A stretch of 31,899 nt of DNA from a virus: the IMG/VR virus record IMGVR_UViG_3300034019_000257, positions 1 to 31,899 of that record; one strand, 5' to 3'. Of this stretch, positions 1 through 31,899 are shown one piece after another (the first letter of the stretch is position 1; each line of letters opens with the position of its first letter). The notes beneath the pieces are model-generated. The model ran no database searches and was not told the origin of the DNA. It saw only the letters and a program-made list of their open reading frames with translations. A program made the position numbers and the translations under genes.

Positions 1-1
1 A

Positions 2-1099
2 ACAGAGGCACACACCCTGCAAGCCTACGACCTAACGACAACGGTAAACTTTGCCAATCTGTCCTCGGACGCGCCCAAGGCTAAGTTTGTGACCGTGGTG
101 CGGGACTTCGTTGTTACTGGTTATCAGACAGACAACCCAACTAGGGTGCAATGGTCGGGTATTAACAACGAAACAACGTGGGCTGCATCTGCCACCACAC
201 AGGCAGACTTTCAGGACATTCCTGACGGCGGCAGGGTTCAAGGCGTTACGGGTGGCGAGTTCGGTATTGTCCTGATGGACAGGAGTATCTATCGGATGTC
301 CTACATTGGGACACCGCTGATATTCCAGTTTGACAACATATCTAGGAACCTAGGGTGCTACGAGTCCAACTCGGTCATCCAATGGCAGGGTATTACTTAC
401 TTTCTGTCCGATGACGGCTTTTATGCCTGTGACGGACAGCAAATAGTCAACATCGGCGCGGAGAAGGTAAACCGTTACTTTTTTACAACACTCAGGGAAG
501 CAGAACTTGACCTTATGAGTGTGGCGGTAGACCCGTCCAAGAACTTGGTGATGTGGGGATATTCCTGCACAGACCTGACCTACCGAATCCTGATGTACCA
601 CGTTCCCACAAAGCGGTGGGCTTACGCGGATTCCACGGTAAACAGAATCGCCTCTAGTTCTACGCCAGCGGTCACGCTTGACGGGTTAGATAACTTCTCT
701 GCCTCGCTAGATGCCCTGCAAACGCCCCTAGACTCGCGTCTATGGTTAGGCGGCAAGTTGCAGTTGGCAGGGGTTACGGGGGCTAAAATCATTACCTTTA
801 CCGGCCCAGCAAAGACCGCGCTGATTGACACGGCAGATATCTCCGCAGACCAGAATCAGTCTATGATTACCCTTGTAAAACCACTGGTTGACAACGGCTC
901 GGGGTCGGTGGCCGTGGAGTCTAGGTTGCAGCTAAACGCAACCCTGTCCTTCCCGTCCGTGAGCGCCGCAAACAGCGAAAACCGCGTGGGAGTTAGGTCT
1001 TACGGGCGTTACCACAGGGTAAGGCTTGAGCCGTCTGGGAACAACTGGTCGTCTGCCATCGGAGTAGATGTAGAGATTCAGCAAGCAGGTACTAGATAA
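2..1099 (+). CDS. P22 gp10-like tail hub / DNA stabilisation protein, 5' truncated by window edge
   Basis: The frame is open from base 2, so the gene begins outside the window; the ATG at 89 is only the first internal Met. The last 366 codons are present. The text matches the P22 gp10 (packaged DNA stabilisation, tail hub) family: a VQWSGINNETTW block, then a LMDRSIYRMSYIG strand, then a block with FLSDDGFYACDG and IGAEKVNRYFF, which are repeating beta-propeller-like strands. In P22 this protein sits below the portal and plugs the packaged head. The stop overlaps the next start (TAATG), so the two genes are coupled. A generic tail hub is the main alternative. Family assignment is from pattern memory. 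Confidence 0.75.
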   Translation, partial: TEAHTLQAYDLTTTVNFANLSSDAPKAKFVTVVRDFVVTGYQTDNPTRVQWSGINNETTWAASATTQADFQDIPDGGRVQGVTGGEFGIVLMDRSIYRMSYIGTPLIFQFDNISRNLGCYESNSVIQWQGITYFLSDDGFYACDGQQIVNIGAEKVNRYFFTTLREAELDLMSVAVDPSKNLVMWGYSCTDLTYRILMYHVPTKRWAYADSTVNRIASSSTPAVTLDGLDNFSASLDALQTPLDSRLWLGGKLQLAGVTGAKIITFTGPAKTALIDTADISADQNQSMITLVKPLVDNGSGSVAVESRLQLNATLSFPSVSAANSENRVGVRSYGRYHRVRLEPSGNNWSSAIGVDVEIQQAGTR

Positions 1100-1893
1100 T
1101 GTTTCGTGTTCTACCGTACCAAGGTGGCAATCCTCGGCAGATTTCCGAGGTGGTCAACAACCTGATGAACGGCAAGTCCAATAACACGGGGACGATTACA
1201 CTTGCCACGGGAAATGCGACCACGACTACCTTGGTAGACGAGCGTATTTCTGTATATACAAAAATTGTCCTGATTCCATTCTCGGATGCGGCAGAGGCAG
1301 ATTCTGCCCCATACGGCGCGTTTCAGGACACGACAGACCAGAACGTAACGACGACCTCGAACGAGTACATCATCAGTTGTGATACGACTGATTACAGCAA
1401 CGGGGTGGTTTTAGAGAGCACCAACAAGTTCCGTGTGCGTAATTACGGGATTTATAACATTCAATTTAGCATCCAGTTTGCCAACGCGGACAACCAGATT
1501 CAAGACGTAGACATATGGTTCAAAAAAGGTAGCGGAAGCGGGGCTGCTTCCAACATCGCGGGAAGTAACAGCAAGTTCTCAGTTCCAGAGAGCCACGGCG
1601 GCACAGACGGACACCTGATTGCGGCGCTTAACTTTTTCCTAGAATTACAGGCAGACGACTACGTTCAGCTTGCTTGGTCGTCAACCGACACGGACTGCGG
1701 AATCGAGCATCTGGCGGCGCAGACAAGCCCAACAAGACCGTCAACTCCGTCTGTAATCGTTACCGTGAACTACATTGCTCCGGCGGCGTACTCAAACATT
1801 TACGTCTCTGCCCAACAGCAGGGACAGGCAACCATAAGCCACTATGCCAACTCTACGGCAGACAAGACTTATGCTTACATTTTGGTTGGATAA
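1099..1893 (+). CDS. Virion fibre-like protein with a C1q/TNF-like jelly roll inserted into a beta domain
   Basis: 264 aa. Residues 1-75 (PYQGGNPRQISEVVNNLMNG, then TTTTLVDERISVYTKIVLIP) read like the first half of a small beta domain common at the ends of phage fibres. Residues 231-264 (IYVSAQQQGQATISHYAN, ending YAYILVG) read like its second half. Between them, about residues 76-228 look like a C1q/TNF-like jelly roll (RNYGIYNIQFSIQF, then DVDIWFKKGSGS, closing VIVTVNYI). Such domains trimerise and bind ligands. The position between the hub and the ejection genes suggests a head or tail decoration or receptor-binding protein. Start overlaps the upstream stop. The domain reading is inference. 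Confidence 0.6.
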   Translation: MFRVLPYQGGNPRQISEVVNNLMNGKSNNTGTITLATGNATTTTLVDERISVYTKIVLIPFSDAAEADSAPYGAFQDTTDQNVTTTSNEYIISCDTTDYSNGVVLESTNKFRVRNYGIYNIQFSIQFANADNQIQDVDIWFKKGSGSGAASNIAGSNSKFSVPESHGGTDGHLIAALNFFLELQADDYVQLAWSSTDTDCGIEHLAAQTSPTRPSTPSVIVTVNYIAPAAYSNIYVSAQQQGQATISHYANSTADKTYAYILVG

Positions 1894-1912
1894 TCTTTAC
1901 AATAGGTGATAT

Positions 1913-2836
1913 ATGGCTTATGACGCTTTCGGAAATTTTGTCCCTGACACCTCACCAGGCCAAGGTGCTTTACCCGCACCCCTAGGAACCTCGTCTGGCG
2001 CGTCAAGAATTGACCCCGCGCTTAGTCCATACTTGCAGATGGGGCTACAACGCGCCCAGCAATTGTTCTTTGGCGCACAGCCTCAGATGTTCCAAGGGCA
2101 GACCTATGTCTCCCCATCGGCGCAAACAGAACAAGCCCTAGCCCAACAAGAGGCTCTGGCCACCGGAGCGCAACCAACCCTGCAAGCCGCACAACAAGCC
2201 TACCAATCCTCCTTGGGGCAGATTGGGCAGACCGCCGCAGGTGGGTTCTTGCAAGGCAACCCGTACCAACAGGCAATGCTTGCCGCCGCTACCCGCCCGC
2301 TTACACAACAGTACGGTGAGCAGGTCGTTCCGGGCATTGCAAGCCTCTACTCACGCGCTGGTCGCTACGGGTCAGGAGCAATGGAGCGTGCCCTTGGCGG
2401 GGCTACGGAAGCCTACGGAAGGGCATTAGGAGACGTTTCTGCCAATATCGTTGGACAGGACTACGCCCGCGAGCGCGGACTGCAACAACAGGCTCAATTA
2501 AGCCAAGCAGCCCTAGCACAAGCCGCACCTTCGTTCTTTCAGATGGGATTCTTGCCATCTCAGGCTTTGGCACAGGTTGGCGCAGCCCGCGAGCAGATTG
2601 CTGGACAGCCCTTGCAAGAGGCAATGCAGAGATTCCAATACTCGCAACAGTTACCGTATCAGCAGTTACAGGGGTTCTTGTCGTCTGTCTACGGTACGCC
2701 AATGGCGCAGTCGGCAATTCCGCAACAACAGACAAATCGCACCCTACAAAACTTAGGTATTGCAACCACAATCGGCGGTCTAATCCCAGAGGCAACTCGC
2801 CAAAGGGCGTTTGACTACGTTGCAGGATTGTTCTAA
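1913..2836 (+). CDS. Gln/Ala-rich internal virion (ejection-type) protein
   Basis: 307 aa, preceded by AGGTGAT at a suitable distance. Composition is dominated by Gln and Ala (QQEALATGAQPTLQAAQQAY), with long predicted helices and no membrane segment or enzyme motif. The GRYGSGAMERALGGATEAYG stretch and QQLPYQQLQGFLSSVYGTP near the C-terminus resemble small ejection or injection proteins of P22-like environmental phages. The place, between the hub and two more Ala-rich proteins, matches P22 genes 7-20-16, whose products leave the capsid with the DNA. The role is inferred from position and composition; a tail or head completion protein is possible. Confidence 0.5.
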   Translation: MAYDAFGNFVPDTSPGQGALPAPLGTSSGASRIDPALSPYLQMGLQRAQQLFFGAQPQMFQGQTYVSPSAQTEQALAQQEALATGAQPTLQAAQQAYQSSLGQIGQTAAGGFLQGNPYQQAMLAAATRPLTQQYGEQVVPGIASLYSRAGRYGSGAMERALGGATEAYGRALGDVSANIVGQDYARERGLQQQAQLSQAALAQAAPSFFQMGFLPSQALAQVGAAREQIAGQPLQEAMQRFQYSQQLPYQQLQGFLSSVYGTPMAQSAIPQQQTNRTLQNLGIATTIGGLIPEATRQRAFDYVAGLF

Positions 2837-2839
2837 CCA

Positions 2840-4333
2840 ATGGCAGCCGAACAGAACCCATTACTTATTAGCAGGGTCATTCCTTGGGTAAACCCCTATG
2901 AGTACATCGTAAACACAAATCAGGGTGATTTTGTTTATGTGCCGCAAGACGTAGTAAACAAGGGGTATGTAAAAGAAGAAAATGCTGGCTTCATACAAAA
3001 CGCCGACGGAACATTTGGGATTAAAAAAGAGAAAAGGCAATACTTTCACCCAGAGTTATTAAAACAAGATTTGTTGAGCTCGGCTGGGCGCATAAAGATA
3101 GACGAGAACCTTTTTACAGACGCTCAAAAAAGCGAGATGTCTAGTCTTGTTGGCAAGGATATAAATACCGGCTATTTGTTCCCTGCTGTTAAATACTTTG
3201 AGACCGTAAAACCAGACCCATACTATTACACGCTCGATGAGGACAGCCCCCCAATATCTGGGGTTAGTTCCCTTTCCAATCAGGGTGTTGGTGGTACTGC
3301 CTTTGACTCTGGGTACAAATATATTTTAGGCACGCCAACTTCAAATAATTTTGATTTTATTAACCCAGACGCAAGCATTAACACGCTCACCACAACCTAT
3401 ACCCCGCCAAAAAAGAGGGGCGGGATTCTGGGTAGTGCCGCAAGAAGTATTGTTGGCGCAATTGCTGACATTCCGTTTCTTCCAGAAATTGCTGCTTTTG
3501 CAACAGGGAGTCCGGTCTTATACGGCTCACTAAAGGCAGCACAAACCGCAGCTGCTGGTGGCGACATAGAAGACACAATTAAAAGCGGCGTAGTTAGTGG
3601 TGGAACTATGTGGCTTGGGCAACAGGTATTAGGCCCAGTAGACGCAACCGCAGGTGGGGTAGAGCCTGGCGTTGGGGTAGAGGTATACCCAGTAGACGCT
3701 GGCGTAACGCCGGACATTACATCTATTCCAGGCGGGTCAGCGACACCAATTCCATCGGAAATAAGTTTGCTTGGTAACACCCCACCACCGTCACAAACAA
3801 TAACAGGAACATTACCTCCGCTGCCATCAGAAAGTGCTTTAGGAACCCAGCCGGTAGATTATTCGACAGGAATACAAACTACACCTGGCGTTAGTGGTGG
3901 TGAAGGTTTGCAACAACCGACAATGCCAAATGTAGGTGGTTTGGGTGGGGCACAGGGTAGCACAGTACCAGTTGAAGGTGGAACGGTAGGACAATTAGGA
4001 ACCACGCCAACAGGCGCAACCCCTGTTCTTGGAAGTCCTGGTTCGTTCATTAACGACCCAAGCGTCTTGGGGACAGATGTAATACCACAAGGAACGCCAA
4101 GCACTATTTCTCTGGGTGATGCTAGTCGTGCTTTAAGGTTGGCTAATAACCTGTTAAATCCAGCACAAGCTGGTGGTGAGGGTGGTGTTGACCAAGGTGG
4201 CGCACAACAGTCAATGGGTGGCGTGGATTACTCTGGCTTGTATAACCTACTTGCACAACGCGCCATTGCCGGTGGATTACTCGGCACTCGGTATCAACCG
4301 CAACCCGTCAATCTTGCTAGTCTTTTAGGATAA
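2840..4333 (+). CDS. Virion-associated protein of unknown function, Gly/Pro/Thr-rich C-terminal half
   Basis: 497 aa. I do not recognise a family. Residues 1-190 are a mixed, more AT-rich N-terminal part with many Lys and aromatic residues. About residues 195-260 form an Ala/Gly-rich amphipathic helical segment (IPFLPEIAAFATGSP, then AAQTAAAGGDIEDTIKSG). The rest is low-complexity Gly/Pro/Thr/Val sequence ending in a helical tail rich in Leu and Gln. The gene lies 3 bases after the upstream stop and 4 bases before the next start, in the same block as the ejection-type proteins, so a second internal virion protein is the best guess. Codon use is visibly more AT-rich than in its neighbours. Confidence 0.45.
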   Translation: MAAEQNPLLISRVIPWVNPYEYIVNTNQGDFVYVPQDVVNKGYVKEENAGFIQNADGTFGIKKEKRQYFHPELLKQDLLSSAGRIKIDENLFTDAQKSEMSSLVGKDINTGYLFPAVKYFETVKPDPYYYTLDEDSPPISGVSSLSNQGVGGTAFDSGYKYILGTPTSNNFDFINPDASINTLTTTYTPPKKRGGILGSAARSIVGAIADIPFLPEIAAFATGSPVLYGSLKAAQTAAAGGDIEDTIKSGVVSGGTMWLGQQVLGPVDATAGGVEPGVGVEVYPVDAGVTPDITSIPGGSATPIPSEISLLGNTPPPSQTITGTLPPLPSESALGTQPVDYSTGIQTTPGVSGGEGLQQPTMPNVGGLGGAQGSTVPVEGGTVGQLGTTPTGATPVLGSPGSFINDPSVLGTDVIPQGTPSTISLGDASRALRLANNLLNPAQAGGEGGVDQGGAQQSMGGVDYSGLYNLLAQRAIAGGLLGTRYQPQPVNLASLLG

Positions 4334-4337
4334 CGAT

Positions 4338-5525
4338 ATGGAAGACGATATTCTCAGTTTACTCGACCCAACGGGCGCATTACGCCAACGGGCATCAGGA
4401 CAGGCTACAAGCCAAGGACTAACTAGCCTCGGTCTTGGGTTGCTACGGGCATCCCGTGGACAACCAGGACAGGGCAGACCTAGCATTGCACAAGCCATCG
4501 GAGAGGTTGGGCCAGTAGCGTTGCAGGCTTACCAACAGTCGTTCGACAAGACCTTGTCAGACGCGCTGAGGGGATTGCAAGTAAAAGACCTGCTTGCAAA
4601 GCGTGCCGACGAAGAAAGTATGCGTCAAGCACAAAGAACATTCCAATCAAGATTGGCTGGCGCAACGACAATGCAGCCACCGGGAATTGTTGCCGGTGCT
4701 GAACAACAAGCCGCCCTTATGAATCAGATGAGATTTCCAGGAGAACAAGGCGTTCCAACAGAAGATGTTGAAATGACAAGGCAGGCTTTAACTTCAAACC
4801 TACCACGCAGAGCAGTTACAGACCAAGTTGCCGCAGACCGCGCAGTAATGGACTACCTTCGTGTAGCCTCTCCAGTAGAGTACGCAAAGTTGGTCGCCAA
4901 AGAGCCTCGTGCGCTTCCATCTTCTGTTCAAGAGTATCAGTTTGCCGTGAGCCAAGGATTCAAGGGCACATTTGCAGACTACCAAGAGCAGATGAATAAA
5001 TCTAGGGCGACAAATATCAACCTTCCAAGCGAAGGTGAGCGCAAGGCTGGATTCTTGGCAAACCGAGTGCAGTTTGGGTTGCAACAGATGGCAGACGTTA
5101 TTAAAACTAACGCCCCAGCCGCGTCTCCAGAGAAATTGCCAAGCTTAGTTAAGTTTTTAACGCAGTCGGACTTCTTGTCTAACTCTCTGACAAGCCCAGA
5201 CCGCCAAAGGATTGAGGCTGCTCAACTAGATATTTTAGATGCGGCTTTGACGCTTGGTACTGGTGCGGCTTACACCCGTGAACAGTTAGAGGGGTATCGC
5301 AAAGCATACTTCCCACAACTAAACGACGACAAGACAACGATTGCTGACAAGCAAAAGAGGTTAGAGAATCTGTTGGAGTCGGCATACATTACCGCCGGAC
5401 GCTCTGCCCCGACAGCCGGACAGCGGCCAAGTTTCTCGGGTCAAGCAGCGCCTAGCGCACCTGCTGCTCCAAGCGGAGCGCCAAAAGGAAGCCTCAGAAG
5501 CATTTTATTCCCTGATAGAAAGTAA
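4338..5525 (+). CDS. Putative ejection/internal virion protein
   Basis: 395 aa, mainly helical. It starts MEDDILSLLDPTGALRQRAS and has an amphipathic glycine-containing stretch (SLGLGLLRASRGQPGQG), a long charged helical core, and a C-terminal region (YRKAYFPQLNDDKTTIADKQ, then LLESAYITAGR) reminiscent of the C-terminal part of P22 gp16-type ejection proteins. It ends in a Pro/Ala/Ser-rich tail. No enzymatic motif or signal peptide is seen. It sits third in the block of virion proteins between hub and fibre. The gp16-like reading is a weak resemblance supported by gene order. Confidence 0.5.
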   Translation: MEDDILSLLDPTGALRQRASGQATSQGLTSLGLGLLRASRGQPGQGRPSIAQAIGEVGPVALQAYQQSFDKTLSDALRGLQVKDLLAKRADEESMRQAQRTFQSRLAGATTMQPPGIVAGAEQQAALMNQMRFPGEQGVPTEDVEMTRQALTSNLPRRAVTDQVAADRAVMDYLRVASPVEYAKLVAKEPRALPSSVQEYQFAVSQGFKGTFADYQEQMNKSRATNINLPSEGERKAGFLANRVQFGLQQMADVIKTNAPAASPEKLPSLVKFLTQSDFLSNSLTSPDRQRIEAAQLDILDAALTLGTGAAYTREQLEGYRKAYFPQLNDDKTTIADKQKRLENLLESAYITAGRSAPTAGQRPSFSGQAAPSAPAAPSGAPKGSLRSILFPDRK

Positions 5526-5531
5526 TTCCAC

Positions 5532-7289
5532 ATGGATGAAAATGAAGGGTTTTTTGTCAACACTCCTCCTGCGGACGCAGAAGTTCCGAGGCAGAGTTCT
5601 CCTAATTTGGAGATTGGTTATCGTATTCGCCAAGCCCAAAGAGCAGGTTTTGGCGACAAGGAAATTATTTCTGAGTTAGCAAAAGAACTGCCAAATGTTA
5701 ACCAGGCATTGAAAGCTGGCTTTAAGCCAACAGACATAATTAACGAATACCTTTCTTCAAGCATGGGTGTGGGGGAAGTGGCTTCTCGCGCAATCTCAAA
5801 CATCCCATCTTCTTTTGGAAGTCTTGTAGGCAATATTGTAGAAGCCGTTACTAGCCCAGTTCAGACCGCCAAATCGGTCGTAGACTTAGGCGCAGGGATA
5901 CTGCAAAACGTCTTGCCAGAAAGCCTAGTTCAGGCAGTCGGAGAAGATAAAGCCTCCCGCGAGGTAGCCAGCAAGGTAGGACAGTTTTATGCTGACCGCT
6001 ACGGTAGCGTAGAGGGTGCAAAGCGGGCTATTGCCGAAGACCCTGTTGGTGTACTAGCAGACGTTTCTACCATCCTCACAGGCGGTGCTGGAGCCGCTAG
6101 ACTTGGCGCTGGTGGAGCAGTATTAGCCGGACGTGCTGGAGCCCCAATATCAGCAGGAGCAGTTACAGGCCCGTTGTCGTTAGCAGAGCAGTTATCTCGT
6201 ACAGCCTCCGCAGTAGACCCGCTTGCTATTGCCGCTAGAGCCACAGCAAAAACTGCTGGTCTAGGCGGTCTTGGCGTGGCTAATGTGCTTGGTCTAACCA
6301 CCGGCGCAGGGAAAGAGTCTATAACAAAGGCTTTTGAGGCTGGGCAACGCGGTGGCGCAGCGGCAGAACAGTTCCGCGCAAACATTTCTGGCAGGGCAGA
6401 CCCGACAGAGGTTTTGAGTCTTGCCAAGGCAAACTTAGATGAGATGAACAGACTAAAGCAGACCGAATATCGCTCTGGGATGGTCAACATTAAAAAAGAC
6501 AAGACGGTATTAGACTTTGCGGATATTGATAAAGCCTTGGAAAACGCCTTTAACAGGGTCACATATAAGGGTCAGGTAAAGAACGCCAAGGCCGCAGAAA
6601 GAATTACCGAGGTACAGCAAGACGTAGCGCAATGGAAGGCGTTAGACCCAAATGAGTTTCACACCCCAGAGGGTCTAGACGCGCTAAAGCAAAAGATTGG
6701 CGATACGCTTGAGTCTGTACCGTTTGAGCAAAAAACAGCACGAGCCGCAATCGGTGAGATTTACAACTCAGTTAAGTCCTCAATCCAAAAGCAAGCACCA
6801 ACTTACGCCAACACAATGCGTGAGTATTCTGTTGCAAGCGAGCAGATTCGTGAGATTGAGCGTGCTTTGTCTCTCGGTAAAGGGGCTTCTGTGGACACCG
6901 CCATGCGTAAGCTGCAAAGCCTGATGCGGAACAATGTGCAGACAAACTACGGCTCACGGACAAAACTTGCCCAACAACTAGAAACGGCTGGCGGTCAAGA
7001 GTTTATGCCAGGACTTGCGGGACAGGCTTTATCAAGCGTAACCCCAAGGGGATTACAAACTGCCACGGCAATCCCAACTGGGGCGTTGGCATACGGTATC
7101 GGCGGGCTTCCTTCTGCCGGTCTTTCGCTGTTGGCTGCTTCCCCACGCGCTGTTGGAGAGGCCGCTTATGGCGCTGGAGCATTAGGACGAGGAATTGGCG
7201 GTGTTACCCGTCGCGCACCATTTATTATTGACCCAAGAACATTTAACGCCCTATTTCAAGCAGGACAAATCCAAGGACTAACGGAGTAA
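5532..7289 (+). CDS. Large internal virion (ejection-type) protein
   Basis: 585 aa. Residues about 75-250 are Ala/Gly-rich amphipathic helices (GAGAARLGAGGAVLAGRAG), typical of proteins that insert in the cell envelope during DNA ejection. Residues about 270-480 are a charged coiled-coil-like section (ITEVQQDVAQWKALDPNEF). The C-terminal 100 residues return to Gly/Ala-rich hydrophobic sequence. A lytic transglycosylase or peptidase motif was looked for and not seen. It is the last of the row before the fibre gene, as expected for a large ejection protein. The family name is not recognised. Confidence 0.5.
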   Translation: MDENEGFFVNTPPADAEVPRQSSPNLEIGYRIRQAQRAGFGDKEIISELAKELPNVNQALKAGFKPTDIINEYLSSSMGVGEVASRAISNIPSSFGSLVGNIVEAVTSPVQTAKSVVDLGAGILQNVLPESLVQAVGEDKASREVASKVGQFYADRYGSVEGAKRAIAEDPVGVLADVSTILTGGAGAARLGAGGAVLAGRAGAPISAGAVTGPLSLAEQLSRTASAVDPLAIAARATAKTAGLGGLGVANVLGLTTGAGKESITKAFEAGQRGGAAAEQFRANISGRADPTEVLSLAKANLDEMNRLKQTEYRSGMVNIKKDKTVLDFADIDKALENAFNRVTYKGQVKNAKAAERITEVQQDVAQWKALDPNEFHTPEGLDALKQKIGDTLESVPFEQKTARAAIGEIYNSVKSSIQKQAPTYANTMREYSVASEQIREIERALSLGKGASVDTAMRKLQSLMRNNVQTNYGSRTKLAQQLETAGGQEFMPGLAGQALSSVTPRGLQTATAIPTGALAYGIGGLPSAGLSLLAASPRAVGEAAYGAGALGRGIGGVTRRAPFIIDPRTFNALFQAGQIQGLTE

Positions 7290-7292
7290 AAA

Positions 7293-9080
7293 ATGCCCAA
7301 GACCAAGATTTCAGAATACTCAGCAACCAACTCGGCTAATACCGACATAGAAGGTATTAACATCGACGAGGGGTGTCCCCCAAGTAGCATCAACAACGCC
7401 ATCCGTGAGCTTATGGTTCACCTAAAGGAGTTCCAGACAGGGGCTTCTGGGGACGCGTTTACCTTTGCCGGTGGAACCCTGATGAGTGGGACGAACACCA
7501 TCTCTGGGGCGGCTGTCATCTCTGGCAACATCAACTCCTCTGGCACGACCAACACCTTCTCCGGCGGGAATATCTTCTCTGGGACTAACACGTTCTCAGG
7601 CACAAACGTATTTAGTTCTGACGTAACCCTAAACGCGCAGAAAGACTTGCGGTTTGCGGACTCTGATTCGTCTAACTGGGTAGCCTTCCAAGCACCGGCT
7701 ACCGTTTCGTCTAACGTAACGTGGACACTACCCGCCGCTGATGGAACCGCTAACCAGGCGTTAGTTACAAACGGCTCTGGCACGTTATCTTTTGCAACGG
7801 CAGGTAGCAGCCTAACAGGCGTAACCGACTCAGCCTCGCCATTTGAGACTGCTCTTGGTGAAGGTGCTGGTGGAAGTAGCACAGGTGTCAACAATACGTT
7901 TATTGGATTTGAGGCGGGGAACGATAACACCACGGGTGCGAATAACACGGCGGTTGGTTATCAGGCGTTAGATGCTAATACTACGGGACAAAAAAATACC
8001 GCAGTAGGAACAACCGCTTTGGGTGCGAATACCACAGGAACAGATAGTGTTGCAGTTGGTTGGGAATCGCTTAGGTTAGCAACAACCGCACAATATAATG
8101 TTGGGGTTGGCCCACAAACTCTTTATTCAAACACTACGGGCTCAAGAAACACAGCCGTAGGTTCGCAAGCGTTGCTGTCTAATACTACTGGAACCGACAA
8201 CATTGCTGTTGGGTCGCTTGATGGTGGTAGTTACGGGCCTCTTTGGTCAAACACTACGGGGCAATATAATGTTGGAATTGGTGGTGGTGCTCTTGGTCGG
8301 AATACAACCGCTTCTAACAATACAGCAATCGGCTACAATTCATTAAATCTCAACACCACCGGCGCAAACAACACCGCAGTTGGTTCTGGTGCGTTGGATT
8401 CAAACACCACCGGTAGCGCCAATACCGCTCTTGGTAGTTTGGCAGGAGCGGGTCAAACAACTGGCGCTTCAGGCGGAAATACTGGCGATAATGTATTTGT
8501 TGGGTATTCAGCAGGAAGCAATTCTGTAACAGGAAGTGCTTCTGTTTATGTAGGCGCAAACTGCCAAGCAAGTGGAACTGCGGTTACTAATGAGATTGTA
8601 CTTGCCCAATTTTTAACTGGAAAAGGTACTGGTACTTTTTATGTGGGTGGTTTAAATGGTTCATACAATCAAAAAAATGTAACAACATGGGAAACCACTT
8701 CTGACCAACGCCTCAAGAAAAACATTGTTGACAATACCGAAGGCTTAGAAAAGATTAACGCTATTCGGGTGAGAAACTTTGAATATCGCCTACCTGAAGA
8801 AGTAACTGACTTGCCAGAACATACAGTTATTGCAAAATCAGGCGTTCAACTTGGTATCATCGCACAGGAACTTCAAGAAGTTTGCCCCACTTGTGTAACA
8901 GAACAATCAACTGGAGTTTTATCTGTAAGTACAGACGAAATCTTCTGGCACATGGTCAACGCCATTAAAGACTTGAAAGCAATCAACGATGCACAGGCAA
9001 CCCGCATCGAGACCTTAGAAACCAAAGTAGCGGCCTTGGAAGCGCAGTTGGCAACCCCACCAACAGAGCCTAATGCGTAA
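7293..9080 (+). CDS. Tail fibre/spike with C-terminal S74 intramolecular chaperone
   Basis: 595 aa. Residues 1-50 are a probable virion-anchoring segment (ISEYSATNSANTDIEGIN). Residues about 65-110 carry short SGTNTFSG-type repeats. Residues 197-424 carry repeats of the form NTTGxxNTAVGxxAL. From residue 467 there is a peptidase S74 autoprocessing domain with the SDQRLKKN motif: Ser470 and Lys475 have the Ser-x4-Lys spacing of the catalytic dyad. It then runs through GIIAQELQEVCPTCV to a terminal coiled coil (ATRIETLETKVAALEAQLA). In this family the domain helps the fibre trimerise and then cuts itself off just before the Ser. The fibre probably binds the host surface. The next gene overlaps by 8 bases. 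Confidence 0.85.
   Translation: MPKTKISEYSATNSANTDIEGINIDEGCPPSSINNAIRELMVHLKEFQTGASGDAFTFAGGTLMSGTNTISGAAVISGNINSSGTTNTFSGGNIFSGTNTFSGTNVFSSDVTLNAQKDLRFADSDSSNWVAFQAPATVSSNVTWTLPAADGTANQALVTNGSGTLSFATAGSSLTGVTDSASPFETALGEGAGGSSTGVNNTFIGFEAGNDNTTGANNTAVGYQALDANTTGQKNTAVGTTALGANTTGTDSVAVGWESLRLATTAQYNVGVGPQTLYSNTTGSRNTAVGSQALLSNTTGTDNIAVGSLDGGSYGPLWSNTTGQYNVGIGGGALGRNTTASNNTAIGYNSLNLNTTGANNTAVGSGALDSNTTGSANTALGSLAGAGQTTGASGGNTGDNVFVGYSAGSNSVTGSASVYVGANCQASGTAVTNEIVLAQFLTGKGTGTFYVGGLNGSYNQKNVTTWETTSDQRLKKNIVDNTEGLEKINAIRVRNFEYRLPEEVTDLPEHTVIAKSGVQLGIIAQELQEVCPTCVTEQSTGVLSVSTDEIFWHMVNAIKDLKAINDAQATRIETLETKVAALEAQLATPPTEPNA
7881..8565 (+). repeat. Tandem degenerate repeats in the tail fibre gene
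   Basis: About ten copies of an 18-residue unit, consensus NTTGxxNTAVGxxALxxN, cover fibre residues 197-424. At DNA level the repeats recur as AAYACYACNGG and AAYACNGCNGTNGG words but have diverged, so exact slippage is limited. The pattern recalls beta-roll repeats of YadA-type adhesin heads. Unit number probably sets the length of the fibre shaft or head. Confidence 0.7.
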
Positions 9081-9720
9081 AGTCTTAATCGCTACCCCAG
9101 CCTACGATGGCAGGCTTGATGTCTGGTATACCACCAGCCTAGTCAACTCTGTCCGTATCGCACAGGAAAATGGCATCTTTTTGCACCCCGTATTTATGTC
9201 TTACGATGCGTTGGTGCAGAGGGCTAGAAATGACCTGTTCAGGCTTGGGCTGGAGTACGATGCGGTGATTTGGATTGACTCAGACCTTGAGTGGAACCCC
9301 ATGTGGATTATGGAACTGCTCGGGTCTGACAAGGATGTAATCGGTGGAACCTACCGCAAAAAGACCGATGACGCAGAACTCTACACGGTCAAGACAAAAG
9401 ACCTGACCGCCACCGATGGGCTAATTAAGGTTGACGGGTTGGGCATGGGGTTTGTGAAGATGAGCAATAAAGCGGTGCAAGCCCTGTGGGATGCAAGCCA
9501 GCCTTACCAAAACGAAGGCAGAGAGTGCCGCATGGTCTGCGATATTCAGGTTATAGACGGGCAGTTGGTCTCTGAGGATAATGTGGTAATGCGTAAACTT
9601 GCAGACTTAGGTTTTGACGTTTGGCTAGACCCACGCATGACCTGTTGCCATATCGGAACAAAGAAGTTTTACGGTAACTTTGAGGGCTTTGCCCAAATGC
9701 TTAAAAAGGAAGCTGCGTAA
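9073..9720 (+). CDS. GT-A type glycosyltransferase-like protein
   Basis: 215 aa. It starts VLIATPAYDGRLDVWYTTSL and has the metal/sugar-nucleotide DxD-type motif in AVIWIDSDLEWNP, followed by DVIGGTYRKK and a later LGMGFVKMSNKAVQAL segment; this order fits family 2-like GT-A glycosyltransferases. The substrate cannot be told. Its place directly after the fibre gene (8-base overlap) suggests it changes a virion protein or a surface sugar. A degenerate, non-catalytic GT fold is possible because the protein is short. Confidence 0.65.
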   Translation: MRKVLIATPAYDGRLDVWYTTSLVNSVRIAQENGIFLHPVFMSYDALVQRARNDLFRLGLEYDAVIWIDSDLEWNPMWIMELLGSDKDVIGGTYRKKTDDAELYTVKTKDLTATDGLIKVDGLGMGFVKMSNKAVQALWDASQPYQNEGRECRMVCDIQVIDGQLVSEDNVVMRKLADLGFDVWLDPRMTCCHIGTKKFYGNFEGFAQMLKKEAA

Positions 9721-9881
9721 TGGCAACAATTGGCGAAGTTCAGGGTCAACTAGACACCCACGAAGCTGTCTGTGCTGAACGCTATCTTGGGATAAACGCA
9801 CGACTCAAGCGGCTAGAACAAATCCTAATCGGCTCTGCTGGTTGCATAATCCTTCTCCTGCTAAACCTGTTGGTTAAATGA
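9720..9881 (+). CDS. Small membrane protein, XhlA/holin-accessory-like
   Basis: 53 aa. The start overlaps the glycosyltransferase stop by one base (TAATG), with GGAAG 7 bases upstream. Residues 1-35 are polar and coiled-coil-like (NARLKRLEQ), and residues 36-52 form one hydrophobic membrane segment (SAGCIILLLLNLLV) ending in Lys. Its stop overlaps the next ATG (ATGA). Size and layout recall XhlA-type proteins that assist holins. The function is inference; existence is well supported by the chained starts and stops. Confidence 0.6.
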   Translation: MATIGEVQGQLDTHEAVCAERYLGINARLKRLEQILIGSAGCIILLLLNLLVK

Positions 9882-10348
9882 CCACCATCGCTGCCAAGGC
9901 ATCTACTGGCGAAGTGGCCGGAGATAGTATGGTCAGCGGTGATGACTCGTTCTACCTCGTGACCAAAGTCCGTAGGGGCGAGAACAGCATCTACGGGGGT
10001 TGCGGAGATTGGGATAAACTATTAAAGTTCTACAATTCGTTGGAGTCTGGGGCTGACCTAGACTCGGATACGGATGTGACCGTTCTCGAACTCAGAAGTG
10101 ATGGCATTTGGATTTACGAGAGTACCATCATTCCTGCGAAGATAAAGAACGACTTTTGGGCAATTGGAACTGGGGCAAACTTTGCTATCGCTGCCATGCA
10201 CTTAGGCTTAACTCCGGCAGAAGCAGTAAAGCTGGCGTGTCTGTACGATACATCCTCCCATGAGCCAATTGACGTAATGACTCTAAGCGGGAGGAAGCGT
10301 GGTAGCACTAAAAAAGGTGTCGGACGAGGAACTAATAGCGGCGTTTAA
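9878..10348 (+). CDS. HslV/proteasome-beta-like Ntn hydrolase
   Basis: 156 aa. It starts MTTIAAKASTGEVAGDS, which matches the mature HslV N-terminus (Thr nucleophile after Met removal, then the Asp of the AGD motif at residue 16). Lys30 in LVTKVRR is at about the catalytic Lys place. Further matches are GGCGDWDKLLKFY and the C-terminal IGTGANFAIAAMHLGLTPAE, like the HslV GSG-AxAAA region. HslV is the peptidase of the HslUV protease; no HslU ATPase is encoded here, so the phage protein would act alone or with host partners. It is coupled to the upstream gene (ATGA) and overlaps the next by 50 bases. The fold call is good; activity and target are unknown. Confidence 0.75.
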   Translation: MTTIAAKASTGEVAGDSMVSGDDSFYLVTKVRRGENSIYGGCGDWDKLLKFYNSLESGADLDSDTDVTVLELRSDGIWIYESTIIPAKIKNDFWAIGTGANFAIAAMHLGLTPAEAVKLACLYDTSSHEPIDVMTLSGRKRGSTKKGVGRGTNSGV

Positions 10349-11237
10349 GACATACGGCAGTCCACAGAAGGTCTCACAGGTTCTAGGCATAGACGTAGGT
10401 ACGGTTTACCGAAGGCGGTCGGCACTCAAAGACGTATCCCTACCCTCCTTTGCCGCAAGACAACACAGCATCGCCAACACATATATCCCAGATAATCGCC
10501 GAGTCATATCGCACACAGTTGATAACGGGCACGTCTTTATAGCCTCAGACTGCCACTACTGGCCAGGCGAGGAAACCGTAGCGCACAAGGCTTTCGTTAC
10601 TCTGCTGACCGAATTTAAGCCCAAGACCATCATCCTAAACGGCGATGTCTTTGACGGGGCTAGAATCAGCCGCCACGCCGCCCTGATGGGTACTAACCCC
10701 CCTACCCCCAAGCAAGAGATAGAAGCCTGTCAAGACCGTCTACACGAGATTGCAAACGCTTCTAAGAACGCTACTAAGCTGTGGACGTACGGTAATCACG
10801 ACTGTCGTTTGTTCTCGTATATCGCTACGCACGCAGACGCGCTGATGGAGTTCTCGGACTTATTTGCGTACTTCCCAGGATGGCACACGGGATGGCGGGT
10901 GGACATAAATAACTCTGTAATTGTCAAGCATCGGTGGCACAACGGGCAACACGCGACTTATAACAACGCCCTGAAATCAGGCAGAAGCATCGTCACAGGA
11001 CACCTGCACAAACTGATGGTCACGCCTTGGGTTGACTACAATGGGCGCAGATACGGAATAGATACTGGAACCCTTGCAGAACCTACTGGCGACCAGTTTG
11101 TTTACACAGAAGAAAACCCCGTGAACTGGTGTTCAGGATTCGCGGTGCTGACATTCAAAAATGGTATGTTATTACCTCCAGAACTATGCGAAGTCATTAA
11201 CGGGGTGGCTTACTTTCGAGGAGAGAAAGTGGGATAA
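10299..11237 (+). CDS. HTH plus calcineurin-like metallophosphoesterase
   Basis: 312 aa from a GTG start with GGGAGG 5-8 bases upstream. Residues 1-45 form a helix-turn-helix (SPQKVSQVLGIDVGTVYRR). Residues about 75-280 carry the metallophosphoesterase motifs in order: SDCHYW (DxH), NGDVFDG (GDxxD), YGNHDCR (GNHD) and TGHLHK (GHxH). These ligate two metal ions in phosphodiesterases and nucleases of the family. The HTH suggests DNA binding or targeting. It overlaps the HslV-like gene by 50 bases. The substrate could be nucleic acid or a nucleotide. Confidence 0.85.
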   Translation: MVALKKVSDEELIAAFKTYGSPQKVSQVLGIDVGTVYRRRSALKDVSLPSFAARQHSIANTYIPDNRRVISHTVDNGHVFIASDCHYWPGEETVAHKAFVTLLTEFKPKTIILNGDVFDGARISRHAALMGTNPPTPKQEIEACQDRLHEIANASKNATKLWTYGNHDCRLFSYIATHADALMEFSDLFAYFPGWHTGWRVDINNSVIVKHRWHNGQHATYNNALKSGRSIVTGHLHKLMVTPWVDYNGRRYGIDTGTLAEPTGDQFVYTEENPVNWCSGFAVLTFKNGMLLPPELCEVINGVAYFRGEKVG

Positions 11238-11687
11238 ATGAGTGATTTAGTAGCCTCGGCAAAAAGTGCAGCGCAGGGTATAAAAAGCGCGATTGCGGCA
11301 GGTAAAGAGATTGAATCAGTAGTCCAAGACATACAGAAACTAGGGGTCGCAGAACTCCAAGCCAAGCAACAATTCCAAAAGAAGCAGCGGGTGGTAAAGG
11401 GTGACACCACCATCCTCACGGCCTTCGCAGAGTGGAGAAGACTCAAGGAAGTGAAGGAAGCCGAAGAAGACCTGTTCCAGCAGCTTGTAGAACGCTACGG
11501 CAAGGAAAAGGCAGAGTTCGAGTGGAAGGACATCCAAGCCATAAAAGAACGCCAGATGAAGGAGGTCAAGGAGGGTCGCGACGAGATGGGGCGTGACCTA
11601 AAGAAACTCCGTGAGCTCAAGGTTATGTGCTTCGTAGCCTCGCTAATTATCGTCACCACTTACTACATCTTCAAAGGACACCTGTAA
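11238..11687 (+). CDS. Coiled-coil protein with C-terminal membrane anchor, possible lysis factor
   Basis: 149 aa, directly abutting the phosphoesterase stop. Residues 1-60 are Ala/Gln-rich and helical, about 60-125 are highly charged helix (EEDLFQQLVERYGKEKAEFE, then KEVKEGRDEMGRDLKKL), and about 128-146 are one membrane span (CFVASLIIVTTYYIF). The position before the holin and lysozyme suggests a role in lysis, such as a spanin- or antiholin-like part, but no known spanin pattern (lipobox or N-terminal anchor) is seen. It overlaps the next gene by one base. Confidence 0.5.
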   Translation: MSDLVASAKSAAQGIKSAIAAGKEIESVVQDIQKLGVAELQAKQQFQKKQRVVKGDTTILTAFAEWRRLKEVKEAEEDLFQQLVERYGKEKAEFEWKDIQAIKERQMKEVKEGRDEMGRDLKKLRELKVMCFVASLIIVTTYYIFKGHL

Positions 11688-12187
11688 TGCTATCCCTAAT
11701 ATCCTCCGCAGTTGGTTTCCTAGCCTCTGGCTTACCGCAAATCCTAAACTTCTTCCAAGACAAGGCAGATAAAGCCCAAGAGTTGAAGTTAGCCCAGATG
11801 CAGACGGAACGCGAGTTAGCCCTTGCAGAACGTGGCTTTATCGCCCAGCAGAAGGTCGAGGAGATTCGTACAGACCAGATTGCTCTCCAGACCGACGCAG
11901 ACCGCCAAAGTGCCGCTTTAGACCACGACAAGGCTATCATGGCCAGGGCTTCCAATTGGGTCGTCAACCTGAACGGTATCGTGCGTCCTCTTGTTACATT
12001 CCTTTTTATAGTTGAGTTGATTGCCATAAACCTTGCTTTGACCTATTGGTTCATGGCCTCTGGTTCTGTAAACTCAGTTGAGGATATGATTAAAGCCTCG
12101 GACATAATTTTTAGCGAAGATGAAATGGCTCTACTTTCTGGAATTTGTGCATTTTGGTTTGGAAGTCGCCAATGGGGTAAAAAGTGA
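11687..12187 (+). CDS. Holin-like protein (3TM gene-transfer-agent holin type)
   Basis: 166 aa from the ATG overlapping the upstream stop (TAATG). The open frame extends 20 codons further up, but the overlapping start is preferred. The order is an N-terminal hydrophobic stretch (ISSAVGFLASGLPQIL), a charged helical region at about 22-80, a membrane span at about 99-122 (FLFIVELIAINLALTYWF), and a hydrophobic C-terminus ending CAFWFGSRQWGKK. This recalls the three-TM holin family of gene transfer agents and many environmental phages. Holins make the membrane lesion that lets the lysozyme out. Genes that follow encode the lysozyme. Confidence 0.6.
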   Translation: MLSLISSAVGFLASGLPQILNFFQDKADKAQELKLAQMQTERELALAERGFIAQQKVEEIRTDQIALQTDADRQSAALDHDKAIMARASNWVVNLNGIVRPLVTFLFIVELIAINLALTYWFMASGSVNSVEDMIKASDIIFSEDEMALLSGICAFWFGSRQWGKK

Positions 12188-12762
12188 TTGGTTTATACGC
12201 TATCGTTAATACCGTCAATAACAAATCCTATGTTGGAAGCTCTAATAACATAGGGAGAAGAATTAAAGAACACAAAAATGAGTTGCGTAGAAACGAACAC
12301 TTTTGTAAGCATCTTCAAAATTCGTGGAATAAACATGGCGAGTCGTTGTTTCAATTTAAGACAATTGGTGTCTGCGAAACTTTAGAAAATGCGCGTGAAC
12401 TAGAAGAAGCATTTTTAGAGTGTTTTATTGAAAAACTTTATAACTCTAAAACAAAAGCAATAGGATTTAAGTCAGAAGAACATCCGGCTAAAAAACCTAA
12501 CTGGCACATGAAAACTGTTCGCCAACGCCTAACGGATGATGAAAGAAAACAAAAGTATGGCGGGTCTAGAGGGGTTAAGAGAGATTCAGAAGCATACATT
12601 GAGGGCGCAAAAAAACGACTTGCAAACCCTGAGTATGTTAAAAAACTTAGCGAATCATGTAAGGGCAAAAGAGATTTGGTAACTTGTCCGAACTGCGGGC
12701 TAGTTGGCGGTGGTGGCAATATGCGTCGATACCATTTTGATAATTGCAGGGGTAAGAAGTGA
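12184..12762 (+). CDS. Free-standing GIY-YIG homing endonuclease
   Basis: 192 aa from a GTG start overlapping the holin stop (GTGA). Residues 3-18 carry the GIY-YIG signature as GLYAIVNTVNNKSYVG, with Arg25/Arg26 after it and a Glu-rich helix at about 62-75 for the catalytic Glu. The middle is Lys-rich, like minor-groove-binding linkers. The C-terminus is a zinc-binding knot with Cys168, Cys171, His184 and Cys188 (CPNCG, then YHFDNC). Base composition is clearly more AT-rich than the flanking lysis genes, a usual sign of a mobile intruder. It sits cleanly between holin and lysozyme genes without breaking them. Confidence 0.85.
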   Translation: MIGLYAIVNTVNNKSYVGSSNNIGRRIKEHKNELRRNEHFCKHLQNSWNKHGESLFQFKTIGVCETLENARELEEAFLECFIEKLYNSKTKAIGFKSEEHPAKKPNWHMKTVRQRLTDDERKQKYGGSRGVKRDSEAYIEGAKKRLANPEYVKKLSESCKGKRDLVTCPNCGLVGGGGNMRRYHFDNCRGKK

Positions 12763-13238
12763 AGGTAAGCAAGGAAGCGATTGAGGGCATCAAGAAAGAT
12801 GAAGGAGTAAGGACAAAACCTTACCGCTGCCCAGCCTTGCTTTGGACGGTGGGTGTAGGGCACGTCATAGACCCAAACCACATAAGGGTGAAGTTCAATG
12901 AACGCAAAAATATACCCCTTCCCCCAGAGTGGGACAGAGTTCTCAGCATGGCAGAAGTCGATGCTATCTTGGCCGCAGACCTGGCTACGTTTGAACGAGG
13001 AGTTCTGCGCCTCTGTCCAGGTGGACTTACTCAAGGCCGCTTTGACGCTCTGGTTTCCTTCAGCTTCAACGTCGGGCTTGGCAACCTCCAAAGGTCAACC
13101 ATCCGCATGAAGCACAACCGTGGCGACTTTGAGGGTGCTGCGGAAGGGTTTATGGCGTGGACTAAGGCCGGTGGTAAGGAGTTGCCTGGTCTAGTTAAAC
13201 GCCGGAAGCACGAACGCGCTCTCTATGAATCTGAGTAA
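12759..13238 (+). CDS. GH24 (T4-type) lysozyme/endolysin with Glu-Cys-Thr triad
   Basis: 159 aa from a GTG start overlapping the upstream stop (GTGA). GH24 features: Glu15 in KKDEGVRTKPY, TVGVGH at 30-35, ALVSFSFNVGLGNLQ in the C-terminal lobe, and GLVKRRKHERALY at the end. The usual catalytic Asp, nine residues after Glu, is Cys24 here, giving Glu15-Cys24-Thr30. It cuts the glycan strands of peptidoglycan. There is no signal-anchor or signal peptide, so release should depend on the holin. The 3' end overlaps a convergent gene by 44 bases. Confidence 0.88.
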   Translation: MKVSKEAIEGIKKDEGVRTKPYRCPALLWTVGVGHVIDPNHIRVKFNERKNIPLPPEWDRVLSMAEVDAILAADLATFERGVLRLCPGGLTQGRFDALVSFSFNVGLGNLQRSTIRMKHNRGDFEGAAEGFMAWTKAGGKELPGLVKRRKHERALYESE

Positions 13239-13512
13239 TCCTCTCCCGTAACTCCTCTGCTACGGTCAAATTGTGCTTGGCCTCGAACTGGTCTAGCCAC
13301 TTCCTCCTAGCCTCCTTTGTCGGAAGCGTCAAAACATACCTTGCCAGCCCCTCAATCTTCGCCTCATGTTCTGACATCACGATTTGATAGAACTCCTCTG
13401 GGGTAGCGGTAAAGGTTCCTCTATTAACCAGCCCTAGCAAATGTTTTATGCAACGCTTTTCTTGCGGTGGTGACGGCTCTGGCTGCGTCAGATTTTCGAA
13501 TAAATCTCCCAA
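13195..13512 (-). CDS. Hypothetical phage protein, last gene of the leftward operon
   Basis: 105 aa from a TTG start with AGAGGT 6-8 bases upstream. The middle and end are helical and charged (PTKEARRKWLDQFEAKHN, then AEELRERITQIHRERVR). No family is recognised. It overlaps the upstream HNH gene by 89 bases and, in antisense, the last 44 bases of the lysozyme gene. The good ribosome site and operon position favour a real gene. Confidence 0.5.
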   Translation of the reverse strand: MGDLFENLTQPEPSPPQEKRCIKHLLGLVNRGTFTATPEEFYQIVMSEHEAKIEGLARYVLTLPTKEARRKWLDQFEAKHNLTVAEELRERITQIHRERVRASGV

Positions 13513-13885
13513 GATAGTACCTCTTATAGTTGGCCATTATGTGCGCCTCGTAAAACTTTTCCTTCCTCTTGTAGACCCCCTTTATATTGGACTTGGTTTT
13601 CTCTCTGCGCTTGGAGTTCCACCTGTTCTCCATCTGCGTGGCTACCCTGAGATTGCTTAACCTATTGTCGGCAAACTTGCAGTTTATGTGGTCAATTTGC
13701 TCCGGCCAGTAGCCATAGTGATAAGCCCAGACAATCCTGTGGGCAAAGTAAGGCTTCTTGAATATAGCAATTTTGCGATAACCGCGAGGGGTTATATGAC
13801 CGGCTACCCTATTTGCGTACCTGCGGTTCCACATGACGTAGGCAGAATACTTGGCGAAAGCCTCAATGGGTCGAGGCTTCCACAC
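13424..13885 (-). CDS. HNH homing endonuclease with AP2-like DNA-binding domain
   Basis: 153 aa from the first standard start (GTG). HNH core: FAHRIVWAYHYGYWPEQIDH, then DNRLSNLRVATQMEN. The C-terminal part (NIKGVYKRKEKFYEAHIMAN, then YLGRFIRKSDAARAV) is an AP2-like DNA-binding domain often paired with it. The frame stays open 18 codons upstream and encodes QQQLKALFDYRRGRLVWKP, which is what family N-termini look like, so translation may begin at an ATT at 13939. It probably is a free-standing homing nuclease inserted after the SSB-like gene. Confidence 0.8.
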   Translation of the reverse strand: MWKPRPIEAFAKYSAYVMWNRRYANRVAGHITPRGYRKIAIFKKPYFAHRIVWAYHYGYWPEQIDHINCKFADNRLSNLRVATQMENRWNSKRREKTKSNIKGVYKRKEKFYEAHIMANYKRYYLGRFIRKSDAARAVTTARKALHKTFARAG

Positions 13886-13932
13886 AAGTCGTCCGCGCCT
13901 GTAATCAAACAGGGCTTTTAGTTGTTGCTGGC

Positions 13933-14160
13933 TTAGAATGGGATGTCGTCCTCTAAGGCTTGCTGCTTAGGCTCTGCCTTTGGTTTCGGCAGTTCCACCT
14001 TGAGGCTCATAAACTTCTGCCCAGACTTGCCTGTCTTAATCCACGCGGCTAGCTGGTACTCAGTCCCGTCCACGTTTAACTTGCCTTTGTACGCCGGAGC
14101 CTTCTCGTTGTCCGACTCGTTCTTAAATAAAACTCCCGAATTACTGTTGTCGTATTCCAT
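13933..14160 (-). CDS. Small ssDNA-binding-like protein with SSB-type acidic tail
   Basis: 75 aa, ATG with GGAG 8 bases upstream. A compact beta-rich region (GVLFKNESDNEKAPAYKG, then EYQLAAWIKTGKSGQKFMSL) ends in ALEDDIPF. The DDIPF tip is the classic C-terminal peptide by which bacterial SSBs recruit partner proteins. The globular part is shorter than a standard OB-fold SSB. It lies in the recombination operon. An SSB mimic or small ssDNA-binding protein is inferred; the tail is seen directly. Confidence 0.6.
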   Translation of the reverse strand: MEYDNSNSGVLFKNESDNEKAPAYKGKLNVDGTEYQLAAWIKTGKSGQKFMSLKVELPKPKAEPKQQALEDDIPF

Positions 14161-14169
14161 TTGCTTCTC

Positions 14170-14352
14170 CTATTTGGCTGCTAAATAAAGACCCACGTTG
14201 CCTAATGCGTACCCACAAAATGCCACGCCTAGACCTACCTTACCCTCTAGTAGCAACTGCACCGCTACCACAAGGTATACAACACCGATACCGGCTATTA
14301 GCCACGCCGCCACTCTGTCCACCCCGCGAAGATAATAACGCCAAGCATACAT
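14170..14352 (-). CDS. Small two-span membrane protein
   Basis: 60 aa. Two hydrophobic stretches, about residues 15-34 (AAWLIAGIGVVYLVVAVQLL) and 39-58 (VGLGVAFCGYALGNVGLYLA), are joined by a short loop with a charge. There is no clear ribosome site at the ATG; the start lies inside the upstream 37-codon gene, so translation may be coupled. No family is recognised. Confidence 0.45.
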   Translation of the reverse strand: MYAWRYYLRGVDRVAAWLIAGIGVVYLVVAVQLLLEGKVGLGVAFCGYALGNVGLYLAAK

Positions 14353-14411
14353 AGCACGAAAAACGCCGCGTCCTGCGCGTACAAGTGTGCAGCTATAAGT
14401 CCGTCTCTCAT
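14298..14411 (-). CDS. 37-residue single-span membrane protein
   Basis: 37 aa, ATG with a strong GGAGG 7 bases upstream. The start overlaps the upstream stop (ATGA). Residues about 16-30 are hydrophobic (AFFVLCMLGVIIFAG), ending in a charged tail (WTEWRRG). It overlaps the next membrane-protein gene by 55 bases in another frame. The ribosome site and ATGA coupling support it although it is very short. Function unknown. Confidence 0.5.
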   Translation of the reverse strand: MRDGLIAAHLYAQDAAFFVLCMLGVIIFAGWTEWRRG

Positions 14412-14557
14412 TCGTCTTCCTCCGTGTTATTCAAAAGCTGAAACTTGATTACCTCTAAAACACCCACAACAGAGGCTAAAGGGAGTGCCTCGTCAAACTT
14501 GCCCAGAACCCCAATAATCTCTTGGTACAGGGCTTCTATCATCACCTGCTGGCTCAA
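14408..14557 (-). CDS. Short helical hypothetical protein, TTG start
   Basis: 49 aa from a TTG that overlaps the upstream stop (TTGA), with AGGAG 8 bases before it. A standard ATG lies 5 codons inside (14542). The sequence MIEALYQEIIGVLGKF, then VVGVLEVIKFQLL, is an amphipathic helix pair with an acidic end (TEEDE). The stop overlaps the next ATG (ATGA). No family is recognised; it is called from coupling on both sides. Confidence 0.45.
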   Translation of the reverse strand: MSQQVMIEALYQEIIGVLGKFDEALPLASVVGVLEVIKFQLLNNTEEDE

Positions 14558-14748
14558 CCCCTCATCTCCTGGGCTAAGCTCTTAAATCCCCAATCCTCTG
14601 CCATCCTCGCGCACCGCAACATCTCCTCCTCGCGCACGATTTCCGCAAACCTCTGCAACTGGGTACGAGAGTCTTCGTGGAAGTTAAACAACAACTCCCC
14701 CTCCTTTAAGAACAATCCCGCCTCTACCGCCAGGTCGTCAATCGTCAC
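14554..14748 (-). CDS. Small conserved-type phage protein
   Basis: 64 aa from a GTG start, overlapping the exonuclease gene by 11 bases. The C-terminal half (TQLQRFAEIVREEEMLRCAR) resembles a small helical protein found in many phage early operons with a RFAxxVRxxE pattern. Its function is not known. Confidence 0.5.
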   Translation of the reverse strand: MTIDDLAVEAGLFLKEGELLFNFHEDSRTQLQRFAEIVREEEMLRCARMAEDWGFKSLAQEMRG

Positions 14749-15343
14749 ATTCGGCCTCCACTTCTGATAAGAACACCTGAATCTTGTCTAGCATCTCGTC
14801 TATCTCCTTTTGTTCCGGCTCGAACCGCACGATGAACAGCATCTTGCTTGTCGGCAGTCGGGAGTCAAAGCTCACAAAGTCGCACCACTTCCTACCCGTG
14901 CAAGCAAGTTGGAGCATCATCTGGTTTTTGTACTTGGTCGGAACCTTGCCAGCCTTCCTGTATTGCAGGTGCGTGGCCGAATTTGGATTTTTCAGTTCTA
15001 CCAGGCCCTCATGCCCCACCAAGCCGTCAGGAGAGGCTCCTAGCCATTGTATTGTCGGGTGCGGGATAAACCCTACTTGGTCTACGAAAACGCCCGTGTG
15101 AGCCTCGTATGCGGCTCTAGCGATGGGTTCCTGTTCGGTTCCCCTAATCATGGCCGCGTTGGGCGCAAAACCCGCCTGTTGGGTCTTGGTAAGTCTTTCC
15201 GCTACAAGTTGCCAAAGGTAGTTCTTACGGGTCTCGGTATCCTTGCCCGCTAGGGCATCGCTAACCTTACTTGCCGTGCAAAACCCCAGCCTCGCCTGTA
15301 ACCATTCCTGCGAACCTTGGACTATTTCTTTGTAATCGGTCAT
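14738..15343 (-). CDS. YqaJ/lambda-exonuclease-like recombination nuclease
   Basis: 201 aa. YqaJ-family marks in order: QGSQEWLQARLGFCTASKV at the N-terminus, IRGTEQEPIARAAYE at 66-80, and the PD-(D/E)XK site with Asp106 in GASPDGLVG and Glu116-x-Lys118 in LVELKNP. These nucleases chew one strand of DNA ends to make single-stranded tails for an annealing protein. The likely partner is the putative annealing protein at 19798 in the other operon, with the SSB-like protein downstream in this one. Length is usual for the family. Confidence 0.88.
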   Translation of the reverse strand: MTDYKEIVQGSQEWLQARLGFCTASKVSDALAGKDTETRKNYLWQLVAERLTKTQQAGFAPNAAMIRGTEQEPIARAAYEAHTGVFVDQVGFIPHPTIQWLGASPDGLVGHEGLVELKNPNSATHLQYRKAGKVPTKYKNQMMLQLACTGRKWCDFVSFDSRLPTSKMLFIVRFEPEQKEIDEMLDKIQVFLSEVEAECDD

Positions 15344-15671
15344 GCAGCCTCCTCTTGGCTATGTGTAATTCTGCCTCTAACCTATCCGTACTCATCCGTA
15401 ATCTCTGGGCTACATTGTGGCTCAGGTTGTACGGGTACTGTATATACCTTGCCTTCAAAACCCTGCGGCTTATATCAGGTAAAACCCTTACTGCGTCTTC
15501 TACCATCTGCCCGTCAACCATGTCTGGTTCAAGTCTAGGCTCCTCCCCATCGAACACATCCTCGGACTGAAAATTGCCCTCTGCGCTGGCTGCGCGGGTA
15601 CGAACCTCTGGGCCTAAAGGCCCGTATGCACACCACCAACCCCAGTTTTTGAGACGGTCTTCGCTAATCAT
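15267..15671 (-). CDS. Q-like/sigma-70 region 4-like phage transcription regulator
   Basis: 134 aa from the ATG overlapping the upstream stop; the open frame extends 30 codons further but this start is coupled. The N-terminus DRLKNWGWWCAYGPLG and the HTH-like C-terminal half (VEDAVRVLPDISRRVLKARY, then RMSTDRLEAELHIAKRRL) match the small phage antitermination Q / sigma region 4-type regulators. Such proteins switch on late genes. Its last 77 bases overlap the YqaJ gene. An RNA-polymerase sigma-like DNA binder without antitermination activity is the alternative. Confidence 0.6.
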   Translation of the reverse strand: MISEDRLKNWGWWCAYGPLGPEVRTRAASAEGNFQSEDVFDGEEPRLEPDMVDGQMVEDAVRVLPDISRRVLKARYIQYPYNLSHNVAQRLRMSTDRLEAELHIAKRRLHDRLQRNSPRFAGMVTGEAGVLHGK

Positions 15672-16347
15672 GTCCTTTGAACCATAGTTCGTATAACTCC
15701 GGCCTATTTTCCTTAATCCAAGGTTTTGCACATTGTATAAGCTCCTGTGCGTTCCGTCCACAAGTCTGAGAACCGACGTGGTGGACGTAAGCCCTGCTGA
15801 TGGCGTGCTGGAAACCCTTCTTCTGGATGTCCAAGCAGTTCACATCGTCTGAGTACCAGGTCAAGGGTGGGAAGTCCACAAACGCCTCTTTCGATATGTA
15901 ACTACAAATTGGGGCTATAACATCGGTGATGTTAATAAGTTTCTCGGTCTCGTACCTGAACCACTCCATTTTTCCCTGACCAAGACGAATGTTCTGCAAT
16001 CCTCGGGCATAATCAGACCTAGCGGCTACCCAGCCGAGGGGGATGCTTTTGTCTCGCAGAAACGCAACGTCCTCTCCAAGCAACTTCCAGGTGGTAGGGT
16101 TGAACACAATATCGTCGTTACAGACCACAACCTCGTCGAACTCCTCGAACGCCCGTTTGACCACGGCGTTGTAAGCGTCCCCAAAGTTATCTGCGTCGTT
16201 GGGAAGGTTTATCGTCCTGTGGCGGGGGAGAATAATCTCGCTACCCGCTAGGAACACGGTCACGTCTTGTGGGACATAGAAGGTTATGGAGGCCGCTAGG
16301 ACGGGTAGGCAAGCCCCCTTAGTTGTTGCTATCGCTATTGCTTTCAT
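15664..16347 (-). CDS. GT-A fold glycosyltransferase-like protein
   Basis: 227 aa. It starts IAIATTKGACLPVLAASITF, has a DD motif in VVVCNDDIVFNPTTW at the place of the sugar-nucleotide site, and a second acidic cluster in LTWYSDDVNCLDIQKKGFQH. This resembles family 2-like transferases. The start overlaps the HNH gene stop (ATGA) and the end overlaps the regulator, so it is embedded in the recombination operon. It could act on modified DNA bases, on host surface sugars, or on a virion protein; the sequence does not decide. Confidence 0.55.
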   Translation of the reverse strand: MKAIAIATTKGACLPVLAASITFYVPQDVTVFLAGSEIILPRHRTINLPNDADNFGDAYNAVVKRAFEEFDEVVVCNDDIVFNPTTWKLLGEDVAFLRDKSIPLGWVAARSDYARGLQNIRLGQGKMEWFRYETEKLINITDVIAPICSYISKEAFVDFPPLTWYSDDVNCLDIQKKGFQHAISRAYVHHVGSQTCGRNAQELIQCAKPWIKENRPELYELWFKGHD

Positions 16348-16643
16348 TTATTCCCTACCGGTAAAGTTTTGCCCAAAAGACGGTATACATCCTCTAATAA
16401 TTCCTGTTCGGTAAATCCGTAGTGCTTTGGGAAGCCTTTGGTTCCGAGTCCGTGAACTCCAGTTTTACCTCTGTGGTGTTCTGGGCATAGTGGTATTGCA
16501 AGGTAGTGCGAAGACCTGCCCCATCCTTGACCGGCCCGCAGATGATGAATTTCAGACGGGCTATCAGAGTACCCAATTCTTCGGCAGACCACGCATCCGA
16601 GGGCTGCAACTTTAGAGAGATGGTTTTTTTCATCTTTGGTCAC
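16344..16643 (-). CDS. Ref/DUF968-like HNH nuclease
   Basis: 99 aa from a GTG start. The pattern CVVC (17-20), EIHHLRAGQGWGRSSHY, IPLCPEHHRG, then GVHGLGTKGFPKHYG is that of the DUF968/Ref group, whose P1 member Ref is a RecA-dependent HNH nuclease. Cys and His residues bind zinc and form the active site. It overlaps Dcm by 14 bases and lies directly against the stop of the frame overlapping Dcm. It is likely a recombination helper. Confidence 0.78.
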   Translation of the reverse strand: MTKDEKNHLSKVAALGCVVCRRIGYSDSPSEIHHLRAGQGWGRSSHYLAIPLCPEHHRGKTGVHGLGTKGFPKHYGFTEQELLEDVYRLLGKTLPVGNK

Positions 16644-17403
16644 TCAAGATTTCCCATGCAGCCGCAGCCACTCTCGGAACTTGTCCATTTCCAATGGCCG
16701 CAATTCTGTCCACCCCATCGGCCACCCCATCACTATTTCGCCGCATGATGGGTCTGGAATCAAAGTTTTGTCCTCCCCCCCCCCAAGTCGGAGGTGTTGT
16801 TCCGTCATCTCCCACCATAAAATTGACCCAACTTTCACCCCGCTGGTTCGTTTTCCATCGTTTAATACTTTTGCTTTGGCGCTCGACCAATAACTGAAAA
16901 GATTTTTTGTTGGTGTAGGCAACAATCCAGATTCGTTCTCTCCTATGTTGCCCGCCGAAGTCGTCATGTCCCAACACCCCCCATTCCGCATCAAACCCCA
17001 TCTTGGCCAAGTCTCCGAGAACTCGTCCAAGTCCCCTAGAAGTGAGCATTGGTGAGTTTTCCACGAAGACGAATCTGGGTCGTACTTCGTGAATGATGCG
17101 TGCCATTTCTCGCCACATTCCTGAACGCTCTGCATCAATTCCTGCGCCCTTTCCTGCGGCTGATATGTCCTGGCATGGAAACCCGCCAGATATGACATCA
17201 ACAATTCCTTGCCACGGCTTTCCGTCAAAGGTTTGTACGTCATCCCAAACCGGGAAAGGCGGGAGAAATCCGTCATTTTGTCTGGCGCACAGTACGCTTG
17301 CTGGGTATGGCTCCCATTCAACTGCACAGACGGTTCTCCATCCGAGGAGATGTCCCCCAAGTATTCCTCCACCAGCACCTGCGAAAAGAGCCAACTCATT
17401 CAT
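16630..17403 (-). CDS. dcm: Dcm-type DNA (cytosine-5) methyltransferase
   Basis: 257 aa. All key C5-methyltransferase motifs are present in order: I (LALFAGAGGGILGG), IV (GGFPCQDIS with catalytic Cys77), VI (FVFVENS, Glu115), VIII (QHRRERIW, 152-159) and X (AIGNGQVPRVAAAAWEIL). The stretch for target recognition, about 165-225, is short, so the enzyme is at the small end of the family. It methylates cytosine in phage or host DNA, most simply as defence against restriction. The start overlaps the upstream stop (ATGA). A run of ten G lies in the coding strand between motifs VIII and X, and a second frame is open across almost the whole gene. Confidence 0.9.
   Translation of the reverse strand: MNELALFAGAGGGILGGHLLGWRTVCAVEWEPYPASVLCARQNDGFLPPFPVWDDVQTFDGKPWQGIVDVISGGFPCQDISAAGKGAGIDAERSGMWREMARIIHEVRPRFVFVENSPMLTSRGLGRVLGDLAKMGFDAEWGVLGHDDFGGQHRRERIWIVAYTNKKSFQLLVERQSKSIKRWKTNQRGESWVNFMVGDDGTTPPTWGGGGQNFDSRPIMRRNSDGVADGVDRIAAIGNGQVPRVAAAAWEILSDQR
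16644..17399 (-). CDS. Open +1 frame covering Dcm: possible overprinted gene
   Basis: 251 codons without a stop, same strand as Dcm, starting at an ATG 4 bases after the Dcm ATG and ending in a TGA directly before the GTG of the next gene. It reads MSWLFSQVLVEEYLGDISSD, has PDSSSWKTHQCSLLGDLDEF and ETWPRWGLMRNGGCWD, and ends MGWPMGWTELRPLEMDKFRE. I recall closely similar proteins deposited from other phages and prophages, which may be a real family or repeated annotation of the shadow of conserved Dcm motifs. It lacks methyltransferase motifs of its own. Reported as a candidate only. Confidence 0.3.
   Translation of the reverse strand: MSWLFSQVLVEEYLGDISSDGEPSVQLNGSHTQQAYCAPDKMTDFSRLSRFGMTYKPLTESRGKELLMSYLAGFHARTYQPQERAQELMQSVQECGEKWHASFTKYDPDSSSWKTHQCSLLGDLDEFSETWPRWGLMRNGGCWDMTTSAGNIGENESGLLPTPTKNLFSYWSSAKAKVLNDGKRTSGVKVGSILWWEMTEQHLRLGGGEDKTLIPDPSCGEIVMGWPMGWTELRPLEMDKFREWLRLHGKS
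16775..16784. repeat. C10/G10 homopolymer tract inside dcm
   Basis: Ten C on the plus strand (ten G in the dcm coding strand) lie between motifs VIII and X. Tracts of this length are prone to slippage by DNA or RNA polymerase. A one-base loss joins the Dcm N-terminal part to the overlapping frame; a one-base gain joins the overlapping frame to the Dcm C-terminal part. It may also be a sequencing-error site. Confidence 0.85.
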
Positions 17404-17507
17404 TGTTCCCCCTTAATTCGCAGCCACACCAAGACTTCTTCCCAGCTCAACGGGGTTTCCAAAAAGTCAGGTTCCCGTAGTCCAAACAACGAATAATCTA
17501 TCCTCAT
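17400..17507 (-). CDS. 35-residue hypothetical protein
   Basis: 35 aa, starting MRIDYSLFGLREPDFLETPL and ending WLRIKGEQ. Both ends are chained: its ATG overlaps the NinB stop (ATGA) and its stop overlaps the Dcm ATG (ATGA), and GAGGGGG lies 6 bases before the start. It fills the whole space between two good genes. No known family. Confidence 0.5.
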   Translation of the reverse strand: MRIDYSLFGLREPDFLETPLSWEEVLVWLRIKGEQ

Positions 17508-17875
17508 TTAAGCCCCCTCGTATTTTCACTAAATCTTACATCATGTTCCAAAGCCCACTTCACCACCTTCTCCACATACTCCGAGAACAAGGCTTGGTTT
17601 AACTCGCTCGTACTAGGCTCTAGCATCTTTATGCTTCCGTCTGGCAACTCAATCATCCGTTCAGGCAGAAACAAAGCCCTCAGATACTCGTGCCAGATGC
17701 TTGGCTCATAAGCCTTACCAACAACCATCTGCTCCGATATATCTCCCAACACCGCCCAGTAGTACCTGTTGCTATCTAAACTGCGTTTAGGAGGACGTAC
17801 TTCTAGCACATAGCCATCAGGTGCGTTATCCACCATCTGCTTGGCTACGTCTCTGTTGTGCGGGGAGAGAATCAC
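17504..17875 (-). CDS. NinB-like recombination protein
   Basis: 123 aa from a GTG start overlapping the upstream stop (GTGA). The pattern RYYWAVLGDISEQMVVG, then IWHEYLRALFLPE, EPSTSELNQALFSEYVEKV and KWALEHDVRF is that of lambda NinB (Orf), a ssDNA/SSB-binding protein that can stand in for RecFOR. Length is near that of the family. It belongs with the YqaJ, SSB-like and Ref-like genes downstream in the same operon. Confidence 0.8.
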   Translation of the reverse strand: MILSPHNRDVAKQMVDNAPDGYVLEVRPPKRSLDSNRYYWAVLGDISEQMVVGKAYEPSIWHEYLRALFLPERMIELPDGSIKMLEPSTSELNQALFSEYVEKVVKWALEHDVRFSENTRGLK

Positions 17876-18252
17876 GCAGACTTAAGCGCGGCTCTCATTA
17901 CCGCAACTTTGAAGTGTGGGAAAGTCTCGAACTGGCTAGGGTCTAAACCTAGTTCCTTACCCTTGAGTTCTATGCCGGTAGCGGTTTCGTGCCAAGGCTT
18001 CTCGTTAACCACGTTTGGCAGCTTCACTTCCAACTCATCTTCCCAACGCTCACCACGAAGCCAGGTTGCTGGGTGAGGAATATATTTACCACCATCCTTC
18101 ATCCACGCTTCTGTTTTGCAAGCGGCTTTTACGGCACTTAACAAATTTGTTAACTCGGGCCGTATATCCTTTGTCTGCGCCCAAGCTTTGCGGGCATCGG
18201 CTTTAGCACAACGCTTAGGCCAGACTTCCCAAAATGCTTGAAAATCATCCAT
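17872..18252 (-). CDS. DnaT/O-like phage replication protein (C-terminal domain type)
   Basis: 126 aa from ATG 18252, which has GAGGAGG 8 bases upstream; a GTG 3 codons earlier is too close to that site. FQAFWEVWPKRCAKADARKA, then KYIPHPATWLRGERWEDE, matches the domain found at the C-terminus of phage O-type initiators and DnaT-like proteins. Such domains recruit the host replicative helicase. No N-terminal origin-binding domain is present, so initiation may need another protein or a host factor. Confidence 0.65.
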   Translation of the reverse strand: MDDFQAFWEVWPKRCAKADARKAWAQTKDIRPELTNLLSAVKAACKTEAWMKDGGKYIPHPATWLRGERWEDELEVKLPNVVNEKPWHETATGIELKGKELGLDPSQFETFPHFKVAVMRAALKSA

Positions 18253-18297
18253 GTTTACCACCTCCTCGTGGCGTATTGTAATCGGTTATGTAACATT

Positions 18298-18672
18298 CTA
18301 TCCTAGGTACTTACCCCTATAAATATCTACCGCCTCGCGCAGGGTGATTTCTGGGATTTCTGTTAGCCAACTACAATTCTCGCGGACTTGTGTAACCGTG
18401 GTCAACCCCATGTCTATATCCCCAGACGACTCATGCGAGGTTAGGAGAATCAGGCAATGTTTATGCGGTGGGTTGTTTATTGCATCGCAGACCCGTTCTA
18501 GGGCTAGAAGCTGTCCACGAGGGATGGGCGAGTTTTTGTACTTAGTCTCGACAATGATAAACAGGCGGTTAGAGAACTCTAGCAGGGCATCCACATCTGT
18601 CGGGGATATTGCACCCCATCTCAACCCTGAGAAGTCCTTTAGCTGACTACCGTACTCTCTATTCCTATACAT
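18298..18672 (-). CDS. Small PD-(D/E)XK nuclease-like protein
   Basis: 124 aa, ATG with GGGAGG 7 bases upstream. Residues 15-55 read GLRWGAISPTDVDALLEF, then IIVETKYKNSPIPRGQ: Asp26/Asp28, Glu42-x-Lys44 and Gln54 fit a PD-(D/E)XK active site with the trailing Gln seen in some branches. The rest is a compact alpha/beta shell. It is the first gene of the long leftward operon. Processing of recombination or replication intermediates, or attack on host DNA, are both possible. Confidence 0.6.
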   Translation of the reverse strand: MYRNREYGSQLKDFSGLRWGAISPTDVDALLEFSNRLFIIVETKYKNSPIPRGQLLALERVCDAINNPPHKHCLILLTSHESSGDIDMGLTTVTQVRENCSWLTEIPEITLREAVDIYRGKYLG

Positions 18673-18896
18673 AATCCTCCCTTACTATGTATATATATCT
18701 GCACTTTTGGTGGACGGACTTAGCCTTAGCCTATCCGTCCTTTACCTGCACTTTCGGAGCCACAGGACTCGTTAGCCTTTTCGCGTTCTGGTGCTAACTT
18801 CGCCGCCAGGTTAGGGTATTCCAACGCTGCCCACAGTACCCCTATCGCCGCCTAGCCCTGCCGTCTTTCGCCGACGACTAGGTAGCAATCGGAAAT
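18673..18896. other. Gene-free structured leader/intergenic segment
   Basis: No convincing gene is seen. Complementary arms found by eye: 18712-18718 with 18734-18740 (GGACGGA/TCCGTCC, perfect 7 bp); 18771-18776 with 18793-18798 (GTTAGC/GCTAAC), which competes with 18794-18798 with 18810-18814; 18814-18818 with 18837-18841 (GGGTA/TACCC); and 18851-18855 with 18878-18882 (CCTAG/CTAGG) enclosing CGTC/GACG. TTAGCC occurs three times. An AT-rich TATATATA block at 18689-18698 lies before the first gene of the leftward operon and could be a promoter element. A leader RNA, a small RNA or a replication origin are all open. Confidence 0.5.
18699..18757. repeat. Pair of 12-base direct repeats flanking a hairpin
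   Basis: CTGCACTTTTGG (18699-18710) and CTGCACTTTCGG (18746-18757) differ at one base and are spaced 47 bases apart, roughly 4.5 helix turns. The perfect 7-bp hairpin lies between them. The arrangement suggests protein-binding sites (operator or origin iterons) upstream of the leftward operon. Confidence 0.5.
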
Positions 18897-18983
18897 AAAA
18901 AAACCCCTTAGTGAAGACTTGGGCTTGACAGGCCAGCATCGGGCGCGAACCAAACGATGACTACAAGCCCTCACTAAGAGGTT
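18897..18983 (-). terminator. Long minus-strand intrinsic terminator with compound stem
   Basis: Read on the minus strand, arms 18971-18983 and 18902-18914 pair over 13 bp (one U-G), arms 18964-18970 and 18921-18927 pair over 7 bp (GGGCTTG/CAAGCCC), and an inner CATCG/CGATG stem caps it. Seven T follow (18897-18903). On the plus strand the U-G pair becomes a C/A mismatch, so the minus-strand RNA is favoured. It would stop transcription coming from the gene at 19041-19349. GGCGCG just upstream in that RNA can pair with CGCGCC in the loop. Confidence 0.7.
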
Positions 18984-19040
18984 CTGTATCCGCGCCAAAT
19001 GCCAGAGCGTCACTTCCGACACCGCTAAGATACCACAGAT

Positions 19041-19349
19041 TTAGTTAAGTTCAACCAATTTTATTGTCCAACCCGCCTTTAGTTTCCCCCACCCGTGGAC
19101 ATGGACTTTCCACCCTGACCGAACCAGCTCTGGGAAATACTCGTTTTCCTGTATTTTCTTGACCCGCGCTGCAACATTCCCCCTGCTGGTGGTCTGCACC
19201 CCTATGGTCTCCCCGTTGCCCACCGCCAGGATGTCTATACAGTTCCACAGGTCTATCCGCTTGCGGGAATAGGGACACCACCTCTCCACAATCCAGCACC
19301 GGTAGCCTTGGTCGCGTAGGTACTTGAGGCTTCTTTGGGTAGGGGACAT
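19041..19349 (-). CDS. PD-(D/E)XK / VRR-NUC-like protein with altered ExK site
   Basis: 102 aa. SPTQRSLKYLRDQGYRCWIV, Glu22 in the next strand, then NCIDILAVGNGETIGVQTTS and a C-terminal HVHGWGKL resemble small phage VRR-NUC/Holliday-resolvase-like proteins. Asp39 sits where the metal-binding Asp is expected, but the ExK strand reads Gln52-Thr-Thr. Either the site is rearranged or the protein is not catalytic. The gene stands alone, facing left, between the divergent control region and the long terminator. A poor ribosome site precedes its ATG. Confidence 0.6.
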   Translation of the reverse strand: MSPTQRSLKYLRDQGYRCWIVERWCPYSRKRIDLWNCIDILAVGNGETIGVQTTSRGNVAARVKKIQENEYFPELVRSGWKVHVHGWGKLKAGWTIKLVELN

Positions 19350-19470
19350 TCTTACATTCTACTGTATAACCATACATTAGGGTTAGTCCCTAGTAGATTT
19401 CTTATACAACCCTTAAAAATGGTGTAAGATTCTGTTCATGGCATCCCGCCATACACGCCGAGGAGGGCAC
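19350..19470. promoter_or_regulatory. Divergent control region between leftward and rightward early genes
   Basis: This is the only head-to-head gene junction in the window. Two operator-like palindromes are seen: TAGGG/CCCTA at 19378-19392 (loop TTAGT) and ATGGC/GCCAT at 19438-19452 (loop ATCCC). For rightward transcription TAAGAT at 19425-19430 is a candidate -10, but its -35 match is poor. For leftward transcription TATACA and TAGAAT elements lie at about 19354-19366. AGGAGGG serves the first rightward gene. Exact promoters are uncertain. Confidence 0.45.
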
Positions 19471-19584
19471 ATGAAATACGACGAAGATTGGTACTACACA
19501 CCACCCCAAGAGCCGGAGTCCGAGGAAGACGAAGACGACGATTCTTACTGGCAAGAACGCGCATGGGAGGCTAACCGTGACTGA
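19471..19584 (+). CDS. 37-residue strongly acidic early protein
   Basis: 37 aa behind a near-perfect AGGAGGG ribosome site. Fifteen of 37 residues are Asp or Glu, with a block EPESEEDEDDDSYW. It has several aromatic residues (WYY at 7-9) and no Cys. It is the first gene of the rightward operon, the place where host-takeover or anti-restriction proteins often sit. Charge suggests DNA mimicry or an RNA-polymerase/nucleoid target, but this is inference. It overlaps the next gene by 8 bases. Confidence 0.6.
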   Translation: MKYDEDWYYTPPQEPESEEDEDDDSYWQERAWEANRD

Positions 19585-19801
19585 TTGCCAAGCCCACGCA
19601 CAACAGCAAGAACAGGAACAGCAAGAGACAGAAGCCCTATGGCAACGTCAACGCCTGATGTCTGGCAACCACGGCAAGATGATAGGTTGCGCCCAGACTA
19701 TACGGGACGCTAACGGGGACGAGGACTATGTAAGAATTGCTGTAAAATATCTATTAGAGGCTTTGAGTGAGCATGACGACATTGTGAGGAGGTTCAAATG
19801 A
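19577..19801 (+). CDS. Hypothetical early protein with Gln/Glu-rich N-terminus
   Basis: 74 aa from a GTG start with GGGAGG 6 bases upstream. Residues 6-25 are Gln/Glu-rich (AHAQQQEQEQQETEALWQRQ), then a helical acidic part (IAVKYLLEALSEHDDIVRRF). The stop overlaps the next ATG (ATGA). No family is recognised. Confidence 0.55.
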   Translation: MTDCQAHAQQQEQEQQETEALWQRQRLMSGNHGKMIGCAQTIRDANGDEDYVRIAVKYLLEALSEHDDIVRRFK

Positions 19802-20310
19802 GCAATAACACAGGTGTTGTAAACATTCGCGGTAAAGAGTACATGACCGTAGCCCTACGGGTTCAGAAGTTCCGTGAGGCTCACCCAGAATGGGAGTTGT
19901 CAACCGAGATTATTAAGGCTGACGAAAAGGTGGTCATTATGCAAGCCAGGATATACACGGAAAACGGCAAGTGTATTGCGACCGGCCACGCAGAGGAGTT
20001 CCGCGCCTCAAGCCAAATCAACTCGACCTCTGCCCTCGAGAACTGTGAGACCTCGGCAATAGGGAGATGCCTGGCATCCGCAGGATGGGGCGGTGCAGAG
20101 TTCGCCTCTGCCAACGAAGTCCAGAACGCAATACATCAACAAAAAAATAATTCGGCTGAATTTGTCAAACTAATTGAGGGGTCTAAAAATGTCACAGATT
20201 TACAATCAAATTGGAAAGCAGCGTACACAGCGTCTCAATCAGATGCGGGGTTTATCGCCGCTATCACGGTGGCCAAGGACAGAAGAAAAGCAGAGCTTTC
20301 CGCTGCTTGA
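19798..20310 (+). CDS. Putative Rad52/Sak-like single-strand annealing or ssDNA-binding protein
   Basis: 170 aa with GAGGAGG upstream. Residues 10-115 (VALRVQKFREAHPEWELSTE, then GHAEEFRASSQINSTSALEN and CETSAIGRCLASAGWGGAEF) match a common phage early protein with the ENxETSAIGRxLxxxG motif shared with Rad52-like and Sak-type annealing proteins. The C-terminal 45 residues are variable. Together with the YqaJ exonuclease in the leftward operon it would form a two-part recombination system. The family link is remembered, not tested; a general ssDNA-binding role is the fallback. Confidence 0.65.
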   Translation: MSNNTGVVNIRGKEYMTVALRVQKFREAHPEWELSTEIIKADEKVVIMQARIYTENGKCIATGHAEEFRASSQINSTSALENCETSAIGRCLASAGWGGAEFASANEVQNAIHQQKNNSAEFVKLIEGSKNVTDLQSNWKAAYTASQSDAGFIAAITVAKDRRKAELSAA

Positions 20311-20368
20311 CACCCTAGCCTTTGTAGCGTGTTGCGCCACAGGTTACATGGTACTGGTGATGCTATGA
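20189..20368 (+). CDS. Small membrane protein overlapping the annealing gene out of frame
   Basis: 59 aa from an ATG with GAGGGG 7 bases upstream, inside the 3' end of the previous gene (122-base overlap in another frame). The N-terminal 40 residues are basic (SRWPRTEEKQ) and the C-terminus is one hydrophobic span (LLDTLAFVACCATGYMVLVM). The stop overlaps the next ATG (ATGA). Coupling and ribosome site support a real gene; function unknown. Confidence 0.5.
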   Translation: MSQIYNQIGKQRTQRLNQMRGLSPLSRWPRTEEKQSFPLLDTLAFVACCATGYMVLVML

Positions 20369-20643
20369 CTGACCTACGCAAAGCAGCAGAGATGGCGTTG
20401 GAGTTTGTATCTTGGTTTACTAGTGATTACCATTCGATAAGGCCAATGCACAAAGCACAAGAGATAGCAGAAGCACTACGCCAAGCACTAGCGCAGGAAG
20501 AAAAGTCACCAGTCAAGTCTTACTGCGGGGGTAAACCTAACTACTGCACCCCTGAAGTTACCCCTGATGTCAATGCCGTAAACATGAGCCAAGAACGTGT
20601 CAATGAAACGGCAAAACGTGAACATGAGGAGAAGAACACATGA
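20365..20643 (+). CDS. Small early phage protein with repeated-helix N-terminus
   Basis: 92 aa; the ATG overlapping the upstream stop is chosen over an in-frame Met 12 codons earlier. MTDLRKAAEMALEFVSWFTS, then AQEIAEALRQALAQEE, is a pattern common in small proteins of phage early operons, often found as domain pieces in several ORFs of one phage. The C-terminal part has CGGKPNYCTP. The role is not known. It overlaps the next gene by 4 bases. Confidence 0.55.
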   Translation: MTDLRKAAEMALEFVSWFTSDYHSIRPMHKAQEIAEALRQALAQEEKSPVKSYCGGKPNYCTPEVTPDVNAVNMSQERVNETAKREHEEKNT

Positions 20644-20843
20644 CAGGCGAACAGTTGAACTACCAATGTAACAAACGCCGTGTCGCTAACCTAACCCCTG
20701 CAAGACCGTGGGTAGAGATAGACATCCTAGAACTCAAGTCGATTGCAGAGTCTTGTAATCTCTGGGGTTCGGATATTTACAGCGATGTTGAGGAACTAGC
20801 GGCTGAGATTAACAAAAGACTGAAAAGGAAGAATCATGTATGA
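20640..20843 (+). CDS. Hypothetical early protein
   Basis: 67 aa, ATG within ATGA at the upstream stop and GAGGAGAAG before it. Mixed charged helix sequence (WVEIDILELKSIAESCNLWG, then EELAAEINKRLKRKN). No family is recognised. It overlaps the next gene by 8 bases. Confidence 0.5.
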   Translation: MTGEQLNYQCNKRRVANLTPARPWVEIDILELKSIAESCNLWGSDIYSDVEELAAEINKRLKRKNHV

Positions 20844-21012
20844 GAGTGAACACGCGGTTCGGATTATTCATTGTGGCAATCGTCTCCAGCATGAGATGGC
20901 TAACACGTATGCTCCCGACAGAGACACCATCGCGGCGTTATGTCAGGAAATTGAGAACTCGGCACACGAAATCTACAAGTGGGTAAACGGGATAGAGGGT
21001 ACAAGTGAGTAG
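20836..21012 (+). CDS. Hypothetical early protein, 58 residues
   Basis: 58 aa, ATG with AAGGAA 7-8 bases upstream. It reads MYESEHAVRIIHCGNRLQHE, then DTIAALCQEIENSAHEIYKW: a helical, His-rich small protein. Overlaps of 8 bases with both neighbours place it in the operon. No family is recognised. Confidence 0.5.
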   Translation: MYESEHAVRIIHCGNRLQHEMANTYAPDRDTIAALCQEIENSAHEIYKWVNGIEGTSE

Positions 21013-21214
21013 GTTCACCTACATTCCAGCCGACAGAACCGACCTGAGAGAGTCCATGAAAAGATATAGAAAGATGGTAGAAGATGAAAATCGAAGATTA
21101 CATTCTGGCAAGCAAGAAGCCAGTTCACCCAACCCACCTGGCAGAGAGGTTCTCGGTCAGCAAGAGCAAGGCGTACAACACCTGCGTCTCGTTGCTACTG
21201 GAGGGCAAAGTTGA
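21005..21214 (+). CDS. Small early phage protein, GTG start
   Basis: 69 aa from GTG with GAGGG 5 bases upstream. The N-terminal half MSRFTYIPADRTDLRESMKR resembles other small phage early proteins; the C-terminal half runs over the next gene in another frame for 131 bases (rich in Gln, Pro and Gly), which may be drift sequence after a lost stop. Function unknown. Confidence 0.45.
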   Translation: MSRFTYIPADRTDLRESMKRYRKMVEDENRRLHSGKQEASSPNPPGREVLGQQEQGVQHLRLVATGGQS

Positions 21215-21293
21215 AGAAGTCAGAGTCGGTGCGCGAACCTTTTATAGGGTTCGTCGAGATGAACCTAAAAATGGACAACCTGTTGAAGACTAA
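21084..21293 (+). CDS. Winged-helix DNA-binding protein
   Basis: 69 aa. EDYILASKKPVHPTHLAERF, then SKSKAYNTCVSLLLEGKVEE and RTFYRVRRDE, is a compact winged helix-turn-helix with the wing strands at about 45-60. Such single-domain proteins are early phage regulators. It could act at the control region 19350-19470 or the repeats at 18699-18757. It overlaps the previous gene by 131 bases. Confidence 0.65.
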   Translation: MKIEDYILASKKPVHPTHLAERFSVSKSKAYNTCVSLLLEGKVEEVRVGARTFYRVRRDEPKNGQPVED

Positions 21294-21432
21294 GTTTTGC
21301 TTTTCCTGCCAGCGCAATAGGAACAAGGAAAACGGGAGTTATATAATCAGGAAGGGGAACAAGCAATGGAAATGCATGGACTGTCAACAGAAGCGTTGGT
21401 TTTGTACGCCTTCATCGCCTTCGCAATCGTAG
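21259..21432 (+). CDS. Zinc-ribbon protein
   Basis: 57 aa from ATG 21259; the frame is open back to a TTG at 21211, so the start is uncertain. FCFSCQRNRN and KWKC-type QWKCMDCQQK supply two CxxC knuckles about 24 residues apart, typical of a small zinc ribbon that binds nucleic acid or RNA polymerase. The end overlaps the next gene by 67 bases out of frame. Confidence 0.5.
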   Translation: MNLKMDNLLKTKFCFSCQRNRNKENGSYIIRKGNKQWKCMDCQQKRWFCTPSSPSQS

Positions 21433-21536
21433 CCTATGTCACAAGAAAACCGACTTGTTGTGACCGTTTTGGACATAACTGTAATCAAGGGCGAAACTGC
21501 CCACTCAGAGGAAAGAGCAATGAAGAACACAACTAG
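21366..21536 (+). CDS. Cys-rich small membrane protein
   Basis: 56 aa, ATG with GGAAGGGG 8 bases upstream. Residues 9-26 form one membrane span (EALVLYAFIAFAIVAYVT) followed by a Cys-rich tail (CCDRFGHNCNQGRNCP) with four Cys and one His that could bind metal. It overlaps both neighbours out of frame. The ribosome site and the ordered Cys pattern support it. Function unknown. Confidence 0.5.
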   Translation: MEMHGLSTEALVLYAFIAFAIVAYVTRKPTCCDRFGHNCNQGRNCPLRGKSNEEHN

Positions 21537-21756
21537 AATCCTAGAAGCTATCAGCGCGGCCACGGAACCCGTAACCCTGAACACCCTGAAAAACGACTTG
21601 GGGATGTCGCCAGGAATAATCTCTGGTTCGCTAGCCAGCTTGATGAAGTCAGGTAGGCTAGAGAGGCAACAACTAACCGCAGAATTTGGGAGAAAAAATA
21701 TCTGGGGATATGTTGCAAAAAACGCACAAAAAGGAGTAGAATCATCGGTGGAGTAG
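21520..21756 (+). CDS. Winged-helix/MarR-like regulator
   Basis: 78 aa from ATG 21520, which has GAGG 8 bases upstream; the open frame extends 28 codons further but without a site. TTRILEAISAATEPVTLNTL, then DLGMSPGIISGSLASLMKSG and RLERQQ, is a classic winged HTH for DNA binding. It is the last gene before the terminator. With the other winged helix at 21084 it makes two candidate early regulators. Confidence 0.6.
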   Translation: MKNTTRILEAISAATEPVTLNTLKNDLGMSPGIISGSLASLMKSGRLERQQLTAEFGRKNIWGYVAKNAQKGVESSVE

Positions 21757-21792
21757 TGCGCCTCCTCCTCAGCATTGCTCCTTCAAGCCCTC

Positions 21793-21829
21793 AAACCCCC
21801 TCGGCCAAAAGTCGGGGGGGTTTTCTTTT
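21793..21829 (+). terminator. Strong intrinsic terminator ending the rightward early operon
   Basis: Arms 21793-21803 and 21813-21823 pair over 11 bp (AAACCCCCTCG with CGGGGGGGTTT, one U-G), with a loop of GCCAAAAGT, followed by TTTTCTTTT. It lies 37 bases after the last early gene and before the small basic protein gene. Transcription into the late genes would need antitermination or a new promoter. Confidence 0.85.
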
Positions 21830-21842
21830 ACGGAGAAATACC

Positions 21843-21923
21843 ATGTACGGCAAAAAACCAATGAAGCCCATGAAGAAGCCAATGAAGCCCGCCAAACCGG
21901 GCAAGTACGCTCCCAAGAAATGA
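21843..21923 (+). CDS. 26-residue Lys/Pro-rich basic protein
   Basis: 26 aa, ATG with GGAG 8 bases upstream. Sequence MYGKKPMKPMKKPMKPAKPG then KYAPKK: a repeat of MKP/KKP units, ten Lys. The stop overlaps the next ATG (ATGA). Such peptides are common near head genes of environmental phages; a DNA-compacting or RNA-binding role is possible but unproven. Confidence 0.55.
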   Translation: MYGKKPMKPMKKPMKPAKPGKYAPKK

Positions 21924-22258
21924 AAGGGCCAACAATAATGATTGGGCTACTTGGGAAACCAAGGGAGTCCAAGGAGATGGAAGGCGGCCTCCTCGACGAG
22001 GAAGGCTCCTGTCCGCTTGCCACCCAAGACGAGATAGTCAACCGTGGCAGCAAGCAAAAAGCCATACTGACCGCCAAATACGGCCCCAGCGAGGGCGAGT
22101 CCAAGTGCGGCAACTGTGAGTATGGTATGAAGTTGAAGGGCTGTGGGCTGGGCAAGAACGAGGTGTTCTGCGATGTCTACGAGTTCAAGTGCAGCGCGGA
22201 CAATGTCTGCGACGCTTGGGAAAGCATGGAAGAAGAATCCGAAGAAGAATCGGATTAA
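21920..22258 (+). CDS. Cys-rich protein, possible metal or Fe-S binder
   Basis: 112 aa, coupled to the upstream peptide (ATGA). The N-terminal 70 residues are mixed; residues 82-100 have CGNCEYGMKLKGCG, then VFCDVYEFKCSADNVCDAWE, giving six Cys in a CxxC-x8-C-x8-C-x8-C-x6-C order. The C-terminus is acidic (EEESEEESD). Similar Cys patterns occur in small phage proteins annotated as unknown or HiPIP-like. Metal binding is inference. Confidence 0.5.
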   Translation: MKGPTIMIGLLGKPRESKEMEGGLLDEEGSCPLATQDEIVNRGSKQKAILTAKYGPSEGESKCGNCEYGMKLKGCGLGKNEVFCDVYEFKCSADNVCDAWESMEEESEEESD

Positions 22259-22301
22259 AGACTTCTTTAAGTCCCCATCTGGAGATTAAAATAGTCTTTA
22301 C

Positions 22302-23189
22302 ATGAAAACTTGGGAAATTAAGGGTGTAAGGAACGAGTCCGACCTGTACGGTTACACCGTGTGGTTGGCCGAACACTTGGGCTTAGAAATCTACCCAAGG
22401 GCTCTTAGGGGCTTCCAACACGGCTGGATATGGTGGAACACGGGCGAGTATTACCGGCAGGGCTTAGACCCGAATATAGACCCCTACTGGGGCGAGTTGG
22501 TACAAGACGAACTCATAGAAGAATACCTGCTAAAAGAGAAGATTTTTGCCAAAGCCTGTGGGTTGCCGTTCCTGAACTACCTAGAATTTAGCGGCACAAA
22601 GGGGTACTTTCCGAGAACCGGCGGGTTGTTATACGTCCCTACCCACTCAAATCCGTGGTACGACGTAAAGAAAGACGTAGTGGAAAGTGCGATAAGGTTT
22701 TCTAAGAAGCACCCAGGCTCGTCAATTATGTTGTCTTGGTCTGACCAAAAACTAGCTCCAGAACTGGCTCCGTACTTCAAAACCGTAGAGATTGGGGCTG
22801 GCGCGTTGGAGATGACAAGTTTTCCAAGGATGTCTAAGATTTTCCAGACCTACGACACCATGCTGACCGACGCTATCGGCAGCCATGTGTTATACGGGAT
22901 TGCTTGCGGAATGAGGGTCGGGATTGATGCCGAACTTTATTATGATTGTTCCGCTACGGAAAGCGCACAAAAAACCATTGACGGCCAGAGGTGGAAAAAA
23001 GAAAAGTTTACAAATAAGTATTCCTCTCTGGAGTACCTAGACAAAAGGTTTCCTGGCCTAGTAATTGACGGAAACCAACCTGATTATTGTGTAATGCCAG
23101 ACTTTCCTGTGGTGGAGCCTAAAGAAATAGCGGCATTGCTAGGCTGGCCGATTACCTACGAATGTGAACTAGCAAAACGGGAGAACTAA
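22302..23189 (+). CDS. Glycosyltransferase-like protein (GT-B type, tentative)
   Basis: 295 aa. No strong family match. GGLLYVPTHSNPWYD and later MLTDAIGSHVLYGIACGMRV resemble the donor-site half of GT-B transferases such as capsule-type enzymes, where a Gly-rich helix and a conserved acidic residue hold the nucleotide sugar. The N-terminus is rich in Trp and Tyr (GFQHGWIWWNTGEYY). Neighbouring methyltransferase genes suggest a set acting on sugars. Other enzyme types are possible. Confidence 0.4.
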   Translation: MKTWEIKGVRNESDLYGYTVWLAEHLGLEIYPRALRGFQHGWIWWNTGEYYRQGLDPNIDPYWGELVQDELIEEYLLKEKIFAKACGLPFLNYLEFSGTKGYFPRTGGLLYVPTHSNPWYDVKKDVVESAIRFSKKHPGSSIMLSWSDQKLAPELAPYFKTVEIGAGALEMTSFPRMSKIFQTYDTMLTDAIGSHVLYGIACGMRVGIDAELYYDCSATESAQKTIDGQRWKKEKFTNKYSSLEYLDKRFPGLVIDGNQPDYCVMPDFPVVEPKEIAALLGWPITYECELAKREN

Positions 23190-23190
23190 A

Positions 23191-23349
23191 TTGCCTTTTC
23201 GTTCTAAACAACAAGCCAAACTAATGTTCGCCGCAGCCGCGTCCCCAAAGGTCGCCAAGGCTACGGGTGTCCCCCAGAAGGTAGCCAAGAAGATGGTCAA
23301 GGAAGGGCAGTCTAGCCTCAAGAAGCTCCCCGCAAAGGTGAAGAAATGA
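23191..23349 (+). CDS. 52-residue basic protein, TTG start
   Basis: 52 aa from a TTG with GGGAG 7 bases upstream. MPFRSKQQAKLMFAAAASPK, then VAKKMVKEGQSSLKKLPAKV: the MPFxSKxQxxxMFAAA pattern recurs in many small phage proteins of unknown role. Fourteen Lys, no acidic cluster. The stop overlaps the next ATG (ATGA). Confidence 0.6.
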   Translation: MPFRSKQQAKLMFAAAASPKVAKATGVPQKVAKKMVKEGQSSLKKLPAKVKK

Positions 23350-23507
23350 AGAAAGAAGTCTACGAGAAGGCTAGACCCAAGGCTCTGGGTAAACCCAAGG
23401 CACTCAGCCCCAACCAGAAGGCGGCAGCCAAGCGGTTTGCTAAGTCCACGAGGACAAAGTACCCATCCCTGCTTGCTAATATGCGCGGGGCGCAAGCCAA
23501 GAAATGA
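23346..23507 (+). CDS. 53-residue basic protein
   Basis: 53 aa, ATG in ATGA. It reads MKKEVYEKARPKALGKPKAL, then KAAAKRFAKSTRTKYPSLLA. Strongly Lys/Arg/Ala-rich with helix potential. Coupled to both neighbours by 4-base overlaps. No family; nucleic-acid binding is plausible from charge. Confidence 0.55.
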   Translation: MKKEVYEKARPKALGKPKALSPNQKAAAKRFAKSTRTKYPSLLANMRGAQAKK

Positions 23508-23842
23508 AGATAAGGGACGCTGCCAAGCGGTTCGAAGCCTATGACAGAGCAACTACGAAAAAGATGGCCGAACATAATCGGTCTGGTGGAGATGTTCGCG
23601 CACCTGTTAGGTCGCTCAAAGGAGCCTCAACAGGCGACAAGTACGACCGCGCCAAGTTCATCTACCGAAAAGCCGCCCAAGCCCTTACTGCTGGACACCC
23701 TCTCAAAGACAAGAACGGAGAGGCTACGCCAGCCGCGCTCCAATTCAAACGCTGGGCAGCAAAAGTCCCGCAAAACCGCGAAGACCTCCAAGAACTCAAA
23801 GCCCTCGGGACAAGACTCAAAACCCGCTACAAGCCCAAATAA
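23504..23842 (+). CDS. Basic helical hypothetical protein
   Basis: 112 aa, chained to the upstream gene by ATGA and to the downstream one by TAATG, which decides it over a competing frame at 23541-23873. KRFEAYDRATTKKMAEHN, then DKYDRAKFIYRKAAQALTAG and AALQFKRWAAKVPQNREDLQ. Basic and helical, no known domain. It continues the run of small basic proteins. Confidence 0.55.
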   Translation: MKIRDAAKRFEAYDRATTKKMAEHNRSGGDVRAPVRSLKGASTGDKYDRAKFIYRKAAQALTAGHPLKDKNGEATPAALQFKRWAAKVPQNREDLQELKALGTRLKTRYKPK

Positions 23843-24342
23843 TGCACGCAAGCGCACTACAAAGCGCGTCTGAGTTCTACGACAAGTACCCCCTAGAAGC
23901 CGCCTCTGTGGTGGAGATAGGGTCGCAAATCGTCAACGGTTCGATAAAAGACGTGTGCCCCAAGCACTATTCTTATATAGGTCTAGACTACTCCCCCGCA
24001 AATGGCGTGGACATAGTCTTAGAGGACGAGTACAAGTTCCCCCTGCCTGACGGCAGTACGGACATTGTGGTAACAAGTAGTTGCTTTGAACACGCCGAGA
24101 TGTTCTGGCTAACCTTCCTAGAGGGCGTGAGGATTCTCAAACCTAATGGGTTGTTCTACATAAACGCCCCGTCCAGAGGCGAGTACCACGCTTTTCCACA
24201 GGATTGTTGGAGGTTCTACCCAGACGCTGCCAAAGCCCTACTAAAGTGGGCAAAGCTGAACGGTTATAATTGCACGCTTGAATACACAAAATTATTAGAC
24301 AACCATTGGGGGGATTTCATAGTTGTCTACCGTAAAACTTAA
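23842..24342 (+). CDS. SAM-dependent methyltransferase 1 (class I)
   Basis: 166 aa. Motif I as VVEIGSQIVNGSI at 23-35, the acidic strand end as YIGLDYSPANGVDIV, motif IV-like DIVVTSSCFEHAEMFWLTFL, and LKPNGLFYINAPSRGEYHAF, in the usual class I order (Methyltransf_11-like). The FEHxEMFW and PQDCWRFYPDA parts are typical of methyltransferases sitting in glycan clusters. Substrate unknown. Confidence 0.75.
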   Translation: MHASALQSASEFYDKYPLEAASVVEIGSQIVNGSIKDVCPKHYSYIGLDYSPANGVDIVLEDEYKFPLPDGSTDIVVTSSCFEHAEMFWLTFLEGVRILKPNGLFYINAPSRGEYHAFPQDCWRFYPDAAKALLKWAKLNGYNCTLEYTKLLDNHWGDFIVVYRKT

Positions 24343-24853
24343 CCTTGGCTCGGGAAAAGACTGGCGCAAGGACTGCATAAACGCAGACATCCAGCCGGAG
24401 AAGAAACCCGACTGGGTGCTAGACATTACAAAAGTCCCGTGGGGCGAGGTTATAGACACCCGCTTGGGACGGTTCGCAGTAGAGAAGGGAATGGTCACCG
24501 AGATAATCGCCAACGATGTCTTGGAACACATCCCTGACCTTGTGGCCGCTATGAATAACTGCCGAGATTTGCTCAAGCGCGGCGGTCAGATGCACATCCA
24601 TGTGCCCTACGACCTAAGTCTAGGAGCGTGGCAAGACCCGACACACGTTCGGGCGTTCAACGAAAACTCATTCTTATATTACACAGATTGGGCATGGTAT
24701 CTAAACTGGGAGGAGAAGTTCACCTGTACGCAGATGGGCTTTGAACTCTCGGACTTGGGACACGAGATGCGGGAACAAAAGGTTCCCACGGAGACCGTCA
24801 TAAGAACCCCTCGCGCCGTAGATGCCCTGCAAGTCATACTCAGGAAGGATTGA
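24323..24853 (+). CDS. SAM-dependent methyltransferase 2 (class I)
   Basis: 176 aa from a TTG start, overlapping the first methyltransferase by 20 bases. KLNLGSGKDWRKDCINADI is motif I, IIANDVLEHIPDLVAAMNN is the catalytic-side strand, and LLKRGGQMHIHVPYDLSLGA follows. It pairs with the previous gene; the two are different enough not to be a recent duplication. Likely targets are sugars or small molecules. Confidence 0.75.
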   Translation: MSTVKLNLGSGKDWRKDCINADIQPEKKPDWVLDITKVPWGEVIDTRLGRFAVEKGMVTEIIANDVLEHIPDLVAAMNNCRDLLKRGGQMHIHVPYDLSLGAWQDPTHVRAFNENSFLYYTDWAWYLNWEEKFTCTQMGFELSDLGHEMREQKVPTETVIRTPRAVDALQVILRKD

Positions 24854-24854
24854 T

Positions 24855-24923
24855 ATGTTACATACCCTGTGGTCAGACATTAAATTACTCGTCAGCCGTA
24901 TTCTTGCAAAACTAGGACTGTAA
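24855..24923 (+). CDS. 22-residue amphipathic peptide
   Basis: 22 aa, ATG with AGGAAGGA 6 bases upstream. MLHTLWSDIKLLVSRILAKL then GL: an amphipathic helix with Lys/Arg on one face. The stop is followed directly by the GTG of the next gene (TAAGTG). The good ribosome site argues for translation, at least as a leader for the next gene. Function unknown. Confidence 0.4.
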   Translation: MLHTLWSDIKLLVSRILAKLGL

Positions 24924-25985
24924 GTGGCAGAGAACGTATTAGGTACGATATTTAGTCGCGCAGATGCCCTAAAGCGGCAACTGTACGACATGATAAGGAA
25001 CCCTAGCGACTATGCTTCTATGGTTGGCGGGCGCACACAAGAGAACATGGCGGCTGCCCAAGCCCTGCAAAACCAAGCCTTTGCTGACCCCCAGAACCCA
25101 TTACGCATCACAAACCCACAAGCCCTGAACCAGCTTACCCAGATGATTACATCTGGCCCATTAGGTTTTGCTCCGGCAGGAATTACCGCTTTCCACGGCT
25201 CTCCTTATCTCTTCAAGCAGTTTGACCCCATGAAGGTAGGAACTGGCGAGGGAGCGCAGGCTTACGGCGTTGGGGCAGGTTATACGGCAGAGGCTAGGCC
25301 GGTAGCAGAGGAATATATGAGGCAGGTAACGGCTGGGACTCCACAGCCACCAGTAAGGACTTTTAGGGGAGAAGAATTAATTCCGCAAACCCCAGAATAT
25401 ATGGCGGCTCGCTTACTGGATGCAGACAAGATGTCGTTGCCGCAAGCTAGAAAAGAAGTGTCTAGTTGGATTGCGAGCGCAAAACCAGAAATGCAACGAG
25501 AAGTTGCAAATTGGCAAAAAACGCTAGATATATTAAATCAGGCTGAAAAGAAATCAGATTTCAAAAATTTGGGTGATAGAAGTTACCTGTATAAAGGTGA
25601 CATCCCAGACGAAATCCTGCCCAAGTTCTTGGATTGGGATAAGCCGCTAAGTCAGCAGTCAAAGGAAGTTAAAGATTCATTAAATTTTCTTATAAAAGAC
25701 AAAAATAGTCCTATTACAGGGCAAACAGCAAAAGAATTAAGCAATTTAATCAATGACCCCAAAAGCACCGGAGAAAGTATTGTGCAAATGTTTGGGTCAA
25801 ATCAAAAAGAATTGTCTAATATCCTTGAGTCTGCTGGTGTGCGTGGCATCCGTTACCTAGACCAAGGAAGTCGTGGAGAAGGCAAAGGAACCTCTAACTT
25901 TATCCCTTTTCGGGCAGAAGACTACAAGATTCAAGAAATAAATGACACCCCAATAGAAGATTACATTGCTAAAGGATTGTTGTAG
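24924..25985 (+). CDS. ADP-ribosyltransferase-like protein (ART-PolyVal type)
   Basis: 353 aa from GTG. Residues 1-85 are a helical N-terminal part with NPQALNQLTQMITSGPLGFA. The ART core begins TAFHGSPYLFKQFDPMKVGT (His91), continues GEGAQAYGVGAGYTAEARPV (Tyr120), and closes SAGVRGIRYLDQGSRGEGKG then SNFIPFRAEDYKI; SYLYKGDIPDEILPKFLDWD and KPLSQQS are also marks of this group, known from polyvalent toxin proteins of phages and mobile elements. It would transfer ADP-ribose from NAD to a target. It sits just before the terminase genes, so it may be packaged or act early. A lost catalytic residue cannot be excluded by eye. Confidence 0.75.
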   Translation: MAENVLGTIFSRADALKRQLYDMIRNPSDYASMVGGRTQENMAAAQALQNQAFADPQNPLRITNPQALNQLTQMITSGPLGFAPAGITAFHGSPYLFKQFDPMKVGTGEGAQAYGVGAGYTAEARPVAEEYMRQVTAGTPQPPVRTFRGEELIPQTPEYMAARLLDADKMSLPQARKEVSSWIASAKPEMQREVANWQKTLDILNQAEKKSDFKNLGDRSYLYKGDIPDEILPKFLDWDKPLSQQSKEVKDSLNFLIKDKNSPITGQTAKELSNLINDPKSTGESIVQMFGSNQKELSNILESAGVRGIRYLDQGSRGEGKGTSNFIPFRAEDYKIQEINDTPIEDYIAKGLL

Positions 25986-26027
25986 AATAGCAACAACTTA
26001 ACCCGAACAACCACTAAGGATTCGGAC

Positions 26028-26330
26028 ATGGAAATCAGTAAAGTAGGTGAAATTACAGAACGCAAGCTCCCGCCTAACGCTGGCAAGGGAAGGCCACTAG
26101 GAACGCCTAACAAGTCCACAGCGGCGGTCAGAGAGGCCATTGCTAGGATGGCAGAGGACAACGCAGAGAACTTCGCTGAGTGGCTCACAAAGGTCGCAGC
26201 GGAGAGTCCTGAAAAGGCTTGCGACATCTACCTAAAGGCGATTGAGTACCACATCCCCAAACTAGCGAGAACAGAAGTAACAGGCGCAGAGAACGGCCCG
26301 CTGACCATTAAGGTGGTCACGGGAATATGA
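26028..26330 (+). CDS. Terminase small subunit-like protein
   Basis: 100 aa. LPPNAGKGRPLGTPNKSTAA is the basic KGRPxGxxNK stretch found at the N-terminus of many small terminase or packaging DNA-binding proteins, followed by helices (AVREAIARMAEDNAENFAEW). It overlaps the large terminase by 4 bases (ATGA). The position supports DNA recognition for packaging. Sequence similarity in this family is always weak. Confidence 0.65.
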   Translation: MEISKVGEITERKLPPNAGKGRPLGTPNKSTAAVREAIARMAEDNAENFAEWLTKVAAESPEKACDIYLKAIEYHIPKLARTEVTGAENGPLTIKVVTGI

Positions 26331-27583
26331 CCGAAGCAGTAATTGAGACCGGATACAAGCCAAGGGCAGAACAAAGACAGATTCACGATGCCGTGGAGAG
26401 TCACCGCTTCGTTGTGGTCGTGGCTCACCGCCGGATGGGAAAGACGGTTGCAGCGCTTAACCAGCTCATCCACGCCTCCTTGCAATGCGACAAGCCAGAC
26501 CCAAGATTTGCCTACATTGCTCCGACTTACGGACAGGCCAAGCGGGTTGCGTGGGACTACCTATGCAACTTCACGAGACCGCTCAAAGCCGAGGCAAACA
26601 TCTCGGAGTTGCGTGTAGACTTCTACGGCAGGAGAATACAGTTATATGGCTCAGACAACCCCGATTCTTTGCGAGGCCAATACTTCGATGGCGTTATTCT
26701 GGACGAGATTGGTGACCAGAACCCGAAGATATGGAACGAGATTATTCGTCCTGCTCTCGCAGACCGTATGGGTTGGGCGGTATTTTTAGGAACACCAAAG
26801 GGTGCAAACCATTTCAAGGATTTTAGAGACCGAGCAGAGAAAGAGCCAGAGTGGAAGTTATTGGAGTTCAGGGCTTCGCAGACGAACATACTTGCAAAAG
26901 AGGAACTGCTCGCTGCTAAGAAAGAAATGGGCGATGATAAGTATGCCCAAGAGTTCGAGTGTTCCTTTGACAGTCCGGTTGAGGGCGCGTATTACGCTGC
27001 TACGCTTAACGGCTTGCCAAAGGATAGATTCAAGGAATTTGCGCGGGATGATTTATGCAAAACTTACACCGCATGGGACTTGGGCGTTGGTGATTCAACG
27101 GCTATCTGGGTCTGCCAAATTGCGGGGCAAGAGCGTAGGCTACTTGATTTCGTGGAGAACCACGGAGTCGGCTTAGATTGGTATGTGAACTGGATACGCA
27201 ACAATGAATACACAAATGCCGAGCATATTCTTCCCCATGATGTCGAGGTACGCGAGTTGGGGACAGGAAAGAGCCGAAAGGAAGCCCTGCAAAACCTCGG
27301 ACTCAACATTACCGTCTGCCCCAGAGTGTCAGTCGATGATGGGATACAAGCCGTTAGAAGGTTTCTACCTAATTGCTACTTCCATCCACGAGTTAAACAA
27401 GGCACAGATGCACTACGCAACTACCGCCGAGAGTACGATGAGAAGCGTAATGTTTTCTACGACAAGCCCCTGCATGATTGGTCAAGCCACGCTTCGGATG
27501 CCTTTAGGTATCTCGCTGTGGGCTTAAATACGACCTCGACCTGGGCTAAACCGCTTAACGTGAACACGAAATGGATTGTCTAA
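26327..27583 (+). CDS. Terminase large subunit
   Basis: 418 aa. ATPase: Walker A AHRRMGKT at 33-40, Walker B VILDEI at 123-128, and the DSLRGQ loop just before it. Nuclease domain (RNase H fold) from about residue 245: TAWDLGVGDSTAIWVCQ, later HDVEVRELGTGKSRKEAL, and the C-terminal HDWSSHASDAFRYLAVGL. It is the packaging motor that cuts concatemers and pumps DNA into the prohead. Length is usual for short terminases of podoviruses. Confidence 0.92.
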   Translation: MTEAVIETGYKPRAEQRQIHDAVESHRFVVVVAHRRMGKTVAALNQLIHASLQCDKPDPRFAYIAPTYGQAKRVAWDYLCNFTRPLKAEANISELRVDFYGRRIQLYGSDNPDSLRGQYFDGVILDEIGDQNPKIWNEIIRPALADRMGWAVFLGTPKGANHFKDFRDRAEKEPEWKLLEFRASQTNILAKEELLAAKKEMGDDKYAQEFECSFDSPVEGAYYAATLNGLPKDRFKEFARDDLCKTYTAWDLGVGDSTAIWVCQIAGQERRLLDFVENHGVGLDWYVNWIRNNEYTNAEHILPHDVEVRELGTGKSRKEALQNLGLNITVCPRVSVDDGIQAVRRFLPNCYFHPRVKQGTDALRNYRREYDEKRNVFYDKPLHDWSSHASDAFRYLAVGLNTTSTWAKPLNVNTKWIV

Positions 27584-29683
27584 ATGCAAGAATTTGACCT
27601 ACAAGCCATCATAGAGAACGAGATAGACAACGCTCTCGGCTATATCAATACCGAGACCGTAGAGGAACGCCGCGACTCGCTCATGGCGTACAACCGCGAA
27701 CCCTACGGTAACGAGGTAGAGGGTCGCTCCACCATCGTTACAGGCGAGGTAGCAGAGGCCGTAGACGGTGCGTTGCCACAACTCCTGCGTGTATTTACAC
27801 AGTCCGACGACGTTGTACGGTTCGAGCCAAAGGCTCCCGGCGACGAGGAGAAGGCCAAGCAAGCCACCGAGTATTGCAACTGGGTGCTGATGAACGACAA
27901 CCCAGGCTTCGAGGTATTCCAGACTTGGTTCAAGGACGCGCTCTTGCAAAAGAACGGCGTAATCAAGGTCTGGTGGAACGACGAGACCTCGGTTGATAAG
28001 GAGAAGTATCAGAACCTCTCCGAGGAAGAACTGACCATGTTGCTCTCCGACGGGCAGATGGAAGTCGTCAAGCAAAAGCAGACACAGATTGGCGAAGTAC
28101 CCATGCCTGTTGACCCGATGGCGGTTCAGCAAGCGATGGCTCAAGGTCTACCCCCACCGGCTCCTATGATGCAGCCTGTGTTCGCCTACGATGTAACGGT
28201 CAAGAAGATAGACAAGAAGGGTTCGGTCAAGGTAGAGAACGTACCGCCCGAGGAGTTCTTAATCTCCAAGAAAGCCCGCCGGATTGCGGATGCCCCGTTT
28301 GTGGCTCACCGTAGGCTCACGACCCGTTCCGAGTTAATCAGCATGGGATTCAAGGCTGACGATATTGACGCTCTGCCCGCCTACGACGACCTGACATTCA
28401 CCCCTGAGAGGGTTGCGCGGTTCCCCAACGGCGAGCAGCCAGACGACCCCAGCCTCGATACCAGCATGGACGAGATTGAGACGTTCGAGTGCTACATCAG
28501 GACAGACTACGACGAGGACGGCATTGCCGAACTGCGCAGGGTGTTCTACGCTGGCGGCACAATCCTAGAGAACGAGGAAGCAGACTTCATCCCGTTCTGC
28601 TCCGTCTGCCCAATCCCCATGCCCCACAAGTTCTTCGGGCATAGCCTTGCAGACAGGGTTGTGGACATCCAGAAGATTAAGACCACGATTACACGTCAGA
28701 TGTTGGATAACCTGTACCTCTCCAACAACGCTCGGATGGCCGTGGTCGACGGGCAAGTAAACCTAGACGATATGCTGACGGTCACTCCTGGCGGTATCGT
28801 GCGGGTCAAGAACAATGCCGCCATAACGCCGCTACAAGTGCCTCTGGTGGCCGGACAAGCCTTCCCCATGCTTGCCTACATGGACGAGATACAGCAGAAG
28901 CGCACAGGCGTTACACAGGCTTCTCAGGGCTTAGACCCCAACATCCTGCAAAACACTACCGCGACAGCGGTGGCTATGGTTCAGAACGCAGGAGCCGCAA
29001 AGGTTGAGTTGATTGCTCGGATATTCGCCGAGACAGGGGTAAAAGACCTGTTCAAGTCCATCCTGCACCTTGTCTGCAAGTATCAGGACAAGGAAAGAAT
29101 CGTGCGGATGCGTGGCAAGTTCGTGGCTATCGACCCCCGCGAGTGGAGCAACGAGTACGACCTGACGGTAAACGTCGGTCTAGGTACTGGTAACCGTGAG
29201 CAACAGATGGCGATGGTGGCCGCAATCCTGCAAAAGCAGGAGCAGATTATGTCCCAGATGGGCATAGCCAACCCGCTAGTCTCGCCTAGCCAGTACCGCA
29301 ATACCTTGGGACGGTTTATCGAGTCCGCAGGGTTCAAGGACACATCTGAGTTCTTCCGCGAGATTACGCCGGAGATGGAACAGCAACTTCTACAACCGCA
29401 ACAGCAACAACCTGACCCCGCTACCGCAGCCCTGATGCAACAGGCGCAAGCCCAGATGCAGATTACTCAGGCAAAGGCGCAAGCAGACATTCAGTTGAAC
29501 CAGGCCAAGGCACAGGCAGACATCCAGTTACAGCGCGAGAAGGCCGCCGCAGACATTCAGTTGGCTAGGGAGAAAGCCGCCGCGCAGATGGAACTCAAGA
29601 GTGCCGAGTTCCAGGCCGAGGCGCAACTCAAAGCCTTTGAGGTTTCCCAAGGTAGAAATCAAGGCGTGGAGATTCCCGGTTGA
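27584..29683 (+). CDS. Portal protein (P22 gp1-like)
   Basis: 699 aa, directly abutting the terminase stop. NREPYGNEVEGRSTIVTGEV near the start, then PPEEFLISKKARRIADAPFV, and CSVCPIPMPHKFFGHSLADR are strong marks of P22-type portals. The C-terminal 110 residues are Gln/Ala-rich helix; residues 636-679 are four 11-residue repeats of the type IQLxxxKAxAD, a coiled-coil barrel as in P22. The dodecameric ring is the DNA gate and the terminase dock. Confidence 0.9.
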   Translation: MQEFDLQAIIENEIDNALGYINTETVEERRDSLMAYNREPYGNEVEGRSTIVTGEVAEAVDGALPQLLRVFTQSDDVVRFEPKAPGDEEKAKQATEYCNWVLMNDNPGFEVFQTWFKDALLQKNGVIKVWWNDETSVDKEKYQNLSEEELTMLLSDGQMEVVKQKQTQIGEVPMPVDPMAVQQAMAQGLPPPAPMMQPVFAYDVTVKKIDKKGSVKVENVPPEEFLISKKARRIADAPFVAHRRLTTRSELISMGFKADDIDALPAYDDLTFTPERVARFPNGEQPDDPSLDTSMDEIETFECYIRTDYDEDGIAELRRVFYAGGTILENEEADFIPFCSVCPIPMPHKFFGHSLADRVVDIQKIKTTITRQMLDNLYLSNNARMAVVDGQVNLDDMLTVTPGGIVRVKNNAAITPLQVPLVAGQAFPMLAYMDEIQQKRTGVTQASQGLDPNILQNTTATAVAMVQNAGAAKVELIARIFAETGVKDLFKSILHLVCKYQDKERIVRMRGKFVAIDPREWSNEYDLTVNVGLGTGNREQQMAMVAAILQKQEQIMSQMGIANPLVSPSQYRNTLGRFIESAGFKDTSEFFREITPEMEQQLLQPQQQQPDPATAALMQQAQAQMQITQAKAQADIQLNQAKAQADIQLQREKAAADIQLAREKAAAQMELKSAEFQAEAQLKAFEVSQGRNQGVEIPG

Positions 29684-29913
29684 ACGAAACAGAACGGGCG
29701 ATAGCCTTCCTGAACGACGAGTTTTTTATGGCTGTTGTAGAAAAGCAACGGCTGATGTATATTAACAACATCTTAGATAGTTCTGACGAGGATGTGGATG
29801 TTCGTGAACGCGAGCGTCTAAAACTCAAGGGGCTAGAAGAATTTATTGCGTCACTCAAGTCCATCGCCACCAACAAGGAGATAGACAAGAAACGCAAGTT
29901 TATGGTTTTTTAA
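29680..29913 (+). CDS. Small helical protein between portal and scaffold
   Basis: 77 aa from a TTG that overlaps the portal stop (TTGA). NETERAIAFLNDEFFMAVVE, then DSSDEDVDVRERERLKLKGL, is helical and charged, ending in a basic tail (DKKRKFMVF). It could be a scaffold helper or head completion factor. No family is recognised. Confidence 0.5.
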   Translation: MNETERAIAFLNDEFFMAVVEKQRLMYINNILDSSDEDVDVRERERLKLKGLEEFIASLKSIATNKEIDKKRKFMVF

Positions 29914-29931
29914 CCACAGTAGGAGTTCCAA

Positions 29932-30873
29932 ATGGAAGACACCAACCCGCAAGGGAGTGCGCAAACAGTAGACAATGCAGCCGCCAAAATCTTCGGGATG
30001 TTGGAGCCAGAGCAGCCGGAAGGCCAAGCCGAGGAGCTAGCACAGGAAGAAACCGAGCAGGTAGAAGTACAAGCCTACGAGGAAGCGGAAGGCGAAGAAG
30101 TCCAAGAAGAAGTCGAAGCGCCACAAAGGTTTCGGGTCAAGGTTGACAACGAAGAACTGGACGTGGACTTAGACGAACTGATTAAGGGCTACTCACGCAC
30201 ATCTGACTACACCAAAAAGACGCAGAATCTAGCCGAACAGCGTAAGGCAGTCGAATCCGAACGCGCAAGGATAGATGAAGCCGCCAAATTGCGGGACACC
30301 TATGCCCAACGGTTGCAAGTCATCGAACAGATGTTGACACAACCTGCGGAAGACCTGACTGCCTTAAAAGACCAAGACCCCATTGGGTACGCGGTCAAGA
30401 TGGCAGAGAACATGGAACGCGAAAAGCAGCTACAAGCTGTCCGCGCCGAACGCGAATCACTCCAAGCCAAGCAAGCCTCCGAGCATCAGGAGAGGTTGAG
30501 GCAACACATCAACTCAGAACAGGAACGCTTAAAAAGCGCAATCCCTGACTTCGGAGATGAGGTAAAGGGCGAGGTTATCCGCAAGGAGATAAAAGATTAC
30601 GCCAAATCGGTAGGCTGGACAGACCAAGAGTTGTCGCAGGTGTACGACCACCGCGCCGTCCTGACTCTGTATCGGGCTATGCAATACGAAAAATTGCAGA
30701 AGTCAAAACCTGCCGTCTCCAAAAGAGTGGCAGAGGCTCCCAAGTCATTAGCACCTGGGGTCGGCTCTCCACGCCTTGATAAGGACGGAGAGGCGGTCAA
30801 GAAATTGACCAAGCAACTTAAACAATCTGGTCGCCCGCGAGACGCGGCGGCTTTATTCGAACGATTCCTCTAA
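29932..30873 (+). CDS. Scaffolding protein
   Basis: 313 aa. An extremely acidic N-terminal part (residues 20-65, rich in Glu and Gln), then FRVKVDNEELDVDLDELIKG and a long charged coiled coil (EQRKAVESERARIDEAAKLR), and a basic C-terminus (KKLTKQLKQSGRPRDAAALF). This charge layout, length and place before the capsid gene are those of podovirus scaffolds, whose basic end binds the capsid shell. Confidence 0.8.
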   Translation: MEDTNPQGSAQTVDNAAAKIFGMLEPEQPEGQAEELAQEETEQVEVQAYEEAEGEEVQEEVEAPQRFRVKVDNEELDVDLDELIKGYSRTSDYTKKTQNLAEQRKAVESERARIDEAAKLRDTYAQRLQVIEQMLTQPAEDLTALKDQDPIGYAVKMAENMEREKQLQAVRAERESLQAKQASEHQERLRQHINSEQERLKSAIPDFGDEVKGEVIRKEIKDYAKSVGWTDQELSQVYDHRAVLTLYRAMQYEKLQKSKPAVSKRVAEAPKSLAPGVGSPRLDKDGEAVKKLTKQLKQSGRPRDAAALFERFL

Positions 30874-30883
30874 GGAGAATTAA

Positions 30884-31837
30884 ATGTCAGTACCCTCAAA
30901 TACCTACCTGCGGTACACCTCGATTGGTGTCCGCGAAGACTTAGCAAACGTCATTTATGACATCAGCCCCACCGACACGCCAATCATGTCGTCCATCGGC
31001 AAGGCTAAAGCAACCCAGACCAACCACGAGTGGCAGACCGACGCATTGGCCGCCGCTACGACTGCTAACGCCCTCATCGAAGGTGATGACGCAGCCGCTT
31101 CCTCGTTGGCTCCCACGACCCGTGTTGGCAACTTCACGCAAATCGTTGGTAAGACCGTTCAGGTTTCGGGCACGCTTGAGGCAGTAGACAAGGCTGGCCG
31201 TAAGTCTGAGAAGGCTTACCAGTTGGCTAAAGCCGCTTCCGAAATCAAGCGCGACATCGAGACAATCATCACGGCTAACCAAGCCAAGACCAACGGTACG
31301 GCTACTTCTGGTGCTCGTAAGCTAGGTTCGCTCCTTTCTTACATCACCAGCAACGTATCCAAGGGTTCGGCTGGTACAAACCCGACAGGTGACGGTTCCG
31401 ACGTTCGTTCGGACACCACGACCCGTACCTTCCTTGAGTCCATGCTCAAGGACGTAGCACAGCAAATCTTTGAAGACGGCGGCACACCCAAGATTTTGGT
31501 TGTTCCCCCAGGCTTGAAGGCAACTGTGTCTGGCTTTACTGGTGTTGCAGAGCAGCGTTATGTGACCGGCGCAGAGCCAACGACTATCGTTGCTGCCGCT
31601 GGTGCTTACCTCTCGGACTTCGGCCTCATTAGCATCGTTCCTGACCGCTTCATGCGTTCTACGGATGCCCTGATGCTCGACCCCGAGTACGCAGCCCTTG
31701 CTTACCTCCGTCCTTTCCAAACGAATGACCTGGCTAAGACCGGCGACTCTGACAAGACTCAGATTCTTGCCGAACTGACCCTCGAAGTTCGTAACGAGAA
31801 AGCACACGGCGGTATCTTTGACATCAAAGCAGCGTAA
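30884..31837 (+). CDS. Major capsid protein (SU10/DUF5309-like, HK97 fold)
   Basis: 317 aa with GGAG 7 bases before the ATG. It reads REDLANVIYDISPTDTPIMS, then GNFTQIVGKTVQVSGTLEAV, and ends with DALMLDPEYAALAYLRPFQT and TLEVRNEKAHGGIFDIK. This text matches the SU10-like major capsid family. Codons are uniformly GC-leaning and the gene is well separated, as usual for a highly expressed protein. It forms the shell on the scaffold. A terminator follows 11 bases after the stop. Confidence 0.88.
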   Translation: MSVPSNTYLRYTSIGVREDLANVIYDISPTDTPIMSSIGKAKATQTNHEWQTDALAAATTANALIEGDDAAASSLAPTTRVGNFTQIVGKTVQVSGTLEAVDKAGRKSEKAYQLAKAASEIKRDIETIITANQAKTNGTATSGARKLGSLLSYITSNVSKGSAGTNPTGDGSDVRSDTTTRTFLESMLKDVAQQIFEDGGTPKILVVPPGLKATVSGFTGVAEQRYVTGAEPTTIVAAAGAYLSDFGLISIVPDRFMRSTDALMLDPEYAALAYLRPFQTNDLAKTGDSDKTQILAELTLEVRNEKAHGGIFDIKAA

Positions 31838-31847
31838 CTTGTGATAG

Positions 31848-31880
31848 AATCGGCGGTGGGTAATTCCCACCGTCGGTTTT
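31848..31880 (+). terminator. Intrinsic terminator after the capsid gene
   Basis: Arms 31848-31860 and 31866-31878 pair over 13 bp (AATCGGCGGTGGG with CCCACCGTCGGTT, two U-G), with the loop TAATT, then a TTTT run. Beyond it a further ATG at 31892 with an ACGGGG site may start the next gene, cut by the window end. Confidence 0.75.
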
Positions 31881-31899
31881 ACGGGGCAAATATGCAAAA

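Follow-up and report, generated by a model that had tools for sequence, protein, structure and literature searches.

The window, i.e. the whole stretch of DNA analysed here, is an IMG/VR virus record of 31,899 bases. Its dcm gene lies on the minus strand in a recombination/replication cluster that includes a RecE/YqaJ-type exonuclease and a NinB-like mediator. The original prediction described a second frame of 251 codons, here called X, in the +1 frame of dcm, running from an ATG 4 nt downstream of the Dcm ATG (ATGAATGAG) to a TGA (16644-16646) that directly abuts the GTG (16641-16643) of the gene for a Ref-like nuclease; the coordinates confirmed this arrangement. It also held that the Dcm frame itself is intact, and that similar frames exist in other phages. 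Both points were borne out, the former by Pfam (PF00145, E 6e-32) and the latter by homologue searches. The features of the locus are listed below.

16630..17403, minus strand: dcm (alpha), an annotated-type Dcm, the catalytic C5 cytosine methyltransferase polypeptide; 257 aa with motifs I-VIII and X, without motif IX
16644..17399 including the stop codon, minus strand: X (beta), the proposed target-recognition subunit; 251 aa in the +1 frame of dcm, matching phrog_1008 (E 2.8e-13)
17397..17399, minus strand: start codon of X, an ATG lying 4 nt into dcm and found at all 123 homologous loci
16923..17399, minus strand: X residues 1-159, opposite Dcm motifs I-VIII; constraint on both frames
16740..16922, minus strand: the one (L)PTP cassette in X (residues 160-220), proposed to be the target recognition module; the Dcm frame opposite is an unconserved linker
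16710..16739, minus strand: motif-IX-like core of X, EIVMGWPMGW, residues 221-230; assigned from near-invariant residues and single-chain enzymes
16669..16695, minus strand: Dcm motif X, IGNGQVPRV; in relatives it sits in the Dcm frame, opposite or after X
16933..16950, minus strand: Dcm motif VIII, QHRRER, the final catalytic motif ahead of the linker; assigned by inspection and the match to M.HhaI
16775..16784, minus strand: G10 tract (C10 on the plus strand) within the dcm/X overlap; a one-base slip would shift both frames

Elsewhere in the window, two long frames of 102 and 108 codons (19041-19349 and 19051-19377, minus strand) also overlap each other on the same strand.

The original prediction left undecided whether X is a true gene or a shadow of dcm, and proposed two sequence-based checks beforehand: stop codons in homologues, and constraint at synonymous sites. 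We compared X with shuffled versions of the window dcm that preserve the Dcm protein and its codon usage. The 20,000 synonymous shuffles carried a mean of 5.85 X-frame stops, and none of them was free of stops; the +2 frame of the window dcm has 18 stops. The same approach applied to 122 distinct homologous genes gave about 650 expected internal stops in the +1 frame, of which only 1 was observed, with no depletion in the +2 frame (1963 observed versus 1624 expected). Counts summed over homologues are inflated by relatedness, and we therefore checked ascertainment and divergence. X was open in all 52 distinct loci that had first been retrieved with the Dcm query alone. In addition, the X frame and its C-terminal motif were present in the Dcm homologues of a Porphyromonas phage, mycobacteriophage XFactor and MW202627, which came from the Dcm search at 32-42% identity and are absent among the X matches listed.

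The X protein is also conserved in its own right. Mean column identity of X was 0.500, compared with 0.282±0.001 for the synonymous shuffles, and across residues 1-159, taken region by region, conservation was 0.49-0.80 against a null of 0.35-0.46. Conversely, the Dcm frame is constrained where its protein sequence would leave it free: differences at four-fold sites in Dcm codons 1-158 were 0.21-0.27, versus 0.46-0.68 when five neighbouring genes were compared in the same genome pairs. The latter comparison would be weaker if dcm had been exchanged among phages later than its neighbours. The homologues, moreover, are phylogenetically dependent and many of them are metagenomic contigs. Both of the proposed checks thus came out in favour of a gene, with stop depletion, X conservation and four-fold constraint all in agreement, and we conclude that X is a real, conserved protein-coding gene. 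Two metagenomic loci carry a nonsense codon in one of the frames: in L133 it falls in Dcm and X is intact, and in L016 the reverse is the case.

The start codon of X is steadier than that of Dcm. X keeps its ATG in every one of the 123 loci; the aligned Dcm start varies between ATG, GTG, TTG or no start codon at all, in which case Dcm starts a few codons upstream. The overlap with the X ATG forces the second codon of Dcm to be AAT, as found in 104 of 104 cases. Six loci (L004, L005, L085, L106, L115 and L132) have the order of the two starts reversed, X starting at an ATG that precedes the Dcm ATG by 5 nt (ATGACATGG or ATGTCATGG).

The two frames do not share the coding evenly along the overlap. 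Opposite Dcm codons 1-158 both are conserved, and differences at the three Dcm codon positions were 0.13/0.07/0.27. The central part of X is made up of 1-4 swappable cassettes, each about 30-60 residues long and beginning with (W/L/F/Y)PTP; cassette families recur across loci at differing positions and in differing numbers, and X of the window has one cassette. In 559 cross-locus cassette pairs identity was 0.72 in the X frame, but only 0.40 in the Dcm frame and 0.41 in the third frame. Differences within cassettes were concentrated at the third positions of X codons (0.23/0.20/0.51 by X codon position). This pattern, together with the identities, indicates that the Dcm frame is merely a stop-free linker here; the cassettes are modular and code only in X. 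In the final stretch (X EIVMGWPMGW / Dcm motif X) an X-like pattern was seen again, with 0.25/0.13/0.15 at Dcm positions. The description of X as overprinted on dcm therefore stands as far as the reality of the gene is concerned, but is incomplete, because in the middle third it is X that codes and the Dcm frame opposite is an unconserved linker.

We noted that the motifs of a C5 methyltransferase are divided between the two frames. The Pfam match of the Dcm frame spans only residues 4-182, and the profile of Dcm homologues aligns to M.HhaI through motif VIII, where the match ends. The catalytic motifs I, IV (PCQ), VI (ENS) and VIII are present in order, and motif X (AIGNGQVPRVA) was recognized by inspection. 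Between VIII and X, however, nothing in the Dcm frame matches the target recognition domain (TRD) and motif IX, so the Dcm frame, with motifs I-VIII and X, does not meet the criterion for a complete single-chain C5 methyltransferase, which has the TRD and motif IX in that position. A motif-IX-like segment missing from the Dcm frame, NPxWVEWLMGWPxGW, is found at the C terminus of X, where E221, M224, G225, P227 and W230 are nearly invariant. Its position and pattern, and the single-chain relatives described below, are the basis on which this segment is put forward as a possible homologue of motif IX.

Database comparisons placed X in a family but did not assign it a role. X matches phrog_1008 with E values from 2.8e-13 (window) to 2e-84 (relatives); by this profile match PHROG 1008 (annotated 'DNA methyltransferase', category other) is the same family as X, but the entry gives only the family name and category and is silent on a subunit role or an overlap. 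Nothing significant was found for X in Pfam, NCBIfam or PADLOC. Searches of Pfam, PHROG and solved-structure profiles detected no relative of known function for the N-terminal 159 residues, and profile searches with X or with the C terminus of the mycobacteriophage Ramsey enzyme gave no significant match to a solved methyltransferase. AlphaFold modelled X with low confidence (mean pLDDT 52, pTM 0.22; 99-row alignment). This low score is uninformative about X, since the model of alpha failed as well (pLDDT 46).

The position of the X modules within a methyltransferase can be read from mycobacteriophages. In Ramsey gp69 and Nimbo gp63, motifs I-VIII share one frame with four LLPTP-type cassettes, EWMMGWPAGW and motif X (GNGVCPQQA); the tandem LLPTP cassettes followed by EWMMGWPAGW resemble the window, but everything, motif X included, is in a single reading frame, unlike in the window. 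Blue7 (gp92/gp91) and Firecracker (gp6/gp5) have these parts split: their catalytic frame ends past motif VIII, and an overlapping frame carries the cassettes, EWMMG and motif X. X of the window matches Firecracker gp5 (E 1e-5), the C-terminal half of gp5 aligns to the C terminus of Ramsey gp69 (E 5e-27), and the X proteins and the Ramsey C terminus all match phrog_1008. This comparison places the X cassettes at the position of the target recognition domain and (E/D)WLMGxPxGW at that of motif IX.

Several individual relatives depart from the common layout. In Rhodococcus phage ReT1v-2 (L153) a single-chain Dcm with its own motifs IX and X (2263-3465) is overlapped by an X-like frame (2561-3235) that has PTP cassettes but lacks motif IX. 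This suggests either that the frames have switched in the past or that the N-terminal part of X has a role of its own; in this phage that part may be to some extent a shadow, or serve another function. In Paraburkholderia adhaesiva (L303) the Dcm frame ends past motif VIII and the X frame of 505 aa ends with motif X, a placement indicating that an AquI-like split arose in this lineage too. The dcm of the E. coli PCP07014 prophage (L340, 2501-3262) carries an internal stop and is called a pseudogene in the annotation; the same few bases stop both frames. A mycobacteriophage methylase gene has been described in which a ShiLan-domain HNH insertion is hidden while the methylase frame is kept open (PMC11855218). 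The case is like X in that a phage C5 methyltransferase gene conceals a second protein in a different frame, and unlike it in that the protein is an inserted homing HNH endonuclease in the third frame; the X frame was not considered in the consulted passages of that account. ShiLan gp70 (L171) is the same kind of methylase gene, and its cassette region is also an open linker.

To see how far the arrangement extends, diverse sequences were scanned for the X motif pattern. An IMG/VR scan with this pattern only returned 80 diverse loci, and in all 80 X was in the +1 frame of an overlapping Dcm; motif X was in the Dcm frame, eight loci failing the strict pattern only. Among 80 loci from GTDB genomes, spanning many bacterial phyla and archaea, the +1 overlap was again present in 80 of 80. 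The pattern found motif X in the Dcm frame in 71 of these, and in the P. adhaesiva locus it has moved to the X frame. No standalone X gene without a Dcm frame was found in the 160 viral and cellular loci in which it was sought. Records usually list one of the two proteins: only Dcm in Salmonella and E. coli, only X in Pseudomonas phage phPA-G, Stenotrophomonas phage SOVA965 and mycobacteriophage XFactor, and both in the split mycobacteriophage forms. The dcm/X arrangement occurs in hundreds of phages, bacteria and archaea, usually with just one protein annotated. Hundreds of small phage and prophage 'Dcm' genes are apparently annotated as one protein where the DNA encodes two.

The G10 tract is the sole homopolymer of at least 8 in the window. 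G/C tracts of at least 10 numbered 8 in 98 kb of dcm homologues, as against 1 in 723 kb of flanking sequence, and they fall at four different sites. Other loci with tracts in the overlap are L151, L142, L114 and L087 (G11), L149 and L006 (G10) and L124 (C10). As a slip of one base would shift both frames together, phase variation is possible, and the dcm/X locus may be phase-variable through poly-G/C slippage.

The most likely reading of these results is that X serves as the target-recognition subunit in a C5 methyltransferase made of two intertwined polypeptides. We regard it as highly probable that one stretch of DNA encodes both halves of the enzyme, with the Dcm frame catalytic and X carrying the cassettes and the motif-IX-like segment. 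A single mRNA would give both alpha and X, from start codons separated by 4 nt, translation of X being predicted to start independently at its own ATG. Alpha would supply SAM binding, catalysis and motif X, and the C-terminal half of X would supply one or more target-recognition cassettes and the motif-IX-like segment that alpha lacks. The two would then be expected to assemble and methylate phage DNA at sites determined by the cassettes, and such methylation would probably protect it against host restriction. Coding, conservation, modularity and the complementarity of motifs are established by the sequence comparisons, whereas assembly, activity, target choice and protection are inferred, without expression or activity data behind the two-subunit reading.

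An untranslated X, held open by the conserved motifs of Dcm and by codon bias, is scarcely credible, although Dcm is strongly conserved opposite X residues 1-159 and X-like stretches persist opposite some single-chain Dcm genes. The shuffles predict 5.85 stops in the window and about 650 in the 122 genes, where 0 and 1 were observed; conservation of X exceeds the shuffle null; the X frame codes precisely where Dcm is not conserved; and the ATG of X is steadier than the Dcm start. These results would leave room for it only if all of them were artefacts of recent common ancestry, and against this stands the finding of one layout in all 80 diverse viral loci and all 80 cellular ones. We reject a shadow ORF on the strength of stop depletion, X conservation, cassette coding and four-fold constraint.

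X might instead be a real overprinted gene with a function apart from methylation, e.g. in anti-restriction or regulation, as the lack of any detectable relative of known function for its first 159 residues would allow. This appears unlikely, given that the modules in the C-terminal part of X have their homologues in the VIII-to-X segment of single-chain and split methyltransferases, and that this very segment is missing from the Dcm frame in the window and in its close relatives. Programmed ribosomal frameshifting, which would fuse the Dcm frame to X without X having a start of its own, could yield a full enzyme by one shift in Firecracker and Blue7, where the Dcm frame ends past motif VIII and the overlapping frame holds the rest. 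In the window, however, motif X is again read in the Dcm frame, so that one shift would have to be followed by a second in the opposite direction; moreover, a shift near the cassette requires neither an ATG in 123 of 123 loci nor residues 1-159 conserved as protein. We consider frameshifting even less plausible than a separate function.

If the two-polypeptide reading is correct, the Dcm frame does not reveal the methylation specificity, constructs cloned with a single frame would lack activity, and the specificity subunit is missed by standard genome pipelines. The locus is also an unusually clear case of a long overlap in which the division of labour can be tested: constraint falls on both frames at one end and on one alone in the middle, and recombination of the cassettes must leave the opposite frame open. 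More tentatively, and with more doubt than confidence, we suggest a very widespread class of C5 methyltransferases in phages, bacteria and archaea, in which a catalytic subunit is paired, on one DNA segment, with a modular, multi-cassette specificity subunit in the +1 frame that recombines like a type I S subunit, and in some members of which poly-G tracts in the overlap could turn both subunits on and off simultaneously.

A literature search found no description of phage overlaps in dcm. Among known systems, the small gene of M.EcoHK31I lies within the large gene in a different frame, and M.EaeI is a related case; dcm/X shares this overlap of the small gene with the large one in a second frame. 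M.EcoHK31I is a two-polypeptide C5 methyltransferase with motif IX alone on the small polypeptide (NAR 1995, cited in PMC3404938) and the recognition domain predicted on the large subunit (PMC3404938). The large polypeptide carries motifs I-VIII and X, as the Dcm frame of the window does. The IX-like segment of X, placed where single-chain relatives have motif IX, may correspond to the motif IX of the small polypeptide, but it has no significant match to a solved methyltransferase. Methylation by that type requires both polypeptides, which for dcm/X is a prediction. Judged from published descriptions rather than from a direct sequence comparison, dcm/X differs in its nearly complete overlap (X begins 4 nt inside dcm) and in its 1-4 swappable cassettes, and in that the cassette region codes in X and not in the Dcm frame. 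We do not, therefore, file dcm/X as a member of the M.EcoHK31I type, for which prediction puts the recognition domain on the large polypeptide.

In M.AquI, catalytic motifs I-VIII are on one polypeptide and the distal recognition region and motif IX are on the other (PMC3404938). This division is the one seen in dcm/X, except that motif X is on the small subunit of M.AquI and stays in the Dcm frame in the window. Firecracker gp6/gp5 and Blue7 gp92/gp91 are AquI-like. The multispecific methyltransferases of Bacillus phages SPR, phi3T and rho11 are single chains in which the interval from motif VIII to motif IX holds several short recognition modules that can be interchanged, each recognising a different site. 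X resembles them in having interchangeable modules in the recognition region, with 1-4 cassettes and the same cassette at different positions; in contrast to these single-chain enzymes, the modules of X, whose site specificity is inferred, lie in a second, overlapping frame.
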